A stretch of DNA of 64,000 bases from Sphingopyxis sp. (GTDB lineage Bacteria > Pseudomonadota > Alphaproteobacteria > Sphingomonadales > Sphingomonadaceae): the NCBI GenBank assembly GCA_030145715.1, contig JAIXHQ010000002.1, forward strand, positions 124,001 through 188,000. The letters run 5' to 3'. This document shows positions 1 to 64,000 of this stretch, piece by piece (within the stretch, counting starts at the first letter, position 1; every line of letters starts with the position of its first letter). The notes under the pieces were generated by a model. The model saw only the letters and a program-made list of their open reading frames with translations. It did no database searches and was not told where the DNA came from. A program made the translations under genes and the position numbers.

Positions 1-2
1 CG

Positions 3-314
3 GGTCCCTATATGTATTTGCCGTTGATCGGCCCGACCACGCTTCGCGATCTTGGGGGGCGCCTGGTCGATCTGTCCGTGGTGCCGGTGGCGGTCGGCAA
101 GCCGTTCACGAATCCCGCCTTCGCCATTCCGACGACGGCCATCCGCCTGATCGACGAACGCGCCGAAGCCGAAGATACGACGCGAAAGCTGATCGACGAC
201 GCAGCCGATCCATATGCGGCCGTCCGTGACGACTATCTGCGCACGCGCCAGGCCGAGATCGATGCGCTCAAGGGCATCGATCGTGACGAGAACCCACCTT
301 CGACGAAATTATGA
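3..314 (+). CDS. mlaA: MlaA (VacJ) family lipoprotein, C-terminal part, truncated by window start
   Basis: In-frame GPYMYLPLIGPTTLRDLGGRLVDL typical of MlaA; frame open to the window edge. Confidence 0.8.
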   Translation, partial: GPYMYLPLIGPTTLRDLGGRLVDLSVVPVAVGKPFTNPAFAIPTTAIRLIDERAEAEDTTRKLIDDAADPYAAVRDDYLRTRQAEIDALKGIDRDENPPSTKL

Positions 315-438
315 TGGACGGGATGGGCGTCGTTGACCGCGGGTCCGGAAAATCGCCGCCCATCCCCCGGAAATTCTGCCGCGCCCGCCAGCGCCGGAAG
401 CGGCGCGACGGAGCGCCGGGTCTGCTACCCGTCCGGGG

Positions 439-1599
439 TCATTGGCGCTCCATAAACGCCAGAATCGCCTCGGCCGCGCGTTCCGATGACGGGCGCCCCT
501 GCAGGTCGAAGCTATAGCGGAACAGATATTCCTGCCGCGCGCGGATCGCCGATGTCAGGCGCGGCACGCCGTCGAGCGCGGCGACCAACTCGTCCATCGA
601 CGACACCACGTCGCCCATGCGCCAATGACGGAAATCCGGGTCTCCTTGCCACGGCAAACGCCGCGGATTGAGGAAGATGCAGGGCCGTGGACGCCGGATG
701 AATTCATAAACCTGACTGCTCGCGTCGCCGAGATAGATGTCGGCGGCATCGGTGTAGGTCATGTCGAGACTGGCCGGACTGCCGGTGTCGATCAGCATAT
801 GGTCCTGCGCATATTCCTCGGGCCGCGGCCTGTGGTTCCGGCCGAGCCCAAACGGCGATAGCGAAGCCGTCGCCGGATTCTTGAACGGCAGGACATGCGG
901 GGCGAAGATCAGATTATAACGGCCATCCTGCGCGAACCAGTCGAGAATCTGCGGCCCCATGCGATACCAGGAGGACAGCGCAGGCGAGGGATGCGGATTG
1001 TACAGGATCGTCGGCCGGTCCTTTGGAAACAGCCGCTTAGGCCTGGGCGTTGCGGCATCGAATTTGGGATGGCCGACGATCGCATAGCTCGCCTGTTCAA
1101 GCAGGTCGGCCTGTTCGAGCCGATCGCGGATTTTCTCACCCGACAGTAGCAGCAGATCGAACTTGCCGCTCGCCTTGTCGAAACCAATCTCCCTATCGCC
1201 CGCTGCGTGACGGGTATGCACAAGCTTCAGCGATTTCAGGCCGAACAGCGATCGCAGCAGCAGCGACGTCTTTTCAGGCACGACCAGCGCGTCGAGATTA
1301 CGGAAGCGGTCGAGATTGCGGTGCAGCGTCGAAACAATATCGACCGGAAGCGATCGGCCGCTGGCGCGGCTTGCCAGACTCGCCCATGCGGACGGAGGAC
1401 GGAGGGGGACGATCTCTGGCGCGGGTCCGGCGCGGCCACGGACGAGCCGCCGGACCTCCGTCTCGCATCCGGCGGACACGAGGACCGACACCCGCGCGCC
1501 CGCCGCCTGCCGCGCCAGTTCGAGCGCGACCGGCAGGGCGTGGGCGACCTGGTCGCTGCCCTGATGGCTGAAGAGAAATCCGATCCGCATCGCGCTCAC
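439..1599 (-). CDS. CDP-glycerol glycerophosphotransferase-like / glycosyltransferase
   Basis: 386 aa ORF, GTG start; C-terminal DIYLGDASSQVYEFIRRPRPCIFLNP resembles the CDP-glycerol glycerophosphotransferase acceptor region. Confidence 0.6.
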   Translation of the reverse strand: MSAMRIGFLFSHQGSDQVAHALPVALELARQAAGARVSVLVSAGCETEVRRLVRGRAGPAPEIVPLRPPSAWASLASRASGRSLPVDIVSTLHRNLDRFRNLDALVVPEKTSLLLRSLFGLKSLKLVHTRHAAGDREIGFDKASGKFDLLLLSGEKIRDRLEQADLLEQASYAIVGHPKFDAATPRPKRLFPKDRPTILYNPHPSPALSSWYRMGPQILDWFAQDGRYNLIFAPHVLPFKNPATASLSPFGLGRNHRPRPEEYAQDHMLIDTGSPASLDMTYTDAADIYLGDASSQVYEFIRRPRPCIFLNPRRLPWQGDPDFRHWRMGDVVSSMDELVAALDGVPRLTSAIRARQEYLFRYSFDLQGRPSSERAAEAILAFMERQ

Positions 1600-1817
1600 C
1601 GATGGAACTGGCGCCAGTCGAGCGCCGGCCAGCCCCGCTGGGCTGCGATCGCGAGCAATCGGGTCGAAGGATCCACGGCAATCGCTTTGTCCGCATATTC
1701 AAAGGTCGGCAGGATGGTGAGCGTGCGGTCCAGATCGAAGACCGACAGCGCCATCAGACGCGGCCCAGGTGCCATGGGACCAATTCCTTTCGTCGTTTTA
1801 AGTCGCCGCCCGGCCAT
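1596..1817 (-). pseudogene. HAD-IB-like phosphatase remnant with in-frame internal deletion
   Basis: Motif I VFDLDRTLT is followed almost directly by a typical HAD-IB C-terminal end (YADKAIAVDPSTRLLAIAAQRGWPALDW); only 73 aa; stop overlaps the GTG of the next gene. Confidence 0.55.
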
Positions 1818-1881
1818 GCGGGCGGCGACTGAGGCGGCAGAGCGGCACCGGCGCGGCGCCGCCCTACCCTCATCGGCGCGT

Positions 1882-2787
1882 TCAGAAACTATAGGTGATC
1901 CCGAAAATTCCCTGCGGACTTGTCTTTTTATAGACGATCGGGCTGTTCTTCGGGTCGCCCATCAAGGTCGACACGCCGCCCATTGCCACCACGCCGATCC
2001 GATCGGTAATGCGATAGATTGCGAGCAATTCGGCCTTTGCATCGACCAGCCCGCTGCCTGCGCTATACTGGCGAAGTCCCGACGCCGCCGACTGTGTCGC
2101 GGTGACGCCGAAATAGCGATTATTATGCTTTCGGTTCGCCCAGGTCGTGCCGATCGACGGCATCAGCATCAATTTCTCGCTGGCCATGATCGGATAGGCG
2201 AGGCTGGCATCCGCCAGAACGCCCTCGGTGCTACCCGAGATGACTTTCATGACGCCGACCGTGGCCTGGAAGCCCTTCTGACGGACCCTCACAAAGCCGC
2301 GACCGCCGAGGCCGGTCGACAGCTTGCCGATTCCGATGGGCACGTCCTTGCTTTTGTAACCATCGGCCATCATGAATCCGGCCCCCACGGTAACGGCTTC
2401 GGATTCATAGAAATTGGCGCCGATGCCGTCGCGATAATTGGCGAAGAAACGGCCCTGTTTAAGATCGAGGTATGGGAGCGGCTGGAATGCAAAATCGTCG
2501 TCTCCCCGATATTTCGGCGCATACATCCCGCCGACACCGATAATGAACTGGTTGCCGTTGCCATGACCACTCGGGCCGCCCGGAACACCAGGGCCTCCGT
2601 GGCCGCCCCCCCGATCGGCTCCGCGGCGCGCATCGCTGCCGCGCGGGCTGTCACCCTCGTCGGGCGGCCCCTGCATCGCAAGCGTCATGGGATCGGTTTG
2701 CGCCTGGACCTCAACGGGCGCCATCGCAAGAGGAAGCATGGCGAACAGAAACGCCTGGCGCGCCCGCGGTGTCGGAAATTGCAGCAT
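1882..2787 (-). CDS. MipA/OmpV family outer-membrane protein
   Basis: Signal peptide MLQFPTPRARQAFLFAMLPLAMAPVEVQAQ, MipA-like barrel ending GIFGITYSF; SD AAAGGAC upstream of ATG at 2787. Confidence 0.75.
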   Translation of the reverse strand: MLQFPTPRARQAFLFAMLPLAMAPVEVQAQTDPMTLAMQGPPDEGDSPRGSDARRGADRGGGHGGPGVPGGPSGHGNGNQFIIGVGGMYAPKYRGDDDFAFQPLPYLDLKQGRFFANYRDGIGANFYESEAVTVGAGFMMADGYKSKDVPIGIGKLSTGLGGRGFVRVRQKGFQATVGVMKVISGSTEGVLADASLAYPIMASEKLMLMPSIGTTWANRKHNNRYFGVTATQSAASGLRQYSAGSGLVDAKAELLAIYRITDRIGVVAMGGVSTLMGDPKNSPIVYKKTSPQGIFGITYSF

Positions 2788-3216
2788 ATTGTCCTTTTCT
2801 ATGTTGGGCAGGGTCGGGGTGATCGATGGTCCGGACGCCGGGCCCGGGGATGGAGGGGGGGAACCCGGCGTCCGGTGTCCGGCACGGCGGCGGAGCATAT
2901 TGCCGACGCGTGCTCGGAATCTGTTTCGGTGACGATGCGGCGCCAGAAGCGCGTCGATCATTTCCATCTGCCGCCGGTCGAAGCCCAGCCGGTCGAGCCG
3001 TTCACGCTCGCGGCCGGTCGGAACGACCCCAAAGACCCGGCTGAGGATCGCGTAGCGCCGCAAAGCTTCGAGCCTGGCATTGGCCAGCGGCAGCGACGTG
3101 GCACTGTCGCCGAATATCCAGCAGATAAGGCGGTTCTTTTTCATCAGGCTCGACAGGGGGTCGTCCAGCGACAGGGCGATCACTTGCCGTTCCAGCGCGG
3201 CGATCTCGTGGGACAT
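2788..3216 (-). CDS. Hypothetical protein in frame with, and without a stop before, the MipA/OmpV gene
   Basis: ATG at 3216 (MSHEIAALERQVIALSL...) after AAAGGAG; open frame runs into the downstream MipA ORF. Confidence 0.4.
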
Positions 3217-3236
3217 CAATCCATTCTCCTTTCCCC

Positions 3237-3265
3237 TGAGATGCCGGGGGCCGGAGCGTTCCTCA
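3237..3265 (-). promoter_or_regulatory. Putative ECF sigma promoter A (TGAGGA-N14-GGCATCTCA)
   Basis: Plus strand tgagatgcc 3237-3245 and tcctca 3260-3265; same elements and spacing as sites at 4449 and 11009. Confidence 0.6.
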
Positions 3266-3452
3266 CAAGAAAATCGGAAATCGACGGAAGGCCGCACAGA
3301 TGGCCCAAAACGCTTGCGCTTCCTGATCGGGCAAGGCGAAGGTCCCGCGACGGATGCGCGGGACGCCGCGTGGCGTCGTGCGGTCAGCCCCGCTCAAAAA
3401 AAAGCGCGCGGCGGTTAGTGGGCGGCGCTCCGCGAAAGTGGCGGCCGGAATC

Positions 3453-4430
3453 CTAGCGCGCCGTCATGACCCACTTGTCGTCGATTTTCCGGATGACGAC
3501 GTCCAGCGCCGGACTGAGCCGCTCAAGCTGAGCGACGCCGGTGCCGTCGAGGATGATGGTGCCGGAAAAGGGACGCGCGCCGACCGCGGGCGTCACTTCG
3601 ATCCGAATGCCCAATGTCCGGCCTATATCTTCGGCGACCTGCGACAGCGGAGCCAATGAATAGACGAGCGAACCGCTTTTCCACGAACCGACGGCCTGGG
3701 TCGGAACATCCTCGACTTGGATGCGCGCCTCTCCGTTCCGGTCGACGAGCGCCTCGCCAGCGTCCAGCGCAACGGCCGCGGGACCGGGATTATAAACGAC
3801 CTTTCCTTCGGCAACGGCAACGCGCACTTCCCCGGCCGCATGGACGACGTTGAAGATCGTTCCGGCATCCTCGACGATATTGTCGCCGACCACCAGACGA
3901 AAGGGGTTGGCCTCGTCGTGCCGCACCTTGAAATAGGCCTCACCCGACGCCAGCGATGCGAAGCGCGGATTCTTGCGATCAAAGGTCATGCGCGTCCCGC
4001 CATTCAGCGTCACTTCGGTCGTCGCATCGAGCGCAATGACCTGCCGCTCACCAAGGGCGGTGACAACCTCATATCGGTCCGATCCGGTTGCCGGGAACAG
4101 CAGCACCGCCAGCATGATGGACGCCGCCATCGCGCCGCCGGCACCCCATGTCAGCCAGCGGCGACCGGACGCCGTCGCGCCGGAGACTTGCTTCTCTCCC
4201 ATGCCGTCGTCACCGCGATCGTCGTTGGCGCCTTCGCGGACGACCACATGCGGCAACAGGGGATCGAGCGAGTGATCGGTCGCCTCGACTTCGTCATAGG
4301 CGGCGGCGTGACGCGGGTCTTGGGCCAGCCATTCGGCGAAGGCTTCCCATGTTTCGTCGTCGCCGTCGCGCAGCCGGATATGCCACTTGATGGCGCGCGC
4401 GCGAAGACTCTCCTGTGGTTCATATGGCAT
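3453..4430 (-). CDS. FecR family anti-sigma / signal transduction protein
   Basis: N-terminal DUF4880-like WHIRLRDGDDETWEAFAEWLAQDPRHAAAYDEVE, central TM, FecR domain (TALGERQVIALDATTEVTLNGGTRM). Confidence 0.88.
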   Translation of the reverse strand: MPYEPQESLRARAIKWHIRLRDGDDETWEAFAEWLAQDPRHAAAYDEVEATDHSLDPLLPHVVVREGANDDRGDDGMGEKQVSGATASGRRWLTWGAGGAMAASIMLAVLLFPATGSDRYEVVTALGERQVIALDATTEVTLNGGTRMTFDRKNPRFASLASGEAYFKVRHDEANPFRLVVGDNIVEDAGTIFNVVHAAGEVRVAVAEGKVVYNPGPAAVALDAGEALVDRNGEARIQVEDVPTQAVGSWKSGSLVYSLAPLSQVAEDIGRTLGIRIEVTPAVGARPFSGTIILDGTGVAQLERLSPALDVVIRKIDDKWVMTAR

Positions 4431-4989
4431 GGCGGTTTCTTTCCCCTGTGAGATGCCGCCGGTCCAAGCGATCCTCATTCCATCGAAGCCGCGCGGACGC
4501 TATCGCCTCATACGCCCGCGCAAGATGCTTCTCCACCGCGCTGACGCTGATGCCGAGCCCCTCGGCAATCTGGCGTTGCGGTTCGCCTTCGATACGGAAG
4601 CGGCGAAAAATCACCCGGCTCCGTTCCGGCATATCGTCCAGTACGCGTTGCAGCGTCGCCAGTTGCTCACGCGCGATGAGTTCGGTTTCGATCGATGGGC
4701 GGTCGTCGACCTCCCCGGCATCGCCGCCATGAACCCCGACCCAATCCTCCTCGCGCCGCGAACGGCGACCGGCAGCGCGGCGATGCATCAGAAAATGATT
4801 GTTGGCCATGCTGTACAGATAGGCGCGCGGTTGCGCGACCGGCCCCAGCTTCTCGGCCAGCAGTTTCAGGTGAACGTCCTGCAGAATATCTTCGGCCTCG
4901 TCGCGTTCGGCCCCGCGCGACAGGAGGAAGCGCGCAAGCGCCGGGCGAAGGTCGCCGAACAATTGTACCAGGCCGCCTTCGGTCATCAT
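4420..4989 (-). CDS. RNA polymerase sigma factor, FecI-like ECF
   Basis: sigma2 (RGAERDEAEDILQDVHLKLL) and sigma4 (LDDMPERSRVIFRRFRIEGEPQRQIAEGLGISVSAVEKHLARAYEAI). Confidence 0.9.
   Translation of the reverse strand: MMTEGGLVQLFGDLRPALARFLLSRGAERDEAEDILQDVHLKLLAEKLGPVAQPRAYLYSMANNHFLMHRRAAGRRSRREEDWVGVHGGDAGEVDDRPSIETELIAREQLATLQRVLDDMPERSRVIFRRFRIEGEPQRQIAEGLGISVSAVEKHLARAYEAIASARLRWNEDRLDRRHLTGERNRHAI
4449..4477 (-). promoter_or_regulatory. Putative ECF sigma promoter B, inside the 3' end of the sigma gene, upstream of fecR
   Basis: tgagatgcc 4449-4457 and tcctca 4472-4477, 14-nt gap. Confidence 0.55.
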
Positions 4990-5198
4990 GTGCATCGCAC
5001 CTTCGATGGCTCAAGAGGCAATATCAAGGACAGCTCCAGAAAAGCGCAGGAGAAACGGTGCATCATCGCCCGGCCATCCCCGCAACGACGGGTCGGGCCT
5101 ATCCTTGTCTTTCCGTCCGCGCAACTCATCCGGGCGGCCCTCACCCCAGGGGGAAACCGGCGCACGACAGCATCCCAATCAGCCATGCTCGTCACCGC

Positions 5199-8100
5199 TC
5201 ACCCATGGTGCATCCGGCCTTTTCGGCGAAACAGGCCCCGCACCCGCTGCTTGGCGTCGTCCACAAAGCTGAAGATCACCGGCACGACCAGCAGGCTCAG
5301 CAAGGTCGACATCAGCAATCCGCCGATCACTGCGGTTGCCATCGGTCGGCGGAAGCTGGCGTCGGCGCCGAAACCGAACGCGATCGGCACCATGCCCGCA
5401 ATCATCGCAACCGTCGTCATGATGATCGGGCGCGCCCTTTTCCGGCACGCATCGATCAAGGCGTCGTAACGCGACAGGCCGCGCTCGGTGATGCCGAGTA
5501 TGGCATATTCGACCAGCAGGATGCTGTTTTTCGCGACAATCCCCATCAGCATCACCAGACCGATCATGGCTGGCATCACCAGGGCGTTCCCGCTGAGCAA
5601 CAGGGCGATAAAGGCGCCCCCGATCGACAGCGGCAGGGCAAACAGGATGGTGACGGGCTGGAAGAAATCCTTGAACAGCAACACGAGCACGGCATAAATG
5701 CACAGGACTCCAGCGGCGAGCGCGGCGACGAATCCGATCGCCAGTTCCTCGCCGATTTCGGCGCTGCCATCGGGGATCAGCGATACGCTGGACGGCATCG
5801 ACTGGATCGCGGGCAGCGCATCGATGCGGGTCAGCGCATCGCCGACCGCCATTCCGCCCAGGTCGGCGCTGACCGTAATGACGCGCGACCGGTCGTATCG
5901 GTTGATCTGCGACAACCCGCTTTCGACCGAAATCGTAGCGACGCTGCCCAGCGGGATCAGCCCGTCGCGACCGCGAACGCGCAGATTGGCAAGGATCGAC
6001 AGATCCGACCGTGCCTCGCCCGCGATCCGCGTCTTGATAAAGACCTGACGATTGTCGAGGTTGAGCCGCGCCACTTTGGCGTCGAAATCGCCGTTGGTCG
6101 CCACCCGCACCACGTCGCCGATCTCCTGCGCCGTGACGCCAAGTTCCGCCGCGCGCTGGAGATCGGGTCTGATGACGATCTCCTGACGCTCCAGGCTGGC
6201 CGAGGACTTGATATTGGCCAGGGTGCCGATCCCGCGCATCCCGCGTTCCAGCGCCTGCGCCGTCTGTTGAAGCGCCGCACTGTCCTCACCCGCCAGATTG
6301 AGTTCCAGATTCTCGCTGCCAAAGTCGCCGACATTGAAACGCGCACCCGGAATCCCGCGCAGCCGATCGCGCACCACGCCCTCGATTTCCGACTTGGTCG
6401 GGCGTGCGCCGCGCTCGTCGAGGGTCAGCGACATTTGGGCCGTACGCACCTCTCCGACCGCTTCCTGATCGCCCTGCCCGATGGCCGTGAAAATATTTTT
6501 CATTCCCTCGACATCCTGCAACGCCACGCGGACCTCCTCGGCAACGCTTTTGGTCGTTGCCAGGGCGGTGCCGGGCGGCAGCTCAATCGACATTTCGGTC
6601 AGGCTGCGGTCGTCGGCGGGGAGGAAGCCCGACGGGATCAGGGGCAACAGCGCCAGCGACCCCGCCAGAAAGGCCATCGTCGCCGCCAGCGTCGTCTTCG
6701 GGTGATCGAGCGTCCAGTGGATGGCAGCCAGATAACGCTGCATCACCGGTCCCTCGGCGGGTTCGGGGTGGAGATTATCCTTCAGGAAATAAGCCGCCAT
6801 CATCGGCGTCAGCAGGCGCGCCACCAGCAACGACGCCAGCACCGCGATCACCGCCGTCCAGCCAAAGGGCCGGAAGAAGAGGCCCGCGAATCCGGACATC
6901 ATCGCGGTCGGCAGGAATACGACGACAAGGCTCAGGGTCGTCGCGATGACCGCCTTCGCGATCTCGTCCACCGCCTCCTCCGTCGCGGCCAGGATCGGCT
7001 TGCCCATCCGCCGGTGGCGCTCGATATTCTCGATCTCGACGATCGCGTCATCGACCAATATCCCGACGACGACCGCCATGGCGAGCAGCGTCAGCGTGTT
7101 CAGCGTGAAGCCGAAATATTGCATCGCCGCAAAGGTCGGCAGGATCGACAGCGGCAGCGCGGTGGCGGCGATCAACGTCGCCCGCCAGTCGCGCAGGAAC
7201 AGCCAGACCACAAGGATCGACAGGATCGCGCCCTCATAGAGCATCGCCATCGAGCCTTCATATTGCTCCACGGTATAATCGACCGATCCGCCGACCTGTG
7301 TGAACGTCAGCCCCGGCGTCGCCTTGCGCAACTCTTCCAGCTTTTCGCGGACACCGTCGGCGACTCCGACTTCGCTCGCGCCCTTGGACCTGAAAATCTG
7401 GAACGCGACGACCGATCGCCCGTCGAGCAGCGCCGCCTCGGTCGGATCGGCCGCTCCGTCGCGCACGGTCGCCACCTGGTCGAGCCGAACCCGGCGTCCG
7501 TCGGCGAGCACGATCGGCAGGCTCGCCAGTTCCGATGCTTCCGGAACGATCGCGACGGTCCGGATCGATTGCTCGGCAGCGCCAAGCTGGCCCCGGCCAC
7601 CGGACGATTGCTGCTGTGCGCGGCGGATCGCGCTCGACACGTCGCTCGCCGTCGCGCCGACCGCCGCCAGCTTGACGGGGTCGACGACAATATCGACCTC
7701 GCGCCGCACGCCGCCGACGCGCTCGAACTTGCCCACGCCCGGAACCGACCGCACGCGCTTGCCGATCATGTCGTCGACGAACCAGGAAAGCTCGACCTCA
7801 TCCATCCGCGAGGATTCGATCGCCACCACCAATATGGGCTCAAGGGTAAAATTGACCGAGGTAATCACGGGTGCCAGCAGGTCGGGCGGCAGATTGGACC
7901 GGATCGAATCCACCGCGTCCTTGGTCCTGATCTGCGCATCCGACAGCGCGGTTTCCAGACTGAAGGAGGCGTTGATCTGCACGACGCCCTCGTTCACCGC
8001 CGTCGACATGTGCTGCAGCCCGTCGATCGCCGCGACTGCGTCTTCCAGCCGCCGCGCGACTTCCGTCTCCAGTTGTGATGGCGTCGCGCCGGGGAGCACC

Positions 8101-8246
8101 GCGACGATCGACACCGCGGGCAACGCCACGTCGGGCAAATCCTGCACCGCGATCTTGGAAAAGCCGTAAATCCCCGCGATCGACAGCAGGAAGAACAGCA
8201 GGATGGACGGGATGGGATTGCGGATCGACCAGGTGGCAAAGTTCAC
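5199..8246 (-). CDS. Efflux RND transporter permease (AcrB/HAE1 family)
   Basis: 1015 aa; RND motifs, MNFATWSIRNPIPSILLFFLLSIAGIYGF N-terminus. Confidence 0.93.
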   Translation of the reverse strand: MNFATWSIRNPIPSILLFFLLSIAGIYGFSKIAVQDLPDVALPAVSIVAVLPGATPSQLETEVARRLEDAVAAIDGLQHMSTAVNEGVVQINASFSLETALSDAQIRTKDAVDSIRSNLPPDLLAPVITSVNFTLEPILVVAIESSRMDEVELSWFVDDMIGKRVRSVPGVGKFERVGGVRREVDIVVDPVKLAAVGATASDVSSAIRRAQQQSSGGRGQLGAAEQSIRTVAIVPEASELASLPIVLADGRRVRLDQVATVRDGAADPTEAALLDGRSVVAFQIFRSKGASEVGVADGVREKLEELRKATPGLTFTQVGGSVDYTVEQYEGSMAMLYEGAILSILVVWLFLRDWRATLIAATALPLSILPTFAAMQYFGFTLNTLTLLAMAVVVGILVDDAIVEIENIERHRRMGKPILAATEEAVDEIAKAVIATTLSLVVVFLPTAMMSGFAGLFFRPFGWTAVIAVLASLLVARLLTPMMAAYFLKDNLHPEPAEGPVMQRYLAAIHWTLDHPKTTLAATMAFLAGSLALLPLIPSGFLPADDRSLTEMSIELPPGTALATTKSVAEEVRVALQDVEGMKNIFTAIGQGDQEAVGEVRTAQMSLTLDERGARPTKSEIEGVVRDRLRGIPGARFNVGDFGSENLELNLAGEDSAALQQTAQALERGMRGIGTLANIKSSASLERQEIVIRPDLQRAAELGVTAQEIGDVVRVATNGDFDAKVARLNLDNRQVFIKTRIAGEARSDLSILANLRVRGRDGLIPLGSVATISVESGLSQINRYDRSRVITVSADLGGMAVGDALTRIDALPAIQSMPSSVSLIPDGSAEIGEELAIGFVAALAAGVLCIYAVLVLLFKDFFQPVTILFALPLSIGGAFIALLLSGNALVMPAMIGLVMLMGIVAKNSILLVEYAILGITERGLSRYDALIDACRKRARPIIMTTVAMIAGMVPIAFGFGADASFRRPMATAVIGGLLMSTLLSLLVVPVIFSFVDDAKQRVRGLFRRKGRMHHG

Positions 8247-9370
8247 GGGCGCGCCTTTCCTGCCAGAGCAACCGCGACCGGATCACCATCCTTCAGAAAG
8301 GCCGCGCCCCGCTGCACCACCCGCTCGGCGCCCGTCAGGCCGCGTTCGATCTCGATCAGACCGCCGTTGCGACGGCCTGTCTTAACAGCCCGCAGGACGA
8401 CCTTCGCCGTCTTGCCCGATCCCGGTGCCAGAATGACGAAACTCCGTCCGTCGCGGATGACGACGCATTCGGCCGGCACGACCAGCGCCGGCGACTCCCC
8501 GACCTCGACGGCGCCGCTGACGTACATTCCGGCCCGCGCGGTGCTGCCCGCCAAAATATCGGCATAGATCACGGCCAGTCGCGACGTGTCGGTCAGCGCC
8601 GGCGCCACCTGCCGAACGCGGGCCCGGGCCGTACTGCCGTCGGGAAGCGTCAGACGGACGGTCTGCTCCTTCCGCAATGACGACAACTGACCGGCGGTCA
8701 TCTCGCCGCGCCATTCGAGCCGGTTCTGCCGGATCATCCGGAACAATTCCTGCCCGGCCGGGACGACGGCGCCGAGCGTCGCCGTCCGCGCGCTGATCAC
8801 CCCATCATCGGGCGCGACGATCGCGGTATAGCGCAGTTCGAGGCGCTTGGCAGCCAGGAGCGCGGCCGCCGTCCTGGCCTCGGTTGCGGATTGCAGCGCC
8901 TCTTGGTCGCTGATACCGCCGACTTTTTGAAGCCCCCGCGCCCGCGCATCGTTGGCGGCCGCCTGAATCTGGCGCGCGACGAGTTGGGCCTCCTGGGCAC
9001 GAAGCAGGGCCGGGTTCAGGGTCGCCAGCACCTGTCCGCGCCGGACCTGATCGCCGACATTCGCCCGGACATCGATCAACTGATAGCTGCCCACCTGCGT
9101 CCCGATGCTGGCCTCCTGCCACGCCGCGATCACGCCTTGCGCGCTCAGGCTGTCCGCCCAGTTGATGCGGCGGGGCGTGGCGACGGTCACCGTCAGCGCG
9201 GCGGACGCATCGGCATCGCCCTTTTGCTCAGCATCCCCGCCCCACAATATGTAAAGGCCGAGACCCAGCACGAGGAGCAGGAAAATGATCCCGCCAATAC
9301 AGCCGCGGTTGCCCATCGGGGGAATGTGGTTCTCGCGCGATTTCGCACCGGTTTCCACCGCGTCACTCAT
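8243..9370 (-). CDS. Efflux RND transporter periplasmic adaptor subunit
   Basis: 375 aa; membrane fusion protein pattern (VTVATPRRINWADSLSAQGVIAAWQEASIGTQVGSYQLIDVRANVGDQVRRGQVLA); ATGA overlap with permease. Confidence 0.9.
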   Translation of the reverse strand: MSDAVETGAKSRENHIPPMGNRGCIGGIIFLLLVLGLGLYILWGGDAEQKGDADASAALTVTVATPRRINWADSLSAQGVIAAWQEASIGTQVGSYQLIDVRANVGDQVRRGQVLATLNPALLRAQEAQLVARQIQAAANDARARGLQKVGGISDQEALQSATEARTAAALLAAKRLELRYTAIVAPDDGVISARTATLGAVVPAGQELFRMIRQNRLEWRGEMTAGQLSSLRKEQTVRLTLPDGSTARARVRQVAPALTDTSRLAVIYADILAGSTARAGMYVSGAVEVGESPALVVPAECVVIRDGRSFVILAPGSGKTAKVVLRAVKTGRRNGGLIEIERGLTGAERVVQRGAAFLKDGDPVAVALAGKARP

Positions 9371-10866
9371 TGTCCATCAATCCCATAGCTTTGGCCCGCT
9401 TGCGGTGCCGATCCCGCGGCATTTTCGGCGCCTTCCTGATAGGCGGCAGGTCCGCTGCGGCGGACCAGCGACACCCAGGCCCGCGCCCGGTCGGCAGACG
9501 CGGTGACCAGATTTTCCCGTGCCGCGTTGAACTGCCGCCTGGTTTCCTCCAGTTCGAATTGCGCGATCGCGCCGGCTTGCCAGCGTGCAAGGTTCGCGCG
9601 CAGTGCATATTCCGATGCGGCCAACGCCGCCGCGGCAGCCTCGATCCGCGCCTCGGCCGATTGGCGGGCGACAAGCCCGTCCTCGATGTCGCGGATCGCC
9701 ACCCGAACGACGCCGATCAACTGCGCCGCCGCCTCGCGATAGACAGCTTCGGCAAGGCGGACCTTGGCCTTGCCAGCCCCGCCGTCAAAGATCGGGACGG
9801 CCAGCCCCGCCCCGGCCGAGCCGCTGACATAGGAACTGCTCGAACCGAGCGCGCGGATCCATTGCCCCGTCAATACGCCCAGCAGGTCGATGCGCGGCAG
9901 GCGTTCGGCCTTGGCTACCGCGACCTCAGACCAGCGCGCCATCGCTTCGCCCTCTGCCGCGACGACGGCAGGGTGATTGCGCAACACGGTGGCGGGAAGC
10001 GCGATCGTGAACGGCGGCGAGACGGGCATCGGCGCGGCCGACAAGCCGCCATCGCCCGGCGACGTCTCCTCTGCTGCGGGTGCCACGGGCATCAGGAGCG
10101 CGCGAATCCCACCCGCCTCGACGCCGGTCAGCGCAACAAGCGCGTTGACGATCCGGGTGCAGCCTTCCGCTTGCGCAATCCGGTCGATGCGCGCAGCGGC
10201 AAGATTGCCTTCGGCCGCCGCCACGGCGAACGGCGCAATGCTTCCGAGCGCCAGCCGGCCCCGGCCTATCCTGAGTTCGGTCTCGCGCGACATGATGTCG
10301 CGGTCGCGAATTTCCAGAATCGCATGGCACCCGCGAAGCGCGATCGCGGCGTCGGCAATATCGCTGACAATCGACAATCGCGCCGCTTCCGTATCGGCGG
10401 TACGCGCCGTCAATCGACGTCTGGCTGCATCGGACCTGGCGCGAACCCGGCCCCAAAGGTCGATTTCCCAGGACAGCCGCGTGCCGCCTGACAGGGAGGT
10501 CTGGCCAATCCTGCTGCCACCCGGTCCCGTGCGATCGCGCGAATAGGTAGCGTTCGCGTTCAGACCGACGTTCGGAACCTTCTGGGCATTTTCGACCGAC
10601 AGCGCCGTGCGCGCCTGGTCCATTCGGGCAGCGGCCTCGGCGAGCGTCGGATTGTCGCGCAAGCCCGCACCGACAAGCTCGTCGATCGCGGGGTCGTGAA
10701 GCAGGCGCCACCAGCCGTCCCGGTCGACCTGCGAGGGGGCGTCTGCGCGCGCGTCGCTCCAATTTGCGGGAAGCCCTAGCTCGGGCCGCGGATAGGCTGG
10801 CTGAACAGCGCACGCGCCCAGCAGCGAGAATGATCCCAATGCGATCGCGAGGGGAAATATCTTCAT
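9367..10866 (-). CDS. RND efflux outer-membrane lipoprotein, NodT family
   Basis: Lipobox LLGACAVQPAYPRPELGLP; OEP repeats; 4-bp overlap with adaptor. Confidence 0.9.
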   Translation of the reverse strand: MKIFPLAIALGSFSLLGACAVQPAYPRPELGLPANWSDARADAPSQVDRDGWWRLLHDPAIDELVGAGLRDNPTLAEAAARMDQARTALSVENAQKVPNVGLNANATYSRDRTGPGGSRIGQTSLSGGTRLSWEIDLWGRVRARSDAARRRLTARTADTEAARLSIVSDIADAAIALRGCHAILEIRDRDIMSRETELRIGRGRLALGSIAPFAVAAAEGNLAAARIDRIAQAEGCTRIVNALVALTGVEAGGIRALLMPVAPAAEETSPGDGGLSAAPMPVSPPFTIALPATVLRNHPAVVAAEGEAMARWSEVAVAKAERLPRIDLLGVLTGQWIRALGSSSSYVSGSAGAGLAVPIFDGGAGKAKVRLAEAVYREAAAQLIGVVRVAIRDIEDGLVARQSAEARIEAAAAALAASEYALRANLARWQAGAIAQFELEETRRQFNAARENLVTASADRARAWVSLVRRSGPAAYQEGAENAAGSAPQAGQSYGIDGQ

Positions 10867-10927
10867 ATGTGATCTGGTCGCTCGATCGGGGATTGATGAT
10901 GGCGCCGCGCGGAAAACCGGCCGCCCG

Positions 10928-10990
10928 TCACGAGAAGAAGGACCGCTCCGCAAACGCAGGTCGTTCAGGCTCGATGAAGTCAGGCACCAC
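10928..10990 (-). CDS. Candidate 20-aa small ORF (M)VPDFIEPERPAFAERSFFS between promoter C and the RND operon
   Basis: GTG at 10990, SD AAGGAG at 10997-11002, TGA 10928-10930; downstream of putative ECF promoter. Confidence 0.3.
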   Translation of the reverse strand: MVPDFIEPERPAFAERSFFS

Positions 10991-11008
10991 TAGAATCTCC
11001 TTCACCGA

Positions 11009-11037
11009 TGAGATGCCGGCGGTGCCCTTTGTCCTCA
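11009..11037 (-). promoter_or_regulatory. Putative ECF sigma promoter C upstream of the RND operon
   Basis: tgagatgcc 11009-11017, tcctca 11032-11037, 14-nt gap; shares the extended CTTGTGAGGA with site A. Confidence 0.6.
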
Positions 11038-11132
11038 CAAGAATTTTTTAAAACTGCGCCGCAGCCGCTATCGGCCGGCCAAAGGGTGCGACCGGATCGT
11101 TCGGGATCTGCCGACGCGCCCGGCCGCGGTTC

Positions 11133-11172
11133 TAGAGTGCCGGTTTTGACGGAATCAAAACCGGCACTCTAG
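11133..11172. repeat. 15-bp perfect inverted repeat, 10-nt loop (terminator or interspersed palindrome)
   Basis: ctagagtgccggttt / aaaccggcactctag. Confidence 0.7.
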
Positions 11173-11230
11173 GTTGTTGTTTTTCCGTGATTTCCAAGCC
11201 GCGAAATGTTCCATTTCACAAGAAACCACT

Positions 11231-13591
11231 CTAGAAACGGACGTCCAGTCCGACGCGGACGGTGCGCGGGCGCAGCGGGGTCATCTGGTTCCGCAATTGC
11301 ACGCCGAACGGGTTGCCGAACGCAAAGCTGTTGCCGCGCATGTCGCCGATGTTCGAGACGTCGAGCGATAGCCCCCAGTGCCCAAAGCCGACCCGCGTCC
11401 CGACGTCGACCACCATATAATCGCCCTGCGATATGTTAAGGAGCGGGCCCACGCCCAAATCCGATCTGCCGACATAGCGCAACGAGCTGTCGCCGGTCAG
11501 AGAGACGCCGCGGGCAAGGTCGAAACGCCATTCCGCCGCCAGACGCGCGCCATTTTCGGCGATATTGGGCAGGCTGCTGCGTTCCGGAATGTCGAACGGC
11601 GGCGGCATGCCATAGAGAAAGCTGCCGTTGAAAAATCCCGTCGCCGACAGCGCAAGTTCCGGCGACACCCGCCACCGGATTTCACCGTCGAGGCCCATGA
11701 TCCGGCCGTTTCCGATATTCGCCGTATAGGGCAGGCCGTCCGCGCCGATCAGGTCGGCCTGGATGTTGCTCCAATCGACGCCGAACAGGGCCGCCCGCAG
11801 CGACAGCCCCTCGCTATCCTTCCGCTTCCATCGGATGCCCAGTTCGGCCTGGCCCAGTTCGTCGCTCTGGAATTCCTGTCCGACGGGCGTCCCGTCACCG
11901 TGCGGCGCGAACGCGAAACCGCCAGCCCGCACGCCCTCCTGATAATTTGCATAGAGCGACACGCGATCGCTGACCTGCCAGTTGACCGCCACGGTTGGAA
12001 CGAAACTGATGCGGGTCCTCGATGATGCCGAAATCGCGTCGGGATCATCGAGCAGCCGGCCCGCGCTGCGCGAAGCCGACAGCCTCATGCCAAAGGTCAG
12101 CTCAATCGCCTTAAAAATCGGAAGCGACACCTGCCCAAAGACCGATCCCTCCACCTGACGATTGCGGATACCGGCAATTCTTTCTGGCGCGGTGGGGGCG
12201 CCCACGCTGCGCGTCAGTCCGCTGATATTATAGACGCCCGCCAGGCCAACGACCCACGGGCTTCGTACGCCGCCGCCCGATAGCCGCGTCTCGTGCGAAT
12301 AAAAGGTGATGTCGGTCCGCTCTTCAAAGCGTCGCGGCGCCGAGGTGCCGTCGGACCCCGTTGCATCGAATACCGAGGTCAGGTCATGCCAGACCACCGC
12401 GCTCGCCGAAACAAGTTCGGTCGCGCCGATGGGCCGGCGGGCGGTCAGAAAGGCCATGCGATATTCGTTGCGGAACGGCTGTGCCAGCACATTGTTGCGA
12501 ACCAGCGGCGGGTCGCCGCGCAGGACATATTGCCCGTCGCGAATGCTGATGCGCTGAAACACGCCGCCGACGTCCACTGTCCAGCCGCCCACATCCTCGA
12601 TGCGCCAGGTCAGCCGCTGACCGAACACCTTGGTACGATTGATGTCGCGCAGATCGCGCGACGGGTCGTCGATATAGCCGGGATCGCGCTTGCCATAGGC
12701 GACCAGACGGATCGCCATATCGTCCTTCCGCAACGGCAGGTTCACCATGATCGCCGCATCCCCGCCAATGGCACCGAAACGCGTCGCACTGAGCCCCGTA
12801 GAGGCGGTCGCCGATGCCGCAGTCGGGTCGGGCGGATTGGGAACCAGACGGACGATGCCGCCCAGCGCACCCGCGCCATAGAGCGTGCCTTGCGGGCCGG
12901 CCAACACCTCGACGCGCTCCATGTCGTACAGGCTCAGGTCGGGATCCGGGGCGCTGTAATTCAGCCGCGCTTCGCCCAGATATTGCCCGACGGTCGCCTG
13001 GGTGGGGCCGGTGAAACTGCTGTCGGCGATGCCCCGGACATAGATTTTGTTCCGGCCGCGTCCCAGATTGGTCGAACTGAGCGCGGGGATCGCATCGATG
13101 AGCATCGCGGTCCCGTCACCCGGCGCGCGCGCCTGTTGGCCAAGGTCGCTCTCGATGATCCGCGCCGAACCGGGATAGTGATCGAGCAGCATATTCTGCT
13201 TGCTGGCCGTGACCACAATATCGACCGGGATGGGTGGCTTGGGCGCCGCGCTTGACGGCGGCTTCGGCCGCTCGGGCGGCTTGGCCCTTGTCCGCTGCGC
13301 CACGATGCGGATCGTCGTCCGGTCGTAAAAATGCGCCTCTGCTCCTGTACCGCGAAGCGCGCGATCGATCGCCTCGCGCAGCGAAAGATCGCCTCTGACG
13401 CCGGGCGAACGGCGACGGGCAACGCCCGGATCGGTCACGGTGATGGTGACGCCAGCCTGCGCGCCGAGGCTCCCCACGACCTCGCCAACGGAGCCGGGCC
13501 GGACATCAAAGGATCGGGCGTCGGCCACCTCGGCAATGCCAAAGCAGCCGACCAGCGCCACGAACGCCGCGCCGCGGCTATGGGCGAACAT
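11231..13591 (-). CDS. TonB-dependent receptor with N-terminal STN (secretin/TonB) signalling domain
   Basis: 786 aa; FDVRPGSVGEVVGSLGAQAGVTITVTDPGVARRRSPGVRGDLSLREAIDRAL = STN; plug and barrel ending RPRTVRVGLDVRF. Confidence 0.9.
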   Translation of the reverse strand: MFAHSRGAAFVALVGCFGIAEVADARSFDVRPGSVGEVVGSLGAQAGVTITVTDPGVARRRSPGVRGDLSLREAIDRALRGTGAEAHFYDRTTIRIVAQRTRAKPPERPKPPSSAAPKPPIPVDIVVTASKQNMLLDHYPGSARIIESDLGQQARAPGDGTAMLIDAIPALSSTNLGRGRNKIYVRGIADSSFTGPTQATVGQYLGEARLNYSAPDPDLSLYDMERVEVLAGPQGTLYGAGALGGIVRLVPNPPDPTAASATASTGLSATRFGAIGGDAAIMVNLPLRKDDMAIRLVAYGKRDPGYIDDPSRDLRDINRTKVFGQRLTWRIEDVGGWTVDVGGVFQRISIRDGQYVLRGDPPLVRNNVLAQPFRNEYRMAFLTARRPIGATELVSASAVVWHDLTSVFDATGSDGTSAPRRFEERTDITFYSHETRLSGGGVRSPWVVGLAGVYNISGLTRSVGAPTAPERIAGIRNRQVEGSVFGQVSLPIFKAIELTFGMRLSASRSAGRLLDDPDAISASSRTRISFVPTVAVNWQVSDRVSLYANYQEGVRAGGFAFAPHGDGTPVGQEFQSDELGQAELGIRWKRKDSEGLSLRAALFGVDWSNIQADLIGADGLPYTANIGNGRIMGLDGEIRWRVSPELALSATGFFNGSFLYGMPPPFDIPERSSLPNIAENGARLAAEWRFDLARGVSLTGDSSLRYVGRSDLGVGPLLNISQGDYMVVDVGTRVGFGHWGLSLDVSNIGDMRGNSFAFGNPFGVQLRNQMTPLRPRTVRVGLDVRF

Positions 13592-13870
13592 TATGGGTGG
13601 GCCTCATCGTCCAGTCTGTTGAGCATGATGCGCCGGGCAGGCACGCCCGCGCAACACGAGTTCCACAGTTGACGATATTGACGCGAAGCTCAAGTCCGAA
13701 TGAGCGCGAAGGTGGTTAAGGAAGATGTCGAACAGGTGACAACCTCTCTCGACAAACTCAGCACCTGATCCCGAGCTGTCGATGATCACAGTCTCTTCGA
13801 TTAACGAAGCTATTCGTGCCAAGGCTGGCGCGGCACACCTCCACTAAACCACGCATTTCTGCGGAGGTTA

Positions 13871-13947
13871 TGGCGCGCCCGGCAGGATTCGAACCTGCGA
13901 CCACCCGCTTAGAAGGCGGGTGCTCTATCCAGCTGAGCTACGGGCGC
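13871..13947 (-). tRNA. tRNA-Arg (anticodon TCT)
   Basis: Minus strand GCGCCCGTAGCTCAGCTGGATAGAGCACCCGCCTTCTAAGCGGGTGGTCGCAGGTTCGAATCCTGCCGGGCGCGCCA folds as cloverleaf with CCA. Confidence 0.95.
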
Positions 13948-14018
13948 GCGGCGCTGGTGCGTGTCGGGGCGAATAGCGCGGTTTGCCTATGCTGCAAAGC
14001 GCGTTAAGTAGCGGCTGC

Positions 14019-14768
14019 ATGTCAGACTCTTCTTCCCCGACGAACAGGCCGGTCGCGGTCAGCGCCGCCAGCGTGCGCCACTTCCTTTATTATGATCTGC
14101 TGATGGCCGCCTTCGTCGCGATATTGCTGTTGTCGAACATCATCGGTGCATCGAAACCAAGCTATATCGCCTTGCCCGATGGCACCCAATGGGCGTTCGG
14201 CGCGGGAGTCCTGTTTTTCCCGATCAGCTACATCATCGGCGACGTGCTGACCGAGGTCTATGGTTATGCCCGCGCCCGGCGCGTCATCTGGACGGGATTC
14301 GCCGCGCTCGCCTTCATGGCCTTCATGGCGTGGATCGTCGTCGCCCTGCCGCCCGCCGACGGCTGGCCCGGACAGGCGAGCTATGAATTCGTCTTCGGCA
14401 ATAGCTGGCGCATCGTCATCGCATCGATGACCGCCTTTTGCGTCGGCGAATTTGCCAATTCCTATGTGCTGGCGCGCATGAAACTGTGGACCGGCGGCAA
14501 GAAATTATGGGCGCGGACGATCGGGTCGACAATTGTCGGTCAGGGTCTCGACAGCCTGATTTTCTATCCGCTCGCCTTTTACGGCCTCGCCGGCTGGCCG
14601 CCCGAACAGCTTTACGAAGTTGTGCTGTCGCAATGGCTGATCAAGACGCTGTGGGAAGCGGCGCTGACCCCGGTCACCTATATCGTGGTCGGCGCGTTGA
14701 AGCGGCGCGAGGGCGTCGATGTGTTCGACGAGGACACCGATTTCAGCCCGTTCAAGGCAAGGGTCTAG
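14019..14768 (+). CDS. Queuosine precursor transporter, YhhQ/VUT family
   Basis: Multi-TM protein with LLLSNIIGASKP, YIIGDVLTEVYGYARARRVIW motifs. Confidence 0.85.
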   Translation: MSDSSSPTNRPVAVSAASVRHFLYYDLLMAAFVAILLLSNIIGASKPSYIALPDGTQWAFGAGVLFFPISYIIGDVLTEVYGYARARRVIWTGFAALAFMAFMAWIVVALPPADGWPGQASYEFVFGNSWRIVIASMTAFCVGEFANSYVLARMKLWTGGKKLWARTIGSTIVGQGLDSLIFYPLAFYGLAGWPPEQLYEVVLSQWLIKTLWEAALTPVTYIVVGALKRREGVDVFDEDTDFSPFKARV

Positions 14769-14777
14769 ACCGGCGCG

Positions 14778-15137
14778 ATGATCGAGACCTCCGCCGCCTA
14801 TCAGCAGATCAAACTGTGGCTGATCGACGGCACCGGGCTCGGCAAGGACGCGCTTCACATCTATGCCGGGCTGGCCGTTTTCCTGATCGTACGCGGCCTG
14901 TGGAGCTGGCGCCGCCCGGGTCTCGCCGCGTGGATCGCGACGCTGCTTGTCGCGTGCGCAGCCGAATGGATCGACCTGCAGGGCGAGGCGCTGCGCGGCC
15001 GGCTGACGCCCGATGCCGCGCACTGGCACGACATCTGGAATAGCATGTTCTGGCCGACGATATTGGCGCTGATCGACGGCTGGCGCCGCCGCAAGGCGTC
15101 AGGCGAGGACGCCGAGCGCCGCCTCGAACAGCCGTAG
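14778..15137 (+). CDS. Hypothetical membrane protein
   Basis: 119 aa ORF; hydrophobic segments; converges on purQ with 3' overlap. Confidence 0.55.
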
Positions 15138-15764
15138 CCCGTCGGTGCCGCCATGCGCGCGGTCGATCGCGCGTTCGGGGTGCGGCATCATGCCCAGCAC
15201 ATTGCCCGCGTCGTTCAGCACCCCGGCAATGCCGCGCGCCGATCCGTTGACGGGATCGGCATAGCGGAACGCGACGCGCCCCTCGCCCTCGATCCGGTCC
15301 AGCGTCGCCGCGTCGGCGAAATAATTGCCGTCATGATGCGCCACCGGGATGTCGATCGTCTCGCCCGCGCGATAGGCGGCGGTGAACAGCGACTGGCTGT
15401 TTTCGACCGTAAGCGGCACGGTGCGGCAGACAAAATTCAGCCCCGCGTTGCGCATCAGCGCGCCGGGCAGCAACTGCGCCTCGGTCAGCACCTGGAATCC
15501 GTTGCACACGCCCAGGACGGGCACGCCGCGGCCCGCCGCGTCGGCAACGCTGCGCAGGATCGGCGACCGCGCTGCCATCGCGCCCGAACGCAGATAGTCG
15601 CCATAGGAAAAGCCGCCGGGCAAGGTGATGAAGTCGGTGCCGTCCGGCAGTTCGGTGTCGCGGTGCCACACCATGGCGGGCATGGTCCCGGTGACCCGTT
15701 CGATCGCGACGGCCATGTCGCGATCGCAGTTGGAGCCCGGAAAGACGATGACGGCGGTCTTCAT
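15099..15764 (-). CDS. purQ: Phosphoribosylformylglycinamidine synthase subunit PurQ
   Basis: [16 protein letters not shown]..., [14 protein letters not shown] glutaminase motif, MMPHPERA. Confidence 0.97.
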
Positions 15765-15778
15765 GGCTCGCTATCCCT

Positions 15779-16009
15779 TCAGGCGCGTTCGATGCGATAA
15801 TTTTCGATCACCGTGTTGGCGAGCAGCTTGGCGCACATGGCGTCCAGATCCGCATCGGCAATATCGTCGGCGACGTCGAGTTCGATAAAGCGGCCCGCGC
15901 GCACATCGGCGACGCCCGTAAAGCCCAGCCCTTCCAGCGCATGGTGGATCGCCTTGCCCTGCGGATCGAGAACCCCGGGCTTGAGCGTCACATAGACATT
16001 CACTTTCAT
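15779..16009 (-). CDS. purS: Phosphoribosylformylglycinamidine synthase subunit PurS
   Basis: MKVNVYVTLKPGVLDPQGKAIHHALEGLGF...LLANTVIENYRIE. Confidence 0.96.
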   Translation of the reverse strand: MKVNVYVTLKPGVLDPQGKAIHHALEGLGFTGVADVRAGRFIELDVADDIADADLDAMCAKLLANTVIENYRIERA

Positions 16010-16123
16010 GGGGGCGGACCTTTGCAAGACATAGGGGAAAGATGGGCGCGCCTATGCCCGCGAATCAACTTGGGGGCAAGGGGCGGCGGGCGGCGCGGAC
16101 GGCGAAAATAAAGCCTGTTCGGA

Positions 16124-16164
16124 TTGCGAACCAGTCGCATCTTTCCTGTTGCGAATCCGTCGCA
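16124..16164 (+). promoter_or_regulatory. Two tandem dyads TTGCGAACCAGTCGCA and TTGCGAATCCGTCGCA upstream of bfd
   Basis: 16124-16139 and 16149-16164; 25-bp period; 13 of 16 positions identical. Confidence 0.5.
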
Positions 16165-16201
16165 CTATCCCTACATCAATCTTGTTGAGAAGGATTCGCA
16201 C

Positions 16202-16375
16202 ATGGTCGTCTGTGTCTGCAACGCAATAAGGGAAAGTCAACTGCGCGATGTCGCGCGCGATGGCCAATTGCGGTGCGCCAAGGCGGCCTATGCGCAATTG
16301 GGTCGCAAACCCAAATGCGGACAATGCCTGCCTTTCGCTCGCAATATCATCAGCGACGTCGCCACGACCGCCTGA
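16202..16375 (+). CDS. bfd: Bacterioferritin-associated ferredoxin (Bfd-like, [2Fe-2S])
   Basis: MVVCVCNAIRESQLRDVA...CGQCLPFARNII (CxC...CxxC). Confidence 0.88.
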   Translation: MVVCVCNAIRESQLRDVARDGQLRCAKAAYAQLGRKPKCGQCLPFARNIISDVATTA

Positions 16376-16475
16376 TTTTTCTTGGTTTTCCGCCATTTTT
16401 TGCCTTGGCCCGATGGGGCCGGGGCGCTTATAATGCGCGCATCCCATTCCAAGATAAAATGACAGGACTGACAGC

Positions 16476-16958
16476 ATGAAGGGCGACGAAAAGGTCATCG
16501 ATTTTCTGAACGAGGCGCTCAAGAATGAGCTGACCGCGATCAACCAATATTGGCTGCATTATCGGATGCTCGACAATTGGGGCGTCGCGCGGCTCGCGCA
16601 TTTCGAACGCGAAGAATCGATCGACGAAATGAAACATGCCGACAAGCTGGCCGATCGCATTCTCTTTCTGGGCGGCCTGCCCAATTTCCAGATGCTCGGG
16701 CGCCTGCGCGTCGGCGAAACGGTCGAGGAAATCCTGAAGGCCGATCTGGCGCTGGAGGAAGAGGCGATCCCCTTGCTCAAGGATGCGATCGCCCATTCCG
16801 AAAGCGTGCGCGACTATGTCAGCCGCGACCTGTTCGCCGACATTCTCGAAAGCGAGGAACATCATGTCGACGAACTGGAAAAGCAGTTCGAGATGATCGA
16901 GCGCATGGGTCTCCAAAATTATGTGCAGCTCCAGTCGAAGCCCGTCAGCGACGAGTGA
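16476..16958 (+). CDS. bfr: Bacterioferritin
   Basis: MKGDEKVIDFLNEALKNELTAINQYWLHYRM...IDEMKHADKLADRILFLGGLPN. Confidence 0.97.
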   Translation: MKGDEKVIDFLNEALKNELTAINQYWLHYRMLDNWGVARLAHFEREESIDEMKHADKLADRILFLGGLPNFQMLGRLRVGETVEEILKADLALEEEAIPLLKDAIAHSESVRDYVSRDLFADILESEEHHVDELEKQFEMIERMGLQNYVQLQSKPVSDE

Positions 16959-17001
16959 TTCGGCACAGCGGGCCAAAAGCCCGGCCTAAACCATTGATAC
17001 A

Positions 17002-17029
17002 AGGGGCGCTTTCGGGCGCCTCTTTTTTC
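17002..17029 (+). terminator. Intrinsic terminator downstream of bfr
   Basis: 8-bp stem aggggcgc/gcgcctct (one G-T wobble) followed by TTTTTT. Confidence 0.75.
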
Positions 17030-17080
17030 GCTTGTATTTGCGACTAATTCTCAATAGCACGGTCGGGCAGTCCCCTCTTG

Positions 17081-17120
17081 CCGGCCGCTGCAACTTGAAG
17101 TTGCACTTCAAGGCGGCCGG
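17081..17120 (+). promoter_or_regulatory. Nested, mutually exclusive dyads in the leader of the 17176 gene
   Basis: CCGGCCGC/GCGGCCGG outer; TGCAACT-tga-AGTTGCA versus CTTGAAG-ttgca-CTTCAAG inner; T-tract CTTTTTC downstream. Confidence 0.5.
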
Positions 17121-17175
17121 CATCTTTTTCAAAAATGGGACGGACGGACTGCATGGGCCGGGAGAGACGAACCTG

Positions 17176-17595
17176 ATGCAAGGCAGCACGCTGATCCGCC
17201 AATTGACGCAACAACCGCTGGTGCGCGACCTGTCGGTCGAAGCGGCGCAGGCGGTGCTGGCGCTGCGCTATTGCATCCTCTGCCGCCGCAGCGAACGCGA
17301 CCCGATGCCCGAACTCGAACGACGCTGGGGCAATATTCTCGCGGCGCGCCGTTACCGCCTGGTGGTCGAGGCGATCGGCCATGTCTGGCCCGATCCGTTC
17401 GCGGTCGCCCCGCCCTGTTGCCCGCGCGTCAGTTTCGACGAGGCGCTGCTCGCCGCGATCGTCGGCGCCGCCGCCCACCGCGACCGTGCCGGGTTCGACC
17501 GGCTGACCGCCGAAATGCTGGGCAGCGACGCGCGCGAGATGCTGTTCGTCGCGCTGGAAAACTTCATCCGCGCCCGGGCGCCCGGCCCCGTTTGA
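17176..17595 (+). CDS. Hypothetical protein with CILC and PPCCP cysteine motifs
   Basis: MQGSTLIRQLTQQPLVRDLSVEAAQAVLALRYCILCRR...; open frame, coding-like composition. Confidence 0.6.
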   Translation: MQGSTLIRQLTQQPLVRDLSVEAAQAVLALRYCILCRRSERDPMPELERRWGNILAARRYRLVVEAIGHVWPDPFAVAPPCCPRVSFDEALLAAIVGAAAHRDRAGFDRLTAEMLGSDAREMLFVALENFIRARAPGPV

Positions 17596-17625
17596 CCGGC
17601 GGCCGGTTGCGTCCCTTCCGGCGTG

Positions 17626-18852
17626 TCAGCCGCCGTTGCTGCGGATCCATTTTTCGACCACCGGCGCAATCTCCTCGCGCCATTTGCGGCCGTTGAAGAT
17701 GCCGTAATGGCCGACGCCCTTGGCCATCAGATAATGTTTTCTGGCGGCGGGCAGCCCCTTGGCCAGCGTCAGCGCCGCCTTGGTCTGGCCGATGCCGGAA
17801 ATATCGTCACGCTCGCCCTCGATCGCGAGGATCGCAATATCCTCGATCAGGCCGACGTCGACCGGCTGACCATGGTGCGTCATCTCGCCCTTGGGCAGCA
17901 GGTGCCGCTGGAACACGACATCGACCGTCTGCAGATAAAATTCGGCGGTCATGTCGCAGACCGCGCGATATTCGTCGTAAAATTCCTTGGTCTTGTCGGC
18001 GCTCTCGCCGTCGCCGTCGACCAGATGTTTGAACATCTCCCAATGGCTCATCATATGATTGCCAAGGTTCATCGACATGAAACCCGCGAGTTGCAGAAAG
18101 CCCGGATAGACGCGGCGCCCGGCGCCCGGATAATAGGCGGGCACGGTCGCGATCACATTTTCCTGGAACCAGGCATAGGGGCGCGTCGTCGCATGTTCGT
18201 TGACCGCCGTCGGTGCCTCGCGCGTGTCGATCGGGCCGCCCATCATCGTCAGCGTCCGGGGACGGCATTCATGCTTATTCGCGCCCATGACCGCCGCGGC
18301 GGCCAGGCTGGGCACCGACGGCTGGCACACCGCCAGCATATGCGCGCCCGGACCGATATGTTCGAGCCACGAGATCAGATAATCGATATAATCGTCGAGG
18401 TCGAACTGCCCCGCCTCCAACGGCACGTTGCGCGCGTCGCGCCAGTCGGTGATCCACACGTCATGGCCGGGCAGCATCCGTTCGACCGTGCCGCGCAGCA
18501 GCGTCGCATAATGGCCCGACATCGGCGCGACAATCAGCAATTTGGGCGCGTCCTTCGTGCCCTTATGCTTGAAATGCTTGAGCTGGCCGAACGGCTTGCG
18601 CGCCTCGACCGCTTCGGTCACGCGGACGGTTTCGCCATCGACGACCGTCTCATATAATTCGAACCCCGGCTTTCCGCGCGGCGCCGCCGCATGGGCGAAA
18701 ACTTCCAGCGCCGAAGCGAACATCGGGCTGCCGCCGAAATAGCCGAGCGGATTTGCGGGATGTTGCATGACCTGCGCGCCCGCGGTGGCCAGCGCGCTGG
18801 CCCCTGCAAGCCAGTTTTTCTGCATGTCAAAGGCGTGATACAGCATGTTCAT
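17626..18852 (-). CDS. phaZ: Intracellular polyhydroxybutyrate (PHA) depolymerase
   Basis: MLYHAFDMQKNWLAGASALATAGAQVMQHPANPLGYFGG...; C-terminal GVGHYGIFNGRKWREEIAP. Confidence 0.92.
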   Translation of the reverse strand: MNMLYHAFDMQKNWLAGASALATAGAQVMQHPANPLGYFGGSPMFASALEVFAHAAAPRGKPGFELYETVVDGETVRVTEAVEARKPFGQLKHFKHKGTKDAPKLLIVAPMSGHYATLLRGTVERMLPGHDVWITDWRDARNVPLEAGQFDLDDYIDYLISWLEHIGPGAHMLAVCQPSVPSLAAAAVMGANKHECRPRTLTMMGGPIDTREAPTAVNEHATTRPYAWFQENVIATVPAYYPGAGRRVYPGFLQLAGFMSMNLGNHMMSHWEMFKHLVDGDGESADKTKEFYDEYRAVCDMTAEFYLQTVDVVFQRHLLPKGEMTHHGQPVDVGLIEDIAILAIEGERDDISGIGQTKAALTLAKGLPAARKHYLMAKGVGHYGIFNGRKWREEIAPVVEKWIRSNGG

Positions 18853-19083
18853 GTCGTTCCTTGGTTGCCCTGGGCGGCACTCTGACGGCGCCTGCTCGCT
18901 GACCCATAGTCTAGGGGATCAGCCTCATTGTGCAATGCATCATAATTGCCGCTGACCGCAAATCGGGCACGCCGCCCTCGCGGTTCGGACGTCGCGGCAT
19001 AAAGCCATGCTTCATGATGCTTGAAGCGGAAGAATATTCTGGGCCGTTGAGCGCGGCCATGGCCGCTGCTAAGGCCCGGTGCG

Positions 19084-20883
19084 ATGGCAAGCCAATCCGA
19101 ACTGTCCACCGCGAAAGCTCCCGCCGAACCCCGCCGCAAGCTCGGCAGTCTGCGGATGATCTGGCATTATGCCAGCCGCTATCCGCTGCAACTGGCGATC
19201 GCGGCGGTCGCGCTGGGCGTTGCCGCGCTCGCGACCCTCGCCATTCCCTATCAGTTCAAGGAAATGATCGACAGCGGCTTCGTTGCCGGCGGCGGCGATG
19301 TCGCGCCGCACTTTCGTTTCTTTTACGTCATCGTGCTCATGCTCGCGCTGGCGACGGCGCTCCGCTTTTATTTCGTGAGCTGGCTGGGCGAACGCACCGT
19401 CGCCGACATCCGCCAGGCGGTTCAGCGCAACCTGCTGCGCCTGGAACCCGGTTTTTTTGAGGAGAACCGACCGTCGGAAATCGCGTCACGCATGACGTCG
19501 GACACCTCGATCATCGAACAGACGGTCGGCACGACCGTTTCGGTCGCGCTGCGCAACACCGTCATGGGGATCGGCGGCATCGCCTATCTCTTCTCGCTCT
19601 CGCCCAAATTGACCGGCGGCATCCTGCTGGGCATTCCCGTGATTATCACGCCGATCGTCCTCCTCGGGCGAAAGCTGCAGAATGTCTCGCGGTCCAGTCA
19701 GGATCGGGTGGCCGACATCGGCGCGACCACCGCCGAACAATTGGGCGCGATGAAGATCGTTCAGGCTTTCGGCCAGGAAGCGCGCGAGGCACGCCGCTTT
19801 TCGGACACGGTGGAGGCCAATTTCGCCACCGCCAAGCGCCGCATCCGCATCCGCGCGATCATGACCGCGATCGTCATCGGCCTGTTGTTCGGGGCGATCA
19901 CGACATTGCTGTGGTATGGGGCGGCGGGGGTCGCCGCGGGCACGATCACCGGCGGCACGATCGCCGCCTTTGTCCTCACCGGCGGATTGGTGGCGGGCGC
20001 GTTCGGCGCGCTGACAGAGGTTTACGGCGACCTGCTGCGCGCGGCGGGCGCGGCCGAACGGCTCAGCGAACTGCTCAATGCCGAAGCGGGCATCGCCGCG
20101 CCCGCCGCCCCGCGCCCCTTCCCCGAACCGCCGGTCGGGGTGCTGGAATTTTCCCATGTCGAATTTCACTATCCGACCCGCCCCGACGCGCCGGCGCTGC
20201 ACGATTTCAGCCTGGCCATCCGGCCGCGCGAAACCGTCGCGATCGTCGGCCCGTCGGGCGCCGGCAAATCGACATTGTTCCAGCTCGCCGAACGGTTCTA
20301 TGATCCGCAGGCGGGCCAGATATTGCTCGACGGCGTATCGCTGACCGACGCCGACCCCGCCGACATCCGCGCGCGCATCGCCATGGTGCCACAGGAAACG
20401 GTGATCTTTGCGGCCACGGCGCGCGACAATCTGCGCTATGGCAATTGGGACGCCAGCGACGATCAGTTGTGGGACGCCGCGCGCGCCGCCAATGCCGAGG
20501 ATTTTTTGCGAAAGCTGCCGCAGGGTCTCGACACCTTCATGGGTGAAGGCGGCGCGCGGCTTTCGGGCGGCCAGCGTCAGCGCGTCGCGATCGCCCGCGC
20601 CCTGCTCCGCCGCGCGCCGCTGCTCTTGCTCGACGAAGCGACCTCCGCGCTCGACGCCGAATCCGAAAAGCTGGTGCAGGACGCGCTCGAAACGCTGATG
20701 CACGACCGCACGACGATCGTCATCGCGCACCGGCTGGCCACCGTGCGCGCCGCTGACCGCATCATCGTCATGGACGACGGCCGCATCGTCGAAGAGGGCA
20801 GGCATGACGAACTTGTCGCCGCTGACGGCCTCTATGCCCGCCTGGCCCGGCTTCAGTTTCAGGATAATCTGGCGGCCGCCTGA
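19084..20883 (+). CDS. ABC transporter ATP-binding/permease protein (MsbA-like exporter)
   Basis: 599 aa; TM domain plus Walker A GPSGAGKST, signature LSGGQRQR, Walker B LLLLDEATSALD. Confidence 0.95.
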   Translation: MASQSELSTAKAPAEPRRKLGSLRMIWHYASRYPLQLAIAAVALGVAALATLAIPYQFKEMIDSGFVAGGGDVAPHFRFFYVIVLMLALATALRFYFVSWLGERTVADIRQAVQRNLLRLEPGFFEENRPSEIASRMTSDTSIIEQTVGTTVSVALRNTVMGIGGIAYLFSLSPKLTGGILLGIPVIITPIVLLGRKLQNVSRSSQDRVADIGATTAEQLGAMKIVQAFGQEAREARRFSDTVEANFATAKRRIRIRAIMTAIVIGLLFGAITTLLWYGAAGVAAGTITGGTIAAFVLTGGLVAGAFGALTEVYGDLLRAAGAAERLSELLNAEAGIAAPAAPRPFPEPPVGVLEFSHVEFHYPTRPDAPALHDFSLAIRPRETVAIVGPSGAGKSTLFQLAERFYDPQAGQILLDGVSLTDADPADIRARIAMVPQETVIFAATARDNLRYGNWDASDDQLWDAARAANAEDFLRKLPQGLDTFMGEGGARLSGGQRQRVAIARALLRRAPLLLLDEATSALDAESEKLVQDALETLMHDRTTIVIAHRLATVRAADRIIVMDDGRIVEEGRHDELVAADGLYARLARLQFQDNLAAA

Positions 20884-20919
20884 CTCCCCCGCCTTTCCAC
20901 CAAAGCCAAGGATATTGCG

Positions 20920-21456
20920 ATGCTCTATGACCTGACCGTGCCCGCCTATCAAAATGGCCTTGGCGCCTTGTCGGGCGAACTGTCGCGGGCGCTGGCATGG
21001 GGGACCGAAAACAGCATCGGCGAACTGCAATTCGCCGCCGCGCGCCTGGCCCCCGACATGTTCCCGCTGGCGGCGCAGGTGCGCTATAGCTGTGTGCAGG
21101 CGCTCCAGCCACTGGCGCGCCTTGCCGACATGACAATCCCCGATTTCCCCGACGACGCGGTCGATTTTGCCGGAATGCAGGATCAGGTCGCGGCAACCCT
21201 CGCCATCCTCGACGCCGTCGATCCGGCCGCGATGGGCAAGGATGGCGACCGGCCGATCAGCCTGGACCTGCCGAACGGCATGGTCTTCGACATGACCGCC
21301 CTCGCCTATGTCCGCGACTGGGCCCAGCCGCAATTCCACTTTCACCGCGTCGCGGCCTATGCGGTGATGCGCCACATGGGCGTCCCGCTCGGCAAGGCCG
21401 ATTATGCCGCCTATATGATGCGCCACCTGCGGCCCGGAACGGCGCCCGCCGCCTGA
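20920..21456 (+). CDS. DUF1993 family protein
   Basis: MLYDLTVPAYQNGLGALSGELSRALAWG... typical of the family. Confidence 0.8.
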   Translation: MLYDLTVPAYQNGLGALSGELSRALAWGTENSIGELQFAAARLAPDMFPLAAQVRYSCVQALQPLARLADMTIPDFPDDAVDFAGMQDQVAATLAILDAVDPAAMGKDGDRPISLDLPNGMVFDMTALAYVRDWAQPQFHFHRVAAYAVMRHMGVPLGKADYAAYMMRHLRPGTAPAA

Positions 21457-21478
21457 GGCGGCGGCAACCGTCAGGCGA

Positions 21479-21922
21479 TCAGATCAGGCCGCCGTAACCC
21501 GCTATGCCGGGAAAGGCGATTTTCGATCCGCCGTTGCGCCGGATCGCTCCGATCGCCTGATCGACGCGCAGATAGCGCGCGCGGGCTTCGGGTTCGAACA
21601 TCAATGTCGCCGGATCGGCGCGGCTCGACGCCGTTTTGACCAGCAGGCCAAGCTGCGCCAGATCGACGGCCTCGCCATTCCACCGGATCACGTCCGCCGT
21701 GTCGATGGTGATGCGGTTTTCGTCGCTGACCTTTGCCCGCCCCATGTCGGTGCCCGGCAGCGTCACGTCGACGCTGTGCGTCGGGGGCGGTATCGTGATG
21801 ATGAACATCACCAGCATGACCAGCATGACATCGATCAGCGGGGTGGTGTTGATGTCCGGATCGCCATTGGGATCGGCGCGGAAAATGCTGCGGTGATACA
21901 GGCTGCGGCTTTTGCGCATCAT
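21479..21922 (-). CDS. Biopolymer transport protein ExbD/TolR family
   Basis: INTTPLIDVMLVMLVMFIITIP motif; 147 aa. Confidence 0.9.
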   Translation of the reverse strand: MMRKSRSLYHRSIFRADPNGDPDINTTPLIDVMLVMLVMFIITIPPPTHSVDVTLPGTDMGRAKVSDENRITIDTADVIRWNGEAVDLAQLGLLVKTASSRADPATLMFEPEARARYLRVDQAIGAIRRNGGSKIAFPGIAGYGGLI

Positions 21923-22106
21923 CTATCTCCCGGTTGAGGAGGATTGATCGCCCGTGATGCGGCGCCCGCCCTCCATCGGGGGCACGGGTCACCCGCTCCC
22001 CACATGGTAACTATATATCATTCCATTGATGAGGCAAGAATAATGTCGGATGCGCCGGTCGCGCGGGGATGATTGTGGCGGCCACGCCGCCCGCGCCATC
22101 CGGGTA

Positions 22107-22139
22107 TAAAGAAAGGGCGGCACCTTGCGGTACCGCCCC
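22107..22139 (-). terminator. Intrinsic terminator of the OmpA-family gene
   Basis: Minus: GGGCGGTACC-GCAA-GGTGCCGCCC followed by TTTCTTT. Confidence 0.85.
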
Positions 22140-22178
22140 TCTTTGTCTTCCATTCCCGGTCGGGAGTGGAAACCGGTC

Positions 22179-23291
22179 TTACATGCCCGAGTTCGGACCG
22201 TAAGTGATTTCCACGCGACGGTTCTGGTCGTTGCGGACGCCATCGGCGGTTGCAACTGCCGGGCGGCTTTCGCCGAAGCCCTGCGCGCTGATCGAGCCAT
22301 CCGAGATACCGCGAGCGGTAAGGTAGCTGCGAACCGCGGTGTTGCGGCGTTCCGACAGGCCGACGTTGTACTTGGCCGAACCCGAACGGTCGGCGTGACC
22401 GGCGAGCATGACCTGCGTACCCGTGCAACCACGGTTGTAGGCGCTGATGGCGTTGTCCAGCGTCGAAGCCGCTTCCGGCGTGATGTTCGACTGATCCCAG
22501 TCGAAGTACACGATATACGGTCCGGGCTCGCACACCACCGGCGGAGGCGGCGGGGGCGGCGGGGGCGGCGGGGGCGGCGGGGGCGGCGGCGGGGGCGGCG
22601 GAGCCGGTTCCACCGGCGCCGGTGCGCCACCGAAGTTGAACGTCAGCGTCGCGAGCAGCGAGTGCGAACGGAAACGCGACGACACATTGCGGCCAGCCGA
22701 GTCAACCAGGTCGACGTTGTCGGCGTTGAAGAAACGATACTTCAGGCCAGCGTCGATCGTGTTGGTGATCGGAGCGCGAATGCCGGCGATTGCCTGCCAC
22801 GCAAAGCCCGTGTCCGAATCGTCAAGGAACGCGGTCTGATAGACCGGGCGAACCGAAACGCGCGCCACACCGGCACCACCGCCGACAAAGCCCTGCAGGC
22901 CGTCGTCGTCGCCGAAGTCGAGCATACCATTGACCATGAAGCTCAGGGCGTTGGTGTTGCCGTCCAGATCGGCCGTGCCAACAAAGTTCGTCGGGCCAGT
23001 CTGCGGAATGCCGGGCGTCGAGAAACGACCCGACTTGATGTTGGCGCGGCGATAGCCGACTTCGACTTCGGCGCGGAAACCGCCAAAGTCGTAACCGACG
23101 GTGCCTTCGACGTCATAGCCGACGCGATGGTCGAGCGTACCTGCGTTTGCAACGGTGCCGATGTCGAGATCCATGTCCTCGACGATCATTGCACCAGCGC
23201 CAACACCAACATACCAAGAGTCGTCGCGCGCCAAAGCAGGCGAAGCCAGGGCGGTGGAGGCCAATGCCATAGCTACGGCAAGCTTCCTCAT
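22179..23291 (-). CDS. OmpA family protein (beta-barrel plus OmpA-like domain)
   Basis: Signal peptide MRKLAVAMALASTALASPALA; C-terminal domain YFDWDQSNITPEAASTLDNAI...GHADRSGSAKYNVGLSERRNTAVRSYL. Confidence 0.95.
   Translation of the reverse strand: MRKLAVAMALASTALASPALARDDSWYVGVGAGAMIVEDMDLDIGTVANAGTLDHRVGYDVEGTVGYDFGGFRAEVEVGYRRANIKSGRFSTPGIPQTGPTNFVGTADLDGNTNALSFMVNGMLDFGDDDGLQGFVGGGAGVARVSVRPVYQTAFLDDSDTGFAWQAIAGIRAPITNTIDAGLKYRFFNADNVDLVDSAGRNVSSRFRSHSLLATLTFNFGGAPAPVEPAPPPPPPPPPPPPPPPPPPPPPVVCEPGPYIVYFDWDQSNITPEAASTLDNAISAYNRGCTGTQVMLAGHADRSGSAKYNVGLSERRNTAVRSYLTARGISDGSISAQGFGESRPAVATADGVRNDQNRRVEITYGPNSGM
22539..22610. repeat. GGCGGG/CGGCGG low-complexity tract encoding a polyproline linker
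   Basis: About 70 nt of repeating ggcgggggc; encodes roughly 22 consecutive Pro. Confidence 0.9.
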
Positions 23292-23421
23292 AGTAATTCC
23301 CCTTTCAAGTTGAGATATACGTCTCGGCAGACGTCCTACTCGCCGCTTTGGTTCCGTGCAACCCAACAAATCGTTAATCTGTTGCCAAAAAGTCGCACTT
23401 TTGACGCCCGCGACCGGAAAT

Positions 23422-23874
23422 TCATCCCGCTATCAAAAGCCCCTGCGCCTTCAGGTGCAGGATCAGCGCGGCGATCACCGTACGCGCTTCCGCGTCGACT
23501 GTCACCCCGCCCTCCGGCGCCGCGATCGTCGCGGGCGCGAACCAGGCCGTTCCGTCGAACCACAACCGCGCCTTGTCGGTCAGCCGAACCACCGTCATCC
23601 CCGCGCGCGGCGCGGCAAATCGCCAGCCGCCGACGGTGCGGATCGCGATCCCATTGTCCTGCCCTGCCCAGTCGCCCGTCGCGCCGGCGCCCACGATCCA
23701 GCACTGGCCCGGGGCCGCCTCGGTCGGCGGTTCGGCGACCGGCCCCGCCTCGACGGCGGCGTGGATCAGCGCGTCGATCAGGGTCAGCGCCTCGTTATGC
23801 GTCACCTCCTTTTGCGCCTGCGCCATCGCGAGTAACGGTAACGCGAGCCGGGGCGTGGTCGAACTGTCGGTCAT
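23422..23874 (-). CDS. DUF2793 domain protein, 3' end of GTA cluster
   Basis: RLALPLLAMAQAQKEVTHNEALTLIDALIHAAV...PGQCWIVGAGATGDWAG. Confidence 0.85.
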   Translation of the reverse strand: MTDSSTTPRLALPLLAMAQAQKEVTHNEALTLIDALIHAAVEAGPVAEPPTEAAPGQCWIVGAGATGDWAGQDNGIAIRTVGGWRFAAPRAGMTVVRLTDKARLWFDGTAWFAPATIAAPEGGVTVDAEARTVIAALILHLKAQGLLIAG

Positions 23875-23886
23875 GGCTTTGTCCTT

Positions 23887-26064
23887 TCAGGTCAGCGGCA
23901 GCAACAATGGGTCGGACAGCGCGAAATCGCCCGCCTGCCGGATGGAAAGGGCGCAGCCCGGCGGCACCGCCGCCAGGTCGGTCGACGCGATGGTCAGCAT
24001 CGGGGCGTCGCGCTCCCACGGGCCGACACCCGGCACCGGGGGCGACAGGTCTATCAGCCACGCCTCGCGGCCTTCGCCCGGCGCCTGGTCGACATGGTCG
24101 CGCCATCCCGCATCGACCCGGCTGCGCCGGATCCAGTCGATGATCGCACCGCCCGAACCGTCGCGCCGGACCCTGCCATGCACCGCCGCCGGGGGCTTCA
24201 GCGCGCGCGCCGCGCCCGGGACCGCCACGTCGGTCAATGTCGTCCCGCCGCGCGCCGCCCATTGCAGCGTGGCCGCGCCGCCTTCCGCCGATACCGCCAG
24301 CGCGTCGGGCATCGTCAACAGCGCCGGATCGTCGAGCAGGACGAACGGCGTTCCCGCCGCATGGGCGGTGTCGCCTGGCGTCGCTGCGCGGCCGCGCAGC
24401 AATCGCGACAGCCGCCATATCCCCGGCGCGGCGATCTCGGCGCGGCCAAATTGCAACAGTTCGCCGCCGACCATCGCGCGGTTGGCCCCGCCCAGCAAGG
24501 CGGCGTCGTCGACCGACGCCAGCGTCATCGCGGGATGGATCAGCGTCACCGTCGCGACATTGTCCAGGTCGAACAGATAGCTGGTGCCGGGCGGCAGCGG
24601 CGCGGCAAGCTGTCCCAGCGCCGCCGCCGGACGCACAGTGCCGACGGCGATCGGTTCCGCCCCGGCGGTCGGCACGAACCAGCAATCGGCGCCGCGCCAG
24701 CCGTCGTTGCCGCCCGCCCCGGCGATCAGGATGCGCGGCGCCGCCGCTGCCGGGCTGCCGATGCTTGGCAGGTCGAAAAGGCGGACGACGCCGGGCGCGT
24801 CGGGCCAGTCGGGCACCCGGACGGGCACCCCCGGATCGGCGGGCAGCGTCGCTGCGGGCAAGGGCTGATAGCGTTTGAGGTCCAGCAATATCTCGCCGCC
24901 GCGCACCGTCCGCGCGGCCAGCCGCCATCGGCCGCCATCGGCCAGCGTGACGATATGCCCGACCGGCAGGGCCAGCGCCGCCAGATCGGCGCGCCACGCC
25001 ATCGTCTCCCGCCCGTCCGCGGCGGCGGCGGCCAGTTGCTGCGCCAGCGCGCGCGCCGATCCGGCGGACAGCACCGCCGGCATGTCGATCCGTTCCTCGC
25101 GCACCCCGCCCCCCGCGACCTGCACCGCCTGCTGTCCCAGTTGATAATCGCGTCCGGGTTCATAATGGCGCAGCCGGATCGCGCCGGGCAGCGACGACAG
25201 CGGCGCGCGCCGTTGTTCGCTCCGGTCGCCCGGCACCTCCTGCCGCCGCGCTTCGCGAAAAGCGCCGAGGTTCAGCGCCGCGCCCGACAGCCTTTCGGGT
25301 GCCAGCCGCCATCCGTCGCTATCGCTCAGCAACCGCGTGCCATCGGCCTCGAACAGCGGCGCCAGCGCGTCGCGCGCCCGGTCCCCCGACGCCGCATAGC
25401 CGCCAAAGCGCCACGCCCCGGCACAACGTCCGCGCTGATCGAGCAGCGTGTCGCCGATCATCCCCGCATCGACATCGCCCGCATCCGCCTCGACCTCGAA
25501 CGTCAGCGACGGGATGCGGTTGCCGAACGCGCCCAGCTCCAGCTCCTCAAACATGGCATAGGCGGTTCCGCGAAAGCCGCTCGCCGATCCGATGCCGATT
25601 GCCGATGCGATCAACGGATCGACCGGCTGATCCTCGCTTCCGTCATACCATCGGAACAGACAGCGTTCGCGAAACGACCCGCTCGCCCCGCGCAGCAGAT
25701 TGCCGTCGGCCCATATCCGCCGGATCGCGCGGATCCGCCGCGACGACAGCGCGACGGCCAGCGATGCCGAATAGCTATATTCGGTCACCGATGGCCGCCC
25801 CTTGCCGCCGCTTTGCCTGCTGCGCCGTTCGATCAGGTCGGTGGCCCAGATCACGCTGCCCGCGACCCGCATCGTCCCGAACAATTGCGGGATTTGCTGG
25901 CCATAGGTCGACGCCTGCACCTTCAGGTCGGCCAGCCGGGGTCCATCGCGGCCCTTCGGCTTGAAAATCGCCCCGTCGATCTGCTGGCCCACCGCCGCAC
26001 CGATCGCCGCGCCGACCGGGCCGCCAACGATCCCGCCGACCACCGTCAGCACCAAAGTCGCCAT
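23887..26064 (-). CDS. GTA tail/host-specificity protein (gp15-like), short form
   Basis: MRVAGSVIWATDL...SVTEYSYSASLAVAL...FGNRIPSLTFEVE as in RcGTA gp15 N-terminus; only 725 aa. Confidence 0.88.
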   Translation of the reverse strand: MATLVLTVVGGIVGGPVGAAIGAAVGQQIDGAIFKPKGRDGPRLADLKVQASTYGQQIPQLFGTMRVAGSVIWATDLIERRSRQSGGKGRPSVTEYSYSASLAVALSSRRIRAIRRIWADGNLLRGASGSFRERCLFRWYDGSEDQPVDPLIASAIGIGSASGFRGTAYAMFEELELGAFGNRIPSLTFEVEADAGDVDAGMIGDTLLDQRGRCAGAWRFGGYAASGDRARDALAPLFEADGTRLLSDSDGWRLAPERLSGAALNLGAFREARRQEVPGDRSEQRRAPLSSLPGAIRLRHYEPGRDYQLGQQAVQVAGGGVREERIDMPAVLSAGSARALAQQLAAAAADGRETMAWRADLAALALPVGHIVTLADGGRWRLAARTVRGGEILLDLKRYQPLPAATLPADPGVPVRVPDWPDAPGVVRLFDLPSIGSPAAAAPRILIAGAGGNDGWRGADCWFVPTAGAEPIAVGTVRPAAALGQLAAPLPPGTSYLFDLDNVATVTLIHPAMTLASVDDAALLGGANRAMVGGELLQFGRAEIAAPGIWRLSRLLRGRAATPGDTAHAAGTPFVLLDDPALLTMPDALAVSAEGGAATLQWAARGGTTLTDVAVPGAARALKPPAAVHGRVRRDGSGGAIIDWIRRSRVDAGWRDHVDQAPGEGREAWLIDLSPPVPGVGPWERDAPMLTIASTDLAAVPPGCALSIRQAGDFALSDPLLLPLT

Positions 26065-26079
26065 CGCTATCCTCGCTTG

Positions 26080-26478
26080 TCAAATGCGCCAGCGCGCGGC
26101 CGCGGACACCGCCGCATCGATCGGCGTCTCCACCACCTGGCGCAATCCGGCATGGGCATGAATCAGGCTGTCCGGGCCCAGCAGGCCGAAATGAAACTGC
26201 TGCGCCGGATGGGCGATCAGCGCGACGTCCCCGGCGCGCGCATCGCCCGCGACCGGGACGAACCCGGCATCCGCCAGCGCCGCTTCGATACGCCATCGCG
26301 GCCACCCGCGCAGCGGATAGGCGGCGGGGCGCGCCAACCGGCGGCCCGCGATTGCATAGGCCGCCCAAATCAGCCCGGCGCAATCAAGCCCCGTCGCCGG
26401 ATCGCATCCCTGCGGCCGGAACGGCGCGCCGACCATCGTTCGCGCCGCGGCAAAGGCGCGCGCGGCCAGGTCATCCAC
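26080..26478 (-). CDS. GTA NlpC/P60 family peptidase (gp14-like)
   Basis: GAPFRPQGCDPATGLDCAGLIWAAY...DVALIAHPAQQFHFGLLG. Confidence 0.88.
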   Translation of the reverse strand: MDDLAARAFAAARTMVGAPFRPQGCDPATGLDCAGLIWAAYAIAGRRLARPAAYPLRGWPRWRIEAALADAGFVPVAGDARAGDVALIAHPAQQFHFGLLGPDSLIHAHAGLRQVVETPIDAAVSAAARWRI

Positions 26479-27304
26479 CGGGATAACGGGTCAACAGGTC
26501 GTTGCCGGGCAGATGCGCCTCGCCGCGAAAATTGATCGCATTGGCAAATCGGTCGCGGCACGTCGCCAATTGCTTGTCGCATCCCTCGATCAACCGGACC
26601 CGCGCGGGAAAGACGGGGGCAAAGCTTGGCGCCTCGGCCAGTTGCAGCACGCGGCCCGCCGCCGCGATCACCGGGCTTGCCAGGCCGCAATTCGCGCCGT
26701 CCATCCACAGCATCTCGCCAAATGCCATCGCGGGCGCGGCGCTGTCGATCGTCACCGCGCGTCCCTCGACCGCCACCACGCGCCGCATATGCGTTCGCGG
26801 GGCCAGGTCGACGCGGCACGCCCGGTCGCCCAGCATCGCGCGGCACGACGGCGACGTCGCCGGACAGACCGGCCGGTCCAGCATCCGCGTCACCCCCTGA
26901 AGCTCCGCGGCAAAGGCGGGTCCGCGCCGCTCGATCGCCCCCAGCGATCCGCGCGCCACCGTCACCGGCGCCGCCTCGGGCGCGCTCCAGTCGGTCACGA
27001 ACAGCGCCAGTTCGGCGCCGTCCCAGCGCCCCGCATCCAGATCGCGCGCGGCGATCGCGTCGCTGGCCAGCCCGCCCTCGACATCCATTGTCGCCACGTC
27101 GATGCTGTCGCTGGTGTCGAGCGCCGACGGCTTCATCCCCGGCGCGGCGCGATACAGGATGCCGCCGACCATCAGGTCGCTGTCGTGCGATGTCAGCCCG
27201 ATCACCACCCCGTCGCGCCGCGACAGACGCCAGCACCACGCCATCGTCACCAGCTCCGCGCGCAGCCAGTCGGGCGCCTGCCCTGTCGCCGCCGCGCTCA
27301 CCAT
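26471..27304 (-). CDS. DUF2163 GTA tail protein (gp13-like)
   Basis: 277 aa; TSHDSDLMVGGILYRAAPGMKPSALDTSDSIDVATMDVEGGL...GCDKQLATCRDRFANAINFRGEAHLPGNDLLTRYPG. Confidence 0.9.
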   Translation of the reverse strand: MVSAAATGQAPDWLRAELVTMAWCWRLSRRDGVVIGLTSHDSDLMVGGILYRAAPGMKPSALDTSDSIDVATMDVEGGLASDAIAARDLDAGRWDGAELALFVTDWSAPEAAPVTVARGSLGAIERRGPAFAAELQGVTRMLDRPVCPATSPSCRAMLGDRACRVDLAPRTHMRRVVAVEGRAVTIDSAAPAMAFGEMLWMDGANCGLASPVIAAAGRVLQLAEAPSFAPVFPARVRLIEGCDKQLATCRDRFANAINFRGEAHLPGNDLLTRYPGG

Positions 27305-29622
27305 GGCGCGCGCACCTCGACCAGCGGCACATTCGGGATTTCGCCCGCCAGAAAGGTCGCCCGGCTCGCCTCCAGCCGGTCCTCGGCGAACCGGACCGGA
27401 ATGTCGAACCTGTATCCCGCGCGCACCGCCGCGCCGATGGCGGGGGCTTCGTCCAGCAATATCTCGCCCTGCCCGGTCATCAGGAACGCGGCGGTCTCCA
27501 GCCCGTCGACAGACACCCGCACGCTGTCTTCGACCGGCAGGCGAATGCTGCGCGTCTGCACCGCGTCCCCGTCGCCATAATGTTTGACCAGCGCGAACAG
27601 CCGTCGCGTACCGTCGCCAATCCCCAGCATCTGGTCGGTCGCCGTCGGCAATCCGCCGTCGGCCGCCGAACTGGCGTCGAACGGATCGCGAAATCGGAAC
27701 GCCCGCGCCGCGCCGCGCCGCGCGCGAAAGAAATCGGCCAGCGTCCGCACATCCTGTTCGGACCGGATGCCCGGCCCCGCGTCATATCGCATCCGCGCCT
27801 CGGCCCATTCGCTCGCGCGCTGTTCATGGCCCGATGGCGAACTGACGATCTGGGTCGAAAATTCGGTCACGACCATCGCGTCGCGGCCGATCGCCAGCGG
27901 AAAATCCACCGCATCAAAAGCCTGCACCTTTTCCTCCCCGTCGAAAGCGACAAAACCGTCGCGCGCCACCTGCGGCAATGCCCATATGACCGTCCGCGCC
28001 ACGCCCGCCCGCCGCGCCGCGTCGGCGGCCTCGGCGATCGGCGCCCATCCCGCGCGATCCTCTGCATTCAGGACAAATCCCGAAAAATAATGCTGCTCGT
28101 CGATGGGATAGCCAAGCCGCCGGACCATCGCCGCGCGCGCGATCGCCGTCTCGCGCCCGCGCCCGCCCGTTACCCAGTCATAATCTTCCAGTTGCAGCAC
28201 ATCGAACGCCGGCGCCGCCCAGGCCAGCGGCACATTGGCGCGCCGGATCGCGGGCGACGCCGGATCGAACACGGTAGGCAGATAGACGAGCAGATGGCTG
28301 GTCAGTCCCGCCGCCCCCGCTTCGTCGCGCGCCGCCGCTACCAGCGCCGCCGTCGATCCGGCCAGCAACCCGCCCAGCGCGTCGAGCATCGCCAGTTGCG
28401 GCGCCGTCAGCGTCCCACGCACATCGGCGATGGCGACGCTCGCCGGACCCAGCACCACGCCGACCGCAGCATCATAGGCACAGATGCGGCCGCCCGCCGC
28501 GATCCACCACCATGGCTCGCCTACCTGGAATTTCAGCGGCAGGCCTGCCGCCGCGCCGATCGCGACAAAGGCGCGCGCGACCAACTGCAAATATCCCATG
28601 GCGGTGCCATTGGCGGGCGACAGCAAGGTCGATGGCGGCTCCCACCCGGTCAGCGCGGGCGAACCGTCGCTTGCCCGCTGCTTCCAGTCGCCCCAGCAAT
28701 AGGCATCGAAATATTCATAGGACAGCGACCATATCACGCCCAGCCCCGCATCGCGGCACGCCGCCGCGAACCCGCGATGCCACGCCGCGCACGGGCCATT
28801 CAGCACGCCGCCCATCAGGCTGGCGTAAAAACCGTCGCCCGACGCCTCCAGCCGCATATAATGGCTCATCCCGACATAATGGACGACGTCGCCGCGATAG
28901 CCCAGTTGCACGATCTGCCGCACCAGCCGCGCCGGGGTCAGGTTATAGCTGTCGTCATACCCGCTTGCGATGCCCAGCCCCTGTTCGGGCAGGACGACGT
29001 CGCCGATCGCCAGCACCGACCCCGACCCGGAACAGGCGATCTCGCTCATCTCGGCCCAGCCCTCGACCGGTGCCGCCAGCCCGCCCGCGCCACCGTCATA
29101 GGTTGGCGGCACCAGCGAAATGAACATCCGGTCGACGTCGCCCGCCCACACCCGGTCGGCCTCTCCCGGCAAAAGGAAGCCGCCGTCCAGCGCATCGAAA
29201 TCCAGGCTGATGACAGCGTCTTCGCCCCACCCGTCGGCATAGTTCCACAGCCGCACATACCAGGCGCGCGCCGTGCCTGCGGCATCGCGCCCCTCGATCG
29301 TCAGCGTCGGGCCGTGCAGCGCGTCGAGCGGCTTGACCCCGCCCGACCGCCAGCGAAAGCGAAGCTGCGTGTGCCGGAAATCGCGCCGCGTTTCATAGGC
29401 GAGCAGCGGGTGGTCCCAACGGTCCTCCGCTTCCCAGATCAGCCCCGCCAGATCCTGCCGGCGATAGAAAACCGCCTCGACGCGCAGCGATCCCGGTGCC
29501 GCGCTCGTCACGCTGGCCATCATCGGGCGGGCGAAATCGACCGTCCAATATCGCGGGTCGAACCGCTTGATCCACGCCTTGCGATGATGCGGCTCGGCCG
29601 CCGCGACCAGGGCCCAGCCCAT
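27298..29622 (-). CDS. DUF2460 GTA tail protein (gp12-like) with large N-terminal TIM-barrel-like extension
   Basis: C-terminal TEFSTQIVSSPSGHEQRASEWAEARMRYDAGPGIRSEQDVRTLADFFRARRGAARAFRFRDPFD = DUF2460; about 580 extra N-terminal residues. Confidence 0.85.
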   Translation of the reverse strand: MGWALVAAAEPHHRKAWIKRFDPRYWTVDFARPMMASVTSAAPGSLRVEAVFYRRQDLAGLIWEAEDRWDHPLLAYETRRDFRHTQLRFRWRSGGVKPLDALHGPTLTIEGRDAAGTARAWYVRLWNYADGWGEDAVISLDFDALDGGFLLPGEADRVWAGDVDRMFISLVPPTYDGGAGGLAAPVEGWAEMSEIACSGSGSVLAIGDVVLPEQGLGIASGYDDSYNLTPARLVRQIVQLGYRGDVVHYVGMSHYMRLEASGDGFYASLMGGVLNGPCAAWHRGFAAACRDAGLGVIWSLSYEYFDAYCWGDWKQRASDGSPALTGWEPPSTLLSPANGTAMGYLQLVARAFVAIGAAAGLPLKFQVGEPWWWIAAGGRICAYDAAVGVVLGPASVAIADVRGTLTAPQLAMLDALGGLLAGSTAALVAAARDEAGAAGLTSHLLVYLPTVFDPASPAIRRANVPLAWAAPAFDVLQLEDYDWVTGGRGRETAIARAAMVRRLGYPIDEQHYFSGFVLNAEDRAGWAPIAEAADAARRAGVARTVIWALPQVARDGFVAFDGEEKVQAFDAVDFPLAIGRDAMVVTEFSTQIVSSPSGHEQRASEWAEARMRYDAGPGIRSEQDVRTLADFFRARRGAARAFRFRDPFDASSAADGGLPTATDQMLGIGDGTRRLFALVKHYGDGDAVQTRSIRLPVEDSVRVSVDGLETAAFLMTGQGEILLDEAPAIGAAVRAGYRFDIPVRFAEDRLEASRATFLAGEIPNVPLVEVRAPW

Positions 29623-30215
29623 CAATCCTCTCCGCTCGCGACCGCGCGCCGCACCGCGCACGCCAATTGCCGTCCGGTCTGTGCCAGCCGCTGCGGCTCG
29701 CCTCCCGCCTCGCCCCGGACGTTGACCGTGATCGCGATGTTGCGCGCGCCGGTGCCTGACCCCGCCGCCTCGATCCGCCCGCTCGCCGTCGGCACGAACA
29801 GTTCGGGCCCGCGTTCGCCGACCCGGTATGCGCGCCCGGCGCTCACCGGCCCGCCGGTGGCCCGCCCCGGCGCACCGAACAGCGCCATCGCGACCGACGT
29901 GGCCAGCGACAGCAACCCGCCACCACCGCCGCCGCCGGACGATCCGCCGGTGCCGATGGCCGCGCCGATGCCGTTGGAAATCGCCGCGCGCGCAATGTCG
30001 GCCATGACCGTCGTCGCCAGCCGCTTCAGATCCTCGAACCCCAATTTTCCCGAAACGATCGCCCGCGACAGCGCGCGTTCGATCGCGCGCCCGGCGTCTT
30101 CGGCGCCTGCGACCAGCGGCCCGCCCAGTTCGGCGCGCAGCGCGGCGACGTCGCGCCGGAACGCCCCGGTGTCGGCGCGCACCGCGACGACCATCTCATC
30201 CACATCGTCACCCAT
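29622..30215 (-). CDS. GTA tail tape measure protein (gp11-like, short)
   Basis: GKLGFEDLKRLATTVMADIARAAISNGIGAA...GRATGGPVSAGRAYRVGERGPELFVPTASGRIE. Confidence 0.88.
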   Translation of the reverse strand: MGDDVDEMVVAVRADTGAFRRDVAALRAELGGPLVAGAEDAGRAIERALSRAIVSGKLGFEDLKRLATTVMADIARAAISNGIGAAIGTGGSSGGGGGGGLLSLATSVAMALFGAPGRATGGPVSAGRAYRVGERGPELFVPTASGRIEAAGSGTGARNIAITVNVRGEAGGEPQRLAQTGRQLACAVRRAVASGED

Positions 30216-30408
30216 CGGGAAACCTCTCCATCATCGCCGCCAGCGCGGCGCCGCCGACCGGCGCCTCGGCCTCGCCCGGCGCCCAGCCCGCCAGCACGGC
30301 GCGGACATCGGCGGGCGTCGCCGCCCAGACCTCGTCGGGCCGCCACCCCGCGACGCGCGCCATCACGCCGATCAGCCTGACCGCCACCGGCTCCATGCGA
30401 TCGTCCAT
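30208..30408 (-). CDS. rcc01693-family GTA tail assembly protein
   Basis: RLIGVMARVAGWRPDEVWAATPADVRAVLAGW; position after gp10-like gene. Confidence 0.8.
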   Translation of the reverse strand: MDDRMEPVAVRLIGVMARVAGWRPDEVWAATPADVRAVLAGWAPGEAEAPVGGAALAAMMERFPDG

Positions 30409-30412
30409 CGCC

Positions 30413-30724
30413 TCATCGGCCCTGCAATATCTGGCGCAACAGGACGCGCAGCGCCGGTGTCACCGCCGCCAGTCCCTGCGCCACGACCGCCGCCCCCACC
30501 GCCTCGCGCGTCAGCCCGTCGGGCCGGTCGACCGCGCAATGCCAGAACAGACAGGCCAGTTCGCCCAGCGCCAGTCGGCCGTCCGCCGCCCGTTCGACCA
30601 GCGCGAACAACGGGCCCAGCTCGGCCTCCGCCGCGACCAGCGCGGCAAAGCTTGGCCGCAGCACGATCGCGCGTGGCCCGATGCGCAATTCCGCTTCGCC
30701 GCGCAGCATGTTGGCGGCGCTCAC
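30413..30724 (-). CDS. GTA gp10-like protein (tail tube/gene transfer agent family)
   Basis: MSAANMLRGEAELRIGPRAIVLRPSFAALVAAEAELGPLFALVERAADG. Confidence 0.85.
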   Translation of the reverse strand: MSAANMLRGEAELRIGPRAIVLRPSFAALVAAEAELGPLFALVERAADGRLALGELACLFWHCAVDRPDGLTREAVGAAVVAQGLAAVTPALRVLLRQILQGR

Positions 30725-31128
30725 AGGCTGACCACCGCGCCGCTCGATTCCAGGTTCAGCGTGTAATTGCGCTCGCCATTATAATCGCCGGCATAATCCA
30801 GCCGCGTCACCAGGAACCGGCCGCGCATCCGCTCGCCGCTTTCGAAACTCAGCTCATAATCGTCGATCGCCCCCGCCAGCGCATGACCACGCAGCCGCAC
30901 CTCGGCATCCGACCCGGTAAAGATGCCCGCCGCGCTGACCGAAACCGACCGCACACCCGCCTCCGACAGCAATTCGCGCCAGCCTCCCGAATCCTTGGTC
31001 GTGACGTTCACCGCCTCGCCATTCACCGACAATTGGGTGGTACGCAGCCCCGCGACGGTGCGATACGTCGGCGGCGTTTCTCCGTCGCCGATCTTGAGCA
31101 GAAAATCGCTCCCATTTTCGATTGCCAT
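30721..31128 (-). CDS. GTA major tail protein (gp9, TP901-1 type)
   Basis: MAIENGSDFLLKIGDGETPPTYRTVAGLRTTQLSVNGEAVNVTTKDSGGWRELL. Confidence 0.92.
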   Translation of the reverse strand: MAIENGSDFLLKIGDGETPPTYRTVAGLRTTQLSVNGEAVNVTTKDSGGWRELLSEAGVRSVSVSAAGIFTGSDAEVRLRGHALAGAIDDYELSFESGERMRGRFLVTRLDYAGDYNGERNYTLNLESSGAVVSL

Positions 31129-31177
31129 CGTCTAATCTCCTTGCAGGAAAAACATGAATTAACGGGGGAGTCGCAGG

Positions 31178-31513
31178 ATGCTGATCACGACATTGCTTTT
31201 GGCCGTCATGGCGCCCGCGCCGACCGCGGCGGTGGACAGCACGCGGGCTGCCTTCACCAAATGCGTGCGCGACCACATGAAAAAGTCGCTTGAGGACAAG
31301 ATGGAGGCCGCCGAATATGAACTGGCGCTCAAGGCGGCCTGTTCGACCGAACGCGACGCCTTTCGCAAGGCGGTGATCGCCCTTGGCCGGTCGGGCGGCG
31401 ATTCCGAAAAGGTGGCGGCAGAGGACGCCGACGTTCAGATCGACGACTATCACGCCAGCTTCACCGAAAAATTCAAGGATTATAAGGAAAGCAATATGCT
31501 TCCCGGCGAATGA
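31178..31513 (+). CDS. Small secreted hypothetical protein on the opposite strand inside the GTA cluster
   Basis: 111 aa with signal peptide MLITTLLLAVMAPAPTAAV; coding-like codon use; between gp9- and gp8-like genes. Confidence 0.65.
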   Translation: MLITTLLLAVMAPAPTAAVDSTRAAFTKCVRDHMKKSLEDKMEAAEYELALKAACSTERDAFRKAVIALGRSGGDSEKVAAEDADVQIDDYHASFTEKFKDYKESNMLPGE

Positions 31514-31546
31514 TCGCCGGCGCCTTCGTCCGCCGGGGCGCCAGCG

Positions 31547-31939
31547 TCATCCCGCCAGGCATCGACAGCGCACGAATATCTCGTGCCGCCAGCCGCCCTC
31601 GCGGGACAGGCTGAACCGCGTGCGGGTCACGCGCGCGCTGACCACCGACCAGTCGCCCGCCGTGCCGCGCATCGCGGCCATCGCCGCTTCGATCCGCGCC
31701 GCCGCGCGGTCGGCGATGCCGTCGCCCACCCCGGCCAGCGTCAGCGTCAGGCGAACCTCGCGCCCGGCACGGTCCTTGGTTCCCCAATCGGCCCCCTCGG
31801 CACCGCCCACCGAAACATAGGGCGCGCTGGTGCGCGGCGGCGTCCCGTCGAACACGCCATGCACCAGCGTCGCCAGGTCCGCATCGTCCGTCAACAGCGC
31901 CAGCGCCCGGGCCCGCACCGCCTGTTCGGCGCCGCTCAT
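31547..31939 (-). CDS. DUF3168 GTA tail terminator protein (gp8-like)
   Basis: AVRARALALLTDDADLATLVHGVFDGTPPRTSAPYVSVGGAEGADWGTKDRAGREVRLTLTL. Confidence 0.88.
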   Translation of the reverse strand: MSGAEQAVRARALALLTDDADLATLVHGVFDGTPPRTSAPYVSVGGAEGADWGTKDRAGREVRLTLTLAGVGDGIADRAAARIEAAMAAMRGTAGDWSVVSARVTRTRFSLSREGGWRHEIFVRCRCLAG

Positions 31940-32493
31940 CGCGCGCTGCCCAGCATCAGCCGCCGCCATGGATGCCACAGCGCGGCGATCATCGCGGGCG
32001 GCGCATCGCCCCCGCTCCCGTCGCCGCGCGCGTCGTGCAGATACTGGATCATCCGCATGATCCCCTGCCTGATCGCGTCGGGAACCCCGCCGGGACCGGG
32101 CGCCATGCCGGCGCGATAGCCGACACGCACCCGCGCCGCCGCGCCGGGGCGATGGATGGTCAGCCGCGCGTCGCCATCGCGCCCGATCGTCACGCGATAA
32201 TCCTCTGCCGCCAGCGCCGTTTCGCCGCCGCCCTCGATCATCAGCGTCACGGTGTCGACCGCGACCACCGGGCGAACGGCCAGCCGCAGCGCGCCCGACC
32301 CGATCGGCAATATCTCTTCGGCGCCGCGCACGACCAGCCACTGGCCGACAAAGGCCTCGCAGATATTGGTCGCCGCGCCGATCAGTCCCGTGACCACGTC
32401 ATCGTCGATCGCGGCGCCCATCCGCAACCATCTGCGCGCCTCTTCCAGGCTCACCGGCGCCTCGCCCGGCAACAGGCTTGTCGTCATCATCAT
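31936..32493 (-). CDS. Phage head-tail connector, phiE125 gp8 family (GTA gp6-like)
   Basis: PVSLEEARRWLRMGAAIDDDVVTGLIGAATNICEAFVGQWL; ATGA overlap with gp8-like gene. Confidence 0.85.
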   Translation of the reverse strand: MMMTTSLLPGEAPVSLEEARRWLRMGAAIDDDVVTGLIGAATNICEAFVGQWLVVRGAEEILPIGSGALRLAVRPVVAVDTVTLMIEGGGETALAAEDYRVTIGRDGDARLTIHRPGAAARVRVGYRAGMAPGPGGVPDAIRQGIMRMIQYLHDARGDGSGGDAPPAMIAALWHPWRRLMLGSAR

Positions 32494-32634
32494 CCCTCCT
32501 CGCGCCCGATCGCGGACGCACCGCCCCGTGCGGGCCCTGTCCTGGTTTTTGTCGATGTCATGAAAATTGGCGCCCGGCCCCTTACCGAAAGGGGGAGGTG
32601 CGGAACCGGGCGCCGCATCGCGCACCAGCCGCGT

Positions 32635-33783
32635 TTAGCTGGCGGCGAATTTCATCAGCTTGATAGCCTGTGAATCGATGATCGCACCGCCGACCCTTTT
32701 GGTTGCATAAAAATGCACAAAGGGCTTGTTGCTGAACGGATCGCGCAGGATGCGCGTCTCGCCGCGATCGGCGACCAGATAGCCTGCGGCGAAATTGCCG
32801 AACGCGATCGACAGGCTGTTCGCGGCGACATCGGGCATGTCCTCGGCCTCGACCACCGGATAACCCAGCAACGTCGCCGCCTGTCCCTCGACCATGCCGG
32901 GTTGCCAGATAAAGGCACCGTCGCTCGTCTTGAATTTGCGGATGCGGCCCAGCGTATCCGAATTCATCACCCAGCACGCGCCCTGCCGATATGGCGCCTT
33001 CAACGAATGGACCAGTTCGATCAGCCTGTCCTGCGGGCTGGCCGCCGGAAAGGCGCCCGCGGTGCCCGTCGCCAGATATTGCAGCGAACCGAAAGCGCGC
33101 ACGCTGTCGCTCTCGTTCGTCGCGGCATAGGTCAGGAACCCCTTGGGCCGGTTGGTGCCGTCTCCGTTGACAAAGGCGCTGCCCTCGGCGACCGCGAACT
33201 CGCGTCCCAATTGGTCGGCCAGCCACGCCTCGACGTTGAACATCGCATCGTCCAGCATCGCCTGGCTTGCCGCCGGATTGGCATAAAGCTCGCCCGACGG
33301 CGGCGCGATCTCGGCAAAGCCGCGGGTCGCGGTCTCGGGCCGTGCCGCCGTTTCGCCGACCCAGCCCGCGCCCATCGAACCCGTCGCGACCAGCTTGCGG
33401 TATCCGCTCGTCCCCGTCTGCACGACCGTCGCGATCGACCGGATCGGCGACAGCGCCTTCAATGTTTCCGCGATGCTCGTGTCGATCTCGCGCGGCACGG
33501 CATAGCCGCCATCGCCGCCCGTCGCCCCCGACAGGCTTTTCATCTCGCTCGCCGCTTCGATCCCGCGCCGCAGATAGCGATCGACAAAGGCACCCAGCGC
33601 CGGGTCGGCCGCCTTGGCGCCATCCAGCGGCAGGCGCGAAGCCGCCACCGCCTGCGCATCGACCTGCGCCTTCAGCGCCGCGACCGACGCCTTCAATTCA
33701 TCGACCGCCTCGGCCGCCATCACCGCATCGAACGCGCCGTCCAGCGCATCGGCCTTCACTTCCATATCGTCCATGCTCGTCAC
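32635..33783 (-). CDS. HK97-type major capsid protein (GTA gp5)
   Basis: 382 aa; KSLSGATGGDGGYAVPREIDTSIAETLKALSPIRSIATVVQT...ILRDPFSNKPFVHFYATKRVGG. Confidence 0.95.
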   Translation of the reverse strand: MTSMDDMEVKADALDGAFDAVMAAEAVDELKASVAALKAQVDAQAVAASRLPLDGAKAADPALGAFVDRYLRRGIEAASEMKSLSGATGGDGGYAVPREIDTSIAETLKALSPIRSIATVVQTGTSGYRKLVATGSMGAGWVGETAARPETATRGFAEIAPPSGELYANPAASQAMLDDAMFNVEAWLADQLGREFAVAEGSAFVNGDGTNRPKGFLTYAATNESDSVRAFGSLQYLATGTAGAFPAASPQDRLIELVHSLKAPYRQGACWVMNSDTLGRIRKFKTSDGAFIWQPGMVEGQAATLLGYPVVEAEDMPDVAANSLSIAFGNFAAGYLVADRGETRILRDPFSNKPFVHFYATKRVGGAIIDSQAIKLMKFAAS

Positions 33784-33879
33784 TCCTTCGATAAAAAGAT
33801 CCTCCCTGTCGCAAGGCGATGGGAAGGGGGGACCGCCGCGAGGCGGCGGTAACGGGGCACCTGTGCCGGCGCCCCTTCG

Positions 33880-34374
33880 TCAGCCCTGCGGGCCGGCGCC
33901 TCGCCACGCCTTCGGCGCAGCGAGGAATGATGGCTCGTCCACCGCGATCACGCGCGCCAGCGGCTGCATCGGCATGGCCACCAAACTCACCTCGGCCAGG
34001 TCGAGCGCCAGCAATTCGCGCGGATTCATCCCCCGCGAATCCCGCACCCGATAACCAAAGCTCAGTCCGGTCAGCGCGCCGCGCGCGACCAGCGCCGCCG
34101 CCGTCGGATGCGTCACCCGCGCCACGACGCGCAGCCCGCGCGCATCCTCGCCCATCGCCTCGATCGCGCCGATCACCGCCCCCGGCCGGTGCTGCCAAAG
34201 CAGCGGCACCGCGCGCCGCGCCCGCAAACTCGCGGCAAAGGCCCCGGCGCGCACCACGTCGCCGCCGCGATCGACCCGGTCGAACACCGACGCATAGCCC
34301 GCGAACCGGACCCCGCCCTCCGGCGGGCGCGAAAGGGACGGCGCGCGGACGGGCGTCCTCGCGCTGCGCGTCAC
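33880..34374 (-). CDS. HK97 family prohead protease (GTA gp4)
   Basis: VRFAGYASVFDRVDRGGDVVRAGAF...LWQHRPGAVIGAI...LTGLSFGYRV; GTG start at 34374 overlaps the previous stop (GTGA). Confidence 0.9.
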   Translation of the reverse strand: MTRSARTPVRAPSLSRPPEGGVRFAGYASVFDRVDRGGDVVRAGAFAASLRARRAVPLLWQHRPGAVIGAIEAMGEDARGLRVVARVTHPTAAALVARGALTGLSFGYRVRDSRGMNPRELLALDLAEVSLVAMPMQPLARVIAVDEPSFLAAPKAWRGAGPQG

Positions 34375-34712
34375 TTCAGCAATCCCGGCAGGCCCAGCCG
34401 CATCGCCAGCCCGACAACCAACAGCGCCAGCGCGCCGCGCACCGCCCAGTCGACCGCCGCTTTCCACGCGCTCTGCTTCGCGTCGCGCCACGCGCCCAGC
34501 AACTGGCGCAGGTCGCTCACATCGTCCCGCGCCGCCTCGTCGGCCAGCCCCAGCCGGGCAAGCGCCCGCCGCGCGCCCAATTCGCTCGCCTCCTCGATCA
34601 CCGCGCGCAGCAACGCCGCGTCGGGCGCGCCGGACGCTCCGGGCGCGCCGGACACACTTGTCCCCGCCAGCGCGATCAACCGCGCCAGCGCCTGTTCCTC
34701 ATCCATGTCCAT
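34371..34712 (-). CDS. DUF6127-like small membrane protein of GTA cluster
   Basis: C-terminal TM AVRGALALLVVGLAMRLGLPGLLK; position between portal and protease. Confidence 0.7.
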   Translation of the reverse strand: MDMDEEQALARLIALAGTSVSGAPGASGAPDAALLRAVIEEASELGARRALARLGLADEAARDDVSDLRQLLGAWRDAKQSAWKAAVDWAVRGALALLVVGLAMRLGLPGLLK

Positions 34713-34724
34713 GTCCTTTCGTCG

Positions 34725-34788
34725 TCCCGGACCTGGTCCGGGATCCACAGCCGCGCCAAAGTCCTGAACCCCGGATCGAATCCGGGGT
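34725..34788. repeat. REP/BIME-like pair of palindromes between portal and DUF6127-like gene
   Basis: tcccggacc-t-ggtccggga (34725-34743) and accccggat-cga-atccggggt (34768-34788), perfect 9-bp arms each. Confidence 0.75.
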
Positions 34789-34799
34789 GACAACGCCGA

Positions 34800-35912
34800 C
34801 TAGCTGATCCCCAACAGCGCCTTCTTCTCGTCCGCCGTCAGCCACTCCGCCGCCGACACCTCGCGCCACAGTGTCATCCGGTCCTCGGCCAGCGCGGGCA
34901 CCTTATCCATATCGACCCGCAACTCCGCGCCGTCGAACCACCCCGACAATCCCTGCGCCACCGCCCCCAATATCTTCGCGCACAGCGGCAGCACCGTCAG
35001 CCGCCACAGCGCGCGATTGGCCTCGCGATAATTGGCATAGGTGGCATCGCCGGGCAGCCCCAGCAGCATCGGCGGCACCCCGAACGCCATCGCGATCTCG
35101 CGCGCGCTACTGTCTTTCAGCGCCAGGAAATCCATCTCGGCGGGCGACAGCGACAGCGTCTGCCACTTCAATCCGCCCTCCAACAGCAACGGCCGTCCGG
35201 CATTGGCCCCGCCCGCAAAGCTCTCCGCCAGCTCCTCGCGCAACCGATCGACCTGTTCCGCCGACAGCGGCATCCCCTTGTCGCCCGGATCATGGACCAG
35301 CGCGCCCGACGGCCGCGCCGCATTGTCCAGCAGCGCCGCATTCCACCTTGCCGCCGCGTTATGCGCCGCGATCGCGCCCGCCGCCGCGCCCAGGCACCCG
35401 GCGCCATAATGATCGTCCAGCGGGTGCAGCGTCTTCACATGCACCATCGCGGCGCGCCCCGCGCCATCCTCGGCGGGCAGCACCGCGCTCGCTCCCCCGG
35501 CCTTGTACCGATAGGCGACGGGCCACCCGCGCGCGTCGGCCTCGACCGCCACCCGTTCCGGCCGCAGCGCGAACAATTCGGCGGGCGCCCCCGCGCCGTC
35601 GGTCAATATCTGGACATAGCCATTGCCGTGCAGCAACAGGTGCGACGCCAGCTTTTCGACCAGCCCCTGCCCGCCCGACGTCGCCGCGACCAGCGCCGCC
35701 AACGCCGGATCGCTCGCCACCAAAGGCGCACTCCCCGCCGCCTCCGCCACCATCCGCACCGCCCGCTGCGCGATCGCATTGCCCAGAAACCCCTCGCGCA
35801 CCTGCGCTTCCCAACCAAGCGGCACATGCGCAGCCGCCGACCACGTTCCATACACACGCGACAAAACAGGCCGCGCAGACCCCCGCGCGGCCTTCCGGCC
35901 AAACCAGTTCAT
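34800..35912 (-). CDS. HK97 family portal protein (GTA gp3)
   Basis: MNWFGRKA...LLLHGNGYVQIL...FGVPPMLLGLPGDATYANYREANRALWRLTVLPL. Confidence 0.93.
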   Translation of the reverse strand: MNWFGRKAARGSARPVLSRVYGTWSAAAHVPLGWEAQVREGFLGNAIAQRAVRMVAEAAGSAPLVASDPALAALVAATSGGQGLVEKLASHLLLHGNGYVQILTDGAGAPAELFALRPERVAVEADARGWPVAYRYKAGGASAVLPAEDGAGRAAMVHVKTLHPLDDHYGAGCLGAAAGAIAAHNAAARWNAALLDNAARPSGALVHDPGDKGMPLSAEQVDRLREELAESFAGGANAGRPLLLEGGLKWQTLSLSPAEMDFLALKDSSAREIAMAFGVPPMLLGLPGDATYANYREANRALWRLTVLPLCAKILGAVAQGLSGWFDGAELRVDMDKVPALAEDRMTLWREVSAAEWLTADEKKALLGIS

Positions 35913-35946
35913 GATGATTCTCCCCATTGCGCCCGCAGGCGCCAAC

Positions 35947-37314
35947 TCAAACCCGCCGCACGCCCACTGTCTTCGCCAATCTCGCCCCCTCCAGCAAAGC
36001 CGCCAGCGCCCACACGCAGGCATCGGCGCGGTCGGGCGATCGCCCCGGTCCGGCATAGCCGCCGCCCACCTGCAACCCGCACAGTTCGTCCTCAAGCCGC
36101 CCGAACGCGCCCGCGTGGACCACCTGGCCGCGTTCATAGGCCAGCGCGACCGGCTCTGCCCTGCGCGCCTTGCCGACGCTGGCGTGGACGGGCACCACGG
36201 GCAGTTTCATGTCGGCCTGGCGCAGCGTGCTTTCGACCATTTCGCCGCCCATATTGCTTTCGGCGACGACGCGGTCGGCGCCCCATCGCGCCGCCGCCGC
36301 GGCCGCCGCCTGGGCCCACAGGATCGGCGGCGGATTTTCGACGCTCGCATCCTCGACCACCGCCAGCCGCCCGTCGCGCAGCAGCGCCGCGACGACGATC
36401 CCGCATGCATCGCCGGTGCTGGTCGCCGGCGGATCGACGCCGATCACGACGCGCACCGGCTTGCCGATCGCATCGGCATCGACGCGGCATCGTTCGATCA
36501 GCGCGCGGGTCCACAGCGCGCCTTCGACATCCTCCAGCATCTCTCCGTCCAGTTCCTGCCGCCCCAGCCGCGTCCCGCCATAGCTTTCCAGCATCGCGGC
36601 GACAAAGCTTTCGGGCAGCCAGCCATTGTCGCGCGTCCGCCCGCGGGTCTGTTCCAGCCCCGGCGCGGCCAGCACGCGCTGCATGGCGGCGTTGACGCGC
36701 GGCGTCGTCGTCACGACGATGCGCGGCCGTTCGCCCAGCCGCATCCCCATCATCAGATTGTCCCACGCCGCCTCGCCGCGCCGCCATTTGGCCAGTTCGT
36801 CGCACCAGGCGAAATGATGTTCGGGCCCGCGCAATTCCTCGCCCGCCTCGGCCGAATAGAGGGTGGCGACGGCGCCGCTGGCAAAGCGCAGCTCGCGCTT
36901 GCCCGGCATCCAGCGTGGCGCCTCGCCATGGCGCGCGACCGCGATCAGGCCGCTCGGGCCGTCGATCATCACGCGCTGCCCGTCGGTCTGCGTCGCGCCG
37001 ACCAGCGCGATGCGCGCGGCGGGGTGGCTGCGCGCGACCTCGCTCACCCATTCGGATCCCGCGCGGGTCTTGCCGAACCCGCGGCCCGCGCGGATCAGCC
37101 AGATGCGCCAGTCGCCCGGCGGGGCGCGCTGCCCGTCATTTTCGAACCCGTACCAGCGGCGCGCCAGTTCGCGCCTTTGCCCCACGGTCAAGTCGCGCAG
37201 CACCGACCGCCGCTCCGCCTCGGTCAATTTGGCCCACCCTGTCCAAATATCGTCGGATCGTTCCTGCCGCGATGCCGTGTCGGTCGCATCGATCGCGACG
37301 GCGGTTATCTTCAT
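35947..37314 (-). CDS. Terminase large subunit / DNA packaging protein (GTA gp2)
   Basis: Walker A IRAGRGFGKTRAGSEWV; Walker B-like HHFAWCDELAKW; nuclease acidic residues VIGVDPPAT. Confidence 0.95.
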   Translation of the reverse strand: MKITAVAIDATDTASRQERSDDIWTGWAKLTEAERRSVLRDLTVGQRRELARRWYGFENDGQRAPPGDWRIWLIRAGRGFGKTRAGSEWVSEVARSHPAARIALVGATQTDGQRVMIDGPSGLIAVARHGEAPRWMPGKRELRFASGAVATLYSAEAGEELRGPEHHFAWCDELAKWRRGEAAWDNLMMGMRLGERPRIVVTTTPRVNAAMQRVLAAPGLEQTRGRTRDNGWLPESFVAAMLESYGGTRLGRQELDGEMLEDVEGALWTRALIERCRVDADAIGKPVRVVIGVDPPATSTGDACGIVVAALLRDGRLAVVEDASVENPPPILWAQAAAAAAARWGADRVVAESNMGGEMVESTLRQADMKLPVVPVHASVGKARRAEPVALAYERGQVVHAGAFGRLEDELCGLQVGGGYAGPGRSPDRADACVWALAALLEGARLAKTVGVRRV

Positions 37315-37868
37315 GCGCCCGCCGCCGTGTCGGACAGACGGCTTTCGGGCGGCGGCAGAGCGATCACGCCGCCACGCTCGGCGCGCAGCGCCCGCTGGCG
37401 CAGCACCATGGTGATCCGCTGGATCAGCACGGCGTCGGTTTCTTCCTGCGTCGCGATCTCGCGCGCCTGCGACCGGCGTCCGTTCGCCGCGCCGCGTTCG
37501 ACACTGGCGCGGTGCTGGCGCAACAGCGTGATCGCCTGCGCCACCGACATTTTTTCGACCAGCTCGCTGCCTTCGTCCAGCACCAGGTCGTCGACGGCTT
37601 CCAGCGCCCGGCGCACCAGCGCCAGTTCCAGCCGCTCATATCCCAGCTCCAGCGCCTCCTGCCATTCCCGCGCGAACAGAGGGTCGCGGTTCCTCAGCCG
37701 ATAGGCGCTGCCCTGCGCCATCTCGGCCGCGACATGCGCGCGGCGGACGTTACAGGACGACGCCAATTCTTCCAGAAACGCGGTGCGCCGCGCCTTGGTC
37801 CATCCGTTCGCCTTGGTCTTCTTGCGCTGCAACGGCCCATTGTGCTGCGGCCCGATCTCGTCATCCAT
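37311..37868 (-). CDS. Putative GTA small terminase (gp1-like)
   Basis: TKARRTAFLEELASSCNVRRAHVAAEMAQGSAYRLRNRDPLFAREWQEALELGYERLELALVRRALE; ATGA overlap with terminase. Confidence 0.75.
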   Translation of the reverse strand: MDDEIGPQHNGPLQRKKTKANGWTKARRTAFLEELASSCNVRRAHVAAEMAQGSAYRLRNRDPLFAREWQEALELGYERLELALVRRALEAVDDLVLDEGSELVEKMSVAQAITLLRQHRASVERGAANGRRSQAREIATQEETDAVLIQRITMVLRQRALRAERGGVIALPPPESRLSDTAAGA

Positions 37869-38037
37869 CGTCGCCTGCCTCCCCAAAGCAGTCGGGCCGG
37901 AAACCCCCTTCGCATGGAAAGGGGCACCGGCCCGACTCGCAATTCTTCATGATGGGATATTTGTGCCATATCAGCGTTACGATGTCAATATATTTTAACC
38001 CATATGGTTCAAGCTCATTTTGCACAGCTTTGGTTGC

Positions 38038-38079
38038 GATGCCGCATTCGATGCCGCGATTGATGCCGCGAGCGATGCC
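38038..38079. repeat. Tandem 12-bp imperfect repeat (gatgccgcNNNN x 3.5) upstream of GTA cluster
   Basis: gatgccgcattc gatgccgcgatt gatgccgcgagc gatgcc. Confidence 0.75.
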
Positions 38080-38249
38080 AATATGGGGAATTTTACGTAC
38101 GCCGCCCGCCGATCGCGCCCTTTATTTCATCGAAGTTTCGCATCGTAGTAAAAACGTCATCAACCCATGAAATAGGCCCGCGCGACACCAGTCGGCGCCG
38201 CGAATGAAAACAGCCTCGCGGCGCTTTTTGCTTATCTTGGGGGGTCCAA

Positions 38250-40595
38250 ATGTTGAAGAAATCCGTCTCGGCGATCGCGGTTGCGGTCGCCTGTCTCGCT
38301 TATGCCGCACCCGCAATCGCACAGGACAATGCGCCGCTGGATGCCGACAGCGGCGACGTCGATGAAATCGTCGTGATCGGCAGCGGCCAGACCCGCTCCG
38401 TCTCGACCCTGCTGCCGTCGAACCTCGACGTCCTGCCGCCGGGCGTCAGCGCGCAAAAAGCGCTGAACTTCCTGCCGGGCGTCAGCGCGCAGTCGCTCGA
38501 CGCGCTGGGCGTCAACGAAAAATCGATGTCGCTTCAGGTCCGCGGGTTCAGCACGACCTTTCTTGGCTATACGCTCGACGGTATGCCGCTCGGCGACGGC
38601 GCCTATAATAATTACAACGGCCTCAGCATCAGCCGCGCGCTGATTTCGGAAAATCTTGCACGGGCCGAACTCGCGACCGGCATCGCAGGCCTTGCCATTC
38701 CGTCGACCAGCAACCTGGGCGGCGCCGTGACCTATTTTTCCAGCGACCCGCGCAAGGACATGGGCGTCAACGCCACCCTCACCGCCGGCAGCAACGGCTT
38801 GCGCCGCGGCTTCGTTCGCTTCGACACCGGCGAAACAAACGGTTTTTCGGCCTATATCTCGGGCCAATATCATGAATATGATCTGTTCGTGAACCAGCCC
38901 GCCTATAATGAATCGACCGGCAAACAGCTTAATGCAAAGCTGATGTATGAATTTGACGGGGGCAAGATCACGGCGTTCGCCGACGTTTCGCGCACCAATC
39001 AGGCCAGCAATGCCTATATCTCAAAGGATATGCTGGCCCGCCTCGGCTGGGACCAGGGCGGCTATGCGCCCAATTGGCAGGCCTATCTCGACCGCTCCTA
39101 TTGCGCGGTGACGAACCCCACCGCCACGCCGCGCTGCGTCGATTCGGTGGCGCCGGAAAAACGGTCGGACGTGACCTTCACCAACGGCCAGATCCTGCGC
39201 AACGACGAAGTCTTCTATCTCAAGGGCGAATTTGACCTGACCCAGTCGATCGCGCTGAACGTCCAGGGCTATCGCCACCAGAACAAGGGCGCCGGCAACA
39301 ACTGGATCATGGGCTGGTCGAAACAGGGCACGACCGACACGTCCGATGACGTGCCGGTGCAGATCCGCGACACGCGCTATACGATCGACCGCAACGGCGT
39401 CCTCGCCAACCTCAGTTGGGATGCCGGCTTCAACCGGCTTCAGGCGGGCATGTGGTTCGAAGATAACACCAGCAGCGCCGCGCGTTACATCTGGCAGAAC
39501 GTCAAGGGTCCGTTCAGCCTGGCCCAATATCTGAAGGGCCAGCCCGACACGGCCCAGTGGGTTCAGGAAACCGACTGGACGACCTGGCAATTCTATGTCC
39601 AGGACACGATGAAGCTGTTCGACGACGCGCTGACGATCGATTTCGGGTTCAAGAGCACCTATGCCAAATCGACCGCCCGCGCGATCGACGGGATTGCCAA
39701 GGCACCGCCGCCCGCATCCAGCCAGTTCGCCAGCGGCACCCTGGTTGCCAAGGATAATTTCCTGCCCGAAATCGGCGTTCACTGGAACGTCGGCGGCGGA
39801 CACGAACTATATGCCAGCTATGCCGAAAATATGGCGATGTTCCAGGGCGGTTTCAAACTGGGCCCGCAATCGGTGTCGCAGACCATCTGGGATCTTCAGG
39901 GCAAATATCTGAAACCCCAGACGTCGAAAAGCATCGAAGGCGGCTATCGTTATGTCAGCGGACCGTTGCAGGTGTCGCTCGCGGCCTATCGGACGCAGTT
40001 CGAAAATCGCCTGCTGCAATATAATCCCTGCCCGACCAACCAGCAACAGAACCCCGGTTGCGGCAACAGCTTCCACAATGCGGGCGGCGTCACCAGCCGC
40101 GGCGTCGAACTCGGCGTGTTGTGGAAACCGGCGCCGTGGGTGAACTGGTATAATTCGGCCTCGTATAACAAGTCGACCTATGACGAAAATCTCAACTGGT
40201 GTACCGGCGCGACCTGCTCCGTAAAACAGACAAAGGGCAAGCAACAGGTCGATACGCCGCGCGAAATGTTCTCCAGCGTGCTCACCGTCAATCAGGGTGG
40301 CTTTTTCGCATCGCTGATGGGCAAATATACCGGACGTCGCTATTACACCTATACCAATGACCAAAGCTTCAAGGGTTACACGACCTTCGACCTTGGCCTT
40401 GGCTATAAATTCGGCGACGTCGGGCCGATGAAGGGGGCGAAATTGTCGTTGAACATCACCAACCTCACCGACAAACGCTATGCGACCAACTTCGACAACA
40501 GCGTGTTTGCCCCGGATGACGCATCGGGCACCATCGCCGTGTTCCACGCCTCGGCCCCGCGCCAGGTCTTCGGATCGCTCAGCTTTGGCTTCTAA
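38250..40595 (+). CDS. TonB-dependent receptor
   Basis: 781 aa; signal peptide; plug MSLQVRGFSTTFLGYTLDGMPLGDGAYNNYNGLSI; C-terminal VFGSLSFGF. Confidence 0.93.
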   Translation: MLKKSVSAIAVAVACLAYAAPAIAQDNAPLDADSGDVDEIVVIGSGQTRSVSTLLPSNLDVLPPGVSAQKALNFLPGVSAQSLDALGVNEKSMSLQVRGFSTTFLGYTLDGMPLGDGAYNNYNGLSISRALISENLARAELATGIAGLAIPSTSNLGGAVTYFSSDPRKDMGVNATLTAGSNGLRRGFVRFDTGETNGFSAYISGQYHEYDLFVNQPAYNESTGKQLNAKLMYEFDGGKITAFADVSRTNQASNAYISKDMLARLGWDQGGYAPNWQAYLDRSYCAVTNPTATPRCVDSVAPEKRSDVTFTNGQILRNDEVFYLKGEFDLTQSIALNVQGYRHQNKGAGNNWIMGWSKQGTTDTSDDVPVQIRDTRYTIDRNGVLANLSWDAGFNRLQAGMWFEDNTSSAARYIWQNVKGPFSLAQYLKGQPDTAQWVQETDWTTWQFYVQDTMKLFDDALTIDFGFKSTYAKSTARAIDGIAKAPPPASSQFASGTLVAKDNFLPEIGVHWNVGGGHELYASYAENMAMFQGGFKLGPQSVSQTIWDLQGKYLKPQTSKSIEGGYRYVSGPLQVSLAAYRTQFENRLLQYNPCPTNQQQNPGCGNSFHNAGGVTSRGVELGVLWKPAPWVNWYNSASYNKSTYDENLNWCTGATCSVKQTKGKQQVDTPREMFSSVLTVNQGGFFASLMGKYTGRRYYTYTNDQSFKGYTTFDLGLGYKFGDVGPMKGAKLSLNITNLTDKRYATNFDNSVFAPDDASGTIAVFHASAPRQVFGSLSFGF

Positions 40596-42054
40596 ACGAA
40601 CCGGCCTCGCGGCCCTGGCCCTGATGGCTCTCTTCCCCGGCGTCGCCGCCGGGGAAGAACCCGTCGTCCGGCCGAATATCGAACAGGGTGATGGCCCGCG
40701 CAGCGTCGCGCTGCGCGGGAACACCTATATCAACCAGGGCCTTGTCGGCACCGGCACGCTTCCGGCGGGTACGGTCGATTTCCTGGGCGACACGCTCGGC
40801 TCCTTCTCGTCGCTGAAAATCGCGCCGGAAAGCTGGAAACGGACCGCCGACGGCTATACGGCGATCCTGTGGACGCTGCCCGATCGCGGGCGCAACAATC
40901 CCGAAGCCAATATCTTCTTCGACTATCCGGCGCGCCTCCACCGCTTTCGCATCCACTTCACCCCCGCCGATGGCCGCGTCACGATGGTCCCCGACGGCGG
41001 CATCGAATTGCGCGACTTTCGCGGGCGGCCTTTTACCGGCGCCGATCCGGGCAACGGCACGCTGGTCCAGCGCGGCCTGACCCTGCCCGCGCCCGCCAGC
41101 GGCATCGGTCGGGGCAAGCTATCGCTCGACGCCGAATCGCTGCAATTCACGCGCGACGGCGGATTTTACATCGGCGACGAATATACGGCGAACATCTATT
41201 ATTTCGACGCGCGCGGCCGTTTGCGCGGCGTCATTCGTCCGCCCGCCGCGATCACCCCGCGCGGGCCCGACGGCACCTTGCATTTCGGTTCGCTGAAACC
41301 GCCCGCCACCGGCCGCCGCAACAATCAGGGGGCAGAAGGGATGGCGCTGTCGCCCGACGGCCGCACCCTGTTCGTGGCCTTGCAAAGCGCGCTGGTTCAG
41401 GACAGCGCCATCGGCAACGCCGCCGGGCGCATCAACACTCGCATCCTCGTCTATGACGTCAGCGTCACGCCGACCCCGGCGCGGCCCAAGGCGCATCATG
41501 TCGTCCAGCTTCCCGCCTATCGCGACGACGGCAATGGCGGCAAGGCGAACCGCACCGCCGCGCAAAGCGAGATCGTCGCGCTCGACGACCGCCGCCTGCT
41601 GATGCTCGCGCGCGACGGCGCGGGTCATGGTGCCGACGGCGACAACCCCATGATGTACAAGGGCGTGCTGCTCGTCGACATCTCGGGCGCGACCGACCTC
41701 GCGGGGACCGAATATGAAACGGGCACCGCCTCGCTGCTCCAAAGCCCCGGCGATACCGCGCTGCGGCCCGGCATCGTGCCGGCGGAGAGCGCCGAACTGG
41801 TCAATATCCTGAACCCGGCACAGCTCGCGCGTTTGGGGCTGGGCCTCGATACGCTTTCGGAAAAATGGGAGGCGATGGATCTTGTCCCGGTGCCCGACCC
41901 GGAAAATCCGGGCGATCATTTGCTGATCGTGGGCAACGACAATGATTTCACCGCGCGGCGCTGCGTCATGACCGGCCAGTCCTGCGATTCCGAACTGGAC
42001 AATGACAACCGGCTCCTGATCTATCGCCTGCGCCTGCCCGTTGCGGCGCGATAG
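40585..42054 (+). CDS. Esterase-like activity of phytase family protein
   Basis: Signal-like TGLAALALMALFPGVAAGEE; LSLDAESLQFTRDGGFYIGDEYTANIYYFDARGRLRGVIRPP and NNQGAEGMALSPDG motifs; probable TTG start. Confidence 0.8.
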   Translation: MASKRTGLAALALMALFPGVAAGEEPVVRPNIEQGDGPRSVALRGNTYINQGLVGTGTLPAGTVDFLGDTLGSFSSLKIAPESWKRTADGYTAILWTLPDRGRNNPEANIFFDYPARLHRFRIHFTPADGRVTMVPDGGIELRDFRGRPFTGADPGNGTLVQRGLTLPAPASGIGRGKLSLDAESLQFTRDGGFYIGDEYTANIYYFDARGRLRGVIRPPAAITPRGPDGTLHFGSLKPPATGRRNNQGAEGMALSPDGRTLFVALQSALVQDSAIGNAAGRINTRILVYDVSVTPTPARPKAHHVVQLPAYRDDGNGGKANRTAAQSEIVALDDRRLLMLARDGAGHGADGDNPMMYKGVLLVDISGATDLAGTEYETGTASLLQSPGDTALRPGIVPAESAELVNILNPAQLARLGLGLDTLSEKWEAMDLVPVPDPENPGDHLLIVGNDNDFTARRCVMTGQSCDSELDNDNRLLIYRLRLPVAAR

Positions 42055-42097
42055 CGGACGGCCCCTTCGATGGCGGCGGGCTGCTGCGCCGGACGGG

Positions 42098-43189
42098 TCA
42101 TTCCCCGATCCGTGGCAGCCCGTCCATCACCGCCGTCAGCGCCAGCGCATTTTCCCGCTCCATCGCGCTGTGCCCGGCGTTCGTCACCACATAGGTCGCG
42201 GGCGGGCGTCCCGCCTCGGTCAAGGCCGCGACCAGCCGCGATGCCTGGGTCAGCGGGCATACCTCGTCGAACCGGCCGTGCACGATATGCACCGGGATCG
42301 ACGCCAGCGTGGCGATATTGTCAAAGAAATGCCCTGCCGGGATGAACAGGTTGTTGGCGAAATAATGCGCCTCGATCTGCGCGAAGCACAGGGCGAAATC
42401 GGCCTCGCCGAACTTGCCGGTGTCGGCGGTCTCGGGGATCATGTTCGAAATCACCCCCTCCCACAGCGACCATGTCACCGCCGCGGTCAACTGCCGCTCC
42501 TTCTCCGCCTCGGTCGTGGGCACATGGTCGAAAATCGCCTTGTACGACGCCATGACGTCGCGGCGTTCCTCGGCGGTCAGCACCGACAGCAACGCCGCCC
42601 ACTCGGCGGGATATTTGATATAGGCGCCGGGCGCGGTCAGGCCAAAGGGGTCGGCCTCCCACGTCGCGGCATTGCCCTGGTACAGATACAGCAGGTCCTC
42701 CGCCGCGCCCAGGAATATGCCGCGCAGGATCAGGCTCGCGCAATGCGCCGGATGCGCGATCGCATAAGCCATGGCCAGCGTACTCCCCCAACTCCCCCCA
42801 AAAACGTGCATCGGCCCGTCGATGTCCAGCTTCTCCCGTAATTTCTCGACATCGCCGATCAGGTCTCCGGTCGTGTTCTTGCTCAGCGCCACGGCGGGGC
42901 CGGCCGACGCGACATTGGGTTCGCTCTTGCCGCACCCGCGCTGGTCGAACAGGATGATGCGGTAACGCCTGGGGTCGAAAAAGCGCGCCATCGCGGGCGC
43001 ACAGGCGCCGCCGGGGCCGCCATGCAGGAACATCACCGGCTCACCCGCCGGGCTTCCATATTCTTCCCAGTAAATGCGGTGGGCAGGATCGCGATCGACC
43101 TCCAGCCAGCCGAAATTCAGGCACGGTGGCTGCGGATACACCCAATCGGTGCCTATTTTGCTCGAAGCCTGCAATCGCGAAAAATCCAT
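42098..43189 (-). CDS. pip: Proline iminopeptidase (alpha/beta hydrolase)
   Basis: VMFLHGGPGGACAPAMARFFDPRRYRIILFDQRGCGKSEPN; HVFGGSWGSTLAMAYAIAHP. Confidence 0.95.
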   Translation of the reverse strand: MDFSRLQASSKIGTDWVYPQPPCLNFGWLEVDRDPAHRIYWEEYGSPAGEPVMFLHGGPGGACAPAMARFFDPRRYRIILFDQRGCGKSEPNVASAGPAVALSKNTTGDLIGDVEKLREKLDIDGPMHVFGGSWGSTLAMAYAIAHPAHCASLILRGIFLGAAEDLLYLYQGNAATWEADPFGLTAPGAYIKYPAEWAALLSVLTAEERRDVMASYKAIFDHVPTTEAEKERQLTAAVTWSLWEGVISNMIPETADTGKFGEADFALCFAQIEAHYFANNLFIPAGHFFDNIATLASIPVHIVHGRFDEVCPLTQASRLVAALTEAGRPPATYVVTNAGHSAMERENALALTAVMDGLPRIGE

Positions 43190-43375
43190 ATTTCGGTGCC
43201 TTCAGTCTAAGCCGCGCCACCGAAAGGGCACTGGCGGGATCGCAATCGCAGCAACCTACCCTCTCTCACGGCCATGTCCACAGCCTCCAAGCCACCCCCC
43301 GTTCATCCCCACGACGGTTGACCAGTCGGGGCGAAAGGTACAGACCTTCCGCATCGAAAATAGGGAAAGCATTTC

Positions 43376-45520
43376 ATGCGCAAACTGGTCTTGTTCGGGA
43401 CGAGCCTGCTCGCCCTTCTCCCGCTGCTCGCACTGGCGCAAGAGGACCAGCCTTCGCCTCCCAAGGCGGAAACGGCACCCGTCGCCCCGATGTCCGCCGC
43501 CGCCGTCGGCAGCGCCCGTATGGGCCCCGAACGCCGCCTGACCGGGGCCGACCTCTTCGACCTGTCCATTGCCTCCGACCCGCAGATCAGCCCCGACGGC
43601 CGCCACATCGCCTATGTCCGCCGCGCGAACGACATCATGACCGACCGGGCGGTTTCCTCGGTCTGGTTGATCGACACGACGACCGGCGAAGAAACGCCGG
43701 TTGCGGGCCGCGCTGGGGGTGCTTTCGCGCCGCGCTGGTCGCCCGATGGCAAGCGCCTTGCCTTCGCCTCGACCGAGGGCGGCAGCGCGCAGCTCTGGGT
43801 ACGCTGGATGGACGGCGGCGAAGCGGTGCGCCTCACGGGACTCCCGACCAGCCCGTCAAGCCTCGCCTGGTCGCCCGACGGCCGTTCGATCGCCTATACG
43901 ATGCTCGTCAAGGATGAGGGCCCATCGTTCGGTTCGGCGCCCAAGAACAAGCCCGAAGGCGCGAAATGGGCCGACCCGCTCGAAGTGCGCGACCTCCTGA
44001 CCTACCGCGCCGACGGCGAAGGCTATCTCGAACCCGGCTTCGAAAAAATCTTCCTCGTTCCCGCCACCGGAGGCTCGCCGCGCCAACTCACCTTCGGTCC
44101 CTATCATGACGGCGGTCCGTTAAGCTGGTCGCGCGATGGCCGCACGCTCTATTTCAGCGCGAACCGCAGGCCCGATTGGGAAAAGGATCCGGTCGAAAGC
44201 GAAATTCACGCGCTCGACTTGGCCAGCGGCGCCGTCACCGCGTTGACCGATCGCAACGGGCCCGACGCCAATCCCGTCGTCTCGCCTGACGGCAGCAGGA
44301 TCGCCTATGTCGGTTTCGACGACAAGTTGCGCGCATATGAAAACACCCAGCTCTATGTCATGAACCGCGACGGTTCGGGCAAACGCAGCCTGACGGGCAA
44401 TTGGGACTATGGCGTCGACGCGATCCAATGGGCGGCCGACGGGCGCAGCATCTATGCGCAATATGACGATCATGGCGAAACCAAGGTGGCGCGCATCGGC
44501 CTCGATGGCACGGTGCGCAATGCCGCGACGGGGCTGTCGGGCGGTGGGCTCGATCGACCCTATACGGGCGGCAGCTTTACGGTGTCCGACGGCGGCGCGA
44601 TCGCCTTCACCGGCGGCACCGCGACCCGCCCCGCCGAAGTGCAGCTAACCCGAGGCGGGGCGGCGCGCATCCTGACAGATCTCAATCGCTCGCTTCGCGA
44701 AGTGAAATCGCTGGGTGAGGTGCGCAAGATCACGGTCGCGTCCAGCCATGACGGCAAGACGATAGAGGGCTGGCTGACCCTCCCGCCCGGATATCGCGAG
44801 GGCCAGCCTGTACCGCTGATCCTCGAAATCCACGGCGGGCCGTTCGCGGCCTATGGCGGCCATTTTTCGACCGACAACCAGCTCTATGCCGCGGGCGGCT
44901 ATGCGGTCCTCTCCGCGAACCCTCGAGGGTCGACCAGCTATGGCGCGGCCTTCGCGAACGAGATCGACAAGGCCTATCCGGGCAATGATTATTTCGACCT
45001 CATCTCGATCGTCGACCGCGCGATCGAACTCGGCGTTGCCGATCCCGACGCCCTTTTCGTCACCGGCGGGTCGGGCGGCGGCGTGCTGACCAGTTGGATC
45101 GTCGGCAAGACCAACCGGTTCAAGGCCGCGGTCACGCAAAAACCGGTCATCAACTGGACGACACAGGCGCTCACCGCCGACGGCCCGGGCTTTTTCGGTC
45201 CCTATTGGCTGGGTGCCGAGCCCTGGGAAAAGCCCGAACTATTTTGGGCGCGCTCGCCGCTGTCGCTGGTCGGCAATGTCGAAACGCCGACGCTCGTGAT
45301 CGTCGGGGCGGAGGATTACCGCACGCCGGTCAGCGAATCCGAACAATATTATACCGCGCTCCGCCTTCGCGGCGTCCCTACCGCGCTCATCAAGGTTCCC
45401 GGCGCCAGTCATGGCGGCATCTCCGCGCGCCCGTCGCAATCGGCGGCCAAGGCGTCGGCGATCCTCGCCTGGTTCGACAAATATAAGAAAGGCTGGACAC
45501 GCCCGGCGGAGGGTAAATAA
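43376..45520 (+). CDS. S9 family peptidase (prolyl oligopeptidase family)
   Basis: WD/PD40-like propeller repeats plus LFVTGGSGGGVLTSWIVGKTNRFKAAV catalytic serine region. Confidence 0.93.
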   Translation: MRKLVLFGTSLLALLPLLALAQEDQPSPPKAETAPVAPMSAAAVGSARMGPERRLTGADLFDLSIASDPQISPDGRHIAYVRRANDIMTDRAVSSVWLIDTTTGEETPVAGRAGGAFAPRWSPDGKRLAFASTEGGSAQLWVRWMDGGEAVRLTGLPTSPSSLAWSPDGRSIAYTMLVKDEGPSFGSAPKNKPEGAKWADPLEVRDLLTYRADGEGYLEPGFEKIFLVPATGGSPRQLTFGPYHDGGPLSWSRDGRTLYFSANRRPDWEKDPVESEIHALDLASGAVTALTDRNGPDANPVVSPDGSRIAYVGFDDKLRAYENTQLYVMNRDGSGKRSLTGNWDYGVDAIQWAADGRSIYAQYDDHGETKVARIGLDGTVRNAATGLSGGGLDRPYTGGSFTVSDGGAIAFTGGTATRPAEVQLTRGGAARILTDLNRSLREVKSLGEVRKITVASSHDGKTIEGWLTLPPGYREGQPVPLILEIHGGPFAAYGGHFSTDNQLYAAGGYAVLSANPRGSTSYGAAFANEIDKAYPGNDYFDLISIVDRAIELGVADPDALFVTGGSGGGVLTSWIVGKTNRFKAAVTQKPVINWTTQALTADGPGFFGPYWLGAEPWEKPELFWARSPLSLVGNVETPTLVIVGAEDYRTPVSESEQYYTALRLRGVPTALIKVPGASHGGISARPSQSAAKASAILAWFDKYKKGWTRPAEGK

Positions 45521-45583
45521 CGACAACATCCTCCGCCGCCCACAGCCCTCATCATGGCGCCCCGCGCTATGGGGCGCGAGGGG

Positions 45584-46237
45584 TCAGGACGTCTCCAGCA
45601 CCTTTGCGATCAATCGCTCCTCTTTGGCGATCCACGGCGCCATGCTCGCCCGCGACAGTATCCCTCCGCTCCAGGCGGCAATCTTCGGATAAGCCTCTGG
45701 ATCGATGCCCGCTCCGCAATGGCGCAGGTTTATCAGCGGTGATGCAACCGCAAGGTCCGCAAGCGTCAGCCTGTCTCCGACCAGAAAACCTGACGCGGGG
45801 ATTGCGTCTTCCAGATAGGCCAGCAGTTTCGGCAACTCCTCGCTTTCGGCCAGCGCCGCCGCGGCCAGATCGCCCTCACGGCCCAGGAACTTCGGCGCGA
45901 CGATGCGGTTGAAAAACATCTTGCCACTGCACGCCGCGAACACCGTGTCGCCGAATTCCTCCCACCATATCACCTGTCCGCGTTCCTGCGGATCGCTGGG
46001 AATCATTTCCGGTTTGGGATGTTTCGCTTCCAGATAGTGTATAATCGCGCTGGAATCGGCGAGCATGAACCCATCGTCATCCATTGCCGGCATTTTGCTC
46101 AGGGGCGACGCGGCACGGAAGCCCGGATCGGGGTCGCCGATGCCGACGCCCTTCAGTTCGAAATCTATCCCCTTTTCCCCCAGATAGCCCAGTAGCTTGC
46201 GCACAAAGGGTGACACGACCGAACCATAGATAATCAT
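45584..46237 (-). CDS. Glutathione S-transferase family protein
   Basis: MIIYGSVVSPFVRKLLGYLGEKGIDFE...MLADSSAIIHYLEAKHP. Confidence 0.93.
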   Translation of the reverse strand: MIIYGSVVSPFVRKLLGYLGEKGIDFELKGVGIGDPDPGFRAASPLSKMPAMDDDGFMLADSSAIIHYLEAKHPKPEMIPSDPQERGQVIWWEEFGDTVFAACSGKMFFNRIVAPKFLGREGDLAAAALAESEELPKLLAYLEDAIPASGFLVGDRLTLADLAVASPLINLRHCGAGIDPEAYPKIAAWSGGILSRASMAPWIAKEERLIAKVLETS

Positions 46238-46404
46238 TCCGCGCTCTCCTTTTTCGTCGTGCAGCATAGGCGAAAGGTTGCGTGTCGCAACCCACGGGTG
46301 TTGCCGGGGCGGCACGAAATAGGCTTGCTATCGCGTTTCGGCCATGGAACATCCAATGGTGGAGGGGGCGCGCTGCTGCGGCATCCATCAGGCAGGATAG
46401 TTTC

Positions 46405-48030
46405 ATGCGCCCTTCGTCATGGGCAGATCGGCTGTTGGCGCTGCTGGTAAGGTTTGTCGGGCTGGTCATTCTGCTCGCGACGTTGGCGGCGGCGACCGCC
46501 AGTTTCCTTTACAATAGGTCGGAAGAGGCGGACCAGGCCGCGCAGGTCGCGGTTCAGGTCAATATGCGGCTGCGCGATCATATCGCGGTGCTCGAAGGTG
46601 TGCGCGCGCTCTATCAATCGGACAGCGGCACCGGCGGCCCTGGCATTCGGGGCTATCTCAATGCGCTCCAACCGCATGTCGGCGCGCCGGGGATGGAAGG
46701 GATCGGTATCGCGGCCGCCATGCGCGCCGATACGCCCGCCGCGGTCGAGGCGAAATTACGTGAAAACTACGACGACGACATCAGGATCTGGCCGACCACC
46801 GACCAGCCGATCGGCTTTGCGGTGGTCCTGGTCGAACCCTATACCCCGCGCCGCCGCGCCGCGCTGGGTTTCGACATGTATAGCGAGCCCATCCGGCGCG
46901 ACGCGATGCGACGGGCCTGGCAAACCGGTCAGCCGGCCGCGAGCGGCATCGTGCGCCTGGCCCAGGAAAAGGCCGCTCAGGTCAAGCAACCGGGCTTTCT
47001 CATCTATCTTCCAGTCTATGCCCGCGGCCCAACGGGTCCGGATGCCGACACCGTCGTGACGACCACGGGCGCGCGTCCGGTCGAAGCCTTTGTCTATGCC
47101 CCGTTTCGGGTGCGGGATATGATGATCGCGGTCCTTGGGTCGCAACTTGACGGCATCTCGGGACTCGAAGTCTATGCGGGCGAAGGACCGGCAGCGCCAC
47201 TCGTGTTTCGTCAGGGCACCATGGGATGGGACGCGCAGGAACAGAAACTGCGCATCGCCGACCGCATATGGACGATGCGCATTTCCTATGGTCGCACCCT
47301 CGAACGGCTGGGCCGTCCGCTGGCTATCCTCATCTTCGGCGTCGCGCTTGCGATGCTCGCGACACAGCTTCACCGCGTTCAGCGGCGGCGCCTCGTCGCG
47401 TTTCAGGAACTCGCGGAACAAAAGGCGCGCCATGCCGAAGACCGCGAATTGATGATCGGCGAAATGGCGCACCGGATGAAAAACGCCTTCGCCCGCATCG
47501 GCGCGCTCGCCCGCATCACGCTGCGCGAATCGAAAAGCCTTCAGGAGTTTGAGGCAAAGTTCGACGGCCGGATGCGCGCCCTGTCCGATGCGAAGCAGAT
47601 GCTCGTCACCGGGGCGGTGGACAGTGTCGAACTCGGCCGGATCGTTCACCGCGAACTCGAACTCGCCGGCCGTTCGCCCGAACAACTCGCCACGATCGCC
47701 GGTCCCGCCGTCCGCCTCGACGACGAAGGCGCCCAGGCGCTCTCGCTCGCGATCCATGAATTTGTCACCAACAGCATCAAATATGGCGCGCTCGCGGGTA
47801 AGGGCGATCTCGCGGTCAGTTGGCGCCGCGCCGACGGGGACATCCTGTTGAGCTGGGTCGAAAGCGACCTTCCCGAAACCCCGCATATCGAAAGCGAGAG
47901 TTTCGGAACCCGGTTCATCCGCACGCTGATCGAACGGCAGTTGAAAGGGCGCTGGGACCGCAGCGTCGGCGACCGGCGCCTGTCCATCACGATCATCTGG
48001 CCCGACTATGACGCGGCCCGCCTGACCTGA
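46405..48030 (+). CDS. CHASE-domain sensor histidine kinase (HWE/HisKA_2 type)
   Basis: CHASE (LEGVRALYQSDS...FGYLNALQPH-like), EMAHRMKNAFARIGALARITLRESKSLQEF, ATPase HEFVTNSIKYGAL. Confidence 0.85.
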   Translation: MRPSSWADRLLALLVRFVGLVILLATLAAATASFLYNRSEEADQAAQVAVQVNMRLRDHIAVLEGVRALYQSDSGTGGPGIRGYLNALQPHVGAPGMEGIGIAAAMRADTPAAVEAKLRENYDDDIRIWPTTDQPIGFAVVLVEPYTPRRRAALGFDMYSEPIRRDAMRRAWQTGQPAASGIVRLAQEKAAQVKQPGFLIYLPVYARGPTGPDADTVVTTTGARPVEAFVYAPFRVRDMMIAVLGSQLDGISGLEVYAGEGPAAPLVFRQGTMGWDAQEQKLRIADRIWTMRISYGRTLERLGRPLAILIFGVALAMLATQLHRVQRRRLVAFQELAEQKARHAEDRELMIGEMAHRMKNAFARIGALARITLRESKSLQEFEAKFDGRMRALSDAKQMLVTGAVDSVELGRIVHRELELAGRSPEQLATIAGPAVRLDDEGAQALSLAIHEFVTNSIKYGALAGKGDLAVSWRRADGDILLSWVESDLPETPHIESESFGTRFIRTLIERQLKGRWDRSVGDRRLSITIIWPDYDAARLT

Positions 48031-48043
48031 CGATCGCCGCCGA

Positions 48044-49111
48044 TTGACAAGCCCCGCCCTCGCGGCGACAGACGGCGCGAAGGGAAAGCCGAAGGTGAAC
48101 GGAAAGATGCTGCGCCCGACATCGTTCGACGTCGCTGAGCGGGCGGGCGTATCGCAATCGACGGTATCGCGCGCCCTGCGGGGCAGCCCCGGCGTCAACG
48201 CCGAAACGCGCGCCCGCGTCGCCACCGCCGCGCGCGAACTCGGCTATGTCGTCGATCGTCATGCATCGTCGCTGCGCCTGAAAAGCAGCGAGACGATTGC
48301 GCTCGTCACCATCTGTCGCCCCGGCGAGGACCGCAGCGCGATCAATCCCTTCTATTTCGCGCTGCTCGGCAGCATCGCCGCCGCAACCTCGGCACGCCGG
48401 TTCAACCTGCTCGTTTCGTTTCAGGAAAGCAGCGCCAATTTCCGGGCGGACTTCGTCGCGTCGGGCCTCGCCGATGCGATGATCGTGATCGGCACGACCA
48501 GCAATCGCGCCGCCTGGGACTATTTTGCCCAAGCGCAAGCGTCGGGGCTCGATTTCGTGTGCTGGGGCAGTCCCGGCAGCCCCTTTCACTGGATGCGCAG
48601 CGAAAACGACATCGGCGGACAACTTGCCGCCGACCATTTCATAGCCTCAGGTCGTCGCCACATTGCCTTTATCGGCCCCCAGCAATCGCCGCAGCGCCAG
48701 TTCGACGAGCGCCGCGACGGCTTTTTGGCGACGCTCGCGGCACATGGCATGACCGCGGCCGTCGCCGAACCACCCGCCGCCGCCGATCGCCATGCACAGG
48801 GCGTCGCCGCCGTGCAGGCGCTGCTCGCGGCGCATCCCGAAACCGACGCGATCTTCGCCGCCAGCGACATGCTCGCCCTCGGCGTTCTACAGGGGCTGAA
48901 GGATGCCGGCCGCCGCATACCCGAAGATGTGGCGTTGATCGGCTTCGACGGCATTCGCGCCGGCACGCTTGCCGACCCCGCGCTCACCACGCTCGAACCC
49001 GATATTGACGCGGCGGGAGAGGCGCTGGTTGCTATGGCGCTGGAGGATGACGAACGCACTCGCAGCGGCACGCGCATTCCCGTCCATCTGGTGGTTCGCG
49101 GCACCGCCTGA
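48044..49111 (+). CDS. LacI family transcriptional regulator
   Basis: TSFDVAERAGVSQSTVSRALRGSPGVNAETRARVATAARELGYV and periplasmic-binding-like domain. Confidence 0.93.
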   Translation: MTSPALAATDGAKGKPKVNGKMLRPTSFDVAERAGVSQSTVSRALRGSPGVNAETRARVATAARELGYVVDRHASSLRLKSSETIALVTICRPGEDRSAINPFYFALLGSIAAATSARRFNLLVSFQESSANFRADFVASGLADAMIVIGTTSNRAAWDYFAQAQASGLDFVCWGSPGSPFHWMRSENDIGGQLAADHFIASGRRHIAFIGPQQSPQRQFDERRDGFLATLAAHGMTAAVAEPPAAADRHAQGVAAVQALLAAHPETDAIFAASDMLALGVLQGLKDAGRRIPEDVALIGFDGIRAGTLADPALTTLEPDIDAAGEALVAMALEDDERTRSGTRIPVHLVVRGTA

Positions 49112-49213
49112 ATGTCCGAATCGGCATCCGTTACCATTGCTTAACCGACCGAAAAGTAACGAGTCATTATCTATGATGCTGCTATCCCGAGCTTCAGGAT
49201 AGAAGGCGGTAGT

Positions 49214-50395
49214 GTGAACGGACAATTTTTCATCTCGTTGCTCAATCCGGGCATCGGACTGTTGTTCGCAACCGCCTTTCTGCTGCTGTGGCTAAATCGG
49301 CGCGAACGCTATATCGCCTATGCGGCGGGCGCCTATACCGCATCGGCCCTCGCCTTCCTGATTCAGGATGTCGGCCCGGTGCTGCCGATGGAATTGCAGC
49401 GACTCCCCGCCAATTTCGCGTTCGTCGCCACCGGCTGCCTCTTCGCCGCCGCGATCATCAAGCGGTACGGCCTGCCCATTCCCTGGCGCACCATGGCGAT
49501 GACGACCGCGGTGTCGATGACGGTCTTTATATGGTTCCTGCTTGTCCAGCCGATCATTGCCGCCCGCATTCTGGCAATCAGCATCGGCACCGGCATTATC
49601 GCGGCGACCGTCGTCGTCGCGCTGTGGCCGATCGAAAAGCGCCACCTGATCGATCGCGTGCTGTTCTGGGTCGCCGCCGTGTCCGCGCTCAACCTCATTA
49701 TCCGGCCCATCGTCCTCCTTTCGCTGGGCGGCGGCTTCGACAATTATGTCGGCTTTCAACAATCGGTCTATTGGACCACCGTCCAGTTCAGCCAGGCGAT
49801 GGTGTCGATCGTCGCCGCGATCAGCCTGATGGTGGCGGTCGCGATCGACCAGATCGCCGAACTGCGCCGCGAGGCCGACGATGACAATCTTTCGGGCCTG
49901 CTCAACCGCCGGGGGTTCGAAACGCAGGCAGCGCGCGCGCTCCGCCTTTGCCTCGACGATGCGCGCCCCGTCGCCTTGCTCATCGCCGACCTCGACCATT
50001 TCAAGCGGGTCAACGACAATCACGGCCATGCGGTCGGTGATGCCATCATCGCCGCATTCGGCGCGCATGTCCGCCTGATCGGTCCTGCCGAAATGATTGC
50101 CGGCCGGATCGGCGGCGAAGAATTTGCGATGCTCGCCCCCGGCGCGGGGATAGAAGCCGCGCGCCAGATCGCCGAAGCCGTCCGTACCGGCCTTCACCCC
50201 GCCTGTGCGGGCCGCATCCCGGCCGAACTCTGCCCGACGGTCAGTATCGGCATTGCCATCGCCAAGCCCGGCACCGGACTGCCGGCACTGATGCAGGACG
50301 CCGATCGGGCGCTCTATGATGCAAAGCGCACCGGTCGCGACCGCGTCCGCGCTTTCACGCCAAAGCCGGTGCGCCTCGCCGCCAACGGCAGTTAG
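49214..50395 (+). CDS. Membrane GGDEF domain diguanylate cyclase
   Basis: N-terminal multi-TM region; DNLSGLLNRRGFE...GRIGGEEFAML; GTG start. Confidence 0.92.
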   Translation: MNGQFFISLLNPGIGLLFATAFLLLWLNRRERYIAYAAGAYTASALAFLIQDVGPVLPMELQRLPANFAFVATGCLFAAAIIKRYGLPIPWRTMAMTTAVSMTVFIWFLLVQPIIAARILAISIGTGIIAATVVVALWPIEKRHLIDRVLFWVAAVSALNLIIRPIVLLSLGGGFDNYVGFQQSVYWTTVQFSQAMVSIVAAISLMVAVAIDQIAELRREADDDNLSGLLNRRGFETQAARALRLCLDDARPVALLIADLDHFKRVNDNHGHAVGDAIIAAFGAHVRLIGPAEMIAGRIGGEEFAMLAPGAGIEAARQIAEAVRTGLHPACAGRIPAELCPTVSIGIAIAKPGTGLPALMQDADRALYDAKRTGRDRVRAFTPKPVRLAANGS

Positions 50396-50448
50396 CCGTC
50401 CACATGATTTCCATACCGCCCTGCTGACAATCGACCGCAGGGGAAAAA

Positions 50449-51525
50449 TCAGTCCGACGAAATCAGTGGCTTTACGTCCTCCGGCCGCAGGTCGACGCGG
50501 ATCGACGCGCGCGTGCCAGGTCGGCTCCCTGCCGCGTTAATCGGCGCATAGGAAACGGCGGCCTTGTGCGTCCGCGCCAACGCCTCGATCAATCGCGTGC
50601 CCAGCCCCGTTCCACGCGCCACGCCGTCGCCCGGCATTCCCGCGCCATCATCCTCGACCGTCAGTTCGATCGACGCGCCGCCCATTTGCCGCAGTATCAG
50701 GCGGATTTCCCCGCCATCGTCATGGTCATAGGCATATTTGCAGGCATTGCTGACCCACTCATTGGCGATCATTCCCAGCGCCACGGCCTTGTCGGTCGCC
50801 ACCCGGACGGGATCGACCGACGCGACGACGCGCCTTACGCCCGCGCCGTTCGACCAGGTTTCAGAAAGGTCATGTGCCAGCCCGGTCAGATAATCGCCCA
50901 TCGCGACAAATTCGACATCGTCGGTGGTATAAAGGCGGCGGTTCACCTGCGCCACCGTCGCAATCCGCTGCTGCGTCTTTTGCAGCGCCTCGCGCGCGGC
51001 TGGGTCGGTCAGACTTTTCGACTGCAGCGCGACGAACGACATGATCATCTGCAAATTATTCGCGACCCGGTGGTTCACTTCTTTCAACAAGGCTTCAAGC
51101 CGCGCGTTGCTCGCGCGCAGTTCGGCCTCTGCCGCCTCGCCGGCACGGCGAAGCTGCGCGCGGTCGAGCACCTGGTCAAAGCTTGACGCCAGCAGGTCGA
51201 AAAAATCCTCGCCGACCGATTTCACGACATAGTCGTCGGCGCCCGATTGCAGCGCGGCCACCGCGATCCGGCTTTCTTCCGATCCGGTCACATAGACGAT
51301 CGGCGGACAATCGCGCAGCGCACGCAGCGCCTCCAGCGTCGCCAGCCCGTCCTGCCCCGGCATATAATGGTCGACCGCAACCAGATCGAACGCGGTCACT
51401 TTCGCCATATCGACGCCCTCGGCACCGCTCGCCGCAAGGCTGACTTCAAAGCCCTTGCGCGCGAGCGCCCGCGCGGCAAGACGACGCATGCCATCGTCGT
51501 CGTCGATATAGAGGATGTGGGTCAG
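50449..51525 (-). CDS. Response regulator receiver fused to HWE-type histidine kinase; probable CTG start
   Basis: Frame upstream of ATG 51489 reads LTHILYIDDDDG, giving the REC acidic pocket; NHRVANNLQMIMSFVALQ and NEWVSNACKYAYDHDDGG kinase motifs. Confidence 0.8.
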   Translation of the reverse strand: MTHILYIDDDDGMRRLAARALARKGFEVSLAASGAEGVDMAKVTAFDLVAVDHYMPGQDGLATLEALRALRDCPPIVYVTGSEESRIAVAALQSGADDYVVKSVGEDFFDLLASSFDQVLDRAQLRRAGEAAEAELRASNARLEALLKEVNHRVANNLQMIMSFVALQSKSLTDPAAREALQKTQQRIATVAQVNRRLYTTDDVEFVAMGDYLTGLAHDLSETWSNGAGVRRVVASVDPVRVATDKAVALGMIANEWVSNACKYAYDHDDGGEIRLILRQMGGASIELTVEDDGAGMPGDGVARGTGLGTRLIEALARTHKAAVSYAPINAAGSRPGTRASIRVDLRPEDVKPLISSD

Positions 51526-51533
51526 CGTGGGCC

Positions 51534-51980
51534 TCAGGCGGGATCGGGGTCGGGGACCTGGATCACCGACAGGAACAGGCCCAATTGACGGATCGCGTCG
51601 GCGAAATTCTCATAATTCACCGGCTTGGTGATATAGACATTGCATCCAAGGTCATAACAACGCTGAATTTCGATCTTGTCGTCGGTGGTCGTCAGCACGA
51701 CGACGGGTGTTCGCCGTAGCGGGCTGCCATCGGCTTTCAACTTCGCCAAGATGTCGGTTCCGCTCATGTCCGGCAGGTTGAGGTCGAGCAGCACGAGCGC
51801 CGGCCCGTTGCGAACCGGCCCTTCGGCAGCATCGTACAGAAACTCCAGCGCCGACGTCCCATCAAGAAAATGGTGGATCGCGTTCGAGATGCCGGCGCGC
51901 CGGATATTCTTTTCGATCAGGCGCGCATGTCCCTCATCGTCCTCGATCATAACGATATTGACAGGCTTCTGGTCAGACAT
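51534..51980 (-). CDS. Response regulator (Rcp1-like single REC domain)
   Basis: VNIVMIEDDEGHARLIEKNIRRAG...LVLLDLNLPDMSGTDIL...VVLTTTDD. Confidence 0.93.
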   Translation of the reverse strand: MSDQKPVNIVMIEDDEGHARLIEKNIRRAGISNAIHHFLDGTSALEFLYDAAEGPVRNGPALVLLDLNLPDMSGTDILAKLKADGSPLRRTPVVVLTTTDDKIEIQRCYDLGCNVYITKPVNYENFADAIRQLGLFLSVIQVPDPDPA

Positions 51981-53484
51981 CCTCTTCTCCGCTTTGCCAC
52001 TCGATCGGCAAGATCAGCCGGAAGGTGGACCCCTCACCCAATTCGGACTGGACTTCGATAGTACCGCCGAGGCGATATGCGAGCGCGCGCGCATGCGCAA
52101 GGCCGATCCCCTCGCCGGGCTGATCCTGCACACCCGATCGCCGAAAAAGATCGAACACGCGCTCATGATCGCGCGTCGCGATGCCGCGACCATTGTCGAT
52201 CACATCGACCCATGCGCGACCAAAATCGGCCCCGCCGGTCACGCGGATCACGCCGGGACGGCCGGGACGGCCGGGCTGGAGATATTTGAGCGCATTTTCG
52301 ACCAGGTTCGACAATATCTGTTCGACCGCGACCCGGTCGTTCACGACGACCGGCAGCTTGCCCACCGACACATCGGTCCCGCTTTCGTCGATCCGGTGCT
52401 GAAGGCTTCCGACGATCGCCTCCAACACCGCTGCCAAGTCGAGCCGTTCGGGCGCCAAGGTCCGCCTGCCCTGCCGCGACAGGTTGAGGATGGCGTTGAT
52501 GAGCCGGTCCATCTTTTGCGTCGAGGTGCGGATAAAGCCGATCGATTCGGGCAGATCCTCCTCGACCGCCAGGCGTGTCGCAGCGTCGGGTTCGCTCCAT
52601 CCGTCGGCTGCGCCCTTTTCCAGATAGGCGGCGATCGCCTTCCGCGCTGTCTCCAACTCGGCGGTAAAGCCCATGACGTTGACCAGCGGCGATCGCAGAT
52701 CGTGCGAGACGATGTAGGCGAAACGCTGAATTTCCGCATTCGCGCGTTTCAATTCACCCGTTCGCGCCTCGACCACGTCTTCCAGCCCGTCATTAAGGCG
52801 CCTGAGTTCGATGCGCGACGTCCGAAGCTCCACCAGATTCCGCCGCACCAGCAACAATGTCGCGATCGCGACGCCCATGATCAGCAGCGCCGTGAGGCTC
52901 AGCAGGATATTGAACTGTCCCTGCGTCCGTTGCTGCCTCTGCTCGCGGTCGCGCAGCAGCGCGAGTTCGGCATTCGTCATCTCTTCGACGACCGCGCGCG
53001 ACGCCCGCACCTCCAACACGCCCCTGTCGGCAGCGAAGCCCGCGAGCAGCGCGGCGCGATCATCTCCCCGCAGGCCCAGCGTCTTGCGATAATGGTCCGC
53101 ATAGATTTTCAGATGCGCGCGAAGCCTCGCTGCCCGTGCCTGTTGCACCGGATTGTCGGCGACAAGTCGAACCAGATTTTTCAACCGATCATATGACTGA
53201 GCCTCTGCATCGGCCATGATCGTCGCAAATCGCGGGTTCTGCGTCATGATGAGCCCGCGGCGCGCCGTCTCCATGCGCTCCATCGCGCTCGCATAGGCGC
53301 CAAGGCTTGCCTCGACCGCCAGCGTATGCACGACCCGCTGCGCGTCGATGCCATTTTGCCGCTGGATATAAAAGGCGCTGCCCGCCGCCATCAGCAGCGC
53401 GGCGAATCCCAAGGCCAGCAGCGCGAAGATCAGACGGGTCGCGCGCGTGTCACGGCCCAGCGAGGAAAGTCTGCTCGATTCCAT
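51973..53484 (-). CDS. CHASE3-type sensor histidine kinase
   Basis: Two TM segments flanking a CHASE3-like region; FAYIVSHDLRSPLVNVMGF; NLVENALKY; DNGRGI. Confidence 0.92.
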   Translation of the reverse strand: MESSRLSSLGRDTRATRLIFALLALGFAALLMAAGSAFYIQRQNGIDAQRVVHTLAVEASLGAYASAMERMETARRGLIMTQNPRFATIMADAEAQSYDRLKNLVRLVADNPVQQARAARLRAHLKIYADHYRKTLGLRGDDRAALLAGFAADRGVLEVRASRAVVEEMTNAELALLRDREQRQQRTQGQFNILLSLTALLIMGVAIATLLLVRRNLVELRTSRIELRRLNDGLEDVVEARTGELKRANAEIQRFAYIVSHDLRSPLVNVMGFTAELETARKAIAAYLEKGAADGWSEPDAATRLAVEEDLPESIGFIRTSTQKMDRLINAILNLSRQGRRTLAPERLDLAAVLEAIVGSLQHRIDESGTDVSVGKLPVVVNDRVAVEQILSNLVENALKYLQPGRPGRPGVIRVTGGADFGRAWVDVIDNGRGIATRDHERVFDLFRRSGVQDQPGEGIGLAHARALAYRLGGTIEVQSELGEGSTFRLILPIEWQSGEEDV

Positions 53485-53732
53485 ATCTTCCCATGCCTTG
53501 CGGTGCCCCCGCCCGCAAGCCGTCCGAAGGCCTCACAAGATATGCCGCTCCCGTTTGTCGGGCGAATTGTCCGCGACGACGCCGTAAACCTCCCCACCCC
53601 CTTGCAATTCCATGGGTCGGGCGTAAGGCGGCGCCAACATAAACCTGCGCGTGCGACTCCCGCTGGCCCCGCTCTCCCGCTTTGCCACCGGACGGTCATT
53701 CCCCGCCGCGCCAACATGGGGACTGCAATCCT

Positions 53733-56405
<2,673 letters not shown>

Positions 56406-56551
56406 TCGTGAATGAAGGCGGAGAGCGGATTTCCTCTCTTCGCCTTCGATCCTTTCGGCGGCGGCTACCGACCGGATGACCATCGCGGCCGGATAGCGGC
56501 GGCCGGACGAACGCTGCATGACCTGCCCCGCTTCATGCCAAAGGATCGCCC

Positions 56552-56827
56552 ATGGACGCGCTGCGCATCGCCATCGAAGTCGTCGGCTGGGCGGCGGCGG
56601 TCATCATCCTTGCCGCCTATATCCTGCTGTCGCTCGGCAAGCTCGACGGCCGAAGCTATGTTTATCAGTGGATGAACGTGATTGGTGCGGGCGGCTTCGT
56701 CATCAATTCCGGCTATAACGGCGCGCTACCGTCGGCGGTACTCAACGTGATATGGGCCGGGATGGGAATATTTACGCTGGCGGTCGTGTGGCGCGCGCGC
56801 AAAGCCGCCCGCGCCATCATTTCCTAG
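56552..56827 (+). CDS. CBU_0592-like small membrane protein
   Basis: EVVGWAAAVIILAAYILLSLGKLDGRSYVYQWMNVIGAGGFVINSGYNGALPSAVLNVIWAGMGIFTL. Confidence 0.85.
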   Translation: MDALRIAIEVVGWAAAVIILAAYILLSLGKLDGRSYVYQWMNVIGAGGFVINSGYNGALPSAVLNVIWAGMGIFTLAVVWRARKAARAIIS

Positions 56828-57015
56828 GGCGTACATCGGCAACCATCCGTTGATCCTGCTCGGCGCCGCGTGGCACTGGCGGACGCAGGTCGATACGGCG
56901 TTCGCGGGGTTCGGGTTGCGGTCCGCCGTCGCGATCGAAACCCACACGCACGGATCGTGCCTGCGCGCTGGCCGCACTCACGGACGATCAAGGGGAAAGC
57001 CGCGCCGCCGCGGCA

Positions 57016-57091
57016 TGGTGGGCGCTGACGGGCTCGAACCGCCGACCCTCTCGGTGTAAACGAGATGCTCTACCAACTGAGCTAAGCGCCC
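57016..57091 (-). tRNA. tRNA-Val (anticodon TAC)
   Basis: Minus GGGCGCTTAGCTCAGTTGGTAGAGCATCTCGTTTACACCGAGAGGGTCGGCGGTTCGAGCCCGTCAGCGCCCACCA. Confidence 0.95.
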
Positions 57092-57144
57092 CCGTTCGGG
57101 GAAGCGCCCCCTGCCACAACCCGGCGCATCTGGCAAGCGCGCCG

Positions 57145-58221
57145 CTATTCCTCCAGCGCCTCGAAATAGCGCGTCAGCGCGTCACCGGCCCGATCGGCCA
57201 GCGCGATGAAGATGCGGCGGCCGTCCTGCGGATCATCCTGGCGCACGAACAGCCCGGCATCGGTCATCGTCTTGATCCAGCGCAGCGCCGTCGTCGCCGG
57301 GACCGCCGCCGCGATGCACAGGCTCGACACCGACACCGGCTGGCGTTCAAGCTGCGCCGCATATAGGTCGAGCAGCATGTCCCACGCCGGATCGGCGAAC
57401 AGGTCGGCCGGGAAAAACTGTTCGCGCATCCGCCTCTGGCGCAGCATTCGCCGCACCTCCTTGGCCAGCCGCCGGTCGCGCGCATGGTCGTCGATGACAA
57501 AGCCGCGCGGTGCGGCCACGAAATCGCGCGGCGGCGATCGGACCTGTCCCGCATGATCGGCCGGTCCGCCGCGCCACGGCGCCGCCCCCGGAATCGTCCC
57601 CGGCAGGGCGGCCCGTTGTGCCGCCAGATCGTTCAGGACGCGCGAAATCCGCGCGACTTCTTCCTGCAATTGATCGATCCGTTCCATCGCGTCGTCGCGC
57701 GCGACGTCGTGCAATATCCCGTGCCGGATGCGCCGCGCCGCCGCCAGCGCGACCATCCGTTCGGCCGGGTCGGCATCGACTAGGAACTGCACATTGACCG
57801 CCGCGGGAATCGCCGCCGCGACGTGATCGAGCGCGAACAGCGCGGTTTCGCAGATCAGGCTGCACCCCCGCGCTTCGACCGCATCGCAGATCGCGGCCAG
57901 CGTCGCGGCGTCCACCGTTTCGGCCGCCGCCAGCCACACGATGTCCAGCGTGATCGTCTGACGGATATAGTCCGCCGCGCAAAAGGCAGGGAGCATATTG
58001 GCCAGCCGCACCTGTGCGATCACGGCGGCATCGGGCCATTCGCTTCGCGGCCCGACGAACAACAGCGGCGAATGGATGCCCATGGGCACCGCCCCGCCGA
58101 TCGTCGGCGGCGGCCCGGCATCGCCCGCGCCGAATCCCTCGACCGGAAAGGCCGATGTATCGAATCCCGATTCCGCACCATGATCGATCATGCCGTCATC
58201 CTCGCTGCATCGCCCCGCCAT
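57145..58221 (-). CDS. Winged-helix (MarR-like) protein with long N-terminal domain
   Basis: C-terminal VSVSSLCIAAAVPATTALRWIKTMTDAGLFVRQDDPQDGRRIFIALADRAGDALTRYFEAL. Confidence 0.75.
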   Translation of the reverse strand: MAGRCSEDDGMIDHGAESGFDTSAFPVEGFGAGDAGPPPTIGGAVPMGIHSPLLFVGPRSEWPDAAVIAQVRLANMLPAFCAADYIRQTITLDIVWLAAAETVDAATLAAICDAVEARGCSLICETALFALDHVAAAIPAAVNVQFLVDADPAERMVALAAARRIRHGILHDVARDDAMERIDQLQEEVARISRVLNDLAAQRAALPGTIPGAAPWRGGPADHAGQVRSPPRDFVAAPRGFVIDDHARDRRLAKEVRRMLRQRRMREQFFPADLFADPAWDMLLDLYAAQLERQPVSVSSLCIAAAVPATTALRWIKTMTDAGLFVRQDDPQDGRRIFIALADRAGDALTRYFEALEE

Positions 58222-58508
58222 GGCGTAATCATGCCTTCATTTCGGTTGAATTCGCCTGTTATTCGTTCCTTTTTGCCGCCAATTCGGACCAAAGCCACGT
58301 CCGGGTGGCGGCCGTCACGGAACGGTCGGAGCGGATTGCTCCAATTTGGACATGATTTGTTCTCATCGTCAAGATGTTCCGCGCGCCTGCCGATCCATCG
58401 GCGGCGATTCTGGCCAAGTCATTGTTTCCCCACGCCTCGCAGACGTCGCCGCCACACCGATAACGCGCCCGCTATGCCTCGCCGCCGTTTCCGGCTAGGG
58501 CGATGGTC

Positions 58509-58886
58509 ATGAACAGCCTGTTCCCCGTCATGCTTGGCGGCGCGATCGGCGCCGGGGCCCGCCATCTGGTCGGCCAGGCGATGCTCGCGCGGCTTGGCCC
58601 CGGCTTCCCGTGGTGGACGCTGGCGATCAACATCGTCGGCAGCCTGATGATGGGGCTGCTCGTCGGCTGGCTTGCCCGTGGCGATGGCGGCGACACCACG
58701 CGCCTGTTCGTCGGCGTCGGAATCCTCGGCGGCTTCACCACCTTTTCCTCTTTCAGCATGGAATTCTGGATGCTTTTCGAACGCGGCCAAAACGCCCAGG
58801 CGGCCGCCTATATCATCGCGTCGGTGGTCGGCGCGCTCGCCGCCTGCGGCATCGGCCTGGTCATGATGCGGCAGGTGCCGGCATGA
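58509..58886 (+). CDS. crcB: Fluoride efflux transporter CrcB
   Basis: GGAIGAGARHLVGQAM...WTLAINIVGSLMMGLL...GVGILGGFTTFSSFSMEF. Confidence 0.96.
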   Translation: MNSLFPVMLGGAIGAGARHLVGQAMLARLGPGFPWWTLAINIVGSLMMGLLVGWLARGDGGDTTRLFVGVGILGGFTTFSSFSMEFWMLFERGQNAQAAAYIIASVVGALAACGIGLVMMRQVPA

Positions 58887-60106
58887 GCAGGACCGAACAG
58901 GATAAAGCGACGATCGCCGAAGAGGATGACGGCATCCGGCTCGACCGCTGGTTCAAGCGCCATCGCGAAGGGACGCCCCATGCGCTGCTGGCGCGCTGGG
59001 CGCGTTCGGGGCAGTTGACGCTGGACGGGAAAAGGGCCGATGTTTCGGACCGGATCGCCGCCGGACAGACATTGGTGATGCCGACCCCGCCGGTCGAAAC
59101 CGTGGCGCGCCCGGCGCGCAAGGGCCGCCCGCTGACCGACGCCGACGTCGAACTCGCCACCGGCATGATGATCCACCGCGATGCGAGCGCGATCGTCCTC
59201 AACAAGCTGCCCGGCCTTGCGACACAGGGCGGGACAAAGACCGAACAGCATGTCGACGGCCTGCTCGACGCGCTGAAATTCGACGGGCCGGTGCGACCGA
59301 AACTTGTCCACCGGCTCGACAAGGATACGTCCGGCGCGCTGCTGATCGCGCGGACTCCCAAGGCGGCGGCCTATTTCGCCAAGAGTTTTTCGAACCGCAG
59401 CGCGCGCAAGACCTATTGGGCGCTGATCGTCGGCGTTCCCGATATTCAACAAGGCGAAATCGACCTGCCGCTGGCCAAGCAGCCGGGATCGGGCGGCGAA
59501 AAGATGCATGTTCATGACGACGGCCTCGCGTCGAAAACCCGCTATCGCGTCATCGAACGCGCGGGCAACAGCGCGGCATGGGTGGAATTGCAGCCGCTGA
59601 CGGGGCGGACGCACCAGCTTCGCGTGCATATGGCCGCGATCGGCCATCCGATCGTCGGCGACGGGAAATATGGCGGCAAAGGCGCCTTCCTGACCGGAAC
59701 GATCAGCCGCAAGATGCATCTGCACAGCCGACGCCTGCGCATCGATCATCCCGACGGCGGCGCCATCGACATCAGCGCGGACGTGCCCGAACATTTTGCC
59801 GCCAGCCTTGACGCGCTGGGTTTCGACCTGTTGCTGGGCGACGTCGGCGTCGACGATGTCGCAAAGGGACCGCCACCGAAAGCCGCGGCAAAAGCGGCGG
59901 CAAAGGCGCACAGCAAACAGATCCGCAAGGCACGGCGCGGCGAACGGCGCGGCCGGACAGCCGACAGCAAGCCGACCGATTTCGTCGGCAAGCCAAAGCC
60001 AAAGCCCAAGGCAAAGGCCGGATCGGGCAAAGCCGCCCCCGCCAAACCGGCGGGCCGCAAGCCGGGCGCGCAGAAACGTTCGGCGCCGCCGCCAAAGGCA
60101 CGCTGA
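58883..60106 (+). CDS. RluA family pseudouridine synthase with basic C-terminal tail
   Basis: VHRLDKDTSGALLIARTPKAAAYFAKSF catalytic motif; S4-like N-terminus; Lys/Ala/Pro-rich tail. Confidence 0.95.
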   Translation: MSRTEQDKATIAEEDDGIRLDRWFKRHREGTPHALLARWARSGQLTLDGKRADVSDRIAAGQTLVMPTPPVETVARPARKGRPLTDADVELATGMMIHRDASAIVLNKLPGLATQGGTKTEQHVDGLLDALKFDGPVRPKLVHRLDKDTSGALLIARTPKAAAYFAKSFSNRSARKTYWALIVGVPDIQQGEIDLPLAKQPGSGGEKMHVHDDGLASKTRYRVIERAGNSAAWVELQPLTGRTHQLRVHMAAIGHPIVGDGKYGGKGAFLTGTISRKMHLHSRRLRIDHPDGGAIDISADVPEHFAASLDALGFDLLLGDVGVDDVAKGPPPKAAAKAAAKAHSKQIRKARRGERRGRTADSKPTDFVGKPKPKPKAKAGSGKAAPAKPAGRKPGAQKRSAPPPKAR

Positions 60107-60726
60107 TGCATCCCAATTCCGCTTTCCGTCCGCGACAGGACGATCTTGCCGAACTGTTGGTGCGCGAAATCGGCTTTGCCGCGATCTTCGCGGCCACCCC
60201 CGACGGCCCGCGCGTCGCCCACGCGCCGGTGGTGCTGGCGGAGGACCGGACGACGCTGCAATTCCACCTGGCGCGCGGCAATGCGCTGACCCGGCATCTC
60301 GACGGCGCAGCCGCACTGGCGGTGGTGCAGGGTCCCGACGCCTATGTCAGCGCAAGCTGGTACGCCGACGCCAACCAGGTGCCGACATGGAATTATGTCG
60401 CGATCGAAATGGAAGGCGTGGCGCGCAAGCTGGACGACGCCGCGCTGGTGCGACAGCTCGACGCGCTGAGCGAAGCGCATGAGGCGCGCGTCGGCGCCAA
60501 TCCGCCATGGACGCGGGACAAGATGAACCCCGCGCTATTCAGCAGGATGACGGGCACCATCACCGGATTCGAGATGCGGATCGCCGCGTGGCGGCCCACG
60601 ATCAAGCTGTCGCAGAACAAGTCCGCCGACGAACGCGCGCGGGTCGTCGCGGGGGTTGAGGCGGCGGGCCATGGCGCGCTGGCGCAGTTGATGCGCCACC
60701 TTGGCGGCGATAGGGAGGGCGCATGA
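60106..60726 (+). CDS. FMN-binding negative transcriptional regulator, PaiB family
   Basis: MHPNSAFRPRQDDLAELLVREIGFAAIFAA...SASWYADANQVPTWNYVAIEMEG. Confidence 0.9.
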   Translation: MHPNSAFRPRQDDLAELLVREIGFAAIFAATPDGPRVAHAPVVLAEDRTTLQFHLARGNALTRHLDGAAALAVVQGPDAYVSASWYADANQVPTWNYVAIEMEGVARKLDDAALVRQLDALSEAHEARVGANPPWTRDKMNPALFSRMTGTITGFEMRIAAWRPTIKLSQNKSADERARVVAGVEAAGHGALAQLMRHLGGDREGA

Positions 60727-60959
60727 CCCGCCCCGACGACGCGCTCGCCCGAAAACGCTTTTTCGCCATCGCCGCCATGCGCGTCGTCGGGGCGATTTTC
60801 GTGCTCGCCGGTTTCGTGCTGATCCGTGGTGGATGGGTGCTGGCGGGCCAGCCGGCCGACCGCTGGATCGGAACCGCCGTCGTGCTGGTCGGCGCCTTTG
60901 ACTTCGCGGTCATGCCGCTGCTCCTCGCGCGCCGCTGGCGTTCGCCCAAGCCGCGGTGA
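60723..60959 (+). CDS. Small hypothetical membrane protein
   Basis: 78 aa, two TM segments, 4-bp overlaps with both neighbours. Confidence 0.7.
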   Translation: MTRPDDALARKRFFAIAAMRVVGAIFVLAGFVLIRGGWVLAGQPADRWIGTAVVLVGAFDFAVMPLLLARRWRSPKPR

Positions 60960-61645
60960 AGCGTTTTTGGAAAGAGGCCGCCGTCGTCGCCGACGGCGAC
61001 GGTTGGGGCATCGCGCTCGACGGGCGCCCCGTCCGCACGCCGCAGCGCGCGCCGCTGACCGCGCCCAGCCCCGCCCTTGCCCAGGCGATCGCCGCCGAAT
61101 GGAATGATGTCGCCGGGACCATCGACCCAGCCGCCATGCCGATGACGGGGCTGACCAACGCGGCGATCGACATCGCCATGCCCGACCTGCCCGCCTTTGC
61201 CGCGCCGGTCGCGGCTTATGCGCAAAGCGACCTTTTCTGTTACCGCGACGCGCGCGATGCCGCGTTGCAGGCCGAACAGGCGGCGGCGTGGAACCCCCTG
61301 CTCACTTGGGCCGAGGGGCGATACGGCATCGAATTTGTGCTGACCCAGGGCGTCCTGCCGATCGATCAGCCCGCCGCGACGATCGCCGCATTGCAGGACG
61401 CGGTCCTTGCGCGCGACGCATGGCGCATCACCGCGCTGACCCCGCTGGTGACGATCGGCGGATCGCTTGTCGCGGGACTGGCGCTGCTGGAAAATGCTTT
61501 CGACGCCGCCGCCCTGTGGGACGCGGTCAGCCTTGACGAACTTTATCAGGAGCGCCGATGGGGCGCCGACAGCGAAGCGCAAAAGGCGCGCGCCGGGCAC
61601 CAGCGCGACTGGGACAATGCCGCGCGCTTTCTGACGCTGCTGTAA
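60956..61645 (+). CDS. ATP12 family chaperone protein
   Basis: KRFWKEAAVVADGDGWGIALDGRPVRTPQRAPLTAPSPALAQAIAAEWNDV. Confidence 0.94.
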   Translation: MKRFWKEAAVVADGDGWGIALDGRPVRTPQRAPLTAPSPALAQAIAAEWNDVAGTIDPAAMPMTGLTNAAIDIAMPDLPAFAAPVAAYAQSDLFCYRDARDAALQAEQAAAWNPLLTWAEGRYGIEFVLTQGVLPIDQPAATIAALQDAVLARDAWRITALTPLVTIGGSLVAGLALLENAFDAAALWDAVSLDELYQERRWGADSEAQKARAGHQRDWDNAARFLTLL

Positions 61646-61682
61646 CGTCGGGCGCCGCGCGGGACGCCCACGCCGTCCTCAT

Positions 61683-62486
61683 TCAATCGGCAAAATCGGG
61701 CTTGCGTTTCTGCATCCCCGCCATCACCGCCTCGATCTGGTTCGGGCTGCGCATGACCTTTACCTGCTCGTCGCTTTCCGCCTGAAGGATTGCGGCGTCA
61801 CTCGCGTCGGCCAGCATGTTGCACAGCCTTTTGGCGCCGCGGATCGCATGGGGATTCTTGTCGGCGATGACCGCCGCAAGCTCCATCGCCTTGGCCAGCG
61901 GGTCGTCCGACACATGCGTCGCGAACCCCAGCAGCTTTGCCTCCGACCCATTGAATTCGCGATTGGTATAGATCATCTCGCGCAGCACATCGTCGGCGAC
62001 CTGCGTCCGCCACAGCGCCATGCCGGCGACGTCGGGAACCAGGCCCCAGCGCATTTCCATGATCGCGATGCGCGTGTCGGGGTGAACGATGCGGATGTCG
62101 GCGGCGGCCATGATCTGGCTTCCCGCGCCGAACGCGACGCCATGAACGGCGGCGATCACCGGCACCGGCAGCTCGCGCCAGCCCCATGCCGCATATTGGG
62201 CGTTGTTGGCGATGCCGCGCGTCCGGTCGGCCAATGTGCCCCCCGCGCTGCTCGTGCCCGGCGCGCGATCATTGCTGAGGCTCGACAGGTCCAGCCCGGC
62301 GCAAAAGGCGCGCCCTTCGCCCGACAGCACCACCACGCGCAGCCCCGCCGCCGCCTTTAACTGATCGATTGCCGCGACCAGCGCATCCCACATCGCGGGG
62401 TCGAGCGCGTTCATCTTGTCGGCGCGGATCAGCCGGACGTCGGCGATGCCGCCATCCAGCATGGTGATCGAAATACGGTCTTTCAC
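61683..62486 (-). CDS. Crotonase/enoyl-CoA hydratase family protein
   Basis: DKMNALDPAMWDAL...VVLSGEGRAFCAGLDL...GVAFGAGSQIMAAADIRI. Confidence 0.94.
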   Translation of the reverse strand: MKDRISITMLDGGIADVRLIRADKMNALDPAMWDALVAAIDQLKAAAGLRVVVLSGEGRAFCAGLDLSSLSNDRAPGTSSAGGTLADRTRGIANNAQYAAWGWRELPVPVIAAVHGVAFGAGSQIMAAADIRIVHPDTRIAIMEMRWGLVPDVAGMALWRTQVADDVLREMIYTNREFNGSEAKLLGFATHVSDDPLAKAMELAAVIADKNPHAIRGAKRLCNMLADASDAAILQAESDEQVKVMRSPNQIEAVMAGMQKRKPDFAD

Positions 62487-62499
62487 GGGAGAATCCTTT

Positions 62500-63108
62500 T
62501 CAGCGTGTCAATGCGGCCTCAACCAGCACAAGCTGGTCGTTGCCGAAATACATATCGTCCCTGTCGACGAAGATCGTCGGCGAGCCATAGCCGCCGCGCG
62601 CGATGAGTTCATCGGTATTCGCCCGCAATCGCGCCTTCACCGCGTCGCTGCCCGCCGCCGCCGCCAGCGCCGCGCCGTCCAGCCCCTCGGCATCGGCGAC
62701 CGCCATCAGCACGGCGGGATCGTCCAGATTTTCCTGCCGGTCGAAATAGCTGGCAAAGGCGCCGCGCGCAAAGCGGAGCAGCGCCGCCTGGTCATCCTCT
62801 AGCGCACAGCAGAACCGCATCGCGGCGATGCTTTTCGCCGGATGCCATGGCGACGGGAAATGCATCGGCACGCCCGCCAGCCGCGCCCAGTCCTTCAGCA
62901 CTTTCCAGCCATGCGACAGCCGCCGGTTGTCCACCTGTTCGCGCGCGGCATAAACGGCGGGATTGACCGCGTTGAACACCCCGCCGACCAGTATCGGCCG
63001 ATACACCGCCGCCGCACCCGCCCGGTCGAGTACGCCGGGCAGATTGTGAAAGGCAAGGCAGGTCCACGGGCTGGACAGGTCAAAGAAAAATTCGACGCGG
63101 GCGGTCAT
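62500..63108 (-). CDS. 2-hydroxychromene-2-carboxylate isomerase (DsbA family)
   Basis: VEFFFDLSSPWTCLAFHNLPGVLDRAGAAAVYRPILVGGVFNAVN; GGYGSPTIFVDRDDMYFGNDQL. Confidence 0.88.
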   Translation of the reverse strand: MTARVEFFFDLSSPWTCLAFHNLPGVLDRAGAAAVYRPILVGGVFNAVNPAVYAAREQVDNRRLSHGWKVLKDWARLAGVPMHFPSPWHPAKSIAAMRFCCALEDDQAALLRFARGAFASYFDRQENLDDPAVLMAVADAEGLDGAALAAAAGSDAVKARLRANTDELIARGGYGSPTIFVDRDDMYFGNDQLVLVEAALTR

Positions 63109-63112
63109 CGGT

Positions 63113-64000
63113 TCAGGCCCCCGTCCCCACCTTGGTCGCCGCCTTCGCGTCCGCCTTTTCCCAATATTGGTCGCGCAGCAGGCGCTTGTACAATTTGCCC
63201 GTATCATGACGGGGCAGCGCCTCCAGAAAGTCGATGCGCCGCGGAATCTTTACTCCCGACAATTTCTCGCGCGCATAGGCGATCAATTCGTCGCGAAAGG
63301 CCGGGGTCGCGTCGGCCATGTCGGCGGGCTGGATCACCGCGATCACCTCTTCGCCCATTTCGTCGTGCGGGCCGCCAACCACCGCGACGTCGGCGACCTT
63401 TGGGTGGGTGATGAGGTGGTTTTCGATTTCCTGCGGATAGATGTTCACGCCGCCGGAGATAATCATGAAGCTCTTGCGGTCGGTCAGGTACAGAAAGCCT
63501 TCTTCATCGAGCTTGCCCACATCGCCCAGCGTCGACCAGCCCTTCGAATTGCGGCTGGACGCCGTTTTTTCGCTGTCGCCATGATATTCAAAGATATTTT
63601 CGCTTTCGAAAAAGACCGCGCCTTCCGCGTTCGGGCCGAGTTCGCTTTCGCCGTCCTCGCCCATGATATGCACCGTCCCCAGGATCGGGCGGCCCACCGA
63701 ACCCTTGTGCGTCAACCAGTCGGGGCTGGAAATGAAGGTCATGCCATTCCCCTCTGACCCCGCATAATATTCGAACAAGACCGGGCCCCACCAATCGATC
63801 ATCGCCTGTTTGACCGGCACCGGGCACGGCGCCGCGGCGTGGATCGCGACCTTCAGCGATGAGGTGTCATAGCGGGTGCGAACCGCATCGGGCAATTTCA
63901 GCATCCGCACGAAATGGGTCGGCACCCATTGGCTGGCGTTCACGCGGTATCGCTCGATATGCGCCAGCGCGGCTTCGGGATCGAATTTCTTCATCAGGAC
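63113..64000 (-). CDS. Acyl-CoA synthetase (AMP-forming), C-terminal part, truncated by window end
   Basis: FEYYAGSEGNGMTFI...GWSTLGDVGKLDEEGFLYLTDRKSFMIISGGVNIYPQEIEN. Confidence 0.95.
   Translation of the reverse strand, partial: VLMKKFDPEAALAHIERYRVNASQWVPTHFVRMLKLPDAVRTRYDTSSLKVAIHAAAPCPVPVKQAMIDWWGPVLFEYYAGSEGNGMTFISSPDWLTHKGSVGRPILGTVHIMGEDGESELGPNAEGAVFFESENIFEYHGDSEKTASSRNSKGWSTLGDVGKLDEEGFLYLTDRKSFMIISGGVNIYPQEIENHLITHPKVADVAVVGGPHDEMGEEVIAVIQPADMADATPAFRDELIAYAREKLSGVKIPRRIDFLEALPRHDTGKLYKRLLRDQYWEKADAKAATKVGTGA

Follow-up and report, generated by a model that had tools for sequence, protein, structure and literature searches.

Three promoter-like elements on the minus strand of the Sphingopyxis sp. 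window, by which we mean the whole analysed stretch of 64,000 nucleotides, are very likely promoters with a -35 hexamer TGAGGA, a 16-nt spacer and a -10 hexamer CATCTC, which the FecI-like sigma factor encoded at 4420-4995 would read in response to a signal from the cell surface. The elements had been proposed in a sequence-only reading at 3237-3265 (site A), 4449-4477 (site B) and 11009-11037 (site C), each with the identical blocks TGAGGA and GGCATCTCA exactly 14 nt apart and with unrelated spacers, and this is what we find at all three positions. In detail, the -35 hexamers are located at 3260-3265, 4472-4477 and 11032-11037 and the CATCTC sequences at 3238-3243, 4450-4455 and 11010-11015. 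Site A is the predicted promoter of a small-protein/MipA unit, site B that of fecR, located within the 3' end of the sigma gene, and site C that of an RND efflux operon. The interpretation as a sigma promoter is supported by our analysis, but the 14-nt spacing of the blocks is probably not the promoter spacing, as the -10 element is better read as CATCTC/YGTCTC and is probably CATCTC behind a 16-nt spacer. In this form TGAGGA-N16-CATCTC has the layout of an ECF-type promoter, namely two hexamers with a fixed spacer of about 16 nt and a -10 element with a YRTC core.

The sigma gene (4420-4995, minus strand) encodes a protein of 191 aa that consists of ECF regions 2 and 4 only (Pfam Sigma70_r2 and Sigma70_r4_2, both above cut-off) and has orthologues in relatives. 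Its end overlaps by 11 nt with the gene of a FecR-type regulator of 325 aa (3453-4430, minus strand), which matches FecR with 50.8 bits (cut-off 24) and DUF4880 with 43.3 bits (cut-off 25). A TonB-dependent receptor with a putative N-terminal STN-like signalling domain is encoded at 11231-13591 (minus strand) and is the third gene of a sigma-fecR-receptor operon in relatives. Its plug and barrel domains score above cut-off, whereas the STN match (E=1.8e-5) stays with 24.9 bits below the cut-off of 28.4; the same N-terminal stretch is matched by the FecA model, also below cut-off. None of the locus proteins reached the NCBIfam equivalog cut-offs for FecI, FecR or FecA, and with 39.9 bits against a cut-off of 260 the sigma factor is not classed as an orthologue of the E. 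coli FecI for ferric citrate. The reading frame at 1882-3216 (minus strand) starts with a conserved protein part of about 100 aa, to which no family is assigned, and continues in frame into a MipA/OmpV-type outer membrane protein (MipA at residues 227-445). The N-terminal part has no Pfam match, but relatives have a conserved version of it behind the site. The RND operon, assigned by profile matches and also on the minus strand, is composed of a NodT-type outer membrane factor (9367-10866), a periplasmic adaptor (8243-9370) and an AcrB-type permease (5199-8246). A 19-bp hairpin at 11131-11173, between the receptor gene and site C, is a probable terminator separating the two units. Directly behind site C follows a 20-aa leader ORF with a GAAGGAG ribosome site (10928-10990, minus strand); it has no Pfam match and is possibly a remnant of the small-protein gene. 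Comparable short ORFs occur in two relatives (L082 and L087).

Within the genome the element is restricted to this locus. All three copies of TGAGGA-N14-GGCATCTCA that a pattern search of 2.83 Mb of the genome detected lie in the window; the assembly is about 88% complete, and the missing part could contain a further copy. The genome scan suggested in the earlier reading, with TGAGGA-N13-15-GGCATCTC, returned exactly sites A, B and C and nothing for the reversed control; the many random hits which that reading had named as evidence against a promoter do not occur, since none was found beyond the three sites in these 2.83 Mb. The same holds for the core GAGGA-N16-CATCTC without mismatch, which matches only sites A, B and C in the same genome sequence. 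Dinucleotide-preserving shuffles of the window yielded no match to the element, and from the shuffles and the genome scans we reject a chance origin of the three elements. With a weight matrix built from 30 training sites that include sites A, B and C, these three score 40.5, 39.3 and 25.6, the lowest value belonging to site C, compared with 8.3 for the next best place in the 64 kb. As previously noted, a copy is absent upstream of the sigma gene and of the receptor gene, here judged by the weight-matrix scan of the window.

Furthermore, two of the sites recur in relatives with an orthologous FecI-like sigma factor (55-82% identity), one within the sigma 3' end ahead of fecR and the other ahead of the small-protein/MipA unit, in both cases with exact spacing and free spacer sequence. 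A loss of the sites despite retention of the sigma gene, which would have spoken against the proposal, was not observed, as all 21 close relatives (L070-L090) have the MipA-unit site and an element before fecR. Strains with the cluster include Sphingopyxis italica DSM 25229, S. panaciterrae DSM 27164 and Sphingobium boeckii DSM 25079. According to the weight matrix the fecR element scores high in 19 of these 21 relatives and is degenerate in two (L089 and L090); these degraded copies and the variants CATCTT/CATCTG in L072 and L075 count against our explanation. Across the 21 relatives both blocks carry near-maximal information. TGRGGA-N14-GGYRTCTCA has eight matches in four sampled genomes with a close sigma factor, all at the sigma locus, and none in seven other genomes. 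When 400 genomes of the family were searched with the relaxed pattern, 16 matches were obtained (three for the reversed pattern): eight at the sigma locus of the four carriers, and eight single strays, one per genome, in surroundings that matched no protein of the cluster. Apart from such rare strays, genomes without the sigma factor also lack the sites. In three Sphingopyxis genomes, paralogous sigma-fecR-receptor loci (53-55% identity) have the same site before fecR.

As site B lies within coding sequence and close sigma factors have the residues of the tail (DED...RHL) conserved, it could be merely a conserved protein tail that resembles the two intergenic repeats by chance. We consider this very improbable. 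A codon test revealed that the synonymous codons under the site are frozen (GAT 18/18, CGG 22/22, CAT 15/15, CTC 19/21), compared with 6 invariant columns out of 128 in the rest of the sigma gene, and therefore the constraint acts on the DNA. In other sphingomonad sigma genes a hexamer-N16-CGTC straddles the stop codon, which leaves the -10 element noncoding, and a promoter would be needed at this position if fecR and the receptor are induced. From the codon test and the homologues with a -10 past the stop codon we reject coding constraint alone. Least probable of all is that the element serves as operator of a dimeric regulator. TGAG and CTCA at the ends of the 29-bp element are reverse complements, but the two ends do not covary, since TGGGGA and TGCGGA variants occur with unchanged TCTCA and the symmetry is lost, and we reject a dyad operator; the invariant centre GG[CT][AG]TC lacks symmetry, and both the geometry and the position shortly before a ribosome site fit an ECF promoter. 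That the sites are ECF promoters read by a different ECF sigma factor of the cell seems improbable as well, albeit less so. At least five further regions of the genome match the sigma factor at E<=0.001, and several sigma factors can share ECF promoters of the GGAA/CGTC type, as in S. meliloti (PMC6180224). On the other hand, half of the 16 matches in the 400 genomes lie at the locus of a sigma factor of the 4420-4995 type and the rest are lone strays, site presence tracks this sigma factor although other FecI-like sigma factors are widespread, with matches in 246 of 301 genomes, and one site is located inside its own gene. Attribution to this sigma factor rather than another rests on co-occurrence and position.

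The assignment of site C to a regulon shared with relatives did not hold in the same way: the element proposed before the RND operon is present, but only in this genome, and nothing comparable precedes this operon in relatives. Together with the lower matrix score of site C, this counts against our explanation. An RND pump often adjoins the cluster in relatives. Sphingomonas relatives have the RND operon after the MipA gene, separated from it by a sequence that looks by eye like a hairpin. Two Sphingopyxis relatives have the operon in convergent orientation, and in neither group does a site accompany it. The RND operon is therefore unsupported as a conserved regulon member. It is even conceivable, if unlikely, that site C is an inactive by-product of a local duplication, which would leave A and B as the only genuine promoters. 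Besides the missing counterpart, sites A and C have TTCTTGTGAGGA in common, as opposed to TTTGATGAGGA in relatives, and the ribosome site of the short ORF behind C resembles the one of the small-protein gene. However, both blocks of site C are intact while spacer and flanks have diverged from site A, which indicates selection, and with the probable terminator at 11131-11173 upstream of it the RND operon would require a separate promoter.

Taking the three elements as promoters of the FecI-like sigma factor, a ligand at the TonB-dependent receptor would act through the FecR-like regulator to render the sigma factor active. The active sigma factor would then transcribe three short-leader units in the present genome, namely the small-protein/MipA unit, the RND efflux operon and fecR, the last from a promoter within the end of the sigma gene. 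The sigma gene has no such promoter of its own and would have to be transcribed from elsewhere; a sigma70 promoter scan of the cluster gave nothing above chance. In relatives the receptor gene comes after fecR and lies behind the fecR site, and the sensor would belong to its own regulon. In the present genome the receptor gene is no longer located after fecR and has no site of its own, and it appears to have left the sigma-dependent operon; this, too, counts against our explanation. Read-through from site C into the sigma gene, over a 203-nt gap without a predicted terminator, might provide positive feedback.

Among 29 divergent FecI-like sigma genes of sphingomonads, 17 also have a hexamer-N16-YRTC element at their 3' end, with a single peak at a spacing of 16 (17 versus at most three at any other spacing). 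The count was taken on representatives with full sigma-gene junctions. Outside the family only one of 23 sigma tails had the pattern. A promoter inside the sigma gene end may thus recur across Sphingomonadaceae. We lean towards the view that in a large sphingomonad clade the last codons of the FecI-like sigma gene contain the cognate promoter from which fecR (and the receptor) downstream is transcribed, that the C-terminal tail is partly dictated by DNA recognition, and that the promoter specificity could be read from each sigma factor's own gene. If this rule is true, the target promoters of many uncharacterised sigma factors would be predictable from sequence. This matters since sphingomonads have many FecI-like sigma factors and TonB receptors without known targets. 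Among the papers searched, none described the present regulon in sphingomonads. As exclusivity and conservation tie the motif to its sigma factor, the candidate regulon is directly testable. Its predicted members are the regulator and the receptor that belong to the sigma factor, a conserved small protein together with an outer membrane protein of the MipA type and, for a single lineage, an RND efflux pump. Such a regulon may couple surface sensing to efflux.

Judged from these sequences, the locus seems to be a new variant of FecI/FecR surface signalling. Like E. coli FecI/FecR/FecA it encodes an ECF sigma factor with Sigma70 regions 2 and 4, a FecR protein with DUF4880 and FecR domains and a TonB-dependent receptor with a putative STN-like domain, and the E. 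coli fecA promoter GGAAAA-N16-TGTCCT has the identical hexamer-N16-TGTC/CATC geometry. In E. coli, fecI and fecR have a sigma70/Fur promoter in common and FecI reads only one promoter, before fecA (PMC9249621); inspection of the E. coli fecI/fecR junction by eye showed no such site. Here, in contrast, three sigma promoters are predicted, one within the sigma gene ahead of fecR, one ahead of the MipA unit and one ahead of the RND pump. Among the RpoE1/RpoE4 ECF promoters of S. meliloti, those of the RpoE4 type read GGAATA-N16-CGTCTC, with the same spacing as the present elements and a similar -10 (PMC6180224). The S. meliloti gene order FecI-FecR-receptor is that of the present relatives, and a start was mapped upstream of fecR for which no promoter motif could be found (PMC6180224). 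The FecIRA-like HemI-HemR-HemAD system of S. maltophilia affects antibiotic susceptibility beyond iron uptake (PMC12772443). Its operon was found not to be autoregulated, whereas here fecR, and in relatives the receptor too, is located behind sigma-type promoters.

Three minus-strand elements, TGAGGA followed after 14 nt by an identical second block, are located at 3237-3265 (site A), 4449-4477 (site B) and 11009-11037 (site C), exactly where the sequence-only reading had placed them as promoter-like elements of a candidate local ECF sigma regulon. A genome-wide scan suggested by the same reading (TGAGGA-N13-15-GGCATCTC) yielded three matches in the 2.83 Mb available for the window's genome (88% complete), namely these sites, whereas the reversed control yielded none; shuffled windows also contained no such element. 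The core GAGGA-N16-CATCTC without mismatch is likewise confined to the three sites in this genome. In a weight matrix built from 30 sites, which included these three, they scored 40.5, 39.3 and 25.6, and the next best position in the 64 kb scored 8.3. The observation is thereby confirmed and its reading as a sigma regulon is supported and extended; we strongly infer that the responsible factor is the FecI-like sigma encoded at 4420-4995.

The cluster is arranged on the minus strand, with protein assignments based on Pfam and NCBIfam. A tRNA-Arg (TCT, 13871-13947) lies directly upstream of a TonB-dependent receptor gene (11231-13591), which is followed by a 19-bp hairpin (11131-11173), site C, the three genes of an RND operon (outer membrane factor, adaptor and permease), the sigma gene, whose 3' end contains site B, then a fecR-like gene (3453-4430), and finally site A and an open frame for a protein of about 100 aa of unknown family and a MipA/OmpV-type protein. 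No second copy of the tRNA 3' end turned up elsewhere in the window, so there is no evidence for an integrated element at this tRNA. The sigma factor belongs to the FecI-like ECF proteins and scores 39.9 bits against the NCBIfam equivalog model of E. coli FecI (cut-off 260). Opposite the cluster, the plus strand has long antisense open frames (1207-3456 and elsewhere), which are expected in high-GC DNA.

An alignment of four sigmas was used to retrieve relatives with 55-81% sigma identity (loci L070-L090), including Sphingomonas gei, Sphingopyxis italica, Sphingopyxis panaciterrae, Sphingobium boeckii and Novosphingobium rosa. The site before the small-protein/MipA unit is retained in all 21, and in 20 of them the spacer before the GG block is exactly 14 nt long; L090 has a 13-nt variant (L090:9884) and another site close by. 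The fecR element is also present in 21/21, with a weight-matrix score above 35 in 19 and a degenerate form in L089 and L090. In Sphingomonas sp. YR710 a third site, TGAGGG-N14-GGTGTCACA (L079, 9828, minus strand), precedes an extra small gene divergent from the sigma gene.

The sites follow the sigma across genomes. Among 11 genomes, TGRGGA-N14-GGYRTCTCA matched eight times, always at the sigma locus and only in the four genomes whose sigma is 64-100% identical; the other seven, four of which are of the same genus, gave no match. In 400 family genomes, 16 matches comprised the same eight at sigma loci and eight singles in eight other genomes, where no surrounding stretch matched a cluster protein; the reversed pattern matched three times. 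Relaxed by one further base, the pattern gave 16 matches in 11 of 80 genomes of the window's genus, 13 of them at sigma/fecR/MipA loci of the window's type, including three that precede fecR of a paralogous sigma (53-55% identical). Two Sphingopyxis genomes have TGGGGA-N14-GGCGTCTCA in common in a region unrelated to the cluster (L068 and L187, position 1501).

In 15 aligned non-redundant loci, the MipA-unit site reads TTT(TTT), TGRGGR, variable spacer, (C)GGYGTCTCA and a purine-rich ribosome site. Most block positions are near maximum information (1.86 bits) and the spacer is below 0.9 bits except for its last base, a profile that looks like a promoter footprint and unlike a repeat or a coding relic. 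Site B falls within the final sigma codons and is constrained as DNA. The codons beneath its two blocks hardly vary: across 22 sigmas, Asp173 is GAT in 18/18, Asp175 GAT in 19/20, Arg180 CGG in 22/22, His181 CAT in 15/15 and Leu182 CTC in 19/21, and in the remainder of the gene only 6 of 128 comparable codon columns are invariant. In pooled usage GAT accounts for 48% and CGG for about one third. The rare codon AGA just downstream (17/18) is probably kept because it forms part of the fecR ribosome site.

A hexamer-N16-YRTC arrangement recurs at the sigma/fecR junction of distant sphingomonad FecI-like genes (38-52% identity). T[AG][ACG]GG[AC]-N16-[CT][AG]TC, picked after inspection of the sequences and controlled by the spacing spectrum, occurs at the junction in 17 of 29 representatives (mutual identity <65%), each other spacing from 8 to 24 in at most three; a slightly stricter pattern occurs in 14, compared with 0.7 on average for random windows taken from these loci. 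In many Sphingobium sigma genes the last codons (GATACGGAA) contain the -35, and the -10 comes after the stop codon, so that the arrangement is independent of coding. Outside the family, one of 23 junctions carried the pattern.

The window receptor stands apart from fecR and has no site, and the RND operon lies between receptor and sigma with its own site C. RND genes follow the MipA gene past a hairpin-like sequence in three Sphingomonas relatives and are convergent in two Sphingopyxis relatives, in each case without a site; proximity of the pump is therefore recurrent, and promoter control was found only in the window. Sites A and C have TTCTTGTGAGGA in common versus TTTGATGAGGA in relatives, which, speculatively, would be consistent with duplication of the cluster and subsequent losses. 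Directly behind the MipA-unit site, most relatives encode a conserved protein of about 90-100 aa (LTPLE..VIALS..DP.SSL...LPLANPRLEALRRYAIL) without Pfam match. Its frame continues without stop into MipA in the window (1882-3216) and nine loci (L071, L072, L075, L077, L078, L083, L084, L086, L088), making the MipA signal peptide internal, and it is a separate short ORF in L070, L073, L074, L076, L079-L081 and L089. At 10928-10990 of the window and in L082 and L087, its place directly behind a sigma-type site is taken by short ORFs (19-24 aa) that have a ribosome site.

If TGAGGA is taken as the -35, the best reading of the -10 is CATCTC, or YGTCTC in relatives, at a spacing of 16 nt. Transcription would start 5-9 nt downstream of the -10, which gives fecR and the MipA unit predicted leaders of about 10-20 nt. 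The E. coli fecA promoter, GGAAAA-N16-TGTCCT (read from NC_000913), has the same spacing, as do S. meliloti ECF promoters such as that of rpoE4, GGAATA-N16-CGTCTC (PMC6180224). By analogy with FecI/FecR/FecA signalling (PMC9249621), ligand binding at the receptor would be signalled to FecR, the sigma would become active, and polymerase carrying it would transcribe from sites A, B and C. The products would be FecR itself, joined in relatives by the receptor, MipA with its small protein and, in the window, the RND pump. TTGAC(G/C)-N17-CAATAG upstream of the sigma gene of some Sphingomonas relatives may be its housekeeping promoter; the window has no obvious equivalent there, and read-through from site C across a 203-nt gap is a possible source of the sigma transcript. 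In E. coli, a sigma70/Fur promoter is common to fecI and fecR and FecI reads one promoter (PMC9249621), whereas in the window the sigma gene is set apart and fecR, its regulator, belongs to the regulon.
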